Source: Acidobacteriaceae bacterium
GTDB lineage: Bacteria; Acidobacteriota; Terriglobia; Terriglobales; Acidobacteriaceae
Direction: 5' to 3'
Assembly: GCA_003134995.1 (NCBI GenBank)
Contig: PLDC01000024.1
Coordinates: 62,001 to 126,000 of the forward strand
DNA: 64,000 nucleotides
The first letter of the stretch is position 1. Each line of letters opens with the position of its first letter. This document shows positions 1 through 64,000 of this stretch, in pieces. The notes below the pieces were generated by a model. It searched no databases and was not told the origin of the DNA. It saw only the letters and a program-made list of their open reading frames with translations. Both the position numbers and the translations under genes were made by a program.

Positions 1-2
1 TG

Positions 3-293
3 AGCGTGTGCCCCATCGACGGACTATCGACTAAGGACGAATCGAAGGACGCAGAGAAGTGTATTGCACGCGACGGCGCCAGGAGCGTGCTGATCGTGAC
101 TTCGGACTTTCATACCCGGCGCGCGCTGAGCATCTTTCGAAAGGAAGCTCCCGGGCATGAATATTCGGCCGCCGCCGCACGCAATGACGAACAGTTTGGC
201 GCGCGATGGTGGACGCACCGGCAATGGTCGAAGACTTTTGTGGATGAATGGCTGCGATTGATCTGGTGGAAGACGGTTGATCGATGGCGGTGA
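3..293 (+). CDS. C-terminal end of a DUF218 (YdcF/ElyC/SanA-like) protein, partial
   Basis: The reading frame is open to the left edge of the window and stops at TGA 291-293, so only the last ~96 residues are seen. The segment VLIVTSDFHTRRALSIF matches the conserved C-terminal strand-helix of DUF218 proteins, where a Ser-Asp/Asn-x-xH-x-x-R-A motif closes the fold. The Trp-rich tail (RWWTHRQW, LRLIWWK) is also typical. Members such as ElyC and SanA are membrane-anchored and linked to envelope integrity, but the biochemical role is not settled. The N-terminal anchor would lie outside the window. Confidence 0.7.
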   Translation, partial: SVCPIDGLSTKDESKDAEKCIARDGARSVLIVTSDFHTRRALSIFRKEAPGHEYSAAAARNDEQFGARWWTHRQWSKTFVDEWLRLIWWKTVDRWR

Positions 294-317
294 AGGGAAG
301 GTCGCGGCAAGGCTCTT

Positions 318-394
318 CACCACAGAGACACAGAGGAAGGCAAGAAAGAAAACGAATTCTGATTTTTTCTCCGTGCCTCTGTGTCTCTGTGGTG
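318..394. repeat. Palindromic intergenic repeat, perfect 19-bp arms
   Basis: Arms at 318-336 and 376-394 (CACCACAGAGACACAGAGG and its exact reverse complement) are separated by 39 bases. No ORF with coding character crosses it. It would form a strong cruciform or RNA hairpin after the DUF218 stop. It resembles dispersed non-coding palindromes common in this kind of genome; no second copy occurs in this window. Confidence 0.85.
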
Positions 395-528
395 CAAAAG
401 ATCTTCGGAATATTAGAAAGTTTTCCACAGAAGCCGCCGTTCGATAGCACAAATTGCATTGACTGCCAAGAACTTTGGAGGGTAGGATTCGTTAACGGTA
501 ATCAACTCAGTTATTAGCGGAGCGTGGG

Positions 529-1197
529 ATGGGCATGTCTGCTTTCCGGAAGATGGTAAGTTGCGTGCTGCTGTTGATGGTTCCGGGTTCGCTGTTAGCC
601 GCCGATTCCGGTGCGGCCATGCTTTATGCTAATGGAGCTGCCTGGTTGAACGGCAGCCATGTGCCGAACTCCTCGGCGATTTTTGCAGGCGACCTTGTAC
701 AGACCCGATCTGACTCCGCAGCCAACATTCATGCGCCCGGCTCGAGCATCACGGTTCTCGGCGATTCCCTGGTTCAATTTGAAGGCGCATTGTTAAAGGT
801 GGAACACGGGGGCGTGAGCGTTTCCACGTCGAAAGGTGTAGCCACCACCGCCGGCGATGTGCGCGTGGCGCCGGCCTCCAATGCGTGGACTGAATTCAAT
901 GTCACGGATATCGATGGAACGGTGCGAATCGCGGCCAATAAGGGGGACTTGACCATCACCGATGACGATGGCACGGTCACTCTTCCTCAAGGACAGGAAA
1001 CCACGCGGAACGAGCAATCCGACCAGGGCGATAAGAAGAAGAAAGACAAGAAGCGTGCGGCTGGCGCGGTTCCGGCGGCTGGCGGCGGCGCGTTAAATTC
1101 TCCGGTAGCCATCGGGGTGGGAGCGGCGGCAATTGGCGGCCTCACGATATGGGTACTGACGCGGAGCAGCAATCCGGTTAGCCCCGCGACTCCTTAG
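529..1197 (+). CDS. Secreted/membrane FecR-like domain protein
   Basis: The 222-aa product has an N-terminal signal peptide (hydrophobic core about residues 10-22, probable cleavage after LLAA). A FecR-like beta-rich region follows (about 30-155): an NGS.VPNSSAIFAGD segment, an LGDSLVQFEG strand and an FNVTDIDGTVRIAANKGDLTI stretch typical of FecR-type folds. A basic KKKKDKK linker and a C-terminal hydrophobic segment (about 192-210) suggest a membrane-anchored tail. In the family such domains sense or scaffold envelope signals. No sigma or anti-sigma partner is adjacent, so regulation of a FecI-like factor cannot be claimed. Start at ATG 529; ATG 535 is also possible. Confidence 0.7.
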   Translation: MGMSAFRKMVSCVLLLMVPGSLLAADSGAAMLYANGAAWLNGSHVPNSSAIFAGDLVQTRSDSAANIHAPGSSITVLGDSLVQFEGALLKVEHGGVSVSTSKGVATTAGDVRVAPASNAWTEFNVTDIDGTVRIAANKGDLTITDDDGTVTLPQGQETTRNEQSDQGDKKKKDKKRAAGAVPAAGGGALNSPVAIGVGAAAIGGLTIWVLTRSSNPVSPATP

Positions 1198-1261
1198 TCA
1201 ACGCGCGATTCCATTCGGCGCAACCTAATCGGCTCAACGAAAATTCCCACTATCGCCCTGC

Positions 1262-1954
1262 TCAGAAATGCTCGCGCAACTCCGCGAACCTGCCGACGAT
1301 CAGCAACCGCTGACCTGCTGGAGCCGCGTTCACTTCTTCATGCTCCAGGATCCACGTATCGCCGTGAGGAACGAAAACCGCGTGCAGACCCGCGGCCAGC
1401 GCCGGATTGATATCGGACCTCGGGCTGTTGCCGATCATCCACGTGGATTCGCGAGCGAGTTCGTATTTCTCTGCCAGGGCGTGATAAACCGCGGAATCTT
1501 TTTCCGCCACGATTTCAGTTGCCGAAAAATATTCTTTCAATCCCGAGCGCTCGATTTTTCCCGATTGCTCCGCCAGCGCGCCCTTGGTCACCAGAATCAA
1601 ACGATGCCGCGTGCGAAGATACTCCAGCGTTTGCGGAACCTCCGGCAAGAACTCAATCGAATGATTTTCGATAGTGTGAGCAAAGCTTGTGATCTGGGCA
1701 TGCAATTCAGGTGTGACCGGCTGCACGCTCAGACACTCAAACGTGCGAACCAGCGAATGCGAGAAACTGTGCAGGCCGTAACCATGGGTCACGATGCACT
1801 CGCGCTCGACATTGTTGAGCACCTCGCGTACCTGCTCGGGGGAAAACTCAAGATGATTGAGAAACGAAATAAACTTCGCGATGGCGCGCTCGAAATAAAC
1901 GTTGTTCTCCCAAAGCGTGTCGTCGGCGTCGATGAGAAGGGTTTGTGGGAGCAA
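1262..1954 (-). CDS. HAD-superfamily hydrolase (phosphoglycolate phosphatase-like)
   Basis: The 230-aa protein begins almost directly with the HAD nucleophile motif DADDTLW (Asp9/Asp11). It has a helical cap (about 20-95), motif II/III (LVTKG with the catalytic Lys, about 120) and motif IV GNSPRSD with the acidic Mg ligands (about 175-181). It is therefore a soluble HAD phosphatase; the substrate cannot be read from sequence. The start is TTG at 1954 because motif I leaves no room for a downstream start. That TTG abuts a dispersed AGCTAAAGG-type repeat which forms the whole 5' leader, so there is no ordinary Shine-Dalgarno sequence. Confidence 0.8.
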   Translation of the reverse strand: MLPQTLLIDADDTLWENNVYFERAIAKFISFLNHLEFSPEQVREVLNNVERECIVTHGYGLHSFSHSLVRTFECLSVQPVTPELHAQITSFAHTIENHSIEFLPEVPQTLEYLRTRHRLILVTKGALAEQSGKIERSGLKEYFSATEIVAEKDSAVYHALAEKYELARESTWMIGNSPRSDINPALAAGLHAVFVPHGDTWILEHEEVNAAPAGQRLLIVGRFAELREHF

Positions 1955-2104
1955 GCTTTTAGCTCTTAGCCTTTAGCTCTTAGCTAGCCCGGTAATCGGG
2001 AATTATGACGCGGCAAGAGCAAAAAGGGGTCGGCACCGAAACTAGTTATTGCTGGCATGGCAAACGCGTGAGCTAAAGGCTAAGAGCTAAAAGCTAAAAG
2101 CTTC
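1952..2104. repeat. Inverted pair of AGCTAAAGGCTAAGAGCTA repeats
   Basis: A left arm at about 1953-1986 (TTTTAGCTCTTAGCCTTTAGC core) is mirrored by a right arm at about 2071-2102 with the reverse-complement core. About 85 bases of unique sequence lie between them. The same core recurs as an inverted pair around the four-helix-bundle gene (about 7057-7093 and 7497-7523). The pair lies between the 5' end of the HAD gene and the 3' end of mqnD. Confidence 0.85.
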
Positions 2105-2105
2105 C

Positions 2106-2990
2106 CTACACCCAATCCACCTTCGCCTCAGGCCGAATGATCCCCGCCTTGTGCCCCATGTCGAGTAAGCGCACGACAGCCTCACGTCCATCCGGGCCAT
2201 AATCCAGCGTGCGCTCGTTCACGTACATGCCAACGAAGCGGTCGGCGGTTGACGTGTCGAGATCGCGAGCGAACTGCATGGCGTAGGACAAAGCTTCTTC
2301 ACGATGATCGAGCGCATACTGAATGCTGTCATGCAACGCAGTGTTGACCGCGGCAATCAGTTCAGGGCCGAGCGCGCGGCGAATGGCGTTGCCTCCGAGC
2401 GGCAGCGGCAATCCGGTCATCTTCTGCCACCATCTTCCGAGGTCGACAATGCGGTGCAGTCCGGCCTTGTCGTAGGTCAATTGGCCTTCGTGGATGATGA
2501 GTCCAGCCTCGTATTTGCCTTCGAGCACCTGCGGAATAATCTGGTCGAAGGGAACGACCTCGGTTTCGACACCGGGAGCAAAAAGCTGCAGCGCAAGATA
2601 AGCAGTGGTGAGCGTGCCGGGGACCGCGATTTTTTTACTTTTGATTTCATCCTGCGAGAACGGACGCGGCGAAACGATCATCGGTCCATAACCCTCGCCC
2701 ACGCTGCCGCCGCATGACATGAGTGCGTACAAATCCTGAATATAAGGATAGGCGTGAAACGAAATCGCCGTGACATCGTAAACGCCTTCGCGCGCCTTCT
2801 GGTTCAGCGTTTCGATATCGCACAGCGTATGCGTGAAGCGCAGCCCGGGCACGCGCACCTTGCTGGTGGCGAGGCCGTAAAACATGAACGCATCGTCGGA
2901 ATCCGGGCTATGGGCAATGCTGATCTCGCGCACCTGAGAAGCCGGATTGCCGCCGGAATGTTTCGCTTCGAGCTCCGAAGTTACTGTCAT
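2106..2990 (-). CDS. mqnD: 1,4-dihydroxy-6-naphthoate synthase MqnD
   Basis: The 294-aa protein has the periplasmic-binding-protein-like fold of MqnD. The N-terminal [18 protein letters not shown], the central [15 protein letters not shown] and the downstream [14 protein letters not shown] and [12 protein letters not shown] are the diagnostic blocks of the family. MqnD converts cyclic dehypoxanthinyl futalosine to 1,4-dihydroxy-6-naphthoate, a step of the futalosine route to menaquinone. mqnA (8812) and mqnC (10475) lie nearby, supporting the pathway; mqnB is not in the window. The length is normal for the family. The first ~20 residues precede the conserved core and may be a slightly overlong start. 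Confidence 0.92.
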
Positions 2991-3020
2991 CGTTTGAACT
3001 CCAAACCGAGTGCTGCCGTG

Positions 3021-3602
3021 CTACTGCTGTGCATTCGAACGGCGCTGCCAGCGCGACGCAATTCCCGCGGCCATCATCACCTTAATAATCTCAGCAAACA
3101 GAAACCAGTAAAGACCCCAGCGAAAAGCCTGCACCACCGAGTGAGTCAACACCGCAAGCCAGGCCAAGCCGCTGGCAAAAAGTACAACCTCGCCAAGAAG
3201 ACCACCCAGAGCGGCGCGAGCGAAACTCTTGCGTCCGTGCTCCATCACATATCCAGCCAGCCCTGCGACGACGGGATAGGCCAGAAGAAATCCGCCAGTG
3301 GGGCCAAGCAGATGCGCGATTCCCCCCACGCCCACGGGACTGAACACGGGCATGCCCGCTGCGCCTTCCATCAGATAAAGTGCAAGCGCCGCAAAGCCGC
3401 GCCGGCTGCCGAGCAGCAAGCCGACCAGCAGCACTCCAAAGTTCTGCACCGTCAACGGCACCGGCGTGCCCGGTAGTGGAATCGTGATGCGCGCGCACAG
3501 CGCCACGAACAAGCTCGCGCTCACTACGATCGCGACCTGCCGCGCACCTTCGAGAACGCGTTCCTGTTGACTGCCTGCAGTTTGAATTGCCAGTTTTGAC
3601 AT
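3021..3602 (-). CDS. bioY: BioY-family biotin transporter S-component
   Basis: The 193-aa integral membrane protein has about six hydrophobic helices and the BioY signature: RITIPLPGTPVPLTVQNFGVLL, LGSRRGFAALALYLMEGAAGMPVF and GPTGGFLLAYP. BioY is the biotin-binding S unit of ECF transporters and sometimes works alone. No bioM/bioN ATPase or permease gene is nearby. I chose ATG 3602 (MSKLAIQ) because GGAGAG lies just upstream; a longer frame to 3725 overlaps the preceding small gene and lacks family similarity. No biotin operator or riboswitch is visible. Confidence 0.88.
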   Translation of the reverse strand: MSKLAIQTAGSQQERVLEGARQVAIVVSASLFVALCARITIPLPGTPVPLTVQNFGVLLVGLLLGSRRGFAALALYLMEGAAGMPVFSPVGVGGIAHLLGPTGGFLLAYPVVAGLAGYVMEHGRKSFARAALGGLLGEVVLFASGLAWLAVLTHSVVQAFRWGLYWFLFAEIIKVMMAAGIASRWQRRSNAQQ

Positions 3603-3645
3603 GGAAGACTCTCCAAATCTTCGGCGCAGAGCATCAGTGCTGAGT

Positions 3646-3825
3646 TCAGTGCTCAGATCGGTGCTCAATATCACTCGACTGATGCTCGCGTTCGGTCTCG
3701 CCGGAAGTCCCTTCCCGAGCGGCATGCGCAGCCTGCAGGTGCCGCCGCAACCGCATGTACAACGCGATTGCCACGCACACCACGACCAGCGTACTTACAC
3801 CCAGGATCAGGAACCACCAGATCAT
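3646..3825 (-). CDS. Small single-pass membrane protein
   Basis: A 59-aa ORF from ATG 3825 (TTG 3840 would add five residues). One strong TM helix (IWWFLILGVSTLVVVCVAIAL) is followed by a basic patch (MRLRRHL) and a hydrophilic, acidic/Glu-rich tail. It ends 43 bases before the bioY start, so co-transcription is likely. I do not recognise a family. The long hydrophobic stretch and the positive-inside pattern argue that it is translated. Confidence 0.5.
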   Translation of the reverse strand: MIWWFLILGVSTLVVVCVAIALYMRLRRHLQAAHAAREGTSGETEREHQSSDIEHRSEH

Positions 3826-3903
3826 CCGCACAACGCACAAGGATAACAGATGATCAGGCGGTGGGACGGGCAGTTTCGCAGTGATCGTCTTCTAGCTCTG
3901 ACG

Positions 3904-4365
3904 CTAGCTCGCCTTCGCCATGGACCGCTTCTCGTGCATCGCCGCGACGCGCTTCAGCGTGAGCTTCAGCCGTTCGCGCGCGAACTTGGAGCCCGTGGCG
4001 ATCTTCTCGATATTCTCAAACATATGCGGATCGCCGATCTTTTCACGCAGGTCTTTGAGGAAGGGATAAACCTTCGCGAGTATCAGGAACATTTCGCCGC
4101 TCACCGCGGGCTGGATGAACAACTCCTCACTGAGCGCCCCTTGCAACACGAAGGATGCAGCCATGCTCCAGTATCCGCCGACCTGGCGTAGCCAATTGTT
4201 TTCCTGCGAGCCCATGGCCCCGACAATCTTCATGCAATCGTCGGCGTTCTTCGGCCAAAATTCCACGACCCACCAGTTGCGCGCTTTGCGCATCTCGGCC
4301 TCGCGGCGCAGATCGTAGAGTTTCATTATGAGTTGAGCGTCTGTAGCGGTTGCTTTCTTGGACAT
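3904..4365 (-). CDS. Conserved-looking hypothetical protein, 153 aa
   Basis: A soluble, mostly helical protein without signal peptide. It starts at ATG 4365 with an AGGAGA ribosome site nine bases upstream. Notable segments are LMKLYDLRREAEMRKARNW, a Trp-rich WWVVEFWP block (about 31-38), DDCMKIVGAMGSQENNWLRQVGGYW and a Lys/Arg-rich C terminus. I do not recognise the family and see no catalytic motif. It lies between topA and the bioY unit on the same strand but is separated from both by gaps, so it is probably its own transcription unit. Confidence 0.7.
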   Translation of the reverse strand: MSKKATATDAQLIMKLYDLRREAEMRKARNWWVVEFWPKNADDCMKIVGAMGSQENNWLRQVGGYWSMAASFVLQGALSEELFIQPAVSGEMFLILAKVYPFLKDLREKIGDPHMFENIEKIATGSKFARERLKLTLKRVAAMHEKRSMAKAS

Positions 4366-4380
4366 GAGATCTCCTTACAG

Positions 4381-4494
4381 AATTGAGTCATTGAGCGATT
4401 GAGTGATTGAAAAACCGGCCGCCCGGCGCCGACGCCCGAAGAAAAAATCCTGAAAATTACCCAATTACTAAATTTCCCAATTACTCAATCGATT
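4381..4494. repeat. AT-rich imperfect inverted repeats between topA and the hypothetical gene
   Basis: The stretch contains short tandem TTGAGYGATTGA units (about 4383-4410) and, inverted, AATTACCCAATTAC / CCAATTACTCAATCGATT (about 4455-4493). It is non-coding and could act as a transcription end or be another dispersed repeat. I see no clean GC stem with a T-run. Confidence 0.45.
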
Positions 4495-6987
4495 CTACGC
4501 CGTCGTTGCTGCAGCTTCTGCAGGCGGCGCCGGCCGCTCGTAGTCGCATTCTTTGTTCGGGCATGCGATCACTGGTCCGGCCTTCAGATTTTTTTCCACC
4601 AGGTATTCGCTGCCGCAACTCGGGCATTTTTCGGCGAGCGGTTTGTGCGCCGAAGTGAACTTGCATGTCGGATAATTTCCGCACCCGTAGAAAGTGTTGC
4701 CTTTGCGGGCGCGCTTCTCCACCAGATCGCCATCTTTGCACTCCGGACACTTCACGCCAATGTAGTTCTGTTTGACGTATTTGCATTCGGGATATCCGCT
4801 GCAAGCCGTGAACTCGCCAAAGCGCCCGTGGCGGATCATCATATTTCGATTGCACTTCGGGCATAGTTCATCGATCGGAATATCCGGAACCTTCTTGCCC
4901 TGGTCGAGTCGCCGCGTAGTCTTGCAATCAGGATATCCCGTACAAGCCATGAACTGACCGAAGCGCCCGCGCTTGAGCACCATCACGCGTCCGCAGTTCT
5001 CACAATATTCTTCCTGAGTGGTCTCCTGAACGTCGGCCGAATCGAGGTCGGGCAGGTTGATTGGATTTTCTTTCGTGAACGTACAAGTGTTCGGATCTTC
5101 CTTATCGTAGGTGCTGCACGCATAAAACGATCCGTGCCGGCCCCACTTGATCACCAGAGGCGCGCCACATTTCTCGCACTTCTCGTCTGTGGGCTTCTCC
5201 ATCCGCTTGATGTTCTCCATATGCTTTTCGGCATATTTGAGATCCTTCGTGAATTTCTTGTAGAACTCGGCGAGCGTGTCGGTCCACTTCTCTTTGCCCT
5301 CTTCGATCTCGTCGAGTTTTTCTTCGAGCCCCGCGGTGTAAGCCACATCGAAAATGTCGCGGAAGTTTTCCACGAGCAGGTCCGTGACTACGAGTCCAAT
5401 CTCCGTGGGAGTAAATTTGCCACCCAATTTCTGCACGTACTGCCGCTCTTGAATCGTCGACAGAATCGCCGAATAGGTTGACGGACGCCCAATCCCGCGC
5501 TCTTCCAGTTCTTTCACCAGCGACGCTTCGTTGTAGCGCGGCGGCGGCTCGGTGAAATGTTGCTCCGGCTTCAATTCCTTCAACGTAAGCTTCTGGCCAG
5601 CTTCCAGCGCCGGCAGCTTGTGTTTCAGTTCTTCGTCTTCTTCGTCCTTGCCTTCTTTCGATTCTTCGTAGACGCGCAGGAAGCCATCGAACTTCATCAC
5701 TGATCCGGTTACGCGGAACCAGTAAGCATCGCCATTCTTCGATTTCGCATCGATATCGACCGTGGTCTGGTCGAACACCGCAGGCATAATCTGCGACGCC
5801 ACAAAACGCTGCCAGATCAGCTTGTAGACCTTGAACTCATCCTCTTTTAAGTACTGCTTCACCTGATCCGGATGCCGCATCGCCGAGGTCGGCCGAATCG
5901 CTTCGTGCGCCCCCTGCGAATCCTTCTTCTCCTTATATGTATTAGGAGTTTCGGGCAGGTAAGCCGCGCCATATTCATTGCCAACATATTCGCGCACTTC
6001 CTGAATCGCCTCAGGCGCAACCCGGGTTGAATCGGTACGCATGTAGGTGATCAGGCCGACCAGGCCTTCTTCGCCCAGTTCCACGCCTTCGTACAAACGC
6101 TGTGCGATCATCATGGTGCGCTTCACGCTGAAGCGCAGCTTGCGCGAGGAATCCTGCTGCAACTTGCTGGTGGTGAAGGGAGGCGCTGCATTGCGGCGGC
6201 GTTCTTTCTTGTCAACCGAACGCACCAGCCAGTCGGCTTCTTCGATCGCGGCGCGAATCTTTTCCGCATCCTCGCCGTTGGTGACTTCAATCTTCTCTTC
6301 GCCCTTGCCCAGAAACCGCGCGTCGAACGCAGGAGGCTTGCTGGCAGCCAGGTGTGCGTCGATCGTCCAATATTCTTTTTTCTCGAACGCCTTAATCTCG
6401 CGTTCGCGCTCAACGATGAGTCGCAGCGCAACCGTCTGCACACGCCCGGCAGAAAGCCCGCGGCGGACTTTATCCCACAGCAGCGGAGAAACTTGATATC
6501 CCACCAGTCGATCGAGCACGCGCCGCGCTTGCTGCGCATCGACAAGATTCTGATCGATGGCGCGAGGATGTTCGAATGCCGCCTGCACCGCGCGCTTCGT
6601 AATTTCGTTGAACGTAACGCGCTGAATGCGTGGAGGCCCGTCCGGGTCTTCCTTCTTCTTCTTTTTCGATTTCTTGCCGTGGCCGTTGCCGCCCAGTTCA
6701 AACGCAAGATGCGCTGCGATGGCCTCGCCTTCGCGGTCCGGGTCAGGCGCCAGATAGATCGCATCCATCGGTCCCGCCAGCTTTTTCAGCTTGGCCAGAA
6801 CTTTTTCTTTGCCCGGGATGACGACGTAGTCGGTCTCAAACTCCTTGCTCGTGTCCACGCCCAGAGTGCTCTTAGGCAAATCCTTCACGTGGCCGAGCGA
6901 GGCCTCGACAGTAAATCCCTTTCCCAGATATTTCTGGATGGTCTTCGCCTTAGCCGGCGATTCGACAATGACTAAACTCTTCAACAA
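4495..6987 (-). CDS. topA: DNA topoisomerase I (type IA)
   Basis: The 830-aa enzyme relaxes negatively supercoiled DNA by transient single-strand cleavage. The Toprim domain carries Glu9 (IVESPAKAKTIQKYLG) and the acidic DPDRE motif at 82-86. The catalytic tyrosine is Tyr315 in GLITYMRTDSTRV. HEAIRPTS and GRPSTY(S) are further family blocks. Five C-terminal Cys4-type zinc ribbons follow (about 604-635, 652-678, 709-735, 747-775, 788-812), within the range seen in the family. A Lys-rich insert (about 105-112) interrupts the Toprim region. The start is TTG (6987, or the adjacent TTG 6984), with GAGGG upstream; no ATG fits. dprA is upstream on the same strand, the usual bacterial pairing, but here the two are separated by a four-helix-bundle gene. 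Confidence 0.97.
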   Translation of the reverse strand: MLKSLVIVESPAKAKTIQKYLGKGFTVEASLGHVKDLPKSTLGVDTSKEFETDYVVIPGKEKVLAKLKKLAGPMDAIYLAPDPDREGEAIAAHLAFELGGNGHGKKSKKKKKEDPDGPPRIQRVTFNEITKRAVQAAFEHPRAIDQNLVDAQQARRVLDRLVGYQVSPLLWDKVRRGLSAGRVQTVALRLIVEREREIKAFEKKEYWTIDAHLAASKPPAFDARFLGKGEEKIEVTNGEDAEKIRAAIEEADWLVRSVDKKERRRNAAPPFTTSKLQQDSSRKLRFSVKRTMMIAQRLYEGVELGEEGLVGLITYMRTDSTRVAPEAIQEVREYVGNEYGAAYLPETPNTYKEKKDSQGAHEAIRPTSAMRHPDQVKQYLKEDEFKVYKLIWQRFVASQIMPAVFDQTTVDIDAKSKNGDAYWFRVTGSVMKFDGFLRVYEESKEGKDEEDEELKHKLPALEAGQKLTLKELKPEQHFTEPPPRYNEASLVKELEERGIGRPSTYSAILSTIQERQYVQKLGGKFTPTEIGLVVTDLLVENFRDIFDVAYTAGLEEKLDEIEEGKEKWTDTLAEFYKKFTKDLKYAEKHMENIKRMEKPTDEKCEKCGAPLVIKWGRHGSFYACSTYDKEDPNTCTFTKENPINLPDLDSADVQETTQEEYCENCGRVMVLKRGRFGQFMACTGYPDCKTTRRLDQGKKVPDIPIDELCPKCNRNMMIRHGRFGEFTACSGYPECKYVKQNYIGVKCPECKDGDLVEKRARKGNTFYGCGNYPTCKFTSAHKPLAEKCPSCGSEYLVEKNLKAGPVIACPNKECDYERPAPPAEAAATTA

Positions 6988-7056
6988 TGGAACCCTCAGT
7001 TCTTAAGTTTTCGCTTTGAACCTAGCACGAATGGGACGAAAGCAACAAGTTACGGG

Positions 7057-7093
7057 TAAAAGCTATTAGCTCTTAGCCTTTAGCTCTTAGCTT
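7057..7093. repeat. Left inverted repeat flanking the four-helix-bundle gene
   Basis: AAAAGCTATTAGCTCTTAGC continuing to CTTTAGCTCTTAGCTT matches, in inverse orientation, the repeat at 7497-7523. The shared 27-base core has two mismatches. The same core occurs at 1952-2104. Confidence 0.85.
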
Positions 7094-7099
7094 AAACGC

Positions 7100-7465
7100 T
7101 TACGCCGCCGTGGGCTTCCTCAGCTTCCCTGCCAATGCTGACAACATCCTCATGATCTCGCTCACGTCCGCATTTAGGATTTCGTACTCCTCGCTCACTA
7201 CCAACCCCAAATCTCTCGCTGAGAGGAAATGGTAAGACAGTTCAGCGCCCGATCCCATCGCGATTTGAACGTAGCGCGCCAATTCTCCGTCGGATCGCCG
7301 ACCGCAGCCTTCAGCCAAATTCGCGGCGATCGAGGCGGACGCGCGCCGAATTTGACTGGTGAGACCGTAACGCTCTTCCTTGGGGAACAGAAGTGTCGTC
7401 TTGTAGACCGCCAATGTTAGCTTGTGGGCCTTCTCCCAAACCAACAAATCCTGGTAATTTCTCAT
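7100..7465 (-). CDS. Four-helix-bundle protein (23S rRNA intervening-sequence / Avd-like family)
   Basis: A 121-aa protein from ATG 7465 (MRNYQDLLVWEKAHKL), the standard start of this family; GGAGTG lies upstream, and ATG 7483 is an alternative. Diagnostic blocks are the N-terminal Y-x-DL-x-VW-x-KA-x-L, the central FPKEERYGLTSQIRRASASIAANLAEGCGR, and a GELARYVQIAMGSGAEL helix. Members form pentameric four-helix bundles, occur in 23S rRNA intervening sequences, and resemble Avd of diversity-generating retroelements. No reverse transcriptase or rRNA gene is here. The gene is bracketed by inverted repeats and interrupts the dprA-topA pair, which suggests insertion as a unit. Confidence 0.88.
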   Translation of the reverse strand: MRNYQDLLVWEKAHKLTLAVYKTTLLFPKEERYGLTSQIRRASASIAANLAEGCGRRSDGELARYVQIAMGSGAELSYHFLSARDLGLVVSEEYEILNADVSEIMRMLSALAGKLRKPTAA

Positions 7466-7496
7466 GGCATCACTCCAATGCATTCGTCGTAGGGTT

Positions 7497-7523
7497 TGGC
7501 TAAAGGCTAAGAGCTAGAAGCTT
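7497..7523. repeat. Right inverted repeat flanking the four-helix-bundle gene
   Basis: GGCTAAAGGCTAAGAGCTAG and the following AAGCTTTT are the inverse of 7057-7093. The repeat runs into the last codons of dprA (stop near 7514), so the DprA C-terminus SF appears to be encoded within the repeat. Confidence 0.8.
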
Positions 7524-8677
7524 TTCACAAAATTCTTCCCCGCCATCTGCCTCACCTTGCCACTCAGCTCAAGCTCGAACAACGCTGCGAAAATCTCCGA
7601 GGACGACATTTCGTTTTCTAATTTCTCCACGAGTTCATCGATGTGCATGGATTCATCCGCTTTCAACAGGCCCAGAATCCGCTTCTCGTGCGGCGGAAGC
7701 CCTTCGTCCGGGAATAGAGATGCGGAGGAGCCGCTCGCGGATTCAGGCGAGGCCGCCGGAGTAAGCGCCAGTTTCACTTCGGTCGGCAGATCTTCCCACA
7801 CATCTTCCCAGGTCGCGACCAGCTTCGCGCCCTGCTTGATCAGCGTGTTTGGACCCCAGGCATTTTTATTCGTAACGTTGCCGGGCACGGCAAAAACGTC
7901 GCGGTTCTGCTCGAGCGCGCAGCGCGCCGTGATGCGCGTCCCGGAATATTCCGCGGCCTCCACAACCAGCACGCCAACGGACATGCCGCTAAGAATCCGG
8001 TTGCGGATAGGAAAGTTTTGCGGAAAGGCAGATGTGCAAAGCGGAAATTCCGAGATCAGCGCACCGCCCAACGCGAGTATCTGCTCCGATAGCCGCGAAT
8101 TTTCCTTCGGATAAATCACATCCACACCCGTACCAAACACCGCAACCGTCCTGCCCTTCGCCGCGATCGCGCCGCGGTGACTGGCGGTGTCAACTCCGCG
8201 GGCCATGCCACTAATAATGACTAACCCTTGCGCCGCGAGATCGCACGCCAGCCGTTCCGCCATTCCCGAGCCGTAGGGCGTAGGGTGCCGCGTGCCGACC
8301 ATGGCAATCCCAGGCTGTGTCAGCACTTCAGCGTTTCCGCGAACATAGAGCACAAGCGGTGGATCGTAAATCTCTTTCAATCGCGTCGGATAACTACCAT
8401 CTTCCAGCGAAAGCACCGTGACTCCCGCCGCCGCGGCGCGCGCAATTTCTTCGCGCGCCAGTTCCGCCGATTTTCCGGTGGCGATCGATTGCGCCGAGAC
8501 CGCCTGAATTCCAGTGCCTTCCAGCTCCGTAAGCGATGCATGGAAGACCGCTTCGGCGCTTCCGAAATGTTCGACCAGCTTTCGAGCCTTGGTTGGTCCC
8601 AGCCCCTGTGTAAGCGAGATGGCAAGCCATTCCAGAATGTGAGTAGAAGTTGGCGATGGCGCAACGGCATTGGGCAA
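7514..8677 (-). CDS. dprA: DNA-processing protein DprA/Smf
   Basis: The 387-aa protein loads RecA on incoming single-stranded DNA during natural transformation. It shows an N-terminal helix-hairpin region (LSLTQGLGPTKARKLVEHFG), then the Rossmann-like DprA domain with GIAMVGTRHPTPYG, IISGMARGVDTASHRGAI, TVAVFGTGVDVIYPKEN, ISEFP and FPIRNRILSGMS. A DML1-like winged-helix C terminus (PPHEKRILGLLKADESMHIDELVEKL) completes it. The start is TTG at 8677 with GGAG about eight bases upstream. It is the first gene of a minus-strand run leading to the four-helix-bundle gene and topA. Confidence 0.95.
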   Translation of the reverse strand: MPNAVAPSPTSTHILEWLAISLTQGLGPTKARKLVEHFGSAEAVFHASLTELEGTGIQAVSAQSIATGKSAELAREEIARAAAAGVTVLSLEDGSYPTRLKEIYDPPLVLYVRGNAEVLTQPGIAMVGTRHPTPYGSGMAERLACDLAAQGLVIISGMARGVDTASHRGAIAAKGRTVAVFGTGVDVIYPKENSRLSEQILALGGALISEFPLCTSAFPQNFPIRNRILSGMSVGVLVVEAAEYSGTRITARCALEQNRDVFAVPGNVTNKNAWGPNTLIKQGAKLVATWEDVWEDLPTEVKLALTPAASPESASGSSASLFPDEGLPPHEKRILGLLKADESMHIDELVEKLENEMSSSEIFAALFELELSGKVRQMAGKNFVKSF

Positions 8678-8811
8678 GTTAAAACTCCGATCGTCACCCG
8701 GTCAAAAGAAAGAAACGGAGGCTGGGCGGACTCTAACCACTCGGCGAAACCATCGTCAAGGGCAGCCGTCACAACTCCCGTAAAAATTGGTCTGCTAGAA
8801 TCAAAACAGGA

Positions 8812-9696
8812 ATGAGACCTCTACGCATCTCGGCGATTTCCTACCTCAACACCGCTCCCCTCATGTGGGATTTCGAGCATGGTGAGGCCGGCGCAGAGTT
8901 CGACATTTCCTATACGTTACCCTCGGCCTGCGCCCGCGCTCTCGAAGCTGGAACCGCCGACATCGGAATCATTCCGGCAGCCGCTTATACGCAAGTCCCC
9001 GGGCTAATCGTGTTGCCCGGTGTAGCGATAGCATCGCGCGCCCCCGTGCGTTCCATCCTTCTGGTTAGCCGCGTGCCGGTTGAGAAAATTCGCACCGTGG
9101 CTCTCGATACTTCTTCGATGACTTCCGTGGCGCTGACCAAGATTCTGTTCGAGAAATGGCTGGGCGGTGGCAGAACGTTCACCTCAATGCCGCCGAACAT
9201 CGAAAAAATGCTGGCCCAGCACGATGCCGCATTGGTCATCGGAGACCCCGCGCTACAAATCGACCGCTCGCGCTATCTCACGCTAGACCTGGCCGAGGAA
9301 TGGATTCGCCACACCGGCAAGCCTTTCGTCTTCGCCTTCTGGGCAGTTCGTCAGCAAGCTTTGCAAGAAAACGAATCGTGTGGGGACGGACGCATTCGTC
9401 CGTCCGCGTCGCGAAGCGACGCCAGCGTGTGGCAGGATCTAGCCACAATTTTCCAGCAATCCCGCGACCACGGACTAGAGCCGGCAAGCCTCGATCAGAT
9501 TACAAGCGAATGGGCGCCAAAGCTCGGGCTCAAGCAAGAAGATGTTCGCTCCTACCTCACCGAAAACATTTATTACCACTTGGACCCTCCGTGTCTCGAA
9601 GGCCTGCAACTTTTCTATCGCTATGCGGCCGAAATCGGAGCGCTGCCCGCCGCGCCCGCGATTTCTTTTCTGGCCGCGAACACCGCGGTTGTTTAG
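8812..9696 (+). CDS. mqnA: Chorismate dehydratase MqnA
   Basis: The 294-aa protein carries the MqnA hallmarks: RISAISYLNTAPLMW at the N terminus, an LEAGTADIGIIPAAAY block, LDTSSMTSVALTKIL and ALVIGDPAL. MqnA dehydrates chorismate to 3-enolpyruvylbenzoate, the first committed step of the futalosine menaquinone pathway. An unusual hydrophilic stretch (about 184-206, ENESCGDGRIRPSASRSDAS) is encoded by two perfect palindromes (9384-9405 and 9406-9422) and lies between the conserved GKPFVFAFWAV segment and the C-terminal helices. I read it as an in-frame repeat insertion. The gene is divergent from dprA. Confidence 0.92.
   Translation: MRPLRISAISYLNTAPLMWDFEHGEAGAEFDISYTLPSACARALEAGTADIGIIPAAAYTQVPGLIVLPGVAIASRAPVRSILLVSRVPVEKIRTVALDTSSMTSVALTKILFEKWLGGGRTFTSMPPNIEKMLAQHDAALVIGDPALQIDRSRYLTLDLAEEWIRHTGKPFVFAFWAVRQQALQENESCGDGRIRPSASRSDASVWQDLATIFQQSRDHGLEPASLDQITSEWAPKLGLKQEDVRSYLTENIYYHLDPPCLEGLQLFYRYAAEIGALPAAPAISFLAANTAVV
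9384..9422. repeat. Two adjacent perfect palindromes inside mqnA
   Basis: First stem GGACGGACG / CGTCCGTCC (9384-9392, 9397-9405) with loop CATT. Second stem GCGTCGC / GCGACGC (9406-9412, 9416-9422) with loop GAA. They abut and stay in frame. Confidence 0.9.
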
Positions 9697-9713
9697 CGCA
9701 AACCAAAAACTGA

Positions 9714-10322
9714 ATGCTGCCTCATTTACATCCCCTGCTAGTCGTCACGATGTGGCAGCGACTGCGCCGCCTGGGCGGTCCCGGCCTTGTCTTGCTGGGC
9801 ATCGCCGATAATTCCATAATTCCAATGACCGGCAGCATGGACGTCCTCACCATCTGGCTGGCTGCGCGGCACCGCGAACCGTGGCCCTACTACGCTTTCA
9901 TGGCCACGCTGGGCGCGGTGATCGGCGGCTACATTACTTATGCTCTGGCGCGTAAGGGCGGCAAAGGGACCATGGAGCGCAAGCTCTCGAAACGCCGAGC
10001 CGCCCAGGTTTCCAAAGCGTTTGAGCGCTGGGGATTCGCCGCCGTCGCCGTCCCTGCCCTCATGCCGCCTCCATTTCCTTTTGTGCCATTTCTATTGGCC
10101 GCCGGCGCCATGCAGTACTCGACCAAGAAATTTCTGGGAGCGTTAACCCTCGGCCGCGGCGTTCGCTACAGCATCGCCGCCTTCCTCGGATTCCACTACG
10201 GCCGCCACATCCTGCGCTTCTTCAACCAGTACTACAAACCCGCGATGGCAGTCCTGATCGGTTTTGCGGTAATCGGCGCGGTGCTGTCGCTAATTCAATA
10301 CCTGCGCATGAGAAAAAAGTAA
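9714..10322 (+). CDS. VTT-domain (DedA-like) membrane protein
   Basis: The 202-aa membrane protein has four to five hydrophobic segments. The VTT/SNARE-associated signature is visible: GPGLVLLGIADNSIIPMTGSMDVLTIWLA, GAVIGGYITYALARKGG, then FGFAAVAVPALMPPPFPFVPF with a re-entrant Pro-rich loop and a conserved Gly/Arg block (LGRGVRYSIAAFLG). DedA family members are linked to undecaprenyl-phosphate or phospholipid flipping and proton-motive-force maintenance; the substrate here is unknown. It lies 17 bases after mqnA on the same strand and may be co-transcribed. ATG 9750 (MWQRLRRLGG) is an alternative start. Confidence 0.82.
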   Translation: MLPHLHPLLVVTMWQRLRRLGGPGLVLLGIADNSIIPMTGSMDVLTIWLAARHREPWPYYAFMATLGAVIGGYITYALARKGGKGTMERKLSKRRAAQVSKAFERWGFAAVAVPALMPPPFPFVPFLLAAGAMQYSTKKFLGALTLGRGVRYSIAAFLGFHYGRHILRFFNQYYKPAMAVLIGFAVIGAVLSLIQYLRMRKK

Positions 10323-10332
10323 CTCAATGGAT

Positions 10333-10390
10333 TTTCTCCGCGTCCTCCGCGGCATTTCTTCGCGATCTCCGCGGTGAGAGGCTTTTGATC
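10333..10390. repeat. Dispersed CTCCGCGG-type intergenic repeat, copy 1
   Basis: The segment TTCTCCGCGTCCTCCGCGG continuing through CATTTCTTCGCGATCTCC to GAGAGGCTTTT aligns without gaps, at about three quarters identity, to 45361-45420. It is non-coding and lies just upstream of mqnC. Confidence 0.65.
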
Positions 10391-10474
10391 TTGAAGTCCA
10401 CTGATGGATGGGGAGCGATTCAGTCGCTCGCACTTGGCCCAAAGCCAAGCACTCCGTTAGAATTAAATGTCAAC

Positions 10475-11521
10475 ATGTCCCTAACCAAGTCCCAAGCCCT
10501 CGAGCTCTTCCACTCCGACGACCTGATCGGCATCGGCATGGAAGCCGACGCGGTGCGCCGCCAGTTGCATCCCGAAGGTACGGTCACCTACATTATCGAC
10601 CGCAACATCAATTACACGAACTTCTGCACCGAGTACTGCACCTTCTGCGCCTTTTATCGCCCGCTCAAAGGACCCGCCGCGAAAGAAGGCTACATTCTCG
10701 AGTTCGACACCATCTACGAAAAGATCCGCGAGACCGTCGAACTAGGAGGCACCGGCGTCCTGATGCAAGGCGGCCTGCATCCCGACCTCAAGATCGACTG
10801 GCACGAAAAGATGCTGCGCGGAATCAAAGACCGCTTCCCGCAAATTCATCTTCATTGTTACTCAGCATCCGAAATCATCGCCATAGCCGAGTACAGCGAA
10901 CTCAGCATTCGCGACACGATCCTCCGCCTGCGCGATGCTGGCCTCGATTCCATCCCCGGCGGCGGCGCAGAAATTCTCGACGACGAAGTGCGCTACAAAA
11001 TCGCCCGCCTGAAATGTTTAACCAACGACTGGATTAACGTCCACCGCACCGCCCATCAGATCGGCATGCGCACCACCGCAACCATGATGTTCGGCGTAGG
11101 AGAAAATTACGAACACCGCATCAACCACCTGCAAGCCCTCTACGACCTGCAGGAAGAAACCGGAGGCTTCACCGCCTTCATCCCCTGGAGCTTTCAGCCG
11201 CAAAACACCGCGCTAGGCGGCCGCCACTGGGACGAAGCCACCGCCGTCGAATACCTGAAGGTGCTAGCCATCTCGCGCCTCTATCTCTCAAACTTCGTCA
11301 ACGTGCAATCCAGTTGGGTCACGCAAGGCCTAAAAGTCTGCCAGATGGGCCTCCGGTTCGGCGGCAACGACGTAGGCTCGGTGATGCTGGAAGAAAACGT
11401 CGTGAGAGCCGCAGGCGTGACCAACTGCACGACTGAAGAAGAGTTACGCCGGATTATTCGCGACGCGGGATTTCGGCCGGCGCAGAGGGATACGTTGTAT
11501 CGGCAGTACTTTCTGAACTAG
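10475..11521 (+). CDS. mqnC: Cyclic dehypoxanthinyl futalosine synthase MqnC (radical SAM)
   Basis: The 348-aa radical-SAM enzyme has the cluster motif C51-x3-C55-x2-C58 in NFCTEYCTFCAFYR. A GGTGVLMQGGLHPDL block, HCYSASEIIAIAEYS, SIPGGGAEIL and the late TAFIPWSFQPQNT segment are characteristic of MqnC. It cyclises dehypoxanthine futalosine in menaquinone synthesis. I chose ATG 10475 (MSLTKSQ); the frame is open 90 bases further upstream but that part overlaps a non-coding repeat and has no family similarity. A simple operon with mqnA is doubtful because of the intervening repeat. Confidence 0.94.
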   Translation: MSLTKSQALELFHSDDLIGIGMEADAVRRQLHPEGTVTYIIDRNINYTNFCTEYCTFCAFYRPLKGPAAKEGYILEFDTIYEKIRETVELGGTGVLMQGGLHPDLKIDWHEKMLRGIKDRFPQIHLHCYSASEIIAIAEYSELSIRDTILRLRDAGLDSIPGGGAEILDDEVRYKIARLKCLTNDWINVHRTAHQIGMRTTATMMFGVGENYEHRINHLQALYDLQEETGGFTAFIPWSFQPQNTALGGRHWDEATAVEYLKVLAISRLYLSNFVNVQSSWVTQGLKVCQMGLRFGGNDVGSVMLEENVVRAAGVTNCTTEEELRRIIRDAGFRPAQRDTLYRQYFLN

Positions 11522-11712
11522 AAGTACAACCCGGCGACTCCGAACTCTAGGTGCCCGTCCATCGACTAAGCGGTCGAAAAGGACCGAGAAACTGTCCATC
11601 TACTTCATTTTTCGCTTGAACAATTTCGGTTGAGGGTTAAGAATCTACGAGGTTAGTGGCCCACTTAGTCCCACAGGACTCGGCAATATAAGTTCTCCTT
11701 AGAGGATCTGCC

Positions 11713-12387
11713 GTGGAACCGAGCGCCCAGAAGCCAGTCGAGATTCCCATCAAGAAAGACAAAGTCACCAAGCCACGGACGCCGCCGCCACGAACGCAGC
11801 CGGATCGAGACCTTGAGGACCGGCCTGCCGTTCTGATCCAGATTGAGCTCACGATGTGGTCGGGCATCGCACCGGAGGTACGACAGGAGCAACTCGTTGC
11901 GCTGGATGAGAGGTACCACGACATTCTCAATGAACTTTACGGCGTCGCCAACCTTTGCGTGGACCGGCACGCAATCTTATCGAAGTATCACACTTGGTGG
12001 CGACGGGTACTTATTGTCGGGACTGGGGTTCTTGCCTTGATTAACATTCTTGCCGCGAGCAAGGACTTAAAAGAATATGCAACCGCCGCGGCTCTTTCGG
12101 CCGCAGCCTTCGCCGTATTACTGGCGATACTCGGAAATCTGGAGAGTTTCAGCAATTGCCTGGAGAAAGCGCAGGCGTTCCGCGAATCACGTGAGCTGTT
12201 TCTGGACGTCGCAAGAGAGTTCGACCGCAGGTGGGACATCTATGTGCGACCCTTAACAGATACCCCAGAGGCATGTGTGAACGCTGCAGAGCTATATCGG
12301 CAGGTGGTTGCGAAGGACCGCGATCTGCGAGCTAAATTCAAAGAACTGACCAAGACTGAGGCGAGGACAACCGGAAGGAAACCGTGA
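11713..12387 (+). CDS. SLATT-like two-TM membrane protein
   Basis: The 224-aa protein starts with GTG 11713. It has a Pro/Lys-rich cytosolic head (1-40), an amphipathic region, two adjacent TM helices (about 97-115 and 122-141) and a long C-terminal helical region rich in Glu/Arg/Lys. The order (helix ending in a basic WWRR, TM hairpin, then LESFSNCLEKAQAFRESRELF) resembles SLATT/DUF4231 domains, which are predicted membrane effectors of nucleotide-sensing conflict systems. This assignment is by shape and local motif, not a search. Its TGA overlaps the GTG of the next ORF (GTGA), so it heads a coupled three-gene unit with the ParA-pentapeptide gene. Confidence 0.65.
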   Translation: MEPSAQKPVEIPIKKDKVTKPRTPPPRTQPDRDLEDRPAVLIQIELTMWSGIAPEVRQEQLVALDERYHDILNELYGVANLCVDRHAILSKYHTWWRRVLIVGTGVLALINILAASKDLKEYATAAALSAAAFAVLLAILGNLESFSNCLEKAQAFRESRELFLDVAREFDRRWDIYVRPLTDTPEACVNAAELYRQVVAKDRDLRAKFKELTKTEARTTGRKP

Positions 12388-12578
12388 CCGAAATGCAACA
12401 AGTCACGACGAGTTTTAGCGGCTTGGCCAATACCGGGCAGACCGCAGAAGTGTACTCAGGCCTTATCGAGATGGGGGAGGCCACCAAGGAGGGAGACTAT
12501 GAGAAGAACACTAAAGGACTCAAGAAACCATGGATTCTACCCATCCGTAGGCCCCCTATAACCAAATGGCCAATCTAG
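12384..12578 (+). CDS. Small ORF coupled between the SLATT-like and ParA-like genes
   Basis: A 64-aa frame from GTG 12384 that overlaps the upstream stop by four bases and ends 14 bases before the likely start of the ParA-like gene. It is polar and has no TM helix. The only recognisable stretch is GLANTGQTAEVYSGLIEMGEATKEGDY. I do not recognise it. The exact overlap and the absence of other coding sequence in this gap support translation, but it could also be a spacer. Confidence 0.45.
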   Translation: MTEMQQVTTSFSGLANTGQTAEVYSGLIEMGEATKEGDYEKNTKGLKKPWILPIRRPPITKWPI

Positions 12579-12592
12579 CCTCGGAACATAGA

Positions 12593-14389
12593 ATGGAAAT
12601 AATTGCATTTGCGAGCGGCAAAGGCGGGACCGGTAAGACGCTGATGGCTTCCTGTCTTGGCTATGCCCTAATTCAGGCGGGCCATCGGGTGCTAATGATC
12701 GATGCCGACCCGGCCACGGACGGACTGTCGCTATTCCTGCTTGGGCCAAAGGGCACTAAGCAGATTCAAGATTTTCAGGAGGCAAACACCTTTACGGGGG
12801 CCCTGCACGCATTTAGCCAGGGAGGATCTATGCTATGCGAGCCCCGGCGCATCAACCGCGCGGGGCCCGAGGACCACGGGGTCACTTACCAAGCCCTCAT
12901 AAGTGGGAGGGGCCTTTACGGGGACGACGCCACGCTCTCGCAAACTCTCGCTGTCCCAGACTTGGATCAGGAAACATTCCGGAAGGCAGTCAAAGAATTG
13001 TTCGCTTCGCTGAAAAAAGGAGATCGCTACGATTATGTAATTGTCGATACGCGCGGAGGCTTTGCCTTTGAGAGCACCGACGTATGCGCCCTGGCAGACA
13101 GTCTCATCGTCGTCACCGAACCCGACTTCACATCTTTCTACCAAGACAGAAACCTAATAAGGCGAATCAGCGCCGCCTCCGAGCAACTAGGTTCGAAGAC
13201 CCTGCTGCGCTCGGTCATCGTGAACAAGGCCACGGAAAGCGAGCAGAAGACGGACGAACTAGACCTCAGAAAAGTGGAAACATCATTTCGCATCGAGCTC
13301 ACCAAAGAATTTCCTCTGCGCTTTGAAGATACCCATCCCGTTCCGGTTGATGTCGAGGCGCTGAAGGCGTACAAAACCCAGCGGCTACCATACCGCACAG
13401 CACCGGCTTCGCTGTTCTCATTCGCTACTCTGTCCGCTTTTTCGGACATACTTCAGGTTGTAACGGCGCGTTGGCAGGAAGAGCAGATAAAGGGGTGGAA
13501 CGCGCTGGTTACGAGCGTCTCAGAGGCCGTAGAAAGCAGAAACAAGGAACTGGCCGCCGAAGCAAACAGGAGCAGGCAGAGGGAGGAGCAATCAGTCGAA
13601 CTGCAACACGAAAACAGATCCTTACAGCAACTCGTAGAACAGCTCAAGAGAGAAATCGATAGGACGGAAAGGCAGTACGAACGTGAACTCGCCCGACTTC
13701 CCTCTGAGAAGTCGACACCCCAATCGAAGAACCCGGCCGTCAGAGGGAGGACATTTTTCGGCCTGACATGGAGGGTGTGGTTTGTACTACTCATGGCTGT
13801 CGCCTTCCTGGAGCTTGCGGGTTTTGTGAGCTTCCGGCTTCTTCGAGTGTACGAGCAGAACCGTATCGACAGCCTAGTAACCAAAGCCTACGACAACTCG
13901 CTGCCGGTGGCTTTACGCACAACATACGTGAAAGAACTGCTAACCAGCTACCACAAGGCCGACTTCGCCGGGATTAGCCTGGAAAACGCCGTTTTGGACA
14001 ACTCTAATTTCAGACAGGTATCTCTCCAGGGAGCGGATTTTACAAACGCATCACTGAGCCGGGCAGATCTATCATCAGCCAAGCTAACAAGAACGACGTT
14101 CACCGGGGCCGACATGTCAGGAGCGCAACTACAACAAGCTCAGGCCGCTGGGGCGGACTTTTCGCACGCGAACCTAGCGAAAGCGGACCTAACGTCTTGC
14201 GATCTTACCAATGCCCTTCTTTTCGGGGCCGACCTCAGGGGAGCCAACCTCACGAGGGCAACCGCAGATTCGATACAGCTGGAAGCGGCCATTTTTGACC
14301 AATATACGACCTTTCCGGATGGCACGTCGGGGCACAAGCCGGTGGAGCTACCCCGCTCCGCTGCCGTTCCCACGAAAAAAGGATCGTGA
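12593..14389 (+). CDS. ParA/MinD-type ATPase fused to coiled coil, TM helix and pentapeptide repeats
   Basis: A 598-aa protein from ATG 12593; ATG 12566 would add nine residues, and neither start has a strong ribosome site. Domains in order: a deviant-Walker P-loop ATPase with KGGTGKT at 10-16, MIDADPATDG (about 35-44) and YDYVIVDTRGG (about 146-156), ending near 290. A charged coiled coil follows (about 305-370), then one TM helix (about 395-415). A C-terminal pentapeptide-repeat solenoid of about 22 A(D/N)LXX units (about 458-568) completes it. ParA-type ATPases normally position cargo on DNA or membranes. Here the ATPase is tethered to the membrane with an outward solenoid, a combination I do not recognise. 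AGG, ATA and CTA codons are frequent, unlike the neighbours, consistent with transfer. Confidence 0.85.
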   Translation: MEIIAFASGKGGTGKTLMASCLGYALIQAGHRVLMIDADPATDGLSLFLLGPKGTKQIQDFQEANTFTGALHAFSQGGSMLCEPRRINRAGPEDHGVTYQALISGRGLYGDDATLSQTLAVPDLDQETFRKAVKELFASLKKGDRYDYVIVDTRGGFAFESTDVCALADSLIVVTEPDFTSFYQDRNLIRRISAASEQLGSKTLLRSVIVNKATESEQKTDELDLRKVETSFRIELTKEFPLRFEDTHPVPVDVEALKAYKTQRLPYRTAPASLFSFATLSAFSDILQVVTARWQEEQIKGWNALVTSVSEAVESRNKELAAEANRSRQREEQSVELQHENRSLQQLVEQLKREIDRTERQYERELARLPSEKSTPQSKNPAVRGRTFFGLTWRVWFVLLMAVAFLELAGFVSFRLLRVYEQNRIDSLVTKAYDNSLPVALRTTYVKELLTSYHKADFAGISLENAVLDNSNFRQVSLQGADFTNASLSRADLSSAKLTRTTFTGADMSGAQLQQAQAAGADFSHANLAKADLTSCDLTNALLFGADLRGANLTRATADSIQLEAAIFDQYTTFPDGTSGHKPVELPRSAAVPTKKGS

Positions 14390-14422
14390 CATGAAGGCCA
14401 CCCTCGATTTCGTCGCCGTCTT

Positions 14423-14530
14423 AAAATGCAAACGGCCCCGGAAATCCCGAGGCCGTTCGCGAGAGCCGGTAGCCGGTACCCCATCAAGGTCACCCTTATG
14501 ATCGAGACGACGCCGCCGAGAATCAAGTTA
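14423..14530. repeat. Direct repeat copy 1 (about 108 bp)
   Basis: It aligns to 14945-15055. Shared blocks are ATGCAAACGGCCCCGG, TCCCGAGGCCGTTCGCGAGA, GGTACCCC-TCAAGGTCAC and AATCAAGTTA, with substitutions and small indels between them. Read on the minus strand, both copies carry similar frames (NLILGGVVSIIRVTLMGYR here). Confidence 0.85.
14431..14457 (-). terminator. Hairpin with minus-strand T-run, repeat copy 1
   Basis: Stem AACGGCC / GGCCGTT with an inner GC-rich part. On the minus strand the stem is followed by TGCATTTTAA. It could end transcripts entering from the tRNA-like side. Confidence 0.45.
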
Positions 14531-14713
14531 TAGGCGCCTATCCACCGCGCCGGATCCTTGCGTGCTATGCCGTTGGTCATCTCCTCAGAAAATTAAAGGC
14601 ATCTTAGAATCAGGTGTCGATTGAGAACGCTAACCTCCTCCTGCCAAACGTTTGACGTCCACCTGTAAGCGCAGGCGACGAAGCTTATAAAGATAATCTC
14701 CAGGAGGCAACAT

Positions 14714-14875
14714 ATGGCTGCAGGTGCAGCTCCCGCTCCCGAAGTAAAGGCCGAAACAGAAACCGAGACCAAGCGAACGGCTCCCGCGCCGCCCACAACA
14801 AAGTGGCAGCGCTTCCAACAGAAGCTCCATGAAATTTTTGCTGAACGCGAAGACCACTCAGGCTGGCACCAATAA
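14714..14875 (+). CDS. 53-aa small ORF with strong ribosome site
   Basis: ATG 14714 is preceded by a perfect AGGAGG at 14702-14707 with normal spacing. The product starts MAAGAAPAPEVKAETETETK, continues as an Ala/Pro-rich disordered segment, and ends in a helical, aromatic C terminus (KWQRFQQKLHEIFAERED then HSGWHQ). There is no signal or TM segment. It lies between the two 110-bp repeats. I do not recognise a family. The ribosome site and the change from disordered to helical composition make translation plausible. Confidence 0.55.
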   Translation: MAAGAAPAPEVKAETETETKRTAPAPPTTKWQRFQQKLHEIFAEREDHSGWHQ

Positions 14876-14944
14876 CGGCCGGCGGATTCTCGATTCTTGC
14901 AAGAGCGGGACCTGCGAAAAAGTCCTTGTCCTTTTCCAGGCCTC

Positions 14945-14981
14945 AAAAATGCAAACGGCCCCGGGAAATCCCGAGGCCGTT
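14945..14981 (-). terminator. Hairpin with minus-strand T-run, repeat copy 2
   Basis: Stem AACGGCC / GGCCGTT (14954-14960, 14975-14981) with an inner GGGA/TCCC pairing. On the minus strand it is followed by TGCATTTTTGAGG, an intrinsic-terminator arrangement for transcripts coming from the tRNA-like sequence. Confidence 0.55.
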
Positions 14982-15055
14982 CGCGAGAACCGATAAATCG
15001 GTACCCCGTCAAGGTCACCACCATTATCGAGACAATGCCCCCGAAAATCAAGTTA
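14945..15055. repeat. Direct repeat copy 2 (about 111 bp)
   Basis: The partner of 14423-14530. Its ACCCCGTCAAGGTC core (15003-15016) also occurs, inverted and exact over 14 bases, in the anticodon arm of the tRNA-like sequence (15160-15173). Confidence 0.85.
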
Positions 15056-15126
15056 CTTTGAGGAGGGTCGCACCCCGTCCTGCGAACCCTCCACTTGTCC
15101 CTGAGAGACAATCTTCCCGAAGGAAG

Positions 15127-15203
15127 GTGGACCCCCGGAGGGACTCGAACCCTCACTCGGACCTTGACGGGGTCCTGTGCTGCCGTTACACCACAGGCCC
15201 ACG
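15127..15203 (-). tRNA. tRNA-like sequence, anticodon GTC (Asp-like), probably degenerate or atypical
   Basis: On the minus strand there is a D-arm (GTGT, loop AACGGCA with the G18G19 pair, GCAC) and a 5-bp anticodon stem GGACC/GGTCC with loop CCGTCAA. A perfect T-arm follows (GAGGG, TTCGAGT, CCCTC). The outer stem GTGGGCC/GGTCCAC pairs over seven positions, but four extra bases intrude on each side before the D- and T-arms. Position 33 is C instead of the near-universal T, and no CCA is encoded. These defects suggest a tRNA relic or a tRNA-derived element rather than a standard tRNA-Asp. Confidence 0.4.
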
Positions 15204-15345
15204 AGTCAAAGCTTACTTCAGCCATGACAAGGATTCAGGCCTCTATCCTGCATTTACTGAAGCGGAGTTTCGTTTTGGAACAGCCTTCGCGGTCCTGACC
15301 TGCAGGGCTTGCCATCCGCGCTAGAATAGCCTCAGCGAGGCCCCC

Positions 15346-15630
15346 ATGCCGCAACTAACGCCGCAAGTCTCCGAAGTTCTCGAAAAAGCGCTGGCCCTCT
15401 CCAGCGAGGATCGTGGACTTATCATCCACCGGCTCGTCGAAAGCCTCGACGATGAACCGGCCGAAGAAGGAGTCGAGGCCGCTTGGTCGGAAGAAGTTAA
15501 GCGCCGCGTGGAAGAGATTCAGTCCGGCAAAGTCGAAATGATTTCAGGCGATCAGGTACTCAGGGAACTCGCCGAAGAATTTCCCTATGAATCCCACCGA
15601 ATTTCCGGACCAAGCTCTTGTGACATCTGA
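15346..15630 (+). CDS. Addiction-module antitoxin-like protein, apparently orphan
   Basis: A 94-aa protein. Residues 1-75 (VLEKALALSSEDRGLIIHRLVESLD, then EEGVEAAWSEEVKRRVEEIQSGKVE) match the small helical antitoxins of the putative addiction-module family (TIGR02574-type) that normally precede a RelE/ParE toxin. Usual family length is about 75-80 aa. The last residues (FPYESHRISGPSSCDI) look like an extension into lost downstream sequence. No toxin frame follows; instead a 20-base dispersed repeat (15618-15637) crosses the stop. The toxin has probably been deleted. Confidence 0.7.
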   Translation: MPQLTPQVSEVLEKALALSSEDRGLIIHRLVESLDDEPAEEGVEAAWSEEVKRRVEEIQSGKVEMISGDQVLRELAEEFPYESHRISGPSSCDI

Positions 15631-15637
15631 CCTTGCG
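15618..15637. repeat. 20-base dispersed repeat, copy 1
   Basis: TTGTGACATCTGACCTTGCG recurs exactly at 45039-45058. Here it lies at the broken end of the antitoxin module. Confidence 0.8.
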
Positions 15638-16034
15638 TTCCACAGTTTCTCGGCCGATGATGTTAGGGAGCGAGAGCCGCAAAGTCGGTTCCGAGGCACG
15701 TTGTTCTTTGACAATTGAACAAAACGCAATAAGTCCTGTTAATTCAATATTTTACGATCTGCATCATTGATTCTAAACAGCTTAGCTCGTGCCCCATCCG
15801 CTAAGTCCTTTGAATGGAGTATTTTACGCGCAACCCCTTTGTTTTCATTGGTTTACTCGGATGGCAAAAACGTAAGTTGTTGATTACAGATGTTTTACGG
15901 TCGCAGCCGTGCAAATTTTTTTGATCTGGATTCGAGCCGAAACCGGGTTAGAATAGCTAGTCAGAGAACTTGATCGGTCCTCACGGTCACGACTCGGGCG
16001 ACTCTGGAATTCCTCCCCGCATCCGAACACCATA
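15638..16034. other. AT-richer intergenic stretch with three spaced degenerate direct repeats
   Basis: No credible gene. Three 27-base segments, each starting TAAGT and ending TTTTACG, lie at 15730-15756, 15802-15828 and 15873-15899, with gaps of 45 and 44 bases (period 71-72). A GTTCTTTGACAATTGAAC motif at about 15703-15720 precedes them. Similarity among units is strong only at the ends. Confidence 0.55.
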
Positions 16035-17774
16035 ATGAAGGTTTTTTCAACAGCTCTGTTGTGGCTAGTAGTGGCAGCAGCCGCGCTTTCGGCGCAGTCC
16101 TTGCCTTCATCTTCATCCGTTGCGCAGAGTTCTGCCACTGCGCGGGCCACTCTCAGCGGCCTCGTCACCAAAGATCCCGGCAGCGAGCCGGTGAAGAAGG
16201 CGATCATCGAACTGATCGCCGAGAGCCAGAGCGAAGGCGGAAACTACACCGCGCTTACCGGACCGGATGGCGGCTTCCGTATTGAGAACATCGCGCCCGG
16301 TCGCTATCACATGTTCGTCGAGCGCAGCGGTTTTCAGGAAATCGACAAGCATCGCCACAGGACTGAAGGCCGCGTGCTTACGCTCGTCGCCGGCCAGGAG
16401 ATGAAAGATCTGGTCATTCATCTGCAAGCATCGGCGGTGCTCGTCGGGCGAGTGACCGATGAAGACGGCGATCCCATGCCGGAATCGCAGGTCGCCGTGC
16501 TGCGTCAAACATTCGTCGCCGGCCGCAGCCACTGGGAGCAGGTTGGGGCCGAGCGCACCAACGACTTGGGCGAATACCGCATCGCGGGCCTTGCGGCCGG
16601 CAGCTATTTTGTCGCGGTCACGCCGCCTCCAGACTTCAGGAGCCTGATCGAAGCCAGCGGTCTTTCATCTGCATCTGCACCTGCGGCTCGCGCCCGGGCT
16701 GCGGCCCCCGACAAGCCCGCGCCAGCCGCGTATCAAACCACTTATTATCCCGGCACCAGAGATCGCGCGCAGGCCGCCGCAATCCAGTTACACGCGGGCG
16801 ATGAGTTTCCAGTAAATTTCTCGCTAACACCCAGCCCTACCTTAACCATTCGCGGGTCAATTGTGAATCTGCCGCTGGGCGCGAGTGCAGCGATTATGCT
16901 GCAATCGAATGATTTCAGCATGGTGCTGAATGGCGGGGAGGTGCACAAAGACGGCACGTTCGAGATTCGCGATGTTTCCCCCGGAGCCTACACGCTTCTC
17001 GCCACAGTCGAAAATGCAGCGACGCCCATGACCGCCCGTCAGGCGTTGCAGGTTACGTCTGCGAACGTCGAGGGCCTGCGGCTGGCTCCGCAAACGGGCG
17101 GTTCCATTCGCGGCCGCCTGCGCATGGAGTCGAACGGCAACGCCCGCGTCGATCCCACCCAGCTCTTTCTTCAGTTGCGCTCCGCCGACGGCGATGATGA
17201 CTCGCTAGCGTCCTTTAGATTTGAAGACGGCTTCTCGACGCTGGCACACGTAAATGCGGATGGCAGCTTCGAATGGAAGAACGTGCCTGCGGGACATTAT
17301 TCAATTCAGCTTTCCGACGCCAGTGCAATGCCGGACTGGTTTCTGAAATCAGTGACGGCAGGCCGCGACGCGGTCGATTCTGGATTCAGCGTAAGCGGTG
17401 GCACTACATCGGTTGATCTGGTTGCGAGCGCGAATGGAGCCGTGACCGAGGGCATTGCCACAAATCAAAAAGATGAGCCAGTCGCCGACGCAGTTGTCGT
17501 CGCGGTGCCAGAAGTGCGGTTCCGCAGCCATCCCGAGCGCTATCGCAAAGCGGTCACCGATCAGAGTGGGCACTTCATTCTTCGCGGATTGTCTCCGGGC
17601 GATTACACGTTGTTCGCGTGGGAAAGCGTAGATGGCGATGCATACTACAATCCAGAATTCCTCAAGGGCTATGAGGGGCAGGGTAAGGCGCTGAGTTTGA
17701 GCGAAGGCGAGCGCAAGAGCTTGCAGCTCAAGGCGATTCCCGCGGCTGAAGATCAACCCGAAGAGCAACACTGA
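16035..17774 (+). CDS. Secreted carboxypeptidase-regulatory-like (Cna-B type) repeat protein
   Basis: The 579-aa protein has a signal peptide (about 1-20, ending ALSAQS). It contains repeated beta-sandwich modules of the CarboxypepD_reg/Cna-B kind: ATLSGLVTKDPGSEPVKKA...GPDGGFRIENIAPGRY (about 38-95), VLVGRVTDEDGDPMPES...LGEYRIAGLAAGSYFV (about 135-200), and later GAVTEGIATNQKDEPVADA...SGHFILRGLSPGDYTLF. An Ala/Pro-rich linker lies near 205-230. Such proteins are exported and may bind polysaccharide or stabilise the envelope; enzymatic motifs are absent. It is monocistronic by spacing. Confidence 0.82.
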   Translation: MKVFSTALLWLVVAAAALSAQSLPSSSSVAQSSATARATLSGLVTKDPGSEPVKKAIIELIAESQSEGGNYTALTGPDGGFRIENIAPGRYHMFVERSGFQEIDKHRHRTEGRVLTLVAGQEMKDLVIHLQASAVLVGRVTDEDGDPMPESQVAVLRQTFVAGRSHWEQVGAERTNDLGEYRIAGLAAGSYFVAVTPPPDFRSLIEASGLSSASAPAARARAAAPDKPAPAAYQTTYYPGTRDRAQAAAIQLHAGDEFPVNFSLTPSPTLTIRGSIVNLPLGASAAIMLQSNDFSMVLNGGEVHKDGTFEIRDVSPGAYTLLATVENAATPMTARQALQVTSANVEGLRLAPQTGGSIRGRLRMESNGNARVDPTQLFLQLRSADGDDDSLASFRFEDGFSTLAHVNADGSFEWKNVPAGHYSIQLSDASAMPDWFLKSVTAGRDAVDSGFSVSGGTTSVDLVASANGAVTEGIATNQKDEPVADAVVVAVPEVRFRSHPERYRKAVTDQSGHFILRGLSPGDYTLFAWESVDGDAYYNPEFLKGYEGQGKALSLSEGERKSLQLKAIPAAEDQPEEQH

Positions 17775-17812
17775 AAGACCTTTTCTCGAACGTATGACAG
17801 GTTATGAGGTTC

Positions 17813-17838
17813 ATGACACTCTGGTATAATTGTGTCAT
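17813..17838 (+). promoter_or_regulatory. Extended -10 promoter inside a 7-bp inverted repeat (candidate vapBC operator)
   Basis: TGGTATAAT (TATAAT at 17825-17830) lies between ATGACAC (17813-17819) and GTGTCAT (17832-17838). The symmetric site covers the promoter about 20 bases before the antitoxin ATG 17857. This fits autorepression by an AbrB-type antitoxin, which is inferred. Confidence 0.6.
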
Positions 17839-17856
17839 TCCAATCGGAGTGTGCCA

Positions 17857-18108
17857 ATGTTAGAAGAAGCCCGGACGCGAGTGAATGAGAACGGTCGTGT
17901 TGTAATCCCATCTTCGTTTCGAAAGGCGCTCGGCATCGAGGTGGGAGATGAAGTCGTCTTGCGGATCGAAGGCGACGAACTGCGCATCACTACCCAGCAA
18001 CGCCGAATTCAGAAAGCGCAGCGCCGCGCTCGGCAACATGTAAAGCGCGGCACATCGCTAGTGAATGAACTGCTCGCGGAACGCCGCGAGGCCGCGAAAG
18101 GTGAATAG
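17857..18108 (+). CDS. AbrB/MazE-family antitoxin (VapB-type)
   Basis: An 83-aa protein from ATG 17857. The N-terminal SpoVT/AbrB swapped-hairpin domain reads VNENGRVVIPSSFRKALGIEVGDEVVLRIEGDELRI. A basic helical C terminus (QQRRIQKAQRRARQHVKRG) should bind the toxin. The PIN-domain gene starts 15 bases after its stop, giving a standard type II pair. A longer frame from TTG 17830 would run through the promoter and is rejected. The promoter-centred inverted repeat upstream is the likely binding site. Confidence 0.88.
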   Translation: MLEEARTRVNENGRVVIPSSFRKALGIEVGDEVVLRIEGDELRITTQQRRIQKAQRRARQHVKRGTSLVNELLAERREAAKGE

Positions 18109-18123
18109 CAGCGTGAATAAGCG

Positions 18124-18510
18124 ATGACCAGGATTGTGCTAGATGCTTCCGCGATCCTGGCCGTGATCGGCGGAGAACCCGGGGCAGAGAAGTTGACTCC
18201 GGCCCTGCTGGCCCGAGCCGTCGGCAGCGCCGTGAATCTTGCCGAAGTGCAAACCAAACTGGTGAGCCGTGGCTGGACTCCCGAGCAAGCATGGGAAGAC
18301 GCCACAAGTCCGGTTCGTGAAGTTGTGGCATTCGATGAGCATCAGGCCAGACTTGCCGGCGATCTGGCGATTGAAACCAGGCATCTTGGTTTATCTCTCG
18401 GAGACCGCGCCTGCCTCGCCTTGGGGATCGCGCTCAGACTCCCCGTGTATACCGCCGAGAGAGCGTGGAAGAAGCTTAAGCTCGGCGTGAGAATTCATGT
18501 CATCCGCTAA
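18124..18510 (+). CDS. PIN-domain toxin (VapC-type ribonuclease)
   Basis: The 128-aa PIN domain has an Asp in VLDASAILAVIGGEPG (Asp7), a Glu in NLAEVQTKL (about residue 42), and the C-terminal acidic site LSLGDRACLALGIALRLPVYTAE (Asp near 97), then a W-KKL motif. These form the Mg-dependent RNase centre of VapC toxins. The target RNA cannot be read from sequence. It is paired with the AbrB-type antitoxin upstream. Length and motifs are complete, so the toxin is probably functional. Confidence 0.9.
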   Translation: MTRIVLDASAILAVIGGEPGAEKLTPALLARAVGSAVNLAEVQTKLVSRGWTPEQAWEDATSPVREVVAFDEHQARLAGDLAIETRHLGLSLGDRACLALGIALRLPVYTAERAWKKLKLGVRIHVIR

Positions 18511-18553
18511 GGCCGCGTCGAATCCGGTAGAATAAAGGTTTTCACCTTACCCC

Positions 18554-20185
18554 TTGCTCCACTCTGATCTCATTCTGTCTTCGACGCTGGCCGCTTGGAC
18601 TGCTCCCAAGGGCATTGGGCCTTATCTGCGTCAGCATTTGTTGGATAAGACTTTTCAGGGGCTCTACCACACCGACGCGTTCGACCGCGCGCTGCTGATT
18701 CCTTATTTCATTGTGCTGATCCTGCTCGCTGCGTACGGGATGCACCGCTACATTCTCGTTTATCTGTATTACAAACATAAGAAGAACCGCACTACCGAAC
18801 CGGCCGCGTACTTTGAAGATTTGCCGCGCGTTACTGTGCAACTGCCCATCTTTAATGAGCAGTATGTTGTCGAACGGTTGCTCGAATCGATTTGCAAGCT
18901 GAAGTATCCGCGCGAGCAGTTCGACATCCAGGTGCTCGACGATTCCACCGATGAAACCGTCGACGTGGCGCGCAACCTCGTGGAGCGTTATGCCGCGCTG
19001 GGAAATCCGATCAGCTACCATCACCGCACGAACCGTGAAGGCTTCAAGGCCGGAGCGCTCGCCGAGGGACTAAAGACTGCGAAAGGCGAGTTCGTCGCTA
19101 TCTTCGACGCTGACTTCACTCCGCCGGAAGACTTTTTAATGCGTACTATTCATCACTTTACAGATCCAAAGATCGGCATGGTGCAGACGCGCTGGACGCA
19201 TATCAACCGCAATTATTCTTTCCTTACCCAGGTGGAAGCGATCCTGCTCGATGGGCATTTTGTGCTCGAGCATTCTGGACGGGCGCGTAGCGGTGTCTTC
19301 TTCAACTTCAACGGCACGGCTGGAGTCTGGCGGCGCGCAGCCATCGATGAAGCCGGCGGGTGGCAGCACGACACGCTCACGGAAGATACCGATCTTTCTT
19401 ACCGCGCGCAGCTTAAGGGATGGAAGTTCATCTATCTGCAGGATGTGGAGTGTCCTGCTGAATTGCCCGTAGAGATGACCGCGTTCAAGACGCAGCAGGC
19501 GCGGTGGGCGAAAGGGTTGATCCAGACGGGGAAGAAGATTCTGCCGCGGGTGCTGCGCAGCGACGCGCCGCTACACACGAAGATTGAAGCCTGGTATCAC
19601 CTCACCGCGAACCTGAGTTATCCGCTGATGATCGTGCTCTCGGTGCTGATGTTGCCGGCGATGATCATCCGGTTTTATCAGGGATGGTTCCAGATGCTGT
19701 TCATCGATCTGCCATTGTTTATGGCATCAACGTTTTCGATTTCGAGTTTCTATCTGGTGTCGCAGCGCGAACTGTTTCCCAAAACCTGGCCGAAGGCGCT
19801 GCTGTATCTGCCGTTCCTTATGGCTCTTGGCATCGGATTGACAATCACCAACACCAAGGCTGTGATCGAAGCGCTGATCGGCAAGGAGAGCGCTTTCGCG
19901 CGCACTCCGAAGTATCACGTAGTGTCGAAGCGAGACAAAGTTGGCGCTACCAAGTATCGCAAGCGCCTGGGTTGGGTGCCGTGGGTTGAACTGCTGATTG
20001 GCAGTTACTTTGCGCTGACTGTTTTTTATGCAATCGAGAATGAGAACTTCGTTACGATTCCATTTCTTCTGTTGTTCGTGTTGGGTTATTGGTATACGGG
20101 ATTGATGTCTCTGCTGCAAGGCCGGTTCTCGGGTGTCGAGCTTAGCGCGGAGAGTCACACGAAGCCGTTTCCCGTGGGAGTGTGA
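18554..20185 (+). CDS. Processive family 2 glycosyltransferase (cellulose/glucomannan synthase-like)
   Basis: The 543-aa membrane enzyme has an N-terminal TM helix (about 48-72), a GT-A catalytic domain with D,D,D,QxxRW residues (DDS 129-131, DAD 185-187, TED 276-278, QQARW 314-318) and a C-terminal cluster of TM helices (about 350-520). This is the layout of CelA/CslA-like beta-glycan synthases. There is no PilZ domain and no bcsB/bcsZ neighbour, so it is probably a stand-alone polysaccharide or glycolipid synthase. The start is TTG 18554. The product is unknown. Confidence 0.88.
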   Translation: MLHSDLILSSTLAAWTAPKGIGPYLRQHLLDKTFQGLYHTDAFDRALLIPYFIVLILLAAYGMHRYILVYLYYKHKKNRTTEPAAYFEDLPRVTVQLPIFNEQYVVERLLESICKLKYPREQFDIQVLDDSTDETVDVARNLVERYAALGNPISYHHRTNREGFKAGALAEGLKTAKGEFVAIFDADFTPPEDFLMRTIHHFTDPKIGMVQTRWTHINRNYSFLTQVEAILLDGHFVLEHSGRARSGVFFNFNGTAGVWRRAAIDEAGGWQHDTLTEDTDLSYRAQLKGWKFIYLQDVECPAELPVEMTAFKTQQARWAKGLIQTGKKILPRVLRSDAPLHTKIEAWYHLTANLSYPLMIVLSVLMLPAMIIRFYQGWFQMLFIDLPLFMASTFSISSFYLVSQRELFPKTWPKALLYLPFLMALGIGLTITNTKAVIEALIGKESAFARTPKYHVVSKRDKVGATKYRKRLGWVPWVELLIGSYFALTVFYAIENENFVTIPFLLLFVLGYWYTGLMSLLQGRFSGVELSAESHTKPFPVGV

Positions 20186-20292
20186 GACGCCGGCGCTACA
20201 ACTCATTTACAATCCACTCGCCAAAGTTTCCGAACGGACACGGTCCGCATTGACTCCTTGTTGAGTGCGTTCGTGGCCTGAAGGAGGATCCG

Positions 20293-21285
20293 ATGCTCCG
20301 CTTGCGCAATCTGTTTTCGCTTCTCTCAATAGCATTGCTTGCCGCCTCGTTCCTGAGCTGTGGCGCTCACGATTCCGATGAGTATTTTGTATTCGTGGCA
20401 GCGAACCTCCAAGTGCCTTACTGGCAGGCTGCCGGCGCGGGTTTCAAGAAGGCGGCGGATTTATTCAAAGTGCGCGCTGATTTCGTCGGCCCTAACAGCT
20501 ACGATCCGAAAGCCGAACGCGACGCGCTCGATCAAGCGGTGCAGAAGAAAGCTACGGGCATCCTGGTGGGCGTGACTGATTCGGCGCTGCTCAAAGACAG
20601 CATTGACAAGGCGATCGCCGCCGGCATTCCCGTGATCACCATGGATTCCGACGCACCCGCCAGCAAGCGGCTCTTCTTCATTGGGACCAATAACTACGCG
20701 GCCGGCGTGAGCGGCGGCATGCGCCTGGCGCAAGAGTTGCACGGCAAGGGCAACGTTGTCGTTTTCACTATGCCTGACCAACACAATATGCAGGACCGCC
20801 TGCGCGGCTACCGCGATGCGCTCGAGCCCGCCGGAATCAAGATCACGCGCGTTGTGGATATCCAGGGAGATCCGCGCATCGCATTCGATACCACGACTCA
20901 GATTATCGGTAAAGAGAAAGATCAGGTCGATGCCTTCGTGTGCCTGGAGGCGCAATCGGGCAAGGAAGTTGCCGGCGTGCTCGCCAGCTATCAGGTCACC
21001 GGTAAAGTTGTGATGGCGATGGACACTGACCCTGAAACGCTCGACTGGATCAAAAAAGGCGGCATCGCCGCGACCGTTTCGCAAAAGCCCTATACGATGG
21101 CCTTCGTGGGCATGCAGATGCTCGACAATCTTTATCATCACAAGCCGCCCGCGCTCGACGCCGATTGGTCGAAGGACAGCTTTGCGCCGATCCCATCCTT
21201 TGTGGATACTGGTTCGGCGGTGATCGACAAGAGCAACGTGGACTCGTTCCTGCAAAAGCAAAGCGCCACGGGTGGGCAGAAATAG
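20293..21285 (+). CDS. Lipoprotein sugar-binding protein (type 1 periplasmic-binding family)
   Basis: The 330-aa protein has a lipoprotein signal with lipobox FLSC (Cys23). The Peripla_BP_4/RbsB-like fold follows: VAANLQVPYWQAAGAGFKKAADL, YDPKAERDALDQAVQKKATGILVGVTD, GIPVITMDSDAP, IGTNNYAAG, then KVVMAMDTDPETLDWIKKGGIAATVSQKPYTMAF. Such proteins deliver a sugar to an ABC permease. No ATPase or permease gene is adjacent, so it is an orphan binding protein or a sensor input. GGAGGATCC precedes ATG 20293. Confidence 0.88.
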   Translation: MLRLRNLFSLLSIALLAASFLSCGAHDSDEYFVFVAANLQVPYWQAAGAGFKKAADLFKVRADFVGPNSYDPKAERDALDQAVQKKATGILVGVTDSALLKDSIDKAIAAGIPVITMDSDAPASKRLFFIGTNNYAAGVSGGMRLAQELHGKGNVVVFTMPDQHNMQDRLRGYRDALEPAGIKITRVVDIQGDPRIAFDTTTQIIGKEKDQVDAFVCLEAQSGKEVAGVLASYQVTGKVVMAMDTDPETLDWIKKGGIAATVSQKPYTMAFVGMQMLDNLYHHKPPALDADWSKDSFAPIPSFVDTGSAVIDKSNVDSFLQKQSATGGQK

Positions 21286-21455
21286 GGATGCGAGCCAAAC
21301 GCGCGATTATTGTGTCGCAAAAAGCGCGACACTTCGCGCGGCTCGCCCAGATTCCCTCGGCAGGCTCGGGACAGGCTCTTCACTGCGCAAAAGGCGCTTG
21401 TTCAGGATGACAAGCCACGGGTGACGGTGGAGGCAATTTCACGTCAAAGGAATGG

Positions 21456-22820
21456 ATGGATTACACAATGGGAAAGCTGCATTCTGCTTTTTTTCTAACA
21501 GCTGTCTTTGCCGGTCTTTTTATTTCCGGCGCTGCCAAGTCGAGTTCTGCTTTAGAGCGGCAGCCCAACTCTGATTATCACGTGCGGCGTGAAGCGCTCG
21601 CGAAGAAGGCGGCGGGTGTTGTCGTTCTATTCGCAGCCACGGAGAACGACGGGCCCAACGATCTTTATGGTTTTCGCCAGGACGACAACTTTTACTATCT
21701 CTCCGGCTTGAGCGAGCCGGGCGCGGCTTTGTTGATTGCATCGGCTGCCGAGGCCAAGGGCGATGCACCGGCTCGAGCGTACACGGAGATCCTCTTCCTG
21801 CCTCCGCGCAATTTGACGCAGGAAAAATGGACCGGGCCCAAGCTGGGCGCGGAGAATGCTGAAGCGCCGAAGATTACCGGCTTTGATCGCGTGGAAGATA
21901 TGGGACGGCTTCCCGATGAGGTCGCGAAGTATGTGGGCGGCGCGCGTCCTGCGATTTACACGGATGTTTCTACGCATGGCGAAACCTCGCCGTCGGCCGC
22001 GCCGCTCGCATTCTTGAAGCGGCTCAATGCGTATCTATCGTTTCAGGATGTGAAACCGATGATCTCGTCGCTTCGCACAACTAAAGACGCGGGAGAAATG
22101 GCGTTGATACAAAAGGCGGTCGACGCTTCCGTCGCCGCGCACTTTGCCGCATTCAAAGCGGTGAAACCGAATGTGAATGAGCGCGAAATCTCCGCGCTCA
22201 TGCAATACGAGTGGGGCAAGCGCGGCTGCGAGCGTGTGGCTTACGCGCCTATTGTGGGCTCGGGTTATTACTCGACCGTGCTGCACTATTCGGATGATGA
22301 CAACGTGATGAAGTCCGGAGATGTGGTGGTGATCGATGCGGCGGGTGAGTATTCGATGTACGCATCCGACATCACGCGCACGTTGCCGGTCAACGGCCAC
22401 TTCACCGCACGCCAGCGCGAGATCTACGACATTGTTCTCGGCGCCCAGAGCGCTGCCGCTGCGGCTTTTGTCTCCGGCAAATCGACCATCAGGGGCGATG
22501 GTCCCGATTCGCTTTACAAGGTTGCCAAGGACTACATCAACGCTCACGGCAAAGACCTGCACGGCGAGCCATTAGGGAAGTATTTCATTCACGGGTTGGG
22601 CCACTCTGTCGGGCTCAACGTACATGATGCGACCGACTATAGCGTTCCGCTGGGGCCCGGCCAGGTATTCACCATCGAGCCGGGAATTTACATTCCCGAA
22701 GAGAACCTTGGTGTGCGCATTGAAGACGATTACTACGTCGATGCAAACGGCAAGCTGATCAAGCTGAGTGGGGCACTGCCGTCAGGGCCCGATGAGGTGG
22801 AGAGACTGATGACGAAATAG
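21456..22820 (+). CDS. Exported Xaa-Pro aminopeptidase (M24B)
   Basis: The 454-aa protein has an N-terminal signal peptide (hydrophobic about 10-27; MGKLHS at residue 5 is an alternative start). An aminopeptidase-P N-terminal domain carries the RQDDNFYYLSGLSEPGAALL block. The pita-bread catalytic domain shows all five metal ligands: Asp294 and Asp305 (VIDAAGEYSMYASDITRT), His383 (HGLGHSVGLNVHD), Glu408 (TIEPGIY) and Glu423 (VRIEDD). It should remove N-terminal residues preceding proline, outside the cytoplasm. It is not obviously in an operon. Confidence 0.9.
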   Translation: MDYTMGKLHSAFFLTAVFAGLFISGAAKSSSALERQPNSDYHVRREALAKKAAGVVVLFAATENDGPNDLYGFRQDDNFYYLSGLSEPGAALLIASAAEAKGDAPARAYTEILFLPPRNLTQEKWTGPKLGAENAEAPKITGFDRVEDMGRLPDEVAKYVGGARPAIYTDVSTHGETSPSAAPLAFLKRLNAYLSFQDVKPMISSLRTTKDAGEMALIQKAVDASVAAHFAAFKAVKPNVNEREISALMQYEWGKRGCERVAYAPIVGSGYYSTVLHYSDDDNVMKSGDVVVIDAAGEYSMYASDITRTLPVNGHFTARQREIYDIVLGAQSAAAAAFVSGKSTIRGDGPDSLYKVAKDYINAHGKDLHGEPLGKYFIHGLGHSVGLNVHDATDYSVPLGPGQVFTIEPGIYIPEENLGVRIEDDYYVDANGKLIKLSGALPSGPDEVERLMTK

Positions 22821-22867
22821 AAGTCAGTCTGAGAACTGGTCCACCGACGTGCCAGCATCGGGCGGGT

Positions 22868-22887
22868 TGGTATAATAGCTGGAGGAG
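22868..22887 (+). promoter_or_regulatory. Extended -10 and Shine-Dalgarno of a micro-ORF
   Basis: TGGTATAAT (TATAAT 22871-22876) is followed within ten bases by GGAGGAG (22881-22887) and ATG at 22893. The predicted leader would be very short. No clear -35 is seen. Confidence 0.45.
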
Positions 22888-22892
22888 ACTAT

Positions 22893-22991
22893 ATGCTCGC
22901 CTCACAACAGCAACGCCAGGAACCGCCCAAGAGGCCAACTGCCACTCCTCCTCCGCGTCCGCAGAATCAGCCATTCAAGAAGGGCGGATAG
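22893..22991 (+). CDS. 32-aa proline-rich micro-ORF
   Basis: ATG 22893 with GGAGGAG six bases upstream encodes MLASQQQRQEPPKRPTATPP and a further Pro/Gln-rich stretch ending KKGG. It is basic and disordered. It overlaps the 3' end of the convergent membrane-protein gene by 17 bases. The strong ribosome site and promoter-like sequence are the only support, and I know no function. Confidence 0.45.
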   Translation: MLASQQQRQEPPKRPTATPPPRPQNQPFKKGG

Positions 22992-23469
22992 CGAACGCCA
23001 TATACGCGAGGGTTCCGAGCTCGACAAACAGCGCAAGTGCCATGAACCAAAAAGCCCCGTTGAGCGACCACGCCTTCGCCTTGTTTAGAACGTGATTGTG
23101 AGAGATTCTTCCGTTTGCCAGCTCCATGGAAAGAGTCGTCACGCCTTCCAGTCTTTCAGCATCAGATTCTCCTAGATCGGCGAGCCAATTGGCGTACGTT
23201 TCGGGCAAATCATCGAACAGGTAATCCTTCGGCCACAGACAGGCCACGCAAAATATTCCTGAAATCACGACAAGGGCAATCACGGGAATTTGTGCCAGCT
23301 TTGGTGCAGCCTTTAGCCTGTCGGCTGTCAGCATTGTGGCGGCGATGGTTCCGAGAAACGTCAGGATCAAAAGAACGATGCTGGCCTTCACGTCGAACGT
23401 GTCACCCAGTTCCAGCTCAAATCGGTCGCGTTCCCTTGTTCTTTCCCCAAGAAATTCGTTCGTCGTCAT
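22975..23469 (-). CDS. Three-TM membrane protein of unknown function
   Basis: A 164-aa protein from ATG 23469 with GGAGGT five bases upstream; a start at 23487 would sit on that ribosome site. A charged N-terminal helix (FLGERTRERDRFELELGDTFDVKA) leads to TM1 (IVLLILTFLGTIAATML), TM2 (IPVIALVVISGIFCVACLW), a soluble acidic segment (about 85-130), and TM3 (AFWFMALALFVELGTLAYMAF). The layout resembles small membrane effectors such as Pycsar-type TM proteins, but no cyclase gene is near and I cannot assign it. It follows the MlaFE pair by 36 bases on the same strand. Confidence 0.65.
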   Translation of the reverse strand: MTTNEFLGERTRERDRFELELGDTFDVKASIVLLILTFLGTIAATMLTADRLKAAPKLAQIPVIALVVISGIFCVACLWPKDYLFDDLPETYANWLADLGESDAERLEGVTTLSMELANGRISHNHVLNKAKAWSLNGAFWFMALALFVELGTLAYMAFAIRPS

Positions 23470-23505
23470 GGCTACCTCCGTCTGCAAGCCGCTTGGGAAC
23501 GGCTC

Positions 23506-24354
23506 CTACGAAATATATTCCCTGATGTACTCGTCTGTGCTGTCCGCCAGTTCGCGCAGGTCGCCGTCGAAGATTACTTTTCCATCGCGCAGGATCAGGA
23601 AGCTCATGGGTACTTCGCAACGCTGGCCGGCGGGAAGCGGAACCATGCGGTTGGATTGTTTATCGAATTGATGCGTGGCCATGGTGAAGGCATCCTGCAG
23701 GCGGTGCGTCACCATCAGGGCGCTGGTCTTGTAAACGTCGCGCTGCTTCACGATCAGTTCGATGATGGTGTTCGAGGTCACCGGATCAAGGCCGCCGGTG
23801 GGTGAATCATAGAGCAGCAGTTCGGGCTTCGTAATCAGCGCCCGCGCGATGGCTACGCGGCGCCGCATGCCTCCAGAAAGTTCGGCGGGATTGAGATCGA
23901 GTGTGTGTTCGAGTTCCACGAAGCGCAAGACCTCGCGTACTCTGCGGTCGATTTCGTCGTCATAGATGCCGTGCTCCTCCATCAGCCGGTACGCAACGTT
24001 CTCGCGCACGGAGAGCGAATCGAATAAGGCGCTCTCCTGGAAGACCATGCCCACCTTGGCGCGCAATGCAAACAAATCTTCCTCGCGCATCTGGGTCACG
24101 TCCTCGCCGAGGACGATGATGCGTCCTGAGTCCGGCCGGAGGAGGCCGATGGCCAGCTTGAGAATCAGGCTCTTGCCGGAGCCGGCCACGCCGAACAGCG
24201 CCTTGGTTTCGCCGCGGTTTAAGCGGAAGGAAACTCCGCGCAGCACTTCATTCTCGCCGAAGGCCAGCGCCACATCTTCAAACACGATCGCTGGCGCCGA
24301 ATTCTCCTCGGTCGTCACGGCGGCGGAATCGAGCGGTAAAGTTGGCGCTGACAT
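23506..24354 (-). CDS. ABC transporter ATP-binding protein, MlaF/Ttg2A type
   Basis: The 282-aa ATPase has Walker A GVAGSGKS, a Q-loop (MVFQESALFDSLSVRENVAYRL), the signature LSGGMRRRVAIARAL, Walker B LLLYDSPTGGLD and a switch His (MVTHRL). FQESALFDSLSVRENV and the GLDPVTS segment are typical of MlaF/Mkl ATPases of the Mla/Mce lipid transporters. The MlaE-like permease lies 17 bases upstream. No MlaD/Mce substrate-binding gene follows, so the pair probably works with a component encoded elsewhere in intermembrane lipid transport. Confidence 0.92.
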   Translation of the reverse strand: MSAPTLPLDSAAVTTEENSAPAIVFEDVALAFGENEVLRGVSFRLNRGETKALFGVAGSGKSLILKLAIGLLRPDSGRIIVLGEDVTQMREEDLFALRAKVGMVFQESALFDSLSVRENVAYRLMEEHGIYDDEIDRRVREVLRFVELEHTLDLNPAELSGGMRRRVAIARALITKPELLLYDSPTGGLDPVTSNTIIELIVKQRDVYKTSALMVTHRLQDAFTMATHQFDKQSNRMVPLPAGQRCEVPMSFLILRDGKVIFDGDLRELADSTDEYIREYIS

Positions 24355-24371
24355 GCAGTTAATTTAACGAT

Positions 24372-25187
24372 TTAGTTTAACGACAGCACGGCCATCAGGA
24401 ACCGGGTTACGAGCAGGTCGAACGCCAGAATCATCACGGAGGCCGCGACCACAGCTTGTGTGGTGGCGCGGCCCACGCCCTGAGTTCCTCCGCGGGCGTT
24501 CATGCCGTAGAAGCAGCCGATGGTCGCGATGATGAAGCCGAAGAGCACCGGCTTTGCCAGGCCCATGAATATATCCTGAAACACCAGTGTTTCCCAGGCG
24601 TTCGACCAATACTGGCGGGCATCGAGGCGCAGCAGCACTTTGGCGATGAACAAGCCTCCGGTGAGGCCGACGAGGTCGGAAATGATGGTTAGGAAAAACA
24701 GCATGAAGACCGTGGCAGTCACGCGCGGCGTGACCAGTTTTTTCATGGGGTCGGTGCCGAGGGCGCGCATGGCGTCGATCTGTTCGGTGACGACCATCGA
24801 CCCGAGTTCGCTCGCCATGCCGGAGGAGTTTCTTCCAGCCACCATCAGGCTGGTGAGCACAGGGCCGAGTTCGCGCACCATGGAAGTCGAGACTAACTGG
24901 CCGACCAGAGTGACGGAACCGAAACGCTCGAGCGTGTTCGAGGCTTGCAGTGCGAGCACCGCTCCGGTGAAGAAGCCGGTGAGCACCACGATGGGCAGCG
25001 ATCCCACGCCGATGGTGTCGGCTTGCAGAAGCATGTCGGCGAAGTAGCGCGGTTTTCGAAAAATATTCGCGACCGCATGAGCGGAGAAGAGAACGTAATC
25101 CTGAACTGTCTGGACTTGTTCTTTGGCGAGGTACGTGGGTGAGGTGATTTCCATGCGGTTCGGGATACGCGTGGAACGAACCGTCAC
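24372..25187 (-). CDS. ABC transporter permease, MlaE type
   Basis: The 271-aa permease has five to six TM helices and the MlaE motifs: VVLTGFFTGAVLALQAS, RELGPVLTSLMVAGRNSSGMASELGSMVVTEQIDAMRALGTDP, then LGVTxR-like and FGFIIATIGCFYG-type segments. It forms the membrane channel of a phospholipid ABC transporter with the MlaF-like ATPase downstream. GTG 25187 gives the longest product; ATG 25154 (MEITSPT) is equally plausible. It is the first gene of the pair. Confidence 0.92.
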   Translation of the reverse strand: MTVRSTRIPNRMEITSPTYLAKEQVQTVQDYVLFSAHAVANIFRKPRYFADMLLQADTIGVGSLPIVVLTGFFTGAVLALQASNTLERFGSVTLVGQLVSTSMVRELGPVLTSLMVAGRNSSGMASELGSMVVTEQIDAMRALGTDPMKKLVTPRVTATVFMLFFLTIISDLVGLTGGLFIAKVLLRLDARQYWSNAWETLVFQDIFMGLAKPVLFGFIIATIGCFYGMNARGGTQGVGRATTQAVVAASVMILAFDLLVTRFLMAVLSLN

Positions 25188-25220
25188 GCGTTCCGAAAAC
25201 TATAACAGAAGCGCAGTGGT

Positions 25221-25303
25221 CAGTGATCAGTGGTCAGTGGTCAGAAAAATCCAGCATAGCTGTGGTGGAAATCAGTCAGGGTGTCACTAGCCACTGATCA
25301 CTG
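25221..25303. repeat. Inverted repeat CAGTGATCAGTGG / CCACTGATCACTG
   Basis: Perfect 13-base arms at 25221-25233 and 25291-25303. The left arm is embedded in short tandem CAGTGGT units (25214-25242). It lies between the mlaE-like start and the 3' end of the NtrC-type gene and is non-coding. Confidence 0.8.
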
Positions 25304-25308
25304 CCTTC

Positions 25309-26742
25309 CTACCCCCGCGTCTTTTTCTTGATCTCGATATTCAGGCGGCGGATTTTCTGGTTCAGCGTGGAGAGCGGAACTTTGAAGTGTTCGGCGGCTT
25401 CAGTTTGGTTCCAGTTGCACTTCTCGAGCATGTCGGTGATGATGCGGCGCTCGACGTCTTCGACAATTTCAAACAGCGACGCATTCGCCGGCGGATCGTG
25501 CAGCGTGAAGATAGACCCGCGGCCGAGCAGATGATCGGGCAGCAGGTCGATTCCGATTTCCGCTCCGGACGAGAGCACCACGGCGCGCTCGATTACATTT
25601 TCCAGTTCGCGCACGTTGCCCGGCCAGGAGTACGACAGCAGAGGCCGCAGCGCTTCTGGCGTGACATGCCGCGCTGGACGGTCGTTTTCCTCGGCGTATT
25701 TCTTGAGGAAGAAATCCACCAGCAGGGGAATATCCTCTCTGCGCTGGCGCAAGGGAGGAAGTTCGATGGTGATCACGTTCAAGCGGTAAAACAAATCTTC
25801 GCGAAAACGTCCGTCGCGCACCGCCTGCCGCAGATCGACGTTGGTGGCGGCGATGATGCGCACATCGACCTGAACTTCCTGCACTCCGCCGAGATGCATG
25901 AAGCGGCGATCTTGCAGCACGCGCAGAATCTTGGCCTGTGTGTCGATCCCCATGGTGGCGATTTCGTCGAGGAACAGCGTGCCCCGGTCCGCCATCTCAA
26001 ACAGACCTTTTTTCGAAGCGATGGCGCTGGTGAATGCGCCCTTCACGTGGCCGAAGAGTGTGGATTCGAGCAAGTCCGTCGGCATGGAGCCGGTGTTGAC
26101 GGGGACGAAAGGCCGGTCGTGGCGCGGCGAGTTGAGATGCAGCGCTTTGGCAATGACTTCTTTGCCGGTGCCGCTCTCGCCTTGTAAAAGCACGGTGGAG
26201 CGGCTGTTGGCGACCTGCGCAACGAGGTCGAAGATCTTCAGCATCGGCTCGCTTTTGCCGACGATGTTTTCGAAGTTGTAGCGCTGCTTGAGGGCGCGCT
26301 TGAGTTGAATATTCTCTTCTTCGGCGCGGCGCCAGCCCACGGCGGCGCGAATATCGGCGAGAAGCTTTTCGTTATCCCAGGGTTTCGTAACGAAGTTGGC
26401 GGCGCCCGACTGCATCGCGCGCACGGCGTTCTCGACCGTGCCGTAAGCCGTAATCATGATGACGGGCAGGCGGGTTTCGTGGGCGCGAATCTCCGTCAGA
26501 ATCTCCATGCCATCGCGGCCGGGCAATGCGAGATCGAGCAGGATCAGGTCGAAAGGATGTTCCCCGATGCGCCGCAGGCCGGCTTCGCCGGTGTGTGCCG
26601 TTTCGACGGCGAAGCCTTCCATCTCAAGCAGAGTTTGCAGAGATTCGCGAATCTCGGCTTCATCGTCGATGATGAGCACCGCGCCCGCGAGGCCGCGCGT
26701 TCCATTCATCAGGGTGCGCGCAATTACAGCAGCATCAGACAT
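25309..26742 (-). CDS. NtrC-family sigma54-dependent response regulator
   Basis: The 477-aa protein has a receiver (about 18-135; phospho-acceptor in LILLDLALPGRDG, Thr/Lys switch ITAYG and TKPW). The AAA+ domain shows Walker A GESGTGKE, Walker B GTLFLDEIATM and RRxR-type fingers. A Fis-type HTH ends it (CNWNQTEAAEHFKVPLSTLNQKIRRL). The sigma54-contact loop reads GAFTSA instead of the usual GAFTGA. It should activate sigma54 promoters when phosphorylated by the kinase encoded upstream, whose frame overlaps its start by eight bases. Target promoters are not evident. Confidence 0.93.
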   Translation of the reverse strand: MSDAAVIARTLMNGTRGLAGAVLIIDDEAEIRESLQTLLEMEGFAVETAHTGEAGLRRIGEHPFDLILLDLALPGRDGMEILTEIRAHETRLPVIMITAYGTVENAVRAMQSGAANFVTKPWDNEKLLADIRAAVGWRRAEEENIQLKRALKQRYNFENIVGKSEPMLKIFDLVAQVANSRSTVLLQGESGTGKEVIAKALHLNSPRHDRPFVPVNTGSMPTDLLESTLFGHVKGAFTSAIASKKGLFEMADRGTLFLDEIATMGIDTQAKILRVLQDRRFMHLGGVQEVQVDVRIIAATNVDLRQAVRDGRFREDLFYRLNVITIELPPLRQRREDIPLLVDFFLKKYAEENDRPARHVTPEALRPLLSYSWPGNVRELENVIERAVVLSSGAEIGIDLLPDHLLGRGSIFTLHDPPANASLFEIVEDVERRIITDMLEKCNWNQTEAAEHFKVPLSTLNQKIRRLNIEIKKKTRG

Positions 26743-29677
26743 ATTCGGCCTTGGAAGGGACTGCCTTCTTGCTTAAAGGGAAATCGAGAGTGAAGGTTGT
26801 GCCGGCGCCGGGGTGGCTCTCCACGCGAATCTTGCCGGCGTGTTCCTGGATGATGCCGTAGGTGACGGAAAGGCCGAGGCCGGTGCCGCGCGCCTGGCCT
26901 TCACGCGGCGAGGTCTTCGTAGTAAAAAATGGATCGTAAATGCGCTGAATGTTTTCTGGAGCGATTCCGGTTCCCGTGTCAGACACGCTCACGCTAACGC
27001 TTTCGCCGTTGAGGGTTGATACGCGGAGCGTTCCGCCGCCCGGCATGGCGTCTTTCGCGTTGAGAAACAGGTTCAGAAACACTTGCTGCAATCTTCCAGC
27101 ATTGCCTTGAATAGGCGGCAGCTTGGGTTCGAACGCGTTTTGCACTTCGACTTTGGCAATTTTGAACTGGTGTTCGAGCAGCGCCAGAGTGTCGGCGATC
27201 ACTTTGTTGACGTTCACATCGCCGATTTCGCTGCCGCTGGTGCGCGAGAAATTCAAGAGATTGTTTACGATCTCCGACGCGCGGAAGGTTTGCCGCGTGA
27301 TCTTTTCCAGCAATCCTGATTTCTGCGGATCGCCCTGCAACTGCTTGCTGAGCATCTGCGTGTAGGAGGAAATCACGGCCAGAGGCGTATTGACTTCGTG
27401 AGCCACGCCTGCTGCAAGCAATCCGATGGATGAAAGTTTATCGGCCTGCGAAAGTTGCACTTCGAGATCGACGCGTTCGGTAATGTCGTCCATAATCACA
27501 AGGCGGCCGATGACCTGGAACTTGCGCGTCACCAATGGAGCGACGGCCACATTCACGGTGCGGACTTCACCCGCGGGCGTCTTCATGCGGAACTTGTACA
27601 GGTTGCGAATACCCGCGTCCTGCCGCATGCGGTCGAATTCTTCGACGAACTCCGCCGGGAAAATCGCCTTCAGCGGCTGGGTGAGAGTCTGCCAGCGCGG
27701 CAACGCGTACATCACTTCCATCTGCGCGTTCCAGCTTTCAATGCGGTCTTCCATATCGAGCGCCATCACTCCCACGTTGATGGATTCGACGATGTTTTCG
27801 TTGAAGTCTTTGAGGCGCTCGTACTCCGCCGCCTTTTGTTGCAGCGAGGCATAGAGCTGAGAGTTCTGAATGGCGATGCCGAGATAGCCGCCCAAGGTCT
27901 CGAGCAATTCCATGTCTTCGCTGGAAAGAAAGTCGCCCTGCACAGTCTTGCCCAAGCCGAGTACGGCGATGGTTTTGTGCTGCGCGTGGCAGGGGATGTA
28001 GTAATTCAGATCGAGCCGCGCAATGGCTTGCTGCGCCTCTGCCGTCTCGCGGGGCACCTGGTGCGTGTTCTCAAAAAAGAGATGGCCGGCTTGTTCAGGG
28101 CGCGGCGCGCTCAGGAACGAAAGATCGATGTTGCCGGGTGCGGACAAGCCAAAGGACTTGGCCAGCGCAAATTCTCCGGCTGCGTCGCCCGCCAGGAAAA
28201 TCGCCATCCGGTCGACCGCAAGCGTGCGCGATAAGCGGTCGATCAGCGAAGCCAGCAGCGTATTCAGATTGGTCTCCGCACCCAACTCGCGGCCGAACTC
28301 GAGCAACGTGCGGCGATAGTCATAGCTGGTGCGGTAGAAGAACTGATCAATGTGATCTTGAATCCATTTGCGGACAGGATCGAACAGCAGAGCGGTGACC
28401 ACCACCGCCAGCACCAGGCCCATGGAACCGGAGTTGGGCCGCCAGTTGTGCACCAGCAGGGCCACGCCTGCGACCAGCGCAAAATACAATCCCACCACGA
28501 TTGCCGCTGCGAGCGTGTAGACGACTCCACGCTTAAAGATCAGGTCCACATCCATCAGGCGGTAGCGGAAGATGGCATACCCGAAAGTAAGTGGCAACAG
28601 CGCCAGTGACAACGCCGAAACCTTCATGCCCGCGCCGGGCAGCGAACCCATCAAATATGGAATGACGTAAAAAATGGTGTAGGGAATGATCGCGAGAATG
28701 GTCCCGCGGGTCACCCACTTCAACTGCTGGCGCAGAATTGTCGTACTCGCGCGCCGGTAGCTGTACCACAACACGACGGCTGCGGCCAGAAAGAATAGAG
28801 ATCCGTAAGACATCTCCATCCGGTCGAGGTTCCAGCGCAGCCGCTCACTGGCCTGCAGCCATTGCATGGCGGCGACGTGCGCTGTGAGCAGCACCGCAGC
28901 GGGAATGTAGACCAGCGCGAGCACCCACGGATGCTTGCGCACAAACTCGCGTTTCTCAGGAAAGATGAGAACGAAATGCAGGAAAAGAGCCGGCTGCAAT
29001 ACTCCAGCAGCGATGTTGCCCCAGTAGATTGTCCAATCAAAATCGTTCAGCTTGCCGGTGTACTTGAAGGAATACGCGATGAACGAGACGAGACAGAAAA
29101 TGTAGAAGTGCGTGGAGCCGGGAGCAGTCCAGCGCCGCAGCAGAACGTAGAGTCCGATGCCGAGGTAGATGAGCGCGATGAGCCGCAGCCAGTTGTTGAG
29201 CGAACGCTCCGCCGGAACCAGGATGACGCTCGAATCGAGAGGAACCGACTGCCGGAGCAGGGAATACGCGGCTTTCGACCAGACGCCGTTGCGATAGAGC
29301 TGGCGCTCCAGCCCGGACATATTCTGGACGTCCTGTCCGTTGATGGAAATCAGTTGGTCGCCGGGCTTGATTCCGCTTTTGGCGCCCGGCCCGTTGGGGT
29401 CGACGCGATCCGCCGTCAGGCGGCCGCCGTTTTCGACCCACCAAACGCCGTCGTCGGGAACCTGGAACTTCCATTCGGAGTTGAGATTGAAACCGGCGAA
29501 GACGACCGCAGCCACTGTCAGAATAAACAGCAGGACAGCAACCGAGCGAACTTGGCTTTCCCGGTTCATGGGTTTTAACGGCGCGCCTACAGTCTGGTCG
29601 GCGAGCCGCAGAGCTGCATCGGGCGAAAGAACGCCCGACTGCTCTATGAGCAACTTCGGTGCCATGTCGTTTCCCAT
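26735..29677 (-). CDS. Membrane sensor histidine kinase with PDZ, GAF and PAS domains
   Basis: A 980-aa kinase. TM1 (about 45-63) precedes an extracytoplasmic PDZ domain (about 80-150, VDPNGPGAKSGIKPGDQLISINGQDV). About seven further TM helices follow (160-405), then a GAF domain (about 460-620) and a PAS domain (about 640-745). HisKA carries GLLAAGVAHEVNTPLAVISSYTQML, and the HATPase has DTGTGIAPENIQRIYDPFFTTK and GTGLGLSVTYGI. A periplasmic PDZ suggests it senses exposed protein termini or envelope stress, which is inference. Its 3' end overlaps the NtrC-type regulator by eight bases, so the two form a sensor-regulator operon. Confidence 0.92.
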   Translation of the reverse strand: MGNDMAPKLLIEQSGVLSPDAALRLADQTVGAPLKPMNRESQVRSVAVLLFILTVAAVVFAGFNLNSEWKFQVPDDGVWWVENGGRLTADRVDPNGPGAKSGIKPGDQLISINGQDVQNMSGLERQLYRNGVWSKAAYSLLRQSVPLDSSVILVPAERSLNNWLRLIALIYLGIGLYVLLRRWTAPGSTHFYIFCLVSFIAYSFKYTGKLNDFDWTIYWGNIAAGVLQPALFLHFVLIFPEKREFVRKHPWVLALVYIPAAVLLTAHVAAMQWLQASERLRWNLDRMEMSYGSLFFLAAAVVLWYSYRRASTTILRQQLKWVTRGTILAIIPYTIFYVIPYLMGSLPGAGMKVSALSLALLPLTFGYAIFRYRLMDVDLIFKRGVVYTLAAAIVVGLYFALVAGVALLVHNWRPNSGSMGLVLAVVVTALLFDPVRKWIQDHIDQFFYRTSYDYRRTLLEFGRELGAETNLNTLLASLIDRLSRTLAVDRMAIFLAGDAAGEFALAKSFGLSAPGNIDLSFLSAPRPEQAGHLFFENTHQVPRETAEAQQAIARLDLNYYIPCHAQHKTIAVLGLGKTVQGDFLSSEDMELLETLGGYLGIAIQNSQLYASLQQKAAEYERLKDFNENIVESINVGVMALDMEDRIESWNAQMEVMYALPRWQTLTQPLKAIFPAEFVEEFDRMRQDAGIRNLYKFRMKTPAGEVRTVNVAVAPLVTRKFQVIGRLVIMDDITERVDLEVQLSQADKLSSIGLLAAGVAHEVNTPLAVISSYTQMLSKQLQGDPQKSGLLEKITRQTFRASEIVNNLLNFSRTSGSEIGDVNVNKVIADTLALLEHQFKIAKVEVQNAFEPKLPPIQGNAGRLQQVFLNLFLNAKDAMPGGGTLRVSTLNGESVSVSVSDTGTGIAPENIQRIYDPFFTTKTSPREGQARGTGLGLSVTYGIIQEHAGKIRVESHPGAGTTFTLDFPLSKKAVPSKAEYV

Positions 29678-29963
29678 TCCAGAACCAGCTAAGTCCCTTG
29701 TCTAAAGCAACTTCCAAGATTATAGATGGCTTTCGGGAAAGGGGGTACGCTTTTGCGGATGTTTGTGTGGAATATTGTATGCGACTGGGTTAAAACGTCT
29801 TAGGCTGGATCCCGCAAGATGCACCCGCCGACCGGTCGGACGGAGATTGGCGCGCCGGAGAACGAGGACACTCCGCCGTTCCATCCAGATGAGGGTAGGT
29901 CTTCGGCCCGCAACGCGCACGGGCCGAAGATGACAGGGCTTGTGAAGTGGTATTCGGCCGGAA
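29678..29963. other. Intergenic region with an 11-bp hairpin
   Basis: No credible gene. TCTTCGGCCCG (29900-29910) and CGGGCCGAAGA (29920-29930) form a perfect 11-bp stem with a 9-base loop, 34 bases after the last stop of the phosphorelay operon. There is no T-run. A 12-base palindrome CCGACCGGTCGG lies at 29828-29839. The hairpin may stabilise or end the operon transcript. Confidence 0.5.
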
Positions 29964-30374
29964 CTAGGACGGCCAAGCCGCGGTGTGCGGCGGCGATGCG
30001 GCCTCCGTGCCAAGACTCACTCGAATCACGTTCATGAGTTCCTCGTTGTCGGCGGGCTTCTGAAAAAACGCAGCCGCGCCGGCTTTAAGTGCTCGTTCTT
30101 CGTTGGTTTGAGGATCGCGCGCGCTCAACACAATCACTGGAACGCCGGACAGCGCATCGCTGGTCTGCAACCGGTCGAGAACCACGAAGCCGTCTCCCAC
30201 GGGCAGGCCAAGATCCAGAATGATCAGGGCGGGACGCTCTTTCTGGGCCTGAGCGATGGCAGCATAGCCATCGGAAGCGGTCGTGACATCGTAGTTGTTG
30301 GCTCGCAAGCGCAGCCTGAGGGCGCGCACCAGGTCGGGATCATCATCGACTACCAGAATCTTTGCTTTCGACAT
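29964..30374 (-). CDS. Single-domain response regulator
   Basis: A 136-aa CheY-like receiver with acidic pocket VDDDPD, phospho-acceptor Asp in LIILDLGLPVGDG, Ser in VIVLSARD and Lys in FFQKPAD. No output domain. It is the last gene of a six-gene phosphorelay operon, 30 bases after the receiver-kinase stop. It likely transfers phosphate within the relay or acts by protein contact. The Ala/Pro-rich tail is low complexity. Confidence 0.92.
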   Translation of the reverse strand: MSKAKILVVDDDPDLVRALRLRLRANNYDVTTASDGYAAIAQAQKERPALIILDLGLPVGDGFVVLDRLQTSDALSGVPVIVLSARDPQTNEERALKAGAAAFFQKPADNEELMNVIRVSLGTEAASPPHTAAWPS

Positions 30375-30404
30375 TTGTGTTTCTCCTTTTTAGTCTGTGG
30401 CTGG

Positions 30405-31994
30405 TTAGTTGGAAGTTTGTGCGCCGTTTCGGGCACCCGCATGTATCTGTCTGCTGGCTAGAATAAGTTGTGTTACATGGTCGGCTACGGTTTGAATCTG
30501 CTGGTCAAGAGATTCGTCGGGGCCGGGAAGCGGAAGCTCCACCGGCCTGGTCGTTATGTTTACTCTGCATTTGGTTTTAAGGCTCTCCACGCGCTCCAGT
30601 TGCTCGCGAATACGCGTGGCCATGATTCCGGCACGCTGCAAATCGGTGGAAGCCAGCACAAAAAGAGTCTCGGTGGTTCCGGAAGTGCCCATCGGCGGCA
30701 ATACCAGGTCTTTATCGAGATAGACGCAATGCCGCAGAATTTCTGCGCATTCCTGCCAGGTTTCCTTCCAATTGCCCCGCGGAGGATTCGAAAGTGGCGT
30801 GAGTTCGACCTTCACCAGCACAAAATCCGGCCGTAAGCGGCCTTCATACGAGATGACGGGCGCCAGCAGTTTGGCGAGCGAGTAAACGGGAAGGGTGAAT
30901 GTGAACGTGCTGCCCTGGCCGAGTTCGCTCGACACCCAGATGCGCCCGCCATGCAGCCGGACGATTTCCCGGCAGATGAAAAGTCCGAGTCCCAATCCGG
31001 AGCGGTTATTGTCGACCGAATCGGGATCCTGATAAAGGCGCTCAAAGATCAGCGCCTTGGCTTCAGGACCAATGCCGCGCCCGGTATCGCTCACCGAGAG
31101 GTAGACAAAGCCGGGGTCCGCTTCCACCAAGCTGGCCTGCACCATGACCGACCCTTCCGCGGGAGTGAACTTGATGGCGTTATCAACCAGATTGATCAGC
31201 ACTTCGAGCACGCGGTCCGGGTCGGCGTGCACCAGACGCAGCCGTTGATCGACTCCGATTTCGAGCCCGATTTTCTTTTCGTCCGCGGTGGGCCGCAACA
31301 TCGCGACCGCCTGCTGCACCAGTTCGCCAAGCGCGACGCAGCGCGGCTCGATCCGCATCTTGCCGCTCTCCGCCCTCGTCGCTTCCAGCAAATCGCGGAT
31401 CATGGCGTGCAACTGGTTCACGCTCTTGAAGATGGTTTTGAGATGGTCAGTTTGTTCGGGCGCCAGAGTGCCCGCCAGTCCATCCAGAAGCAGGCTCACG
31501 TACTGGTGAATGCAGGTGAGCGGCGTGCGCAGTTCGTGCGAAACGTGCGACAAGAATTGGTTCTTGAAATCGATTTGCTGCTTTTGCGCAATTTCAAGCG
31601 CGCGCGCAAGCCCTTGCCGTTCCACCGCGTAACGGATGGCCCTCTCCAGATGTTTGCTCGAGATATCGCCTTTAACCAGGTAATCCTGCACTCCCTGATG
31701 CAGCGCTTTCATCGCCAGCGCTTCATCGTCCTGCCCGGAAAGCACCACAACCGGCACGTTGGGAGAATGCTCCATCACGCGGCGGAAGGTTTCCGCGCCA
31801 CGGCTGTCGGGAAGGTTCAGATCGAGCAGGACCACCGACGGCGTTTCCCTGGTCAGCGAGGCCAGCCCATCGGAGAGCCGGTTCACGCAGCTTACATTCA
31901 CCGGAGACGCGCCTTCGACCAGTCGCAGGCGCACCAGATCGGCATCGCCAGGGTTGTCTTCAATCAGCAATACGTTCGTGGTTTGGCGATCCAT
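30405..31994 (-). CDS. Receiver-histidine kinase hybrid (N-terminal receiver)
   Basis: A 529-aa protein from ATG 31994, which overlaps the upstream TAA (TAATG). Receiver 1-120 (LLIEDNPGDADLVRLRL, VVLLDLNLPDSRG, VVLSGQDD, YLVKGD). HisKA has LSHVSHELRTPLTCIHQYVSLLL. HATPase has VDNAIKFTP, DTGRGIGPEAK and GLGLGLFICREIVRLHGG. A C-terminal region of ~140 residues (after PVYSLAKLL) has GTSGTTETLFVLASTDLQRAGIMATRIREQLE, which resembles part of a degenerate GGDEF-like or other alpha/beta fold; I cannot assign it. No TM helix. It lies in the phosphorelay operon. Confidence 0.92.
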   Translation of the reverse strand: MDRQTTNVLLIEDNPGDADLVRLRLVEGASPVNVSCVNRLSDGLASLTRETPSVVLLDLNLPDSRGAETFRRVMEHSPNVPVVVLSGQDDEALAMKALHQGVQDYLVKGDISSKHLERAIRYAVERQGLARALEIAQKQQIDFKNQFLSHVSHELRTPLTCIHQYVSLLLDGLAGTLAPEQTDHLKTIFKSVNQLHAMIRDLLEATRAESGKMRIEPRCVALGELVQQAVAMLRPTADEKKIGLEIGVDQRLRLVHADPDRVLEVLINLVDNAIKFTPAEGSVMVQASLVEADPGFVYLSVSDTGRGIGPEAKALIFERLYQDPDSVDNNRSGLGLGLFICREIVRLHGGRIWVSSELGQGSTFTFTLPVYSLAKLLAPVISYEGRLRPDFVLVKVELTPLSNPPRGNWKETWQECAEILRHCVYLDKDLVLPPMGTSGTTETLFVLASTDLQRAGIMATRIREQLERVESLKTKCRVNITTRPVELPLPGPDESLDQQIQTVADHVTQLILASRQIHAGARNGAQTSN

Positions 31995-32431
31995 TACTCT
32001 CCTCGTGGTGGCAGGTTTACAAAACCGAACCAGAACTCTTCCATGGATTTGACCGCGAAAAAAAAGTCGTTCAGATTTCCCGGTTTGCTCACGTAGCAAT
32101 TCGCACCTAAGTCGTAGCTGCGCACAATGTCCTTGCGCAACAGCGAAGTGCTGAAGATGACGACCGGAATCTGGCGCAGATCGGGCGCGGCCTTCATCGC
32201 CGTCAAAACCGCCAGCCCATCCTTCTTCGGCAGATTCAGGTCGAGAATGACTAGGTCGGGCCGGATCGCATTCGCATACTTGTCTCTGTGATTCAAGAAC
32301 GCCATCGCTTCCACCCCGTCGCCAACGCTGTGGAGCCTGCTGCGGTGCTTGTTTGCCGCCAGCGCCTCGCACACCAATGCCACATCGGCCGGGTTGTCGT
32401 CCACCATGAGCAGATCGGAGGCTGGCTTCAC
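31994..32431 (-). CDS. Single-domain response regulator, Rcp1-like
   Basis: A 145-aa receiver with VDDNPADVALVCEAL, VILDLNLPKKDG, VVIFSTS and YVSKPGNL. The NPAD motif after the acidic pair and the aromatic C terminus (MEEFWFGFVNLP) are typical of Rcp1-type regulators that partner phytochrome-like kinases. It overlaps its neighbours by four bases upstream (32428-32431) and one base downstream, so expression is tightly coupled. No output domain. Confidence 0.93.
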   Translation of the reverse strand: MKPASDLLMVDDNPADVALVCEALAANKHRSRLHSVGDGVEAMAFLNHRDKYANAIRPDLVILDLNLPKKDGLAVLTAMKAAPDLRQIPVVIFSTSLLRKDIVRSYDLGANCYVSKPGNLNDFFFAVKSMEEFWFGFVNLPPRGE

Positions 32432-33672
32432 CGCTGCACCTCTGACTTCGAATCTTGCCTCGCACCATGTTTCGAATCATGTTTCGCATCTGCCTTCACC
32501 TCTTGCTTCCCATCCGGCCCATGCGCAGGCAGTGTGAACTTGAAGGTGGAACCCTGGCCCGGTTGCGACTCCATCCAGATCTTTCCGCCGTAGCGCTCGA
32601 CAATCTTTTTGCAGATAGCTAGGCCAATCCCGTTGCCGGGATATTCCGTCCGTGCGTGCAAGCGCTGGAAGACAACAAAAATGTTCTCCGCATGCTCGGA
32701 GGCAATCCCGATCCCGTTATCGCTTACGCTGAACTGCCATCGCTCACCGGCCGCTTCCGCCTGCACCGCAACCACCGGAGGTTTTTCCCCGCGAAACTTA
32801 ATAGCGTTCCCAATCAGATTCTGGAAGAGCTGCGCCACCTGCGTACGATCCGCCCAGACCGCGGGAAGCTCCGCATAACTAACGCTCGCACCGCTTTCCT
32901 GAATCGTGGTGGCCAGGGTCTGTACCACTTCCTGCATCACCGCGTTGCAATCGACGGTCTTACTAGTTGGTTCGTTGCGTCCCACGCGCGAGAACGCCAG
33001 CAGATCCTGGATAAGCACCTGCATGCGCTGCGCCCCCTCGGAGGCATAGCCGATAAACTTATCCGCATTCTCGTCAAGTTTGCCGCGATAGCGTTCGCCA
33101 AGAAGTTGGGTGTAGGCAGTGACCATGCGCAGCGGTTCCTGCAAGTCATGCGAAGCCACGTAGGCGAACTGCTCGAGGTCGGCGTTCGAGCGCGCCAGTT
33201 CGTCCACTTTCTTGGCCAGATCTCTTTCCGCCTGCTGACGCAAGCTGCGTTCATGTTTTTCGCGCAAGGCGCGGCGTACCACTTCGGGCAATCGCGCCAG
33301 ACCATCTTTCAAGACATAATCGGTGGCGCCTTGCTTGATGCATTCCACCGCGGTCACATCACCCAGCGCGCCCGAGACTAAAATCATCGGGATATCGAGG
33401 CCTTCGCTGCGCAAGACCTTCAGCACTTCCATGCCCTTCCAGGTCGGGAGGTTGTAGTCGGCCAGTACAATTTCCGGCGGATGGCTACGGAGCATCCGCC
33501 TAAACGCCGCTTCGTCCTGCACCACGTCGGCCGCAACATCGAAGCCGTCTTTATTCAGGGCGCGCACCACCAGAGTGGCGTCAAGCGCGTTGTCTTCCAC
33601 CAGCAAGGCGCGCAGCTTGGTCTGGGGTACGGCCGAATCCTGTGTCCCGAGCTTGGTTCCCGCACTGCTCAT
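32428..33672 (-). CDS. Receiver-histidine kinase hybrid, phytochrome-kinase-like
   Basis: A 414-aa soluble protein. Receiver about 18-140 (LLVEDNALDATLVVRAL, IVLADYNLPTWKG, LVSGAL, YVLKDGLARL). A coiled coil leads to HisKA with QFAYVASHDLQEPLRMVTAYTQLL, the form seen in bacteriophytochrome kinases. HATPase has LIGNAIKFRG, DNGIGIASEHAENIFVVFQRLH and GNGIGLAICKKIVERYGG. The tail is Lys/His/Asp-rich (KADAKHDSKHGARQDSK). Four-base overlaps link it to both neighbours. Confidence 0.93.
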   Translation of the reverse strand: MSSAGTKLGTQDSAVPQTKLRALLVEDNALDATLVVRALNKDGFDVAADVVQDEAAFRRMLRSHPPEIVLADYNLPTWKGMEVLKVLRSEGLDIPMILVSGALGDVTAVECIKQGATDYVLKDGLARLPEVVRRALREKHERSLRQQAERDLAKKVDELARSNADLEQFAYVASHDLQEPLRMVTAYTQLLGERYRGKLDENADKFIGYASEGAQRMQVLIQDLLAFSRVGRNEPTSKTVDCNAVMQEVVQTLATTIQESGASVSYAELPAVWADRTQVAQLFQNLIGNAIKFRGEKPPVVAVQAEAAGERWQFSVSDNGIGIASEHAENIFVVFQRLHARTEYPGNGIGLAICKKIVERYGGKIWMESQPGQGSTFKFTLPAHGPDGKQEVKADAKHDSKHGARQDSKSEVQR

Positions 33673-34141
33673 GGCGCCTGCTTGGCCACTTGTGGCGTGG
33701 CATTGGTGATGGGAGGCCGGTTGGTGACCAGCCAGTACAACCCTAGTAACTTCACCACTTTCCGGAACTCATCGCAGTCCACCGGTTTCTGGATATAACT
33801 ATTGACTCCCAGTTCGTAGCCTTCCGCCATATCCCGCTCTTCCCGCGAGGAAGTCATCAGGACGACAGGGATGGTCTTGGTTCGTGCATCGTCCTTGATC
33901 TGCTTGAGGACCTGCATCCCATCCACTTTGGGCATTTTAAGATCCAGCAGAACCAGCTTCGGAGGATGATCGAAGGACCGTTGCGCATGGGGCCCGGTAC
34001 AGAACAAAAAATCCAACGCTTCCTCCCCATCGCGTGCGATGAAGACGTGGTTCGCCAGACCTTCCGTGCGCAAGGCATGCAGCGTAAGTTCCACGTCCTC
34101 TTGACTATCATCGACCAAAAGGATATCGACTTCATTTTCAT

Positions 34142-34145
<4 letters not shown>
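33669..34145 (-). CDS. Single-domain response regulator, Rcp1-like
   Basis: A 158-aa receiver: ILLVDDSQEDVELTLHAL, LVLLDLKMPKVDG, VVLMTSS, YIQKPVDCDEF. It is an Rcp1-type stand-alone receiver by the extended loop between beta-2 and alpha-3 (CTGPHAQRSFDHPP). Four-base overlaps at both ends place it between the CHASE3-type kinase and the first hybrid kinase. No DNA-binding domain. Confidence 0.93.
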
Positions 34146-36586
<2,441 letters not shown>

Positions 36587-36967
36587 TTTTTTCCTGAGAA
36601 GGGAGATGAACGAGAGTCCGCAATTCCTCGAAGCGCAGCCTCGTCAATTAGGTTATCGGCGGGATCGGGGCTGTCTTTAGGCTGAAACCGGGCCGGAACC
36701 ACAGCGCAGGAAACCGGGAGTGCATGCCCGCCCATGCCCCTTCGCTTGCAAAGAAGAGCATCGCTCAGTCTGTTTCGGGAAAAGTTCCCAGTTCGGACCC
36801 GAAGCACACGTTGTCATCCCGAGCAAAGCGAGGGACCTTGGTGTTTGCCAGCAGCGCCTCTCACCGTAGTGACGGCAAGAACCAGGATCCCTCGCTCCGC
36901 TCGGGATGACATTCCGCAGAGCGCGGACCTTTCGCAGAGAGCGCATCCATAGCAGAGAGCGCGAAAC
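36587..36967. other. Intergenic region with a long imperfect palindrome
   Basis: No gene seen. It contains the palindromic repeat at 36813-36911 and otherwise unremarkable sequence between two minus-strand genes. It must hold the promoter of the phosphorelay operon upstream of 36586, but I see no convincing -35/-10. Confidence 0.5.
36813..36911. repeat. Palindromic repeat TGTCATCCCGAGC...GAGGGA
   Basis: Arms 36813-36836 and 36888-36911 are 24-base reverse complements with two mismatches. Between the arms lies a 51-base spacer. It is typical of a dispersed, REP-like palindrome. Confidence 0.8.
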
Positions 36968-38347
36968 TCAGCCAGCCTTCCGTTCATCCTGCGGAACGTC
37001 CGTAGAAATCCCGTCATCGTCCCACTCAAACGAGAGCGCCCGCGCCGTGGTCTCGATCGGTTCAAGCTCCGGAATGTCATCGGCCACGGACGCGCCCAAC
37101 TCGGCAAACTTGCGCGCTGAAACCAGCACCCGGCTCTCGAGCGATCCAACAGCCTTGTTATAAGATTCGACGGCGCGGTCGAGTCCGGTGCCGACCGCGG
37201 CGATGTGGGTCGCGAGCAGGCGCAGGCGGTCGTGCAGTTCTTTACCGAGGGCGCTGATCTGCTGCGCGTTACGCGCCAGCTTTTCCTGATTCCATCCGTA
37301 ATTCACGGCTTTCAGCAGCGCAATCAACGTAGTCGGAGACGCCGGAATGACACGGCTAAGCACTCCCTGCTCGATCAATCCTGGGTCTTGCTCCAGTGCG
37401 GCGCTGAAAAACGTTTCGCCGGGAAGAAACATCACGACAAACTCCGGAGTAGATTCGAACTGCTCCCAATAATTTTTGCCCGCCAGAGTCTTCATGTGAT
37501 CGCGGACTTGCCGCGCATGATTGGCCAGGCAAGCACGCCGCGTCTCTTCGTCGGTAGTTTCGAAGGCATCGAGAAAGGCTTGCAGCGGCGTTTTCGCATC
37601 CACCACAACGTTCTTCCCGCCGGGCAACTTCACCACCAGGTCAGGACGCAGCCTTCCCGTTTCCGTAGTCACCGACTGCTGCTCAGTGAAGTCACAATAA
37701 GAGAGCATGCCGGCGATCTCAACCACGCGCCGCAACTGAATTTCTCCCCAGCGCCCGCGCACGTTGGGAGTGCGCAGCGCCTGCACCAGATTACCGGTCT
37801 GCGATTGCAGCTCTTTCTGCGTGGTAATCAGCGATTGCACCTGCGCGCGCAGTTCGCCGTAAGCGTCACCGCGGGCAACTTCCATCTGCTGAATCTTCTC
37901 ATCCACTTTATTCAGCGAATCGCGCACTGGAGCGACCAGGTCAGCCACGGCTTTCTGCCGCTTGTCCAAGTCGCCCTGCGCTTCGCTTTGAAAGCGCTTC
38001 AAAGTCTCCTGGGCGATCACAAGAAACGAAGAGTTATTGCTCTTCAACGCATCCGAAGCCATCGCCTTGAAAGCATTGCGCAAATCGTCGCTGGCGCGAG
38101 TGACTAATGCGATCTTTTCGTCGTTGGTCTTCCGTTCCGCTTCCAGCGCTGATTCGAGGCGCGCTTTGCCCGCCACCAACTCGGTCTGAGCCTGCTGAAG
38201 CCGCGCCAGATCGGCCTTTCCGGCCGCTAATTCCTTTTCCATCAATGACAAACGCGCCGTAAGCGTGGCCGTACGCGAGCGCAGCACAAGCCAAGCAATC
38301 ACGCTGCCAAACAACAGGCCAATGACCCCTATGACACCAAGTTCCAT
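36968..38347 (-). CDS. rmuC: DNA recombination protein RmuC
   Basis: A 459-aa protein from ATG 38347 (MELGVIGVIGLLFG), preceded by GGAGAAG; the longer frame to 38512 lacks family character. One N-terminal TM helix (about 3-22), a long coiled coil (about 25-165), then the RmuC nuclease-fold domain: NVRGRWGEIQLRRVVEIAGM, RLRPDLVVKLPGGKNVVVDAKTPLQAFLDA, VVMFLPGETFFSAAL and VIPASPTTLIALLKAVNYGW. RmuC family proteins limit inversions and rearrangements; nuclease activity is predicted. It is divergent from the CAP-domain gene. Confidence 0.93.
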   Translation of the reverse strand: MELGVIGVIGLLFGSVIAWLVLRSRTATLTARLSLMEKELAAGKADLARLQQAQTELVAGKARLESALEAERKTNDEKIALVTRASDDLRNAFKAMASDALKSNNSSFLVIAQETLKRFQSEAQGDLDKRQKAVADLVAPVRDSLNKVDEKIQQMEVARGDAYGELRAQVQSLITTQKELQSQTGNLVQALRTPNVRGRWGEIQLRRVVEIAGMLSYCDFTEQQSVTTETGRLRPDLVVKLPGGKNVVVDAKTPLQAFLDAFETTDEETRRACLANHARQVRDHMKTLAGKNYWEQFESTPEFVVMFLPGETFFSAALEQDPGLIEQGVLSRVIPASPTTLIALLKAVNYGWNQEKLARNAQQISALGKELHDRLRLLATHIAAVGTGLDRAVESYNKAVGSLESRVLVSARKFAELGASVADDIPELEPIETTARALSFEWDDDGISTDVPQDERKAG

Positions 38348-38505
38348 AGCGAAGGTAACTTCTCCAGCTGGTTTCGAGCTTCTAGCGTAGCACCAGCAGC
38401 AAGTTTGAGCCTGAACGGATTTGAGTCCGGAGCGGATTTGGATCTGGACTTGATTTGAATCCGACAAAGATCCCACCCAGGGTCGTGTTGAGTAGGCACA
38501 AGCTG

Positions 38506-39432
38506 ATGCCAACGGGCCTTCAATTTAGCGTTCGAAGAGTCGTTATGGTGCTCCTGCTGGTGATGGGCGCCACCACGGTACGGCCGTCAGCGCGATTGAT
38601 GGCTGCTTCCGGCGGAAACGGCGGTGCCCCTGGCCAATCGGCGCAGAGCGCGACACTGAAGCCGGCCGCGGCCAGCTCTCCCGATATTCCTTTTAACGAC
38701 TTTGATTCCGAAGCAGAACAGGTGTTGCTGCAACTCGCGAATCAGGCCAGAGCAGAAGCGGGCGCGCCTCGCCTAACGCTCGACGCAGGACTCAGCCACG
38801 CAGCCCGCGTCCACGCCGAAGCGATGCTGGCCGCGCGGCAACTTTCGCATCAGTTTGAAGGTGAGCCCTCCCTACCCCAACGCCTCGGCAGCGCGACCCA
38901 TACCACGCTCGATCAGGAAGGCGAAAACGTCGCACTCGACTACGATGCCGCCAGTGGACATCAACATCTCATGCTCTCCCCGCCGCATCGCGCGAACCTG
39001 CTCAACCCGGCTTACAACGTGATCGGAATGGGAGTGGTCCGCAGCGGAGACCATCTATACATCGTGCAGGATTTCGGCCACGCCCTCCCCAACTATTCCG
39101 CCGCGGAACTCAAGGACCGCATTGCATCCACGGTAGCCCAAGCGCGGCATCAGGCCACGCAGCCTGATCTCGCCCGCGCCGATCTGCCAACGGCAGACGA
39201 TGCGGCCTGCTCCATGGCGCAAGCCGACAAACTCAGCACCTCCCCCGTTCATCAGCTAGCCCAGCACTACACCGTGCTCACCTACACCAGCCTGCATCCC
39301 GAAACCCTGCCCGCGGAAGCCAGCCACGCGCTCGCCAGCCACAACCTGAAGAACTTCTCGCTAGGCACCTGCTATGCGCGTACTGCGACGTATCCCACAG
39401 GCGCGTACTGGGTAGTGCTATCGCTGGATTGA
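38506..39432 (+). CDS. Secreted CAP (SCP/PR1) domain protein
   Basis: A 308-aa protein from ATG 38506; a TTG at 38455 gives a longer, less likely form. A signal segment (VRRVVMVLLLVMGATTV) is followed by a low-complexity Ala/Gly/Ser linker. The CAP domain (about 70-200) shows LLQLANQARAEAGAPRL, LSHAARVHAEAML, the GENVALDYDA block, MLSPPHRANLLNPAYNVIGMGVV and YIVQDFG. His residues typical of the CAP cavity are visible. CAP proteins are secreted and of varied function. The C-terminal ~100 residues match no family I know. Confidence 0.85.
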   Translation: MPTGLQFSVRRVVMVLLLVMGATTVRPSARLMAASGGNGGAPGQSAQSATLKPAAASSPDIPFNDFDSEAEQVLLQLANQARAEAGAPRLTLDAGLSHAARVHAEAMLAARQLSHQFEGEPSLPQRLGSATHTTLDQEGENVALDYDAASGHQHLMLSPPHRANLLNPAYNVIGMGVVRSGDHLYIVQDFGHALPNYSAAELKDRIASTVAQARHQATQPDLARADLPTADDAACSMAQADKLSTSPVHQLAQHYTVLTYTSLHPETLPAEASHALASHNLKNFSLGTCYARTATYPTGAYWVVLSLD

Positions 39433-39504
39433 AGCGCTAGCATACGAACATAAAGTCCTACGCCGCACAGCGCGGTGAACAGTTCATCCTTAAGCAAGCG
39501 CGTC

Positions 39505-40305
39505 CTAGCTAGCTTTCTCCTCTTCAAGCCGCTTTCGGTAGGCGTCGTCCGGATTGGTGATTATGTCGACCCACTTTTGGTTGGGCGCGGGCTCAGCATC
39601 GTAGTTATCGTGCCAGTTCCACCACTTGTAGGGACCTGTCTGCGGATAACCTTCCGGCGAGTCCTCCCAAGTTTCTTGACGGCCAAGCGGCGTGATGTCG
39701 AGATAGCTCCAGACGCTCCCCATCGCTTCGTCGCCGCGGCTGTTAATGAAGTACGTGCGGAAAACTTTGTCGCCGTCGCGAAAGAAAACATTGTGGCCGT
39801 GCCACTGATCGACACCGAAATCTTTGTCGAAGCTGTCGGTCATCGTGTACCACGGCATCTCCCATCCCATGCGCGTTTTCAGGCGCGCAATGTCGGACTG
39901 CGGCGCGCGTGAAGCCCACGCGAGCGTGGTATCTCGAGCGTTCAGATGTGCCAGGTGGGAGACCTGATCGGCACCCAGAGAACAACCCCGGCAGGCATGG
40001 TCGGGCCAGCCGAAAACTCCAGGCTCGAAGAACGCGCGATAAAGGACCAACTGTCTGCGGCCCTCGAACAAATCGAGCAAGCTAACCTTCGCGTGCGGTC
40101 CATCGAACTCGTATTTCTTGTCGACAGCCATCCACGGCATCCGCCGCCGCTCGGCAGCCAGCGCGTCCCGGGAGTGCGTGAACGCTTTCTCCTTCGCGAG
40201 CAATTCCTTGCGCGCAGCCTCCCACTCCTCTTGCGATACGATCGGCGGCATCTTCATCGTCGTCTTCGTTTCAGGATGGGCATTCTCATTCACGTCAGTC
40301 GACAT
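39505..40305 (-). CDS. DUF899 family (thioredoxin-like) protein
   Basis: A 266-aa protein. The DUF899 hallmarks are WEAARKELLAKEKAFTHSRDALAAERRRMPW near the N terminus, LVLYRAFFEPGVFGWPDHACRGCSLGAD in the middle (a Cys-x-x-Cys pair in place of the thioredoxin site), and WYTMTDSFDKDFGVDQWHGHNVFFRDGDKVFRTYF towards the end. The fold is thioredoxin-like; a role in oxidative or redox stress is suggested for the family but not proven. The start overlaps the 51-aa MCPFC gene upstream by 11 bases, implying translational coupling. Confidence 0.92.
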   Translation of the reverse strand: MSTDVNENAHPETKTTMKMPPIVSQEEWEAARKELLAKEKAFTHSRDALAAERRRMPWMAVDKKYEFDGPHAKVSLLDLFEGRRQLVLYRAFFEPGVFGWPDHACRGCSLGADQVSHLAHLNARDTTLAWASRAPQSDIARLKTRMGWEMPWYTMTDSFDKDFGVDQWHGHNVFFRDGDKVFRTYFINSRGDEAMGSVWSYLDITPLGRQETWEDSPEGYPQTGPYKWWNWHDNYDAEPAPNQKWVDIITNPDDAYRKRLEEEKAS

Positions 40306-40450
40306 TTCGATTTTTCCTTTCCTCTGAGTTCGTCGGGACTTCTCCTGTGCGTTTTTTGCGGGATACTTTCACCGCCAGGGCTGCGAGACTGCCGGTAGAA
40401 ACTGCACCGGCAACAACTGATCCGATGGTTGCCAAGCAGAATGGGCACAT
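40295..40450 (-). CDS. 51-aa membrane mini-protein with MCPFC motif, coupled to DUF899
   Basis: ATG 40450 has GAGGAG seven bases upstream. The product MCPFCLATIGSVVAGAVSTG continues as SLAALAVKVSRKKRTGEVP and a polar tail. It has a CPFC pair at the very N terminus, one short Gly/Ala/Ser-rich hydrophobic helix, and a basic stop-transfer patch. The TGA lies inside the start of the DUF899 gene. Small MCP-x-C membrane proteins beside DUF899 genes are a pattern I recall from other soil bacteria, which supports it being real. Confidence 0.65.
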   Translation of the reverse strand: MCPFCLATIGSVVAGAVSTGSLAALAVKVSRKKRTGEVPTNSEERKNRNVD

Positions 40451-40675
40451 CGTTCACTCCTCGGCAGAGAAACTAAGTTGACGCTACGATGCTGCGGCTC
40501 GGCTAGCAGTTGCCTCAGGGAAAGCAAGGCTCCTCACGCGAATCCATCTTCGTACTTTGCAAGACAGGATCGGTGCCCACTATGATTTTGAGACGGAGGA
40601 AGTTGCGCGACGTTAGCGCAGTGCGCTGGGAGCTAGGCAAAGAATGTTAAAGAATGGATCAGCCCGAGGAACGAA

Positions 40676-40943
40676 CTAGCTCGGATCTTCGCAGAACGCG
40701 ACACGGCTCAACATCGAGTCCAATTCCGGATTCATCGCAGCGACTTCACTGTACGACTCCGCGTGCAGGAAGTACGGATTGATATAAGACAGCGTTTCGT
40801 TGATGAAGATCGAAGAGTGCGAAAGCAGGCCCGTATGATCTGCGTTCCGATTTCCGCTCCGTATTGCAGGACTCGATGCTATAGTGCGTACCCATAGGGT
40901 CGCGCGCAGTTTGGCGCAAGGTAGGACTTCAATAAGCCTCAGA
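40676..40943 (-). pseudogene. Probable 3' remnant of a lost gene
   Basis: On the minus strand a frame without a usable start runs about 88 codons to TAG at 40676-40678. It has protein-like composition at its end: GNRNADHTGLLSHSSIFINE, TLSYINPYFLHAESYSEV and NPELDSMLSRVAFCEDPS. I do not recognise the family. It overlaps the upstream region of the GloVer gene. It could be a coincidental open frame. Confidence 0.35.
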
Positions 40944-41015
40944 CCTTATAGAGTTCGGAAGAGTTCGCACTCCCCCCTTAAGCAAAACATCAAACCACAT
41001 TCCCAGAGGATGAGT

Positions 41016-42266
41016 ATGAATTCCCTAGCCCGCCGAAACTTCTCGCAACGAATATCTCGCGGTACTGTTGCCGCGCTTGCCGTAATCATTTTTTTAGCCC
41101 TGACCGCCGCGCGCCCAGCCCTCGCACAAAGCGAATCCATAATGTACAGCTTCTGTGCTCTCGCCAACTGCGACGACGGCATGATCCCGCAAGGCGGTCT
41201 GATCATGGATTCGAACGGCAATCTCTACGGCGTCGCTTTCAACGGAGGCGACTATATTCCAGGCGGCGTTGTGTTCAAGCTCAGCCCCGAGGGTGAAGAG
41301 ACGATCCTGCATAACTTCGGCGCGATCCCCAACGATGGCAATCAGCCGCAAGGCGCGCTGATCATGGACAAGCAGAATAATCTCTACGGGACCACTTGCA
41401 CGGGCGGCGCCAACGATATCGGCGACGGCGGCGGAAACGGAACCGTTTTCAAACTCAGTCCCGACGGAACCGAAACCATTCTGTACAACTTCGGCGCAGA
41501 CAACAACGACGGCAGTGTCCCGCGGGCAGGCGTCGTCATGGACAGCAAAGGCAATCTTTACGGCACCACCAACGAGGGTGGAGCGTATGGCGCGGGCATT
41601 GTCTTTCGCGTGAGTCCGGAAGGCAGGGAAACCATTCTCCACACTTTCGGCAGCACCGGCGCCACCGACGGAGTCGGTCCCTGGGCCGGCCTGGTTATGG
41701 ACGCGAACGAAAATTTGTATGGAACCACGTACCAGGGCGGGCTCGCCGACGCGGGCACGGCCTTTGAGATCAGCGCCAAAGGTGAATACTCCATTCTGTA
41801 CAGCTTCGGGGCGACCAGCACCGATGGCGCACTCGTGGATACCAGCCTTACCTTGGATAGCCAGGGCAATCTCTATGGCACAACCTACAACGGCGGCACC
41901 AACAATGTGGGCACGGTCTTCAAGCTCACGCCGACTTCGAGCGGCGCGTGGCGAGAGACCATTCTCTACAACTTCAGCGACCACGACAACAACTGCTACT
42001 TTCCCGCATCGGGTGTTCTCCTCGGTGCAAACGGCGACATATATGGCACGACCTTAGAGGGAGGAATCGGAAGTGCGTTTCCTGCGGGCTGTGCCTATGT
42101 GCTCAGTGCTGCCGGAAAACTGACCAACTTACATAGCTTTGACGGATTTCCTGACGGCGCGAATCCGGCGGGCAACCTGCTGAGAGACTCGCAAGGGAAT
42201 TTGTACGGGGAGACGTCATCGGGCGGGAACGTCGACTACGGGATCGCGTTCAGGATTACCCCGTAA
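41016..42266 (+). CDS. Secreted GloVer-repeat (TIGR03803-type) protein
   Basis: A 416-aa protein from ATG 41016, with AGAGGA upstream. A signal peptide (TVAALAVIIFLALTAARPALAQ) is followed by about nine repeats of ~40 residues. The core is G-LIMD-x-x-GNLYGTTxxGGxxxxGxVFKLSPxGxETILxxFG, the Gloeo/Verruco choice-of-anchor repeat, predicted to form a beta-propeller-like domain. It is exported and of unknown function. A longer frame from 40884 runs through the remnant region and is rejected. A paralogue lies at 43568 and a DUF72 gene between them. Confidence 0.88.
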   Translation: MNSLARRNFSQRISRGTVAALAVIIFLALTAARPALAQSESIMYSFCALANCDDGMIPQGGLIMDSNGNLYGVAFNGGDYIPGGVVFKLSPEGEETILHNFGAIPNDGNQPQGALIMDKQNNLYGTTCTGGANDIGDGGGNGTVFKLSPDGTETILYNFGADNNDGSVPRAGVVMDSKGNLYGTTNEGGAYGAGIVFRVSPEGRETILHTFGSTGATDGVGPWAGLVMDANENLYGTTYQGGLADAGTAFEISAKGEYSILYSFGATSTDGALVDTSLTLDSQGNLYGTTYNGGTNNVGTVFKLTPTSSGAWRETILYNFSDHDNNCYFPASGVLLGANGDIYGTTLEGGIGSAFPAGCAYVLSAAGKLTNLHSFDGFPDGANPAGNLLRDSQGNLYGETSSGGNVDYGIAFRITP

Positions 42267-42347
42267 AAGTGCGATCAACGGATTCAGCTCAGCGCTGAAT
42301 CCGTTCGATCAGGTACGCTGCGGAGGCCGTTCGTGGCTGCGGCATCG

Positions 42348-43352
42348 CTATCCGAATAACGATGTCAGATTCGATTCGCCAACGGCCTCAGCCGCGTCGG
42401 CAATATTCCTCAGTTCCGGATACTTCGCGATCAGCGTCGGCGGCGCAAGCACCCGCTTGCCGCTCAGCATCGCCTTCAATTCCAGCGCATTCACTCCAGC
42501 TTTGCTTTCGAAATGATTGTTGGTGATCACATACGTCGTGTGCGCCCGTTCGGCGATGCTCTCGATTTTTTCCTTCCACCCCGTCAACTCGCGATAGTTA
42601 TAAAGATAGTTGTAGCGATCATTGCGATTGTCGGAGCCGGAATTTTGGTCCGCGGAACCCTGATCGGCGAACCAATTTTCATAGTTCCGCCCGTGCAAGC
42701 GCACATAGCCGATGGTTGAAGTCACATGCTCGGTGGGCGCCAGCGAGCGCCCCAGCACGGGCTGGTCGATGTTGCAGAAGCCGACATCTTTCTGCGCGAA
42801 CGCGGCCAGCGTAGCGGCATCGTTCCAACTGGAGTGGCGCACCTCAACCACTCGCGGATATTCAATGAACTGCCGCAGTAGTCGCTCCAGATAATCGCGG
42901 TTAAGCGAAGTATTCTTGAACGACACCGGGAACTGAATCAGCAGCGCGCCCAAGCGTCCTTCTGTGGCTAAGGCGTCGAGTCCCTCGCGCGTGCGAGCTT
43001 CGTCTTCATCGGTAGGACGAATCGTCGCCGCCGAAGTAGGCTCCATCACTGCGATAGGAGAGTGCGTGAACGCGCGATAGAGTTTTGCGGTGAAGAGAAA
43101 GTTCTTGTTTACCGCCGCTACCTTGCGGCACCACAGCTTGGCCCACTCGGGTTTCAGCGGCCCATAAAACGACGTATTGATTTCGGTGGTATCGAAGAAG
43201 CGGGCAAGATATTCCAGCGGATGCTGCTTCCGCCGCTGCATGCCCGGAGGATAGAAAACTCCCTCCCAATCTTTATAAGACCAGCCCGCAGTTCCGACGC
43301 GGATGTCTTTCTCATGCACCAGCGGCACGCGAACTTGAGCTGAGGATTCCAT
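42348..43352 (-). CDS. DUF72 (YecE-like) protein
   Basis: A 334-aa protein from ATG 43352 (MESSAQVRVP); the longer frame to 43526 is not family-like. The TIM-barrel DUF72 hallmarks are present: IRVGTAGWSYKDWEGVFYPPGM, YLARFFDTTEINTSFYGPLKPEWAKLW, FTAKLYRAFTH, GALLIQFPVSFKNT, PRVVEVRHSSW and TYVITNNHFESKAGVNALEL. The catalytic role of DUF72 is not known. It is convergent with the GloVer gene upstream and divergent from the next one. Confidence 0.92.
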   Translation of the reverse strand: MESSAQVRVPLVHEKDIRVGTAGWSYKDWEGVFYPPGMQRRKQHPLEYLARFFDTTEINTSFYGPLKPEWAKLWCRKVAAVNKNFLFTAKLYRAFTHSPIAVMEPTSAATIRPTDEDEARTREGLDALATEGRLGALLIQFPVSFKNTSLNRDYLERLLRQFIEYPRVVEVRHSSWNDAATLAAFAQKDVGFCNIDQPVLGRSLAPTEHVTSTIGYVRLHGRNYENWFADQGSADQNSGSDNRNDRYNYLYNYRELTGWKEKIESIAERAHTTYVITNNHFESKAGVNALELKAMLSGKRVLAPPTLIAKYPELRNIADAAEAVGESNLTSLFG

Positions 43353-43567
43353 ACGCGGAACCGTTACGGAGGATTGCGGCAAGGTTAGCACAGGTCGGCC
43401 TCCGGGCTTCGGGCCTCGGGCTTCCACTTCCTCCCGAAACTTTTTGGACGCGTCCTTGGTGCGTACACACACCACCGACGCGCCATTCCATCCATCCTCT
43501 GCGCTGCCTACACTGAAACTACACACCGCTCGAGATCGTCACCGGGCGCTGCAGGAATGAGGTTTCA

Positions 43568-44812
43568 ATGCAAACGAAATTACTGCTGAGTATTTTTCTA
43601 CTCCCAGTCTTTCTAGGAAATCAAACAGGAAATCAGACTGGGAATCAGACCGGCGATCCCGCCTACACCGAATCTACATTCGTGAACTTCCCTTCGATCA
43701 CCAACGGCCCAGTGCTGCCCACCGGTGGCCTGCTCATCGACGCGGCCGGCCATCTATACGGGTCGGCGCAAGGCGGCGTCAACAACCTCGGAGCCATCTT
43801 CAAGGTCACGCCGTCTGGTTCCGTCAGCGTGCTTCACAGCTTCAACGGTAGCGATGGTTCTTATCCCACGGTGAGTCTGATTCGCGATGCGGCAGGTAAT
43901 CTTTACGGAACCACCAGCCAAGGCGGGGCCAGCGCAGACTGCTCTTGCGGCACAGTGTTTAAGCTCGCGCCCGATGGCGACTTAACCGTGCTGCACAGCT
44001 TCACCGGAGGTTACGCGTACCCAAGTGCCTTAACGCTCGACTCAGCAGGAAATCTGTACGGATTCGAGTACGCGACGAATGCGAACGGCAGCATTTTCAA
44101 AGTCACGCCCGAAGGCACTTTCTCCGTGGTCTACAACTTTTGCTCGCTGAGTAATTGCGCCGATGGTTCGACGCCAGTCGGCAGTCTGATCATCAACAGA
44201 GCAGGAAATTTATACGGCGCCACGAATCGCGGTGGAGAGTTCAATCAGGGCGCGGTGTTCGAACTGACGCGGGAATATGCCGAGACCGTGCTCTACAGTT
44301 TCACCGGAGGCGCCGATGGCGGCAATCCGGTAGGCAAGTTGACTCAGGACGCCGCGGGAAATATGTACGGAGTCACCTATGCAGGAGGCTCCACGCCATC
44401 CAGTTCCTATGGAACGTTATTCAAGATCACGTCAGCCGGAGCGGAGTCGGTGTTGTACAGCTTCTGCCAGCTAACCAACTGTAACGATGGCGCGCGCCCA
44501 GCCGGAGCGCTCACGCTCGATGCCTCGGGCAACCTCTACGGCACCACCATCCTAGGCGGCACCAACAACGCGGGCGTGGTCTTCAAAGTAACGTCTGAAG
44601 CCACCGAAAGCGTCCTCGAAGATCTAACAACGTCAGCTGACGGCGGAAACGGCGCAGTGCTCGACAAATCTGGGAATGTTTACGCGGAGATATACTCCGG
44701 CGGAAAGAACGGCCAGGGCTCGGTACTGAAATTAACCGAAGATACCGATTCGCCTCCGCAATGCGACATAAGAGCCCGCATCGAACCAGAAAACTGCCGA
44801 CCGCGCGAATAA
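43568..44812 (+). CDS. Secreted GloVer-repeat protein, second copy
   Basis: A 414-aa protein. The N-terminal signal peptide (MQTKLLLSIFLLPVFLG) is followed by a tandem GNQTGNQTGNQTGD run encoded by direct 12-base repeats (about 43617-43655). The rest is about nine GloVer units with the core GNLYGTTxxGGxxxxGxVFKLxxxGxxxVLxSF. It is a paralogue of the 41016 gene, 1.3 kb away. GNQT resembles an Asn/Thr-rich linker. The function is unknown; it is likely extracellular. Confidence 0.87.
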   Translation: MQTKLLLSIFLLPVFLGNQTGNQTGNQTGDPAYTESTFVNFPSITNGPVLPTGGLLIDAAGHLYGSAQGGVNNLGAIFKVTPSGSVSVLHSFNGSDGSYPTVSLIRDAAGNLYGTTSQGGASADCSCGTVFKLAPDGDLTVLHSFTGGYAYPSALTLDSAGNLYGFEYATNANGSIFKVTPEGTFSVVYNFCSLSNCADGSTPVGSLIINRAGNLYGATNRGGEFNQGAVFELTREYAETVLYSFTGGADGGNPVGKLTQDAAGNMYGVTYAGGSTPSSSYGTLFKITSAGAESVLYSFCQLTNCNDGARPAGALTLDASGNLYGTTILGGTNNAGVVFKVTSEATESVLEDLTTSADGGNGAVLDKSGNVYAEIYSGGKNGQGSVLKLTEDTDSPPQCDIRARIEPENCRPRE

Positions 44813-45038
44813 AAGGGTGTCCCGTTTCTCGCGTCTTTCGCGAGAAGTGGGAATCACAAACGCAAGCATCGCCGTTCTCGACGTTGAGTTCGAATGCTTC
44901 CCCCGCAACCACAAAAGAAAAAATCGCGCAGGACCCTTTCTCCGAGCGCGGTACGTTGTAGGACTCGAGACCAACATGTCTCAGGGCTTTGTGCGCATTC
45001 CATGCCGATACCGAGTCACCAAGTTTTCCACAGCCCCA

Positions 45039-45058
45039 TTGTGACATCTGACCTTGCG
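45039..45058. repeat. 20-base dispersed repeat, copy 2
   Basis: Identical to 15618-15637 (TTGTGACATCTGACCTTGCG). Confidence 0.8.
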
Positions 45059-45360
45059 CCGCACTTTGAACTGGTGCAATCATGGCTGAGGCAGTGACAG
45101 TCGGCTGAGCCCAAATCACCCAGCCATAAGTTGCTGATTTAAAGGAACTTAGTTCTAACTCGTTTGGGGTCAGGATTTTGCCGGGAAATTCCCGCTAAGT
45201 CGATGATTCCAGATATTTTGCAAAAAGGGGGGAGGGGGTACCGGGTCGATTTTTGATCGATGTCCGGCCCGAAAGCGAACCAGTCAACGCAGGCCCAAAC
45301 AAGCCCCAAACTTTATTTTTGGCCCCAAAATGGCAGCAAGGCGGCAGCGCAAAGCGAGCC

Positions 45361-45420
45361 TTTCTTCGCGAACTTCGCGGCATTCCTTAGCGCACTTCGC
45401 GGTTAAAGGCTTTTTGACGC
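45361..45420. repeat. Dispersed CTTCGCGG-type repeat, copy 2
   Basis: TTTCTTCGCGAACTTCGCGG continuing to TTAAAGGCTTTTTGACG aligns with 10333-10390. Confidence 0.65.
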
Positions 45421-45593
45421 GAAATCAGTGCAGACGATGGCATTGCGTGAATGGGTGCAAGGATTTCGGAACATTCAAGGCCGCTGGAAATGGCCTCGAG
45501 CTCGCCACATTCCTGAACCGAGATCAACCCTGCTGGGGAGAAAGACTGGAATAGAAGATGTTTCGGTACAAAGTTGCAAGCGCAAAACAGAGC

Positions 45594-45642
45594 CGACGAC
45601 CAACGACTGACGACCGACGACGAACGACGCACCACTAACGAC
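45594..45642. repeat. Short tandem CGAC-rich repeat
   Basis: Irregular tandem units such as GACGACCAACGACTGACGAC occur just after the 3' end of the chemotaxis operon. It is simple sequence, non-coding. Confidence 0.6.
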
Positions 45643-46132
45643 CAGCTGTCGCATGATCTGACATGCGGCGCTTGTTATACCGCAACGCAACATTCATGTA
45701 CACGTTGCCCAGGGAAGTCTCAAAGCAGATCATCAGCGCCTCGACGTCTTCGCTGGTCTTATCGCCTTCGTCAGACGTAACCAGCATCGGAGGATGCACG
45801 CGGAAATGAAATCCCTGGTCGTTGAGCGCGCACACGGCATTGCCAACGACCTGGTTGGCAAGCTCGAAGATGGTCTCTCTGATCAGCCCATCGGACTCAG
45901 GCAATTCCGCGCCCGCATAGTGGCTGGCCACGCGCACCGCAGTCTGAGGCTCGAGGTCGAGCACAATGCGGCCTTCGATGTCGCCGCTAAGCGCCACCAT
46001 TCCGGCCACACCTTTGCGGCGGTAAGCATGCTCGTCCATCGCGAGGCTATCCACTTTGGTCGAGCCCTGCAGACCTTGCGACAACACAGCGTCGGCCGCG
46101 TTGATGAAAGGCTGAATCAGTTCCATCTTCAT
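45635..46132 (-). CDS. cheX: CheX-like chemotaxis phosphatase
   Basis: A 165-aa protein from ATG 46132, four bases after the CheY-like stop. The CheC/CheX fold is recognisable: FINAADAVLSQGL at the N terminus, GDIEGRIVLDLEPQTAVRVASHYAG in the middle, then the active-site helix IRETIFELANQVVGNAVCAL with the E-x2-N residues, and a C-terminal VYMNVALRYNK. CheX dephosphorylates CheY-P. It is the last gene of the chemotaxis operon and takes the place of a CheZ, which is absent. Confidence 0.88.
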   Translation of the reverse strand: MKMELIQPFINAADAVLSQGLQGSTKVDSLAMDEHAYRRKGVAGMVALSGDIEGRIVLDLEPQTAVRVASHYAGAELPESDGLIRETIFELANQVVGNAVCALNDQGFHFRVHPPMLVTSDEGDKTSEDVEALMICFETSLGNVYMNVALRYNKRRMSDHATAGR

Positions 46133-46136
46133 GCGA

Positions 46137-46577
46137 CTAGACCCCCGAGTTGGCCGCTGCTGCAACCGCGCCGTCTTCTCCAAGAACGTACTTGATGACT
46201 TCATACAGCACTTCCGGCTTCACCGGCTTCTGCACGAAATGGCGCGCCCCGCGCTGCAATGCGGCCACAATGTTTTCCTGGTATCCAACGGATGACACCA
46301 TGACGACGCGGGCCTCAGGATGCGCCTGGACGATTTTCTCCGCGGCTTCAATGCCCTCCATCTGCGGCATGGTGATATCCATGAGCACGATGTCAGGTTG
46401 CGTGCGGTCGTACTCGCTGATGGCGGTCAAGCCGTCACCAGCTTCAGCCGCCACTTGCCCGCCAAAGCTTTCGATCATGCGGGCGAGATTTTTGCGCGCG
46501 AACACGGAATCGTCCACGATCAAGTAGCGGACCGACTGTCCGTCTTTGCTACGTTTTACTGCTGCGAACTGTTCCAT
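46137..46577 (-). CDS. cheY: CheY-like response regulator
   Basis: A 146-aa receiver from ATG 46577, with GAGGAGGT upstream. Acidic pocket VDDSVFARKNLARMI, phospho-acceptor Asp in IVLMDITMPQMEG, Ser/Thr in VVMVSSVG and Lys in FVQKPVKPEV. Lying between CheB and CheX in the chemotaxis operon, it is the probable motor or output regulator. The N-terminal ~14 residues are an extension. Confidence 0.9.
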   Translation of the reverse strand: MEQFAAVKRSKDGQSVRYLIVDDSVFARKNLARMIESFGGQVAAEAGDGLTAISEYDRTQPDIVLMDITMPQMEGIEAAEKIVQAHPEARVVMVSSVGYQENIVAALQRGARHFVQKPVKPEVLYEVIKYVLGEDGAVAAAANSGV

Positions 46578-46612
46578 AACAACCTCCTCGATCAAATTGC
46601 TGCAAATTCGTT

Positions 46613-47701
46613 TTAACGTCCGACGCGAAGCGCTTTTCCCGCACCGGAAATTTCTCCGCGTCCGCAAAGCGCCTGCAGAGTGGCGGAAAGTACATCCAAA
46701 GCAACCACGCGCGTGGCATAGCCGCGTTCAATGGCAGCCTTCGGCATGCCGAAGACCACACAGGATTCTTCACTCTGCGCGATGGTCATGCCGCCAGCTT
46801 GCTTCACTGCACCCAAACCTTGCGCTCCGTCATCGCCCATGCCTGTCATCAGCACTGCGATCGCCTGCGAGCCGAATTCATCGGCCGCGCTGTTGAATAA
46901 AACATCTACGCTGGGCCGATGGCCATTGACGCACGCGTCGTCACTCAGCACGATGATGTCGCCCATCGGCAGACGCTTGACTCTAATATGCCGGCTTCCG
47001 GGACAGATCAGCACGCGTCCGGCCTGCAACACGTCGCCCGATTGTGCTTCTTTCACGCGCAGCGAACACAACTCGTCGAGGCGACGCGCAAACATATCGG
47101 TAAAGCCTTCCGGCATGTGTTGCACGACCACGATCGCTCCCGGAAAGTCCGCGGGAAGTTGGGCCAGCAGAAATTCAAGAGCTTGCGGACCTCCGGTGGA
47201 AATTCCGATCGCCACCAATTTGCTGGGAGCGGCTTTCACGGCTGAGCTTTTTTCCGGCGCGGGCGTTCGCTGCAAAATTCCTGGACGAACTACCTTGCAA
47301 CTGGCAGCCACGTGAATTTTCGCGATCAATTCTGTCGCGGTTTCAACCATGTGCGCCGAAGCGTCCCGCGGTTTGGTGACGAAATCGAATGCGCCCAGCC
47401 CCAACGCTTTCAGTGTGACGGAAGCGCCATCTGTGCTGTGCGAACTGACCACGATCACTGGTAGAGGATGCGAACGCATGATCTCTTTCAAAGTGTCGAT
47501 GCCGTTCATGCCCGGCATTTCCAGATCCAGTGTGACCACGTTCGGTTGCAGCTCTTCAATCTTTTTCAGGCAGAAGTTTCCGTCCATCGCCGTCCCGACT
47601 ACCTCGATGGTTGGGTCGGCTTCCAGGATCTGCGGGATGAGTTTTCGCATGAGGGCGGAATCATCCACCACCAGCACGCGTATTTTCATGCCGGATTTCA
47701 T
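46613..47701 (-). CDS. cheB: Chemotaxis methylesterase CheB
   Basis: The 362-aa protein has a receiver (about 5-120; VDDSALMRKLIPQIL, VVTLDLEMPGMNGI, VVSSHST, FVTKP) and a C-terminal methylesterase domain with the catalytic Ser in AIGISTGGPQAL, His in VVVQHMPEGFT and Asp in LMTGMGDDGAQG. It removes methyl groups from MCP glutamates. The start at 47701 overlaps CheA by four bases. The length and motifs are complete. Confidence 0.96.
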   Translation of the reverse strand: MKSGMKIRVLVVDDSALMRKLIPQILEADPTIEVVGTAMDGNFCLKKIEELQPNVVTLDLEMPGMNGIDTLKEIMRSHPLPVIVVSSHSTDGASVTLKALGLGAFDFVTKPRDASAHMVETATELIAKIHVAASCKVVRPGILQRTPAPEKSSAVKAAPSKLVAIGISTGGPQALEFLLAQLPADFPGAIVVVQHMPEGFTDMFARRLDELCSLRVKEAQSGDVLQAGRVLICPGSRHIRVKRLPMGDIIVLSDDACVNGHRPSVDVLFNSAADEFGSQAIAVLMTGMGDDGAQGLGAVKQAGGMTIAQSEESCVVFGMPKAAIERGYATRVVALDVLSATLQALCGRGEISGAGKALRVGR

Positions 47702-49881
47702 GCCTGCCCTCCAGCGGCGCCCAAGGCCAGGCGAGCGCGATCAGCATGGTTCAGCAGGAGTCCGCAACGGGCAACGCCTGCGGTTTCAGGACGTGTGCGC
47801 GCGACATGTTCGACAACCGCGAGCAGATTCAAGATCAGCACAACTTTTCCATCGCCAAGAATGGAAGCGCCATTTACCAGATCGGTGGAAAAAGTGTGAT
47901 CGTCCAAAGCCTTGATGACCAGTTCTTCTTCGCCCTCAAGAGCATCGACGGCCAAACCGTATTGTTTTTCGCCGACGGTAATTACCAGGATGAACAGCTT
48001 GCGCGACTCGCGGTCTGCATCGAGGGGCGCGCGTCCCAGGCGCAGAAGCGGAAGTATCTGATTGCGCAACTGCAGCACTTCGTAGTTGTCGACCTGATGG
48101 ACGTCGGATTCGAAGGTGCGCGCAATCTGGCTGACCGCATTCAGCGGGATGGCGTACAAGCGCTGCTCCACCCAGAACATGAGGGCCTTGATGATCGCGA
48201 GCGTGAGAGGTAGTTTGAGACGGAATGTTGTACCCTGGCCTACGCGAGTCTCCACGTGAATTGTGGCCTTGAGCCGCTGGAGCACGCTCTGCACCACGTC
48301 CATGCCGACGCCGCGTCCGGAAACTTCCGTGACTTGCTCAGCGGTGCTAAAGCCGGGGCGGAAAATTAAATCGAACGATTCGGCTTCGCTCAAGCGCTGG
48401 GCTTCTTCGGCCGTGAGCATTCCGAGTTCGATGGCTTTGCTGCGAATCTTTTGTGCATCAATGCCGCGCCCATCGTCGCTGATTTCGACCACCACCTGAT
48501 TGCCCTGGTGATAAGCATTCAGGCGAATCTTTCCGCGCGGTGACTTGCCCTGAGTGCGGCGTTGTTCGGCTGGTTCGATGCCGTGGCTGACGGCATTGCG
48601 CACGAGATGCGTGAGGGGTTCGGCGATAGCATCGAGGATGCCTTTATCCAAATCGGTTTCCTGGCCGCTCAGTTCGAGATCTACTTCGCGGCCGCACTGG
48701 CGCGCCAGATCTCGAACGATGCGTGGGAATCGCCGGAACAACTGCTCGACCGGTACCATGCGAATCTTCATGACCGAGCGCTGCAGATCGTTCAGCACTC
48801 TCGCTTGAAAAGCCATGGCATCGGAAAACTTGCCGCGCAACGCTTCCTTGGGATAAAGCTTGCCGAACTCAGTGAGAGCCTGCTGCAACATCGACTTGCC
48901 GATGATGAGTTCGCCCACCAGGTTGAGCACGTTGTCGATGCGGCCGGCATCGACGCGGAGAATGTTTTCCGTTAGAGCTTGCGGCAGGCTTGGTTCCGTT
49001 GCCGGAGGTTGTGCTTCGAGCGTGCTTGCTGAAGGCAAGTTTCCCGAAGGCGCAGTCGAGGCGGCAGTCTCTGCAATCGCAGGCGCGGGCGGTGCAGGCT
49101 GCTCCGCCACTTTGCCGGGGATTTTTTCCGGCGATGCAGCCTGGATCAGAGTGACCGTGGTTTCACCGGTGATCGTTGGGATGTGGCACTTGGCGGCGAT
49201 CTGCGCTTCGGTCAGCAAGGTGGCAAAGATGAACTCGACGTGCCGCGAAGCGGCGGGGGACTTTGCGTCGGGGCGCACCACCAGCACCTTGCCGACTTCG
49301 CGAATAGCATTCTGGATCAGTTGCCGCGCGGCGATCGGCATGGTGCAGAGAGGATCAATTTTCGCCACGATGTCGTAGATTCCCAGGCCGGCGGCTTGCG
49401 CTTGGGCCAGGCTGCGCTTTTCTTCCTCCGTCCAGTCTTTGTCGGATCGCGGAGCGGACGCTGCAGTTTTTTTCTTGCGTGTTTTCTTGACTGCCGGAGC
49501 GGCAGTCAGTTCATCGATTTTTTTCCGCAGGTTTTCCGTGGCGGGCATCGGGCCTCCGCCATGGTAGGCCGCGAGCATCTCCGCAAACACGTCTGCGGCC
49601 ATCAAAGCGATTTCTGCGAGCGCTCCGTGAGAAGCGGCGCTTTCGAGCGTGAGGGCATCTTCGAACGAGTGCGCCAGTTCACTCAACTCACGCAATCCGC
49701 ACGCCGCGGAGTCGCCCTTGAGCGTGTGCACCGTCCGCCGGATCGAACGCACAATCTCTTCGTCGCCGGGATTCTTTTCCAGCTTCAGAGATTCTTCGTT
49801 CAACGCCTGCAGCAATTCCTGCGAGGTCTCAAAGAAGAGTTCCCGCAGTTCTGCTCCGCGCTCATCCGGAGGAATTGTCAC
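47698..49881 (-). CDS. cheA: Chemotaxis histidine kinase CheA
   Basis: A 727-aa kinase. The P1 Hpt domain has the phosphorylated His52 (TVHTLKGDSAACGL). A linker with a Lys-rich TRKKKTAASAP, a P2-like region, and an Ala/Pro-rich stretch follow. P3/P4 shows LVGELIIGKSML, PLTHLVRNAVSHGIEPAEQR, DDGRGIDAQKIR and GRGVGMDVVQSVLQRL. A P5 CheW-like domain ends it (LYAIPLNAVSQIARTF, YEVLQLRNQILPLLRL). GTG 49881 shares one base with the CheR TAG stop. It forms the core of the signalling array with CheW and the MCP. Confidence 0.96.
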   Translation of the reverse strand: MTIPPDERGAELRELFFETSQELLQALNEESLKLEKNPGDEEIVRSIRRTVHTLKGDSAACGLRELSELAHSFEDALTLESAASHGALAEIALMAADVFAEMLAAYHGGGPMPATENLRKKIDELTAAPAVKKTRKKKTAASAPRSDKDWTEEEKRSLAQAQAAGLGIYDIVAKIDPLCTMPIAARQLIQNAIREVGKVLVVRPDAKSPAASRHVEFIFATLLTEAQIAAKCHIPTITGETTVTLIQAASPEKIPGKVAEQPAPPAPAIAETAASTAPSGNLPSASTLEAQPPATEPSLPQALTENILRVDAGRIDNVLNLVGELIIGKSMLQQALTEFGKLYPKEALRGKFSDAMAFQARVLNDLQRSVMKIRMVPVEQLFRRFPRIVRDLARQCGREVDLELSGQETDLDKGILDAIAEPLTHLVRNAVSHGIEPAEQRRTQGKSPRGKIRLNAYHQGNQVVVEISDDGRGIDAQKIRSKAIELGMLTAEEAQRLSEAESFDLIFRPGFSTAEQVTEVSGRGVGMDVVQSVLQRLKATIHVETRVGQGTTFRLKLPLTLAIIKALMFWVEQRLYAIPLNAVSQIARTFESDVHQVDNYEVLQLRNQILPLLRLGRAPLDADRESRKLFILVITVGEKQYGLAVDALEGEEELVIKALDDHTFSTDLVNGASILGDGKVVLILNLLAVVEHVARTRPETAGVARCGLLLNHADRARLALGAAGGQA

Positions 49882-50789
49882 TAGCGCACCTCAATCCGTT
49901 CATAAGCCGTGCCGCTATCGCGATGCACCATGTGAAATTTCTCGGTGAGACCCAACAGGCTTTCCGCGTGGCCGACAAATAGGTAGCCGCCTGGATTCAG
50001 GCAGCGGTAAAACTTTTCGATTAGCCGTTTCTGTTCTGCTTCATCGAAGTACATCATCACGTTCCGACAGAAGATCACGTCATTGCGTTGCGGAAGGTAT
50101 TCCGTCTTCAGATTGTGGAAGTCGAAGTGAACCATTTCCTTCAACGCTTTTTTGATGGCATAGCGGTCGCCAACCTTATCGAAGTAACGCAGGCGAAAGC
50201 TGTAGTCGACAGTTGACATCTGATGCTCGTTATAAAAACCTTCCTGCCCGGTGCGCAGCACGGAATAACTGATGTCGCTGGCAAGGATTTCCACGCGCCA
50301 AGGCGGGGGAATCAAGGGCTTGGGCAGAGCAATTTCGACCGGCAGCGGATTGCGCAAGTAGTGGTAGGCCAGCGTGTCGGCAGCCATCATGCCCAGCGTG
50401 TAAGCCTCCTGCCCGGTGGAGCAGCCTGCGCTCCAGATCCGCACGGAATATTCCCGGTGCGCTTGCTTGCGTTTCAACAAGTCTTCCAGAACATACTTTT
50501 GGAACAAATCCAACTGCGCCTTGTGGCGAAAAAAACTGGTTTCGTTGACGGTGAGATTCTCGACCAGCTTGGCTAGTTCGGCCTTGCCATCCTGGCTGAT
50601 CAACAGCCGGTAATACGCGTAGAAAGAATCGGCGCGGCATTCTTTCAGCCGCCGCAGCAGACGGTCCTGCAAGAAGTGCGTGCGACGCTCGTCGAAGTGC
50701 ATACCGCACTCCTGATAAACCAGCGCCTGCAACAGCCGCAATTCCGCATCCGTCAAGATAGGAGCCGGTGCCGCTCCAGATGTACTCAT
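49881..50789 (-). CDS. cheR: Chemotaxis methyltransferase CheR
   Basis: A 302-aa protein from ATG 50789 (MSTSGAAP), upstream of which is GAGAGAG; the extended frame to 50918 overlaps cheW and is rejected. The N-terminal helical domain (YQECGMHFDERRTHFLQDRLLRRL) and the SAM-binding domain (RIWSAGCSTGQEAYTLGMMA, ILASDISYSVLRTGQEGFY, VIFCRNVMMYFDEAEQKRLIEKFYRCLNPGGYLFVGHAES) match CheR. It methylates MCP receptor glutamates using S-adenosylmethionine. The lack of a C-terminal pentapeptide on the MCP suggests no tethering. Confidence 0.95.
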   Translation of the reverse strand: MSTSGAAPAPILTDAELRLLQALVYQECGMHFDERRTHFLQDRLLRRLKECRADSFYAYYRLLISQDGKAELAKLVENLTVNETSFFRHKAQLDLFQKYVLEDLLKRKQAHREYSVRIWSAGCSTGQEAYTLGMMAADTLAYHYLRNPLPVEIALPKPLIPPPWRVEILASDISYSVLRTGQEGFYNEHQMSTVDYSFRLRYFDKVGDRYAIKKALKEMVHFDFHNLKTEYLPQRNDVIFCRNVMMYFDEAEQKRLIEKFYRCLNPGGYLFVGHAESLLGLTEKFHMVHRDSGTAYERIEVR

Positions 50790-50859
50790 GCTCTCTCTCG
50801 TTCTCCGCGCTCGAGTTTCAAAATTTTTGTCGTCGCTCCAGCCGTATGCGTGATTGAGG

Positions 50860-51360
50860 CTAGCGTGCCGAAGCTCCCCGAGCATCCGCTTTGGCAGTTT
50901 TGCCTTCCGTGCTTCCATTGGTTTGCAACAGGCTGGCCGGAGCCAGCAGCCTGGTCATGTCGAGCAATACGATCAGGCGGCCTCGAACTTTGCCCAGGCC
51001 AGTGACGCAGTTCAACCCGCCTTCCTGGAATGCGGCCGGCGGAGGCTCGACGTCTGCGGCTGCGATCTTTAATACTTCCGTGGCAGAGTCCACGATCAAT
51101 CCCGCCAGCTTGCCGGAATGTTCGACTACCAGGATCCGGTTCTGTTTTTTCAGCGTGGCCAGCTTGTCGCCAAAGCGCTTGCGCAGGTCCATCACCGAAA
51201 CGATCTTGCCCCGCAGATTGATTACGCCTTCCAGATAATCGGGCGCATCGGGGACGACCGTGATCTCCGGCACGCGCACGATCTCGTGCAGCGAAGTGAT
51301 GGGGACGCCGTAAGTTTCGCGTCCTACGCGGAAGCCGACGATATGGAGTTCGCGGTTCAT
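50860..51360 (-). CDS. cheW: Chemotaxis adaptor CheW
   Basis: A 166-aa CheW-fold protein from ATG 51360 (GTG 51375 would add five residues). Motifs: IVGFRVGRETYGVPITSLHEIVRVPEIT, APDYLEGVINLRGKIVSVMDLRKRFG, GLIVDSATEVLKI and VTGLGKVRGRLIVLLDMTRLL. It couples CheA to the MCP. The C-terminal ~20 residues are polar and unrelated to the family. It lies between the MCP and CheR genes. Confidence 0.95.
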   Translation of the reverse strand: MNRELHIVGFRVGRETYGVPITSLHEIVRVPEITVVPDAPDYLEGVINLRGKIVSVMDLRKRFGDKLATLKKQNRILVVEHSGKLAGLIVDSATEVLKIAAADVEPPPAAFQEGGLNCVTGLGKVRGRLIVLLDMTRLLAPASLLQTNGSTEGKTAKADARGASAR

Positions 51361-51372
51361 AGTTGTTGTGAG

Positions 51373-51440
51373 CACCTAGTACCTGGTACCTAGTAAATGC
51401 AGCTTCACTCGGACTCGGTACTCGGTACTAGGTACTCGCT
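51373..51440. repeat. Palindromic GTACCTAGTA-type intergenic repeat
   Basis: CTAGTACCTGGTACCTAGTA and, 25 bases later, ACTCGGTACTAGGTACTCG form a set of overlapping inverted repeats in the gap between cheW and the MCP gene. It is non-coding. Confidence 0.7.
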
Positions 51441-51441
51441 A

Positions 51442-53406
51442 CTATCTTGCTGCCGCTCCCCGGGCGTGTTGCGAGTTCTCTGTCACGCGCCGTGAAGCTT
51501 CTTCCAGGGTGAAGCGGTCCATGAAGTCGAGCAGGCCGCGTGACATCTTCGACATCTGCTCGGCAGACGCCGCCAGTTCGGTTGAGCCGGAGGTTGACTG
51601 CTGCACCAGTTCGCGCATGCGCTCCATGGCTTTGACCACGGCGTGCGCGCCTGAAGCTTGCTCTTCCACCGCCGAGTTGATTTCGTGCGTGATCTCGTTC
51701 AGGCGCGTCGTAGCCCGCGCGATTTGCGACGAGCCATGCGATTGCTCGTTGGTGGCCGCGCCGATTTCCTGGGCGAACTTGTACACTTCGGTGACTACGT
51801 TTGAAATTTTGCGCAGCGCTGAATTCAATTCGCCGCCGAGATCGAGGCCTTCGTTCACGATTCCGGTGGAGCGGTCCATGTTTTCGACGGCCTTGCGCGC
51901 TTCCTTCTGAATGCTCTGGATGAGTTCGGAGATTTCCTTGGTGGACTGCGCCGATTTTTCCGCGAGCTTGCGGACTTCGTCGGCAACGACTGCGAAGCCG
52001 AGGCCGTGCTCGCCGGCGCGAGCCGCTTCGATGGCGGCGTTAAGAGCCAGCAGGTTGGTTTGTTCCGCGAGATCGTCGATGACTTCGATGATCTTGCCGA
52101 TATCGTCGGCGCGCTGGCCGAGGGCTCCGATGATTTCTCCCGAGGACGTGATGGTCGCGTTAATGCGGTTGAGGCCGTCGGTGGCCTTTTCCATGGTGGT
52201 GATGCCGCTGTGAACTTCTTCGCGCGAGCGGTTAGAAATATCGAGCAGCACCTTGGCGGTGTCGGCGACGCGCTGGATGGAAGCGACCATCTGATCGATG
52301 GATGCAGAAGTTTCACTTACGCTCGAAGCCTGCACCTGCGTGCTCTTCACCATGTTCTGCACGTTGACGCTCATTTCGTGCATGGTGCTGGTGACTTCGT
52401 CGATGGCCGAAGACGCCTGCAGTCCGACCTTGGCCGAATCGTCGGAGGCGTTGGCAACTTGTCCGCTGGCACTGGCGACTTGCGACGAAGCGTCACGTAC
52501 GCTGCGCACCAGGCGGCCGAGACCTTCGACCATCTTGGCGAAGGCGTTGCCTAATGTGTCTTGCGGCGAGCGCGGCTGAACCTGAACTGTAAGATCGCCA
52601 CCGGCAATGGCTTCGGAAACGGCAGCCATTTCTTTCAGATAATTGACCATCTTGGAGAAGGTGCGCGCGAGTTCTCCGATTTCGTCCTCGCGTTTCACGT
52701 CGATGCTGTGATCGAGGTCGCCGGTGTCGCCGATCTGCCGCGAAACCTGCATCAGTTTGTTCAGCGGTTCGATGATGGATTTGGCGGTAGTAATCGCGAC
52801 CCAGACGCCGACAATCAGGGCAACCAGCGTACTGATGACGGAGAAGATGATGGTGAGCGCGCTCGCTGTCTCATCGGACTTGCGCCGGGCGTCGACCAGC
52901 TTGCGGTTTTCTCCATCGGCCACATCGAGGGCTTCCGTCAAATTCTTTACCCACGAGGAAGCGTCTTTCTGGAGGTAGTAAATCTGCAATTCGGCCACGG
53001 TCGCGTTGCCTGAATCCACGTCTTTGCGTTTCTCGATCAGGGGCTGGGCGAATTCCTTGGCCCAGGCTTGTTCGAGTTGCCCGACCTTGTCGAGCGCGGC
53101 TTTTTCCTCATTGGAGTTGGACAGCGACTTGCCGATTTGCACTTTCTCCGTGAGCGTGCGCAGGCCCTCGTTCATGAGTTCCACCTCGCGCGTGTCGCCA
53201 CTGAGCAGGTAGTTGCTCAGGTCGAGGCCGTTCTGCATCATCTGAGAGCGCACGTCGTTCGTAGCGCCGGCTAGGTCGAGCGACACTTTAGCCGCGTCCT
53301 TCGCAGCGTGCTCTCTCAGCACCGCCACCAGGTTCACGATGAACAGCACCACCACCATGCTGAGGATGATTCCGAAATTCTTGTAGAGCCTTTTGCCGAT
53401 CGTCAT
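51442..53406 (-). CDS. Methyl-accepting chemotaxis protein
   Basis: A 654-aa receptor with GGAGGAA upstream of ATG 53406. TM1 about 12-30, a helical periplasmic four-helix-bundle sensor (about 35-180), TM2 about 186-210, and a HAMP domain (about 210-262, IIEPLNKLMQVSRQIG). The cytoplasmic signalling coiled coil has the conserved hairpin tip EQTNLLALNAAIEAARAGEHGLGFAVVADEVRKLAEKSAQSTKEI. No CheR-binding pentapeptide is at the C terminus. It is the single receptor of this operon. The ligand is unknown. Confidence 0.95.
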   Translation of the reverse strand: MTIGKRLYKNFGIILSMVVVLFIVNLVAVLREHAAKDAAKVSLDLAGATNDVRSQMMQNGLDLSNYLLSGDTREVELMNEGLRTLTEKVQIGKSLSNSNEEKAALDKVGQLEQAWAKEFAQPLIEKRKDVDSGNATVAELQIYYLQKDASSWVKNLTEALDVADGENRKLVDARRKSDETASALTIIFSVISTLVALIVGVWVAITTAKSIIEPLNKLMQVSRQIGDTGDLDHSIDVKREDEIGELARTFSKMVNYLKEMAAVSEAIAGGDLTVQVQPRSPQDTLGNAFAKMVEGLGRLVRSVRDASSQVASASGQVANASDDSAKVGLQASSAIDEVTSTMHEMSVNVQNMVKSTQVQASSVSETSASIDQMVASIQRVADTAKVLLDISNRSREEVHSGITTMEKATDGLNRINATITSSGEIIGALGQRADDIGKIIEVIDDLAEQTNLLALNAAIEAARAGEHGLGFAVVADEVRKLAEKSAQSTKEISELIQSIQKEARKAVENMDRSTGIVNEGLDLGGELNSALRKISNVVTEVYKFAQEIGAATNEQSHGSSQIARATTRLNEITHEINSAVEEQASGAHAVVKAMERMRELVQQSTSGSTELAASAEQMSKMSRGLLDFMDRFTLEEASRRVTENSQHARGAAAR

Positions 53407-53427
53407 GCCGTTCCTCCGGCCGCTTTC

Positions 53428-53769
53428 CTATTGATGAGGTTCGAATTTGAAATTCACGATGCCTGAACTCTCTCCTGCTGCGGGCTCGAAGCGCCATTTT
53501 CTGACCGCGTCCAGCGCGGCATTCGCCAGCACCGGATGCCCACCCACTACCTTCGCTTCTTTCACGCTGCCGTTCGGCGCCACCACCACTTGCACTTTCA
53601 CCGAGCCGGAAAGATTCATCTTCCGCGCCAGGTCGGGATACACAGGCTGCACTTTGCTCTTAACCTGGCGAGTGATTTCGGTCTGCGCATCTTGCGCTCG
53701 AACTGGCACCACTCCAGACCCAGTTGCCGCCAGCACTGCGAGCAACACCCCCGTCCGACGTAAAGACAC
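53428..53769 (-). CDS. TonB C-terminal-like periplasmic protein, first gene of the chemotaxis operon
   Basis: A 113-aa protein from GTG 53769 with GGGAGGA upstream. A signal peptide (RRTGVLLAVLAATGSGVVPVRAQ) precedes a TonB C-terminal fold: VYPDLARKMNLSGSVKVQVVVAPNGSVKEAKVVGGHPVLANAALDAVRKWRF. It lacks the long Pro-rich spacer of true TonB. It ends 21 bases before the MCP gene, so it is transcribed with the chemotaxis genes. A role as envelope partner of the receptor is only a guess. Confidence 0.85.
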   Translation of the reverse strand: MSLRRTGVLLAVLAATGSGVVPVRAQDAQTEITRQVKSKVQPVYPDLARKMNLSGSVKVQVVVAPNGSVKEAKVVGGHPVLANAALDAVRKWRFEPAAGESSGIVNFKFEPHQ

Positions 53770-54098
53770 AGTTCCTCCCTGGCAATAATCCTGGTGATGC
53801 CATCGGAGCAACGCCGTGGCCACCGCCCGGCTTTTGAAAAAACCAAGGTAATCATGGGGATATATATAAAAGCAAAAGACTTAATCCGATCGAGAAGGCG
53901 TCCTACCGATTTACCTCGGGTTAAGCTTCGTCTCATTTGGATCGCTGGCGGAATGGAGTCTCACACTGAGATCGCGCGGCTCGATTTTTCTCGCATTTGA
54001 CACCTAAGGCACCTCTCAACCCATTTCGCTTGACTCAAAATGAGATGACGGGATAGTTTTCCATTAGATTCAATCACTTGTGAGAATTCTAAAGCCGC
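53770..54098. other. Divergent regulatory region between the chemotaxis and kinase operons
   Basis: No gene. It must hold promoters for both operons. A plausible sigma70 box for the rightward operon is TTGACT (54030-54035) and TAGTTT (54054-54059), 18 bases apart. An AT-rich TATATATA lies near 53860. No clean sigma54 site was found on either strand. Confidence 0.4.
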
Positions 54099-57000
54099 GT
54101 GCCGGAAGTTGGTGACGCTCTGAACATGGCCGGAGTCAACTCGACGCCGTTGCCGGAAGGCCGCGCCTTGCCCTATTCCGACGATGCCTTTCAGAATCTT
54201 CTTCTGAAGATTGCCGCCAAGGCGTCGGAACGCCCCAGTGCTGCGTCGCTCATCCAGTTTTTCTGCCGCTCCACGCGCGAATTCTTCCAGGTTAGCGGCG
54301 TCTATTTCTGGCGTCGTCATTCGGGGGACGAACTTGTCGGCGAACAAGCTGACGGCAAGCTGGCCGAGCGCTTTATCGGAATCCGGTTGCTCCCGCAACA
54401 GAGCGCCAATACTGCCGAGGCCGTGCGCAAGCGCCGCACCATCGTTGTCGATGCGGAGCAGATGAGCCAGACCATCCCGGCTCTGCGCCAATTTGAGGCG
54501 CGCTCGCTGATGGTCGCTCCCTTGGTGGTCTTCGATGAAGTGATCGGCGCGACGACTTTTCTGCACGACTCCGAGGAAGCATTTTTTAACGACGACCTGG
54601 CCGCCAAGGCCACTATTCTGGCCGGGCAACTCGGCAGCCTGCTCGAAGCAACCCGGCTCGGCGAAGCTTCGCGCGAAGAACATCGGCGCACGGAAATTCT
54701 TGCCGAGGTCGCGAGTGCGCTGCACGGTACTCCCGATGTAGCGGCCGTCATCGATGCCCTGGCGGACCGTCTGCGGGTGTTGTTGCGCACGCGTTTGGTT
54801 TCAGTTCTTTTGCGCCGTGAGGGACCCTTCGAATTGCGCGGCGTCTCTGCCGACACCGCGCAATTGGCGAACGCCTTTCGCGCCGGCCATGACCGGCAGA
54901 CGATCCGCTTCGCCGCCGATATGGCGCAACGCGCGGTCGCCGCCGGCGAGGTTATCAGCATTTCTATCGGAGGCGAGTTGCACTCGCTCGGTTCTATGGT
55001 CGCTCCGGGAATGCTGCTGGCTGCGCCTTTTCGCACTACTCACAAGCAAGGCGCAATTCTCATCTATCCGCGCTCCGAGGGAGCCTTTACCGCGGAGGAG
55101 AAATCGCTGCTTTCGGCCATTGCCGGCTTCGGCGCAGTCGCCGTGGCTCACGCCGAACTGTGCGCCACCGCGCAAGGCCAGGCCCATGAATTGCATCAGT
55201 TGCTGGATATCTCCTCGGAACTGAGTTCCAGCGGCGATCTCGAACATTTTCTGCAGGCGTTCGTGGTGCGCGCCGCCGATTTTCTCGGCTACGGCCGGTG
55301 CCTTATCGCTCTGCTTGAAGATGGCGTGTTCCGGGTTCGCTGTGCCGTCATTCGCGGCCATGCGCGGACTGTGGACACAATTTTTCCAGAGGGCATCGCC
55401 ACCCGCGCCCTGCGTGAGAAGGAAGTATTCTGGTCCGACGATCTGACCCAACTCGCTGGCGTGAATCTCGAAGTGGTGGCACAACACCAAGCCAAGCAAT
55501 TGCTGGCCGTGCCCCTGTTGGGCGCTGACGGAAAAGTGCTGGGCATGTTCGGCGTGCTCGACCGTCTGGACAACACTGGGATTTCGCAGCAGGATATTCG
55601 CCGCGCCCGCGCCCTCGCCGCCCAGGTCTCGGTGGTGCTTGAAGTCGCTCACAATTTGCACCAGTCGGAACGGCATCGCAAGCGCTCTGAGGCGCTTACG
55701 CAACTGGCGCGCGAGATTGACGGCCTGCTGTCATTGCCCGACTTCGCCGGCAAGTTTGTCGAACGTGCCGTCGCCTTAGCCGGAGCCCAAGCGGGCGCGC
55801 TAGCCCTGGTTCAGGATGGACGATTCCAGACGGTCACGCTGCATCCCCCGACTGTCGCGGGTCACCAGGATCGCGGCCTGCACCAGCGACTCACGCAGGC
55901 TTTTTCAGAATTCGCTGCGAAGCGAACTGAATCGATTATTGCGAGCACTGCCGCCGAACTGCTCGGTGCGGAGTTGGCCTCGACCCTGAGCTGGAGCGAC
56001 TTGGTGGTGGTTCGGCTTCCCGGTCCCAATGGAGATCTCGCCGGTTTGCTTTGCCTGTCGGGACGCGACCGTCCGCTCGCCGTCGAAGATCGCGACCTGC
56101 TCGATGCCATTGCCGGACACGCCGCCATGGCATTGGAAAATGCCCGCCTCTTTACTCGCATCGAACAATCGAACCGCCACTGGCTGGAAATCTTTGACGC
56201 CATTACCGACTTCATCGTCGTGCATGATGAGAATGACAAAGTTCTGCGCGTGAACCGCTCGCTGGCCGCGATGATTGGCGTGGCCCCCGGCGAATTGATC
56301 GGCGTGAACATGCGCGCTCTGCTGGCGCTGACCAGCGAACCCGCACTTTATTCCTGTCCTTTTTGCCGCGCCATGGGCGAAAACACTGACGAATTCGTTC
56401 ATCCCGCGCTTGATCGCACTTACCTCGTTTCAACTTCGCGCGTGCACGGAGCGTCCAGCGAGAGCCTGCAAACCATTCACGTTCTCAAGGACATCACGGA
56501 CCGCCGCGAAGCCGAGCGCCGCTATCGCGAATTGTTCGACAACATTCAGGAGGGATTGTTTTTCAGCACGCCGGAAGGCCGCTTCATCGAAGTCAACGAT
56601 GCCATGGTGGCGATGCTCGGCTATTCCAGCCGCGAAGAACTTCTGCAGGTTGATATCCCAACGCAGATTTACTTCACCCCCGAAGAGCGTGACCGCCACG
56701 CGCAGGCTATGGAAAACGACGGCCACCTGCGCAACTTTGAAGGCACGCTTCGCCGCAAAAATGGCCTTCCCATCTATGTACTCATCAATGCTTTCGGCAT
56801 GTACGACAATCTTGGCCGCCTGGTGCAGATCCGCGGGCTGATGCTCGACGTGACCGGCATTCACACTTACCAATCGGAACTGCATCGCGAGCGCGACTTC
56901 TCCGGCAAAATCCTCAGCAACACGCAGAGCTTCATCGTCGTCGCGGACACCGCCGGCCTCATCAGCTACGCCAATCGCCGCTGGTTCGAGGCGGGATTCG

Positions 57001-57980
57001 AGCAGCGCGAACTTCTGGGACGTCCGCTGTTGGAGTTGGCCGCTCCCGGCTACGTTCGCCCCCTCGCGGACGCGCTTCAGGCTGTCATGCGCGGCGGACA
57101 AGTCGACAATCTGGAATTGCAAATCATGCGGGGCAACGGAAACGCCGGCCACTTCTCCGTGAACCTCAGCCCCATGCGTGACGAGCAGAGCAACATCAAC
57201 AGCATCGTCGTGGTCATGACCGACATTACAGACTCCTCGGAACTGCGCGACAAGTTGGTTCACGCAGAGAAGATGGCAGCCGTTGGACAGCTGGTTTCGG
57301 GCGTGGCTCACGAAGTGAATAATCCCCTCACTGCGATTCTCGGCTTCGCCGACCTGCTGATGGACAACCCCGAGATTCCGGAGTCCGCGCGGAAAGATCT
57401 GCGCGTAATTCTGCAGGAAGCCCAGCGCACCAAGCAGATCGTGCAGAACCTGCTCAGCTTCGCGCGCCAGATGCCGCCGCAGCGCAACGCCGTGCAGCTC
57501 AATCTGATCCTGCGCCGCACCATCCAACTGCGCTCTTACGATTTCAATAGCCACGGAGTAGAAATCATCGAGCATCTCGACGAGGGTTTGCCCGACGTCA
57601 TTGGCGACGCTCATCAACTGCAGCAGGTGTTCCTCAACATCCTGAACAACGCCTACGACGCTGTACACGAAGTCGGCCGGCCCGCGCGCATCGAGATCAT
57701 GACCACGAAATCCGGCGACGGCGTCGAAGCTTCTTTCCGCGACAACGGCTATGGCGTTTCCCATCCCGATCGGATTTTCGATCCCTTCTTCACCACCAAG
57801 GAGGTCGGCAAGGGAACCGGCCTCGGCCTCAGCATCTGCTATGGCATCGTGAAGGAGCACGGAGGCGAAATTCTTTGCCACAACAACACCGATGGCGAGG
57901 GAGCCACCTTCATCGTCCGCTTTCCCGCAGCGCCCCACACCGCCTCCTTGAGTGTGGCCGCAGGAGTGATACAAAAATGA
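54099..57980 (+). CDS. Multi-GAF/PAS soluble histidine kinase, 1293 aa
   Basis: A large cytosolic kinase without TM helices. About four GAF-like domains (roughly 30-195, 205-345, 365-525 and 540-690) are followed by three PAS domains (roughly 705-820, 825-945 and 950-1055). The first PAS carries CPFCRAMG, a possible metal or redox site. HisKA has LVSGVAHEVNNPLTAILGFADLL. The HATPase shows FLNILNNAYDAVH, DNGYGVSHPDRIFDPFFTTK and GTGLGLSICYGIVKEHGG. GTG 54099 is used; ATG 54126 is an alternative. Its TGA overlaps the ATG of the receiver gene downstream (ATGA), so it heads a three-gene operon. Confidence 0.92.
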   Translation: MPEVGDALNMAGVNSTPLPEGRALPYSDDAFQNLLLKIAAKASERPSAASLIQFFCRSTREFFQVSGVYFWRRHSGDELVGEQADGKLAERFIGIRLLPQQSANTAEAVRKRRTIVVDAEQMSQTIPALRQFEARSLMVAPLVVFDEVIGATTFLHDSEEAFFNDDLAAKATILAGQLGSLLEATRLGEASREEHRRTEILAEVASALHGTPDVAAVIDALADRLRVLLRTRLVSVLLRREGPFELRGVSADTAQLANAFRAGHDRQTIRFAADMAQRAVAAGEVISISIGGELHSLGSMVAPGMLLAAPFRTTHKQGAILIYPRSEGAFTAEEKSLLSAIAGFGAVAVAHAELCATAQGQAHELHQLLDISSELSSSGDLEHFLQAFVVRAADFLGYGRCLIALLEDGVFRVRCAVIRGHARTVDTIFPEGIATRALREKEVFWSDDLTQLAGVNLEVVAQHQAKQLLAVPLLGADGKVLGMFGVLDRLDNTGISQQDIRRARALAAQVSVVLEVAHNLHQSERHRKRSEALTQLAREIDGLLSLPDFAGKFVERAVALAGAQAGALALVQDGRFQTVTLHPPTVAGHQDRGLHQRLTQAFSEFAAKRTESIIASTAAELLGAELASTLSWSDLVVVRLPGPNGDLAGLLCLSGRDRPLAVEDRDLLDAIAGHAAMALENARLFTRIEQSNRHWLEIFDAITDFIVVHDENDKVLRVNRSLAAMIGVAPGELIGVNMRALLALTSEPALYSCPFCRAMGENTDEFVHPALDRTYLVSTSRVHGASSESLQTIHVLKDITDRREAERRYRELFDNIQEGLFFSTPEGRFIEVNDAMVAMLGYSSREELLQVDIPTQIYFTPEERDRHAQAMENDGHLRNFEGTLRRKNGLPIYVLINAFGMYDNLGRLVQIRGLMLDVTGIHTYQSELHRERDFSGKILSNTQSFIVVADTAGLISYANRRWFEAGFEQRELLGRPLLELAAPGYVRPLADALQAVMRGGQVDNLELQIMRGNGNAGHFSVNLSPMRDEQSNINSIVVVMTDITDSSELRDKLVHAEKMAAVGQLVSGVAHEVNNPLTAILGFADLLMDNPEIPESARKDLRVILQEAQRTKQIVQNLLSFARQMPPQRNAVQLNLILRRTIQLRSYDFNSHGVEIIEHLDEGLPDVIGDAHQLQQVFLNILNNAYDAVHEVGRPARIEIMTTKSGDGVEASFRDNGYGVSHPDRIFDPFFTTKEVGKGTGLGLSICYGIVKEHGGEILCHNNTDGEGATFIVRFPAAPHTASLSVAAGVIQK

Positions 57981-58378
57981 CAACCCAAGCCATTCAACGA
58001 GCCCTCCACCCCGTTCTGCTCATCGAAGACGAGCCATCCATCATGGCTTTGGTGAGCGCCACGCTTGAACGCAACGGTTACCAGGTCGTCTGCGTCGAGA
58101 GCGGAGCCGATGCCCTGCGCCTGCTCGAAAAAGGCCAATATCTCGGCGTCGTCTCAGACATGCGCACGCCCGGCGGCGTCGATGGCGCTCAGGTGCATAC
58201 CTGGATTTCAGCGAACCGTCCCGATCTCGAAAATAAAGTCGTGATCATTACCGGCGATTATGCCAACGAAGAAACTGTCGCTACGCTGCGCAAGATCGGC
58301 GCGCTCTATCTGGAGAAGCCGTTCCGCGTGCAGGATCTAATCTCGGCTGTTGAGAAGACTATGGGGAAAGCCCGGTGA
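57977..58378 (+). CDS. Single-domain response regulator
   Basis: A 133-aa receiver from ATG 57977. Acidic pocket IEDEPSIMALVSATLERNGY, phospho-acceptor Asp in GVVSDMRTPGGVDG, Thr in VIITGDYAN, and Lys in YLEKPFRVQDL. Four-base overlaps link it to the kinase upstream and to the sigma54 activator downstream. It probably relays or buffers phosphate between them. Confidence 0.93.
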   Translation: MTTQAIQRALHPVLLIEDEPSIMALVSATLERNGYQVVCVESGADALRLLEKGQYLGVVSDMRTPGGVDGAQVHTWISANRPDLENKVVIITGDYANEETVATLRKIGALYLEKPFRVQDLISAVEKTMGKAR

Positions 58379-59889
58379 ACGCCGACTTCAACAAGCCGCC
58401 TTTAGGCAAGAGCGCTAGAGCTTTAAATAGGGAAGATCTGCGTGTGCGTCTGCTGATCGTTGATGACGAGCAGAGCATTCGCAAGCTCTGCATCACGGTC
58501 GGCGAAGCGTTGGGCTTCATTTGCCTCGAAGCCGATAGCGGAGAATCCGCGCTGGCTTTGCTCGAAGAGCAGCCGGTGCACATGATTCTCAGCGACATGG
58601 TGATGCCGCATATGTCAGGCCTCGAATTTCTGGAGCGGGCAAAGAAGCTTCTGCCTCGCACTGAAGTGGCGCTGATGACCGGGCACGGCTCCATCGAAAC
58701 CGCGGTGCAGGCCATGAAGCTCGGCGCGTACGACTACATCACGAAACCGTTTTCGCCATTGGAGGAATTGCGGCTGTTCCTGCGCCGCATGGCTGAGAAA
58801 GTTCGACTGGTTGAAGAGAACGAATTTCTGCGCGAGCGCATGGATTCCGAAACCGCTGTGCACGGCATCGTTGGATCGTCCGCCAAGATTCAGGAAGTGC
58901 TGCGCATCGCTTCGCGTCTCAAGGACACGCGCACCGCTGTTCTAATCTCGGGCGAAAGTGGCACCGGCAAAGAGTTGGTCGCACGCGCCATTCATTTTCG
59001 CGGAGCATTTGCCAACCGTCCCTTCGTTGCGGTGGATTGCGGCTCGCTCGTGCCTACTTTGATCGAGAGCGAACTCTTTGGCTACGAAAAGGGAGCGTTC
59101 ACCGGCGCGCTGAAATCGAAGCCGGGATTGTTTCAATCTGCCGACACCGGCTCGGTCTTTCTGGATGAAATCGGCGAGCTGCCGCTGGAGTTGCAAGCCA
59201 AGCTGCTGCGCGTGCTGCAGGAAAAAGAGGTGCGGCCGGTCGGCAGCAATCAGCGCGTCAAAGTGGACGTGCGCATCATCGCCGCCACCAACCGTGATCT
59301 GGAAGCTGCTTACAAAAATGGAACCTTCCGCAAAGATCTATATTTTCGGCTTAACGTTGTTACGGTGCACGTGCCCGCGCTGCGCGAGCGCCGCAGCGAT
59401 ATACCAATGCTGGTGAGCTGGTTTTGCGAACGTTACGCTCCCGGTGGAGATCTGCGCGTCTCCAGCGCAGCCATGAAAGCGCTGATGAGTTACGATTGGC
59501 CGGGCAACGTTCGCGAATTGGAAAACTGCGTGGAGCGCGCCGTAGCACTGGGGGACGGAAACCTGATCGACCTGGGCGATCTGCCTACGTCGATCGCCAC
59601 GTTAACTTCGCCAGCCCCGCGATCGACAGACTCCGCACCGGAATTGGTTTCCGATCTCGCGGCCGCAGCCGAAATAGGTTCCGGCGACGGCGCAACTACT
59701 CTCTCCACCACCGATCTTGAAGACATTGAGCGCGCCACCATCCGCCGCGTCTTCGAGCAAGTCCACGGCGACAAAGCCCTCGCTGGACGGATGTTGGGCA
59801 TAAGCCGCGCCACGCTCTACCGCAAACTAAAACGCTACAACATCAGCGGTGCGCCAGCGTCAGGACCGTCAAGCCACACGCTGCAATAA
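58375..59889 (+). CDS. NtrC-family sigma54-dependent response regulator
   Basis: A 504-aa protein from GTG 58375. Receiver about 22-140 (IVDDEQSIRKLCITVG, MILSDMVMPHMSG, LMTGHGS, ITKPFSP). The AAA+ domain has Walker A GESGTGKE, a canonical GAFTGA sigma54 loop and Walker B SVFLDEIGEL. A Fis-type HTH ends it (GDKALAGRMLGISRATLYRKLKRYNI). It is the DNA-binding output of the three-gene operon, responding to the multi-GAF kinase. No target promoter was identified. Confidence 0.95.
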   Translation: MNADFNKPPLGKSARALNREDLRVRLLIVDDEQSIRKLCITVGEALGFICLEADSGESALALLEEQPVHMILSDMVMPHMSGLEFLERAKKLLPRTEVALMTGHGSIETAVQAMKLGAYDYITKPFSPLEELRLFLRRMAEKVRLVEENEFLRERMDSETAVHGIVGSSAKIQEVLRIASRLKDTRTAVLISGESGTGKELVARAIHFRGAFANRPFVAVDCGSLVPTLIESELFGYEKGAFTGALKSKPGLFQSADTGSVFLDEIGELPLELQAKLLRVLQEKEVRPVGSNQRVKVDVRIIAATNRDLEAAYKNGTFRKDLYFRLNVVTVHVPALRERRSDIPMLVSWFCERYAPGGDLRVSSAAMKALMSYDWPGNVRELENCVERAVALGDGNLIDLGDLPTSIATLTSPAPRSTDSAPELVSDLAAAAEIGSGDGATTLSTTDLEDIERATIRRVFEQVHGDKALAGRMLGISRATLYRKLKRYNISGAPASGPSSHTLQ

Positions 59890-60018
59890 GTCGGGGTAGG
59901 TTCCTGAGTTCGAAGTGAGCAGATTGCAACTTATCTTATTGGAGCTGAAGGCAAACCCTATCGGCCTCACTAAGTCATCCGGTCATAACATGCTCTAAAA
60001 GCCTTTTTAAGATTTATG

Positions 60019-60046
60019 TTGACAAAGTCTCCGCCGCTGCTAGACT
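60019..60046 (+). promoter_or_regulatory. Sigma70-like promoter of the 60-62 kb cassette
   Basis: TTGACA (60019-60024), a 16-base spacer, and TAGACT (60041-60046) lie 38 bases upstream of the first cassette ATG (60085). The -35 is a perfect consensus. Confidence 0.55.
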
Positions 60047-60084
60047 GCTGGCGTTAAATCTCTGGAACCGTCCCCCCTAGATAT

Positions 60085-60426
60085 ATGTTGCCTTCGCGCA
60101 TCATCGAACTGGACGCATACATTATTGTCTACGGGCTTGCTCTTATTGTCGCACTCAAACTATTAAATTCCAGCATCAACATGCGCGGCCTTCTAATTGA
60201 TAAATCCCACCCCTCAAGGGTCAGTCCGGCACGGGTGCAGCTATTAATCGCGACGATTTCGTTGTCAGCCCAATATGTGCATGCTGCTTCAACGTCGCTG
60301 GACGGCTCGTTTCCCAAACTCGGATCTGGCTGGTTGTATTTATTTGGGGGAAGCAGCGCCATTTACGTCGTGAGGAAGGCCTTCGAACGGCGCACGATAA
60401 ATAAACGCTTGAGACAGGGCCAATAG
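60085..60426 (+). CDS. Small three-TM membrane protein A of an unrecognised cassette
   Basis: A 113-aa protein. TM segments at about 10-27, 51-68 and 82-97. Characteristic residues are SPARVQLLIATISLSAQYV (about 47-65) and FPKLGSGWLYLFGGSSAIYVVRKAFERR (about 76-103). The next gene product shares this pattern (S-x3-Q-LLI-x-T, FP-x2-x2-G-x-L-x-L-x-G-x-S, Y-x-V-x-K), so the two are diverged paralogues. I do not recognise the family. It follows the promoter-like site at 60019-60046 and lies ten bases before the next ORF. Confidence 0.7.
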   Translation: MLPSRIIELDAYIIVYGLALIVALKLLNSSINMRGLLIDKSHPSRVSPARVQLLIATISLSAQYVHAASTSLDGSFPKLGSGWLYLFGGSSAIYVVRKAFERRTINKRLRQGQ

Positions 60427-60435
60427 GAGAGCAGC

Positions 60436-60978
60436 ATGAGTACCATGAGTAACGTCATCAGCAACCTATCGGATTTCTGTGAACTCTTAGCATGCGTGTT
60501 TCTCGGAGTTCTCGCGGGTATCCTGCTGTGGAAGATAGCTTTCGACAAGATCGACCTAGAGTGGCTGATCAGTGAGGACAATGGACATGCCAGCATGTCG
60601 AAGTTCCAGCTCCTGATATTTACCTTTGTAATCGCTATCAGCCTCGTTAAACTCACCGAGAAGCTGGGCAAGTTCCCGGTAATCGACAATGGTGTGCTTA
60701 CCCTGCTGGGAATAAGCGCCAGCACATATGCCGTCGGGAAGGGCATCCAAAAGTCCGGGATGGATACTGGGCCCATAGCCCCGAACTCGCCTAAGCTTCC
60801 GAAGCCCACAAATGGTGAGCAAGACGACCCAGCATCCTCGCACGTCCAGCGTGCTAAGGAAGCAGCCGACGAGGCCATAAGGCACGCCGACACCGCTCGT
60901 AAGGCCGCCGCGGTCGCAACTGCAGAGGCCGATCAGGGCAACCAGAATGCTGGTGGTGAACTTGGGCGTCAAGGATAA
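60436..60978 (+). CDS. Small three-TM membrane protein B with Ala-rich cytosolic tail
   Basis: A 180-aa protein with AGGAGAG upstream. TM segments at about 16-35, 57-73 and 86-101, aligned with protein A (SMSKFQLLIFTFVIAISL; FPVIDNGVLTLLGISASTYAVGKGIQK). The C-terminal ~75 residues are unique: a Pro-rich linker (PNSPKLPKPTNGEQDD) and a helical Ala/Glu/Arg heptad-like segment (AKEAADEAIRHADTARKAAA). The tail suggests oligomerisation or binding of a soluble partner. The function is unknown. Confidence 0.7.
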   Translation: MSTMSNVISNLSDFCELLACVFLGVLAGILLWKIAFDKIDLEWLISEDNGHASMSKFQLLIFTFVIAISLVKLTEKLGKFPVIDNGVLTLLGISASTYAVGKGIQKSGMDTGPIAPNSPKLPKPTNGEQDDPASSHVQRAKEAADEAIRHADTARKAAAVATAEADQGNQNAGGELGRQG

Positions 60979-61038
60979 GCTCCGCGTCTTTTCGGGTACC
61001 TGAGCGGGCACTAACTCGGCAGAGGTAGGTGGACTTAA

Positions 61039-61893
61039 ATGCCAAGCAAGCCACGAACGACGGGTAGCGCCGTGAGGACTGTGGCGCCCCTCGTCCCCCT
61101 GGCCATAGCGTTGATCCACGGTGGCCTGACCTCTACGTCAGCCACCTCTACGTCGGGAAGCGGCAGCCGCAGGACCCCTCCCTGCGTGGCCAGCCTGGAC
61201 TCGTGTCCTATAACAGGCTGCGCCAAGGAGGACGACGCTGACGAGCAGCTTTTGAACCAAACCAAGCGGCACCTGCCCACAGCCACCGCAGCCAAGACGC
61301 TGACTCTCGCTGACTTCACGACCCTGCAGAACCACGCGGACTCTACTGTGGATCAACGCCAGCCGCTGGACGCCACTGCCCGGGCCGAACTACATGACAT
61401 TCTTGTCAGCAGCGGTCAGACGGTATCGGAGGGCGACTTAGTTCAGGTTGATGGATACCTGGTGGGTAAGCCCCATCCCAACACCGGCGAATCGGTCAAC
61501 TGCAATCTCGGTGGTAGCGCGAACAATGACTTTCACATTCCGTTCGCCGACGACCCAGACAAGACCCCGTTCGAGGGAATCGTGGTCGAGATGATCCCGC
61601 AGAGCCGCCCATCGATTTGGTCGGTCAAGACACTAAGCAAGGTCGAGGCTGCGCGCCGCATGGTTCGAGTCACGGGCCAGCTTTTCTACGACAACATGCA
61701 CGTCGTGAATGACGACCAGGATGAGCCGAAGGGCGGCCAGCCGCCCCGCTTCTCTCTGTTCGAAGTCCATCCCATTGTCACCATCTCGGTCTGCAAGCAG
61801 CAAGACACGACATGTGAACCGAATGACTGGGAGTCGCTCGACGCCTTTCTGAGCGATGCAGGCGGAACGAAAGAAGCTCGAACCGCCAGATAG
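61039..61893 (+). CDS. Probably exported beta-rich protein of the 60-62 kb cassette
   Basis: A 284-aa protein with an N-terminal hydrophobic segment (VRTVAPLVPLAIALIHGG, about 12-29), likely a signal or anchor, and a Ser/Thr-rich linker. The main domain (about 115-265) has ordered motifs: DLVQVDGYLVGKPHPN, NCNLGG, DFHIPF, GIVVEMIPQSRPSIWSV, MVRVTGQLFYDNMHV, PRFSLFEVHPIVTISVC. The strand pattern resembles an OB-fold. Cys residues in the N-terminal linker and at the end may pair. I do not know the family. It follows protein B by 60 bases, so it is probably in the same operon. Confidence 0.7.
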   Translation: MPSKPRTTGSAVRTVAPLVPLAIALIHGGLTSTSATSTSGSGSRRTPPCVASLDSCPITGCAKEDDADEQLLNQTKRHLPTATAAKTLTLADFTTLQNHADSTVDQRQPLDATARAELHDILVSSGQTVSEGDLVQVDGYLVGKPHPNTGESVNCNLGGSANNDFHIPFADDPDKTPFEGIVVEMIPQSRPSIWSVKTLSKVEAARRMVRVTGQLFYDNMHVVNDDQDEPKGGQPPRFSLFEVHPIVTISVCKQQDTTCEPNDWESLDAFLSDAGGTKEARTAR

Positions 61894-61973
61894 GTACGTT
61901 GTCGTCCTTCGCTTCGCGTTCCACGACGAGGGTGGGAACCCTTAAATGTGCTTTGAAGCTCCGCGCCGAACAC

Positions 61974-62006
61974 CAAAAAAAGCACCCTGAGAAAACTCAG
62001 GGTGCT
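61974..62006 (-). terminator. Intrinsic terminator of the DUF6600-type gene
   Basis: Stem AGCACCCTGAG / CTCAGGGTGCT (61981-61991, 61996-62006) with an AAAA loop. On the minus strand it is followed by seven T (61975-61981). It lies 27 bases after the TAG of the minus-strand gene. Confidence 0.9.
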
Positions 62007-62032
62007 TGGAACGATTCAACGTTAATGATCCG

Positions 62033-64000
62033 CTAGCTGGGCTTCTTCTCTTCCTCTTTCTTCTTCTCCTCAGGTGTCTTCGGCGGAGGAGTCTTCTTTG
62101 GAGGAGGAGCTGCCGGTTTTGCAGCAGCCGGAGGCGGCGTATGCTCCGCCGGTTTTGCTGCTGGTGGTGGCGTTGCCGGACGCGGCGCGGGTTTCGGCTC
62201 TGGACGGGCAGCTTCGGGCCGCGCAGGTTCCGGCTTAGCTGGTTGTGCAGCGGGCGGGCGCGTGGGCGGCTCAGCGGGTTTGGTTTCAGGACGGCTCGGT
62301 GCTGGCTGTGGTTTCGCCGGCGCTGGAGCGGGCCGTGTCGGTTCTGCAGCCGGACGATTAGGAGCTGGCTGTGCCGCAGGCGGGCGTTCCGTACGCGCGG
62401 GGGGTGCAGCTGGCTTTGCCGGTTCAGCGGGACGGCTCGGTGGCGCTGCTGCTGGCCGGTTCGCCTCAGGACGAGCTGGTGCTGGTTCTGCCGCCGGACG
62501 ATTCGGCTGTGCTGCCGGAGCAGCGGGCCGCTCGTTCGCACCGGGCTGCGCTGGACGGTTCGCGGGTTGATTCGCAGGCGCTGCCGGCTGCCCAGGTCGT
62601 GCAGCAGCAGGCTGATTAGCAGGCTTGCCCATGGTTGGCGTAGCAGGTTTCGCCGGAGGCGCAACCTTTACCGCCGGATGTGCGGCTGCGGATGCTGCCG
62701 GATGCAAACTCGCCACTTGCTGCCTGCCCAGTGGAACTCCGGGATGCGCTGCCATGGCCTGTTGCCGTGCGGCAAACGTTGGCGGAGGCGGAGGTGGTGT
62801 CTTCTTCGCGACTACCTGCCGATTCGCGACGGCCGCCGGAGGCGCTGCAACGTGTCCTGCCGTAGAAGCTTTCGCTCCCTGCACGGCTTGCCGCGTCGGA
62901 GCAACTGCAACCCGTCCACTCACCGGAGCAGACGCGATCTGTTGCGCATTCACCGTGACCGCGATTTTCGCCACAGGCTGCGCGCTCGCGAAACCGTTTT
63001 GCGGAACGGCCATCACCGCGCCCTGCACACCACGATTCGCGTAAGTGATGTTGGTGATGTTTGTGGTGTTGTTTACGACTGTCGTGTTATAGACGTTCGT
63101 GATTACGGTGGTGCTGACGACTGTATTGCTGACATTGATGCGCGTCATGTATCCCGCGCTGACGTGGTAAGAAGGCACCCAGACTTCGCGCGGACCGAGA
63201 GGGAACCATCCAATGTTTCCACCCCAGCCGCCGCCTGCGCCAATGAATACAACCAGAGCGGGCGCGTACACGGCCTGCACAGCGACCGGTCCGGGAATCC
63301 AGCCCCAGCGTCCGCCGACCGAAGCCCAGCGTCCGTAATGGAACGGTGCGTAACCCCACGGAGAATCATCCACCCACGTGTAGCCCCACGGATCGATCCA
63401 GTCCCAATGGCCGGTGTGATAAGGCGCCCATCCCACCTCAACCTGCGGAAACCAGACGTGACCGTATTGCCCATCGTCGCGCCAGTTGCCGTGGTCGTCG
63501 AGATCGTCATAGCCGACGACGTCATGCGAAAGATACTGCGCCGACTTTGAAAAATCGTAGCGGTGATCGCGATCCTCGGTCCAGTTATCGAATGTATCGA
63601 AGGCGTAAATCGGTTCGACGTTTGCGGTAAGTGAATCCGTTCCGCTGAACGTTCCTCGTTGCCCGGTGCGCAGATCGAAACTCTCGCCGCCACCCGTGGC
63701 CTGGCCTTCGCCCACGCGAACGCTCACCACCGAATAGCTCCCGTCTTCGCTCGCTTCCATGCGATAGCGGCCGGGTTGCAGGATCGTGAATGCATCGTTC
63801 GGCGTGTCGATCTCGAAGTCGTCGTCCTCGTGTAGCCGGCGGACGGAAATGTTGATCATGCCGGAGGAAAGTTGGACCTGAATCGTGTTGTCATCCAGAT
63901 TCAGAAAAGAGATGCCGGTGTTTTCCGACAAGCGAATCGAGGCTGAACCCAGTTGCAGTTCGGCGCGGGAATCCCTGTCAGTCCAGAGTTGATCGCCCGT
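62033..64000 (-). CDS. DUF6600/FecR-like secreted protein with Ala/Pro-rich tail, partial
   Basis: The frame is open to the right edge, so the N terminus is missing. The first part is FecR-like (RAELQLGSASIRLSENTGIS, MINISVRRL, DFEIDTPNDAFTILQPGRYRM, VRVGEGQA). A Trp/Tyr-rich region with GHVWFPQVEVGWAPYHTGHW, GYTWVDDSPWGYAPFHYGRW, GWIPGP and GWFPLGPREVWVPSY is characteristic of DUF6600. A Thr/Asn/Val segment and about 280 residues of Ala/Pro/Lys-rich low-complexity tail (PAPARPE-, RPAAEP-type) follow, probably a wall- or periplasm-spanning linker. It is an acidobacterial-type envelope protein. A long plus-strand frame opposite is a shadow of the Pro-rich codons. Confidence 0.85.
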   Translation of the reverse strand, partial: TGDQLWTDRDSRAELQLGSASIRLSENTGISFLNLDDNTIQVQLSSGMINISVRRLHEDDDFEIDTPNDAFTILQPGRYRMEASEDGSYSVVSVRVGEGQATGGGESFDLRTGQRGTFSGTDSLTANVEPIYAFDTFDNWTEDRDHRYDFSKSAQYLSHDVVGYDDLDDHGNWRDDGQYGHVWFPQVEVGWAPYHTGHWDWIDPWGYTWVDDSPWGYAPFHYGRWASVGGRWGWIPGPVAVQAVYAPALVVFIGAGGGWGGNIGWFPLGPREVWVPSYHVSAGYMTRINVSNTVVSTTVITNVYNTTVVNNTTNITNITYANRGVQGAVMAVPQNGFASAQPVAKIAVTVNAQQIASAPVSGRVAVAPTRQAVQGAKASTAGHVAAPPAAVANRQVVAKKTPPPPPPTFAARQQAMAAHPGVPLGRQQVASLHPAASAAAHPAVKVAPPAKPATPTMGKPANQPAAARPGQPAAPANQPANRPAQPGANERPAAPAAQPNRPAAEPAPARPEANRPAAAPPSRPAEPAKPAAPPARTERPPAAQPAPNRPAAEPTRPAPAPAKPQPAPSRPETKPAEPPTRPPAAQPAKPEPARPEAARPEPKPAPRPATPPPAAKPAEHTPPPAAAKPAAPPPKKTPPPKTPEEKKKEEEKKPS

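Follow-up and report, generated by a model that had tools for sequence, protein, structure and literature searches.

Among the closest described counterparts of the locus reported here are the VMAP ternary systems, conflict loci that contain a MinD/ParA-like domain and whose effector lists include pentapeptide repeats (PMC7159879). That source counts MinD/ParA-like, SLATT, and pentapeptide domains as components of conflict systems, places SLATT proteins in sister systems of VMAP, predicts SLATT to be a pore-forming effector, and describes the MinD/ParA domains of the VMAP systems as predicted inactive. A further point of comparison is the secreted YjbI of Caulobacter, a pentapeptide protein that acts in the envelope and for which the available portion of the article mentions no fusion to an ATPase (PMC12864828).

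The locus lies in a window of 64,000 nucleotides, by which we mean the whole stretch of Acidobacteriaceae DNA that was analysed. Its features, in window coordinates, are the following.

11713–12387 (+): SLATT-like protein with two transmembrane (TM) segments, at about residues 99–117 and 123–141; 224 aa, GTG start (NCBIfam, PADLOC, hydrophobicity)
12384–12578 (+): small coupled ORF; 64 aa, GTG start (homologue in genome G404, frame-pair scores)
12566–14389 (+): MinD/ParA-like ATPase, coiled coil, TM helix, and pentapeptide repeats in one protein; 607 aa (stop-free frame)
12593–13480 (+): ATPase domain, residues about 10–305 (AAA_31 at 1.7e-14, AlphaFold model, PDB matches)
13481–13720 (+): coiled-coil linker, residues about 306–385 (homology to G404, modelled long helices)
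13775–13831 (+): TM helix, residues 404–422 (hydrophobic segment)
13958–14302 (+): pentapeptide solenoid, residues 465–579, 23 units, predicted to lie outside the cytoplasm (PF00805, repeat register, topology)

The window operon shares domain types with the VMAP systems and differs from them in its intact Walker A motif and in an ATPase that carries its own TM helix and exported domain; no vWA, MoxR/GTPase, or VMAP gene was found among the 12 other window ORFs scanned with Pfam, which places the locus outside that group. The bSEFIR systems of PADLOC and the SLATT effectors have partner genes of the same kind, and to our knowledge these are in no known system joined to an ATPase of MinD type that bears an exported domain. 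The fold and motifs of MinD, FlhG, FleN, and Soj recur in the window ATPase, whereas we know of no TM anchor or exported domain in those proteins. As far as we know, the bacterial immune switches described to date mostly do their sensing in the cytoplasm. In the open-licence PMC literature searched, no title or abstract opening among the papers listed sets out an architecture of this kind.

The frame at 12566–14389 (+) is open throughout and encodes 607 residues. Pfam matches it to AAA_31 (1.7e-14, residues 10–208), CbiA (7.6e-12), and Pentapeptide PF00805 (4.6e-24), all far above chance level, and PDB sequence matches assign its N terminus to MinD-type ATPases and its C terminus to pentapeptide proteins. 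The C-terminal part belongs to the pentapeptide-repeat family, with 84 bits against a cut-off of 20.2 and an A(D/N)LXX register that runs over 23 units; the sequence-only reading had recognized the solenoid correctly and counted one unit fewer, 22. Between the two lies a single strong hydrophobic segment, VWFVLLMAVAFLELAGFVS (residues 404–422, mean Kyte-Doolittle value 2.22), which corresponds to residues 395–413 in the numbering of that reading and so bears out the helix it had placed near 395–415, whose absence it had named as fatal. Its order of ATPase, coiled coil, TM helix, and pentapeptide repeats in one chain is thus borne out by the intact frame, the Pfam matches, and the hydrophobic segment. 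The coiled coil was called by eye, and long helices appear there in the AlphaFold models; a model of the full chain, made from four alignment rows, reached a pLDDT of only 43.8 and was useless. The gene itself was placed correctly and its start less so: ATG 12566 is the more likely start codon rather than 12593, because it lies within the end of a small ORF that is conserved, and the homologous start in G404 does likewise.

The ATPase domain belongs to the ParA/MinD (deviant Walker A) class, as it has a KGGxGKT motif with the signature lysine, a Walker B aspartate, and the MinD/ParA fold. The Walker A sequence KGGTGKT, the DADPATDG motif, and the Walker-B-like VIVDTRGG, all reported as intact from the sequence, are present in the translated frame, and Lys19, Gly20, Gly21, Gly23, Lys24, Asp48, and Asp161 are invariant across 36 aligned ATPase rows. 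The AlphaFold model of residues 1–330 built from 36 rows has a mean pLDDT of 74.1 and a pTM of 0.76, with residues 73–126 under 50. When compared with the PDB, it is closest to MinD (1hyq, 3.8e-12), followed by FlhG, FleN, and Soj/ParA, with 15–25% identity across 50 listed structural alignments. The domain stays below the cut-offs of the classical MinD/FlhG/ParA models (56.5 against 212.9 bits for minD_bact, 47.2 against 180 for ParA_partition). Another NCBIfam model, NF047398 (AAA_KGGVGR), spans the greater part of the ATPase domain in each of the five family members scanned (9e-13, 2.7e-18, 3e-13, 3.2e-13, and 5.7e-10), but with 39.8–67 bits against a cut-off of 90 (49 bits for the window protein, which is therefore outside the model); the Walker A motif of the window-type ATPases is KGGxGKT rather than KGGVGR, and MinD models equal or beat NF047398 for the proteins of the window, G404, and Pedobacter. 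A plasmid-partition role was rejected, since no ParB neighbour was seen at the window locus; ParB adjoins the ATPase gene in both of the ordinary ParA plasmid matches that were opened (H61 and H65).

The sequence-only reading passed over the operon to which the ATPase gene belongs. The SLATT-like gene and the ATPase gene lie 178 nt apart, and the gap is filled by the 64-aa ORF, which overlaps the former by 4 nt and the latter by 13 nt, giving a translationally coupled order with the ATPase gene last. The SLATT-like protein matches SLATT_1 of NCBIfam at 1.4e-5 (25 bits, cut-off 41) and SLATT_4 at 0.0015; its homologue in G404, 47% identical over 182 aa, matches SLATT_1 at 8.9e-7 (28.9 bits, likewise under the cut-off of 41), and the PADLOC model RTasSLATT gives 8.5e-4 for the window protein and 0.0032 for the other. 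Two hydrophobic segments give these proteins a 2-TM arrangement. A two-row profile of them matched nothing in the PDB up to E 10, their alignment was found in none of 130 viral stretches, and the window protein matched a single one of 297 phylum genomes, its own. A second weak SLATT-like match lies elsewhere in the source genome (G000:C10:111210–111377, minus strand, E 0.0016; loci L041 and L048). The small ORF has a 60-aa homologue in the same position in G404 (L080:8623–8805), where the corresponding overlaps measure 11 and 4 nt. This pair gives a local BLOSUM62 score of 85, reached by none of 20,000 shuffles (maximum 53), while the eight other frame pairs score only 16–27. Pfam gives the 64-aa protein no match at E values up to 10, and the ORF is present in two of the seven loci compared.

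Comparison with the relatives shows that both the part after the TM helix and the partner gene vary, the former between pentapeptide repeats and an unnamed SPOR-like domain, the latter between SLATT-like, CHAT-like, SEFIR, and small proteins. The window protein and that of G404 are 50.9% identical over residues 4–383 (ATPase and coiled coil; blastp), with no match between their C termini: G404 has the same operon and a TM helix in the same place, followed by an unnamed domain of another kind, about 130 aa long. This domain is 54% identical over 128 aa to the C-terminal domain of the protein from G154, while the ATPases of G404 and G154 are only 26% identical, and among 200 genomes of the class it occurs in these two alone; one exported part has moved between distant ATPases. 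The likeness of this domain to SPOR was seen by eye only, and Pfam searched to E 1 and the PDB searched to E 10 both gave nothing. The ATPase of G154 carries three TM helices, and upstream of it are a gene for a 152-aa protein with one TM segment and a gene called CHAT-like mainly by eye, its Pfam values of 0.09 and 0.14 being under the threshold.

Another fusion of an ATPase to a pentapeptide solenoid is encoded in G1090, from the Myxococcota, the phylum of a Myxococcales bacterium. This 917-aa protein has an ATPase (AAA_31, 4.5e-17), three TM helices, and pentapeptide repeats (2.5e-48), and its gene overlaps by 4 nt that of a SEFIR-2TM protein, which matches bSEFIR of PADLOC at 9.7e-29 and has no match in Pfam or NCBIfam. 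The domain order is therefore not the one-off that it had seemed. A Pedobacter contig encodes a 406-aa ATPase-2TM protein whose gene overlaps that of a 205-aa protein; beside this pair lies a gene for a calcineurin-like phosphoesterase-HATPase fusion (L160:8488–11157, minus strand; Pfam 7.9e-19 and 1.6e-10), possibly a conflict gene. Two near-identical P2-like prophages (L166 and L171), counted as one lineage, encode a 343-aa ATPase-2TM protein coupled to a membrane protein of 126–128 aa, and a third copy lies on a 4.6-kb contig (L165). The pair is antisense and sits between baseplate-assembly and tail-completion genes (assigned by PHROGs in L166 and by eye in L171), the place of an accessory cassette. 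We take this interval to correspond to the Z/fun locus of P2. The P2 hotspot described in PMC9122126 is a different one, located between gpA and gpQ.

All seven loci, from six lineages, show tight coupling between the ATPase gene and a gene upstream of it. The ten junctions in these loci comprise nine overlaps of 1–13 nt and one gap of 8 nt, with start codons chosen by hand and other starts possible for some genes. After the ATPase come 1, 1, 3, and 3 TM helices in the four proteins that bear a C-terminal domain, and two in each of the three proteins that end without one (two of these three being near-identical). Since an odd number of helices follows a cytoplasmic ATPase, every C-terminal domain is predicted to lie outside the cytoplasm, and so should the window solenoid, as the sequence-only reading had proposed for its single TM helix; in G1090, arginine and lysine abound in the stretch that connects TM2 with TM3, as expected of a cytoplasmic loop. 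DNA mimicry, which the sequence-only reading had mentioned as frequent among known pentapeptide proteins, is unlikely for an exported solenoid and was dropped as the main idea, given that the solenoid comes after the TM helix.

In a tree with 24 MinD/FlhG/ParA-type controls, thinned by hand from 45 and leaving out a TIR-fused row of G022, the seven family ATPases split from the controls at 90/93, and the window, G404, and G154 proteins group at 98/96. With all 45 controls and the degenerate TIR-fused ATPase of G022, the family label needs two changes, because the very long G022 row falls beside the window and G404 proteins; the branches are long, which leaves the deep part of the tree unsure, and it is on these trees that the wider family depends. 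Neither tree places the ATPase of G1090 with that of the window, and the two pentapeptide fusions therefore probably arose separately. The seven ATPases have in common KGGxGKT, DxD...G[LV][ST], [VIL]D[TSAC][RQY][GA]G, VxE, N[KR], and PxD; a seven-member profile (A7) was built from these same proteins, whose scores with it are circular, and the trees serve as a separate test.

Close relatives are rare. Of 300 genomes from the family, three contain the close subfamily at E ≤ 1e-15 (the source genome G000, G154, and G404), and none of the listed Pfam, NCBIfam, and PADLOC models covers the whole architecture; the large family of known role that would have spoken against novelty did not appear in these searches, and the ATPase-TM-pentapeptide fusion appears to be neither unique nor part of a large known family. 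In 36 other genomes of the genus there are only short or weak P-loop matches, the longest in G022 (26% identity over residues 9–195, E 3.2e-4). Among 297 phylum genomes only G154 stands out besides the source genome, and among 347 only G154 and G404: a loose search matched 18 of the 297 at 0.01, with only the source genome and G154 (1.1e-12) passing 7e-5, and 217 of the 347 at 1e-6, with only the source genome, G154, and G404 passing 1e-90. In two further phyla, 1 of 149 and 1 of 140 genomes match at E ≤ 1e-12, and only the latter (G1090) has this architecture. With the close-family profile nothing passed 1e-15 in three further genomes including Pedobacter; as Pedobacter holds a distant member, such searches miss distant members. 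With loose limits the profiles mainly pick up the P-loop; a limit of E ≤ 1e-3, for instance, brings in 51 of 61 genomes. The long ORFs among the loose matches were fetched in part and their loci screened for an ATPase followed by TM segments or pentapeptides; beyond the members reported here, this gave TM segments only in weak partial matches (L072, 5e-8; L116, 3.8e-7; L132, 2.8e-8; L156, 7.5e-9). In Bacteroidota, 31 of 61 genomes match at 1e-12, and the three surroundings read besides Pedobacter are, by eye, those of FlhG in flagellar operons. Two candidate members, in G904 and G1010, were rejected as ATPase-only frames of 305 and 312 aa. None of 109 matching plasmid records and none of 141 phage records span 80% of the protein in one place. 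A scan of genome contigs with the single protein found no relative; with the alignment, its patterns lay in or beside the P-loop and the matches listed (at least 80 loci) were mostly generic MinD/ParA, so that it says little on true abundance.

The window cassette lies in a site that is empty in G014 of the same genus, where 258 bp separate the MqnC and carboxypeptidase-regulatory-like matches as against 4353 bp (11518–15870) in the window. Neither the SLATT-like gene nor the ATPase gene occurs downstream of MqnC in eight same-genus regions read from the 31 other genomes with a match; two of the eight end within about 1 kb of MqnC and carry little weight. The G404 operon has another context, near genes that by eye resemble those of arginine biosynthesis. 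The G+C content does not stand out. Among the neighbours scanned no defence island was seen: apart from a PIN-domain (VapC-like) gene at 18124–18510 (+; Pfam 4.6e-10), they resemble genes for housekeeping and signalling, and a glycosyltransferase gene lies at 18554.

We read the locus as a three-gene operon in which a membrane-anchored MinD-like switch would link an exported domain with a partner, each of them exchangeable, a reading on which our confidence is evenly balanced. Its predicted architecture (an ATPase with intact motifs, coiled coil, TM helix, and solenoid), the gene coupling, the swapping, and the patchy presence are read from the sequences themselves. The operon is probably used in a biological conflict such as anti-phage immunity; to the immune use itself we give somewhat less than even weight. 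The overall reading is supported by the gene coupling, the domain swapping, the conflict-type partners (SLATT-like, SEFIR, and, mainly by eye, CHAT-like), the prophage cassettes, and the patchy distribution; swapping of the outer part and the partner gene is how immune-like cassettes tend to evolve. More tentatively, and leaning against rather than for it, we propose an undescribed transmembrane class of immune or conflict systems, in which an anchored MinD-like ATPase would read the outside via an interchangeable exported domain and fire an interchangeable partner such as a SLATT-like pore, a CHAT-like protease, a SEFIR protein, or a small membrane protein; its reach would include the family of the window DNA as well as Myxococcota, Bacteroidota, and P2-like prophages. 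The exported domain might bind a ligand or perturbation in the envelope, such as one of the cell wall, of the surface, or from an injected phage component; binding would change the ATP-dependent dimerization of the ATPase along the coiled coil, and the dimer state would release or gate the partner, here the SLATT-like protein, leading to growth arrest or depolarization, with the 64-aa protein possibly acting as an adaptor or brake. If this were true, a variable recognition-like part outside the cytoplasm, joined in a single chain to a MinD-type ATPase and coupled to SLATT-, SEFIR-, or CHAT-like partners, would amount to a bacterial equivalent of an immune receptor at the surface, and pentapeptide solenoids would gain a role other than gyrase protection. 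No known defence system was called. The window ATPase matches PDC-M28B (1.8e-7, residues 6–61) and mad8 (0.0026, residues 13–210) in PADLOC; across all the ATPases PADLOC 2.0.0 gives weak matches, most of which extend over little more than the P-loop, the longest and best being PDC-M28B in G1090 (1.3e-10, residues 4–197).

Alternatively, a MinD-like ATPase anchored by its own TM helix, in place of an amphipathic helix, might position its partner membrane protein or a wall-binding domain within the envelope and have no part in immunity, as its nearest folds (MinD, FlhG, FleN, and Soj) would suggest; many cargos are placed by ParA/MinD ATPases, in the accessible text of PMC10241942, and the swapped domain, if read by eye as SPOR-like and wall-binding, would suit septal placement. 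The patchy, swapped, and prophage-borne distribution is nevertheless unlike that of housekeeping positioning systems, SEFIR is among the partner types, and the seven ATPases stand apart from the 24 MinD/FlhG/ParA-type controls, which leaves such a spatial role unlikely in our view. The prophage-borne pairs, the coupled small ORF, and the nearby PIN-domain gene and addiction-module-like ORF (by eye) could instead point to a fitness cassette of a prophage or island, for superinfection exclusion or as a toxin-antitoxin pair, in which the SLATT-like or small membrane protein would be the toxin, the ATPase or small ORF would restrain it, and the exported domain would be a mere anchor. We consider this quite unlikely, as a solenoid of 23 units is large for an anchor, the exported part is swapped between unrelated domains, suggesting recognition, and the small ORF is present in only two of the seven loci.

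Kinship with ATPases of surface polysaccharide or cellulose secretion (BcsQ or BY-kinase type) would draw on a BcsQ model match at 1.3e-6, confined to the P-loop, and on the glycosyltransferase gene at 18554; a glycosyltransferase gene, however, follows MqnC by about 0.6–0.7 kb in two same-genus genomes that have no cassette there (L228 and L229), and in BY-kinases the TM part precedes the ATPase, which makes such a kinship very improbable. That none of the 36 other same-genus genomes has the protein could suggest a chance fusion or an assembly artefact, an explanation that is barely credible when the 607-codon frame is open, the G404 operon is homologous across all three genes up to the TM helix, and the same architecture recurs in G1090.

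Several minor features accompany these loci. Just downstream of the ATPase gene, an imperfect direct repeat of about 110 nt (14423–14530 and 14946–15055, 84–95% identical in pieces, 523–525 nt apart) has matching DNA in the same-genus region L225. It is followed by a tRNA gene on the minus strand (15134–15197; Rfam 39.8 bits, gathering threshold 29; anticodon GTC by eye) that ARAGORN did not report, and tRNA genes lie at many genomic islands. A short ORF at about 15346–15600 (+) resembles, by eye, an addiction-module component. In G022 of the same genus, an ORF on contig C11 (L043:3006–4352) encodes a ParA-like domain with a degenerate Walker A motif, DGIGRS, followed by what by eye is a TIR-like domain, and the contig also holds integrase- and transposase-like ORFs.
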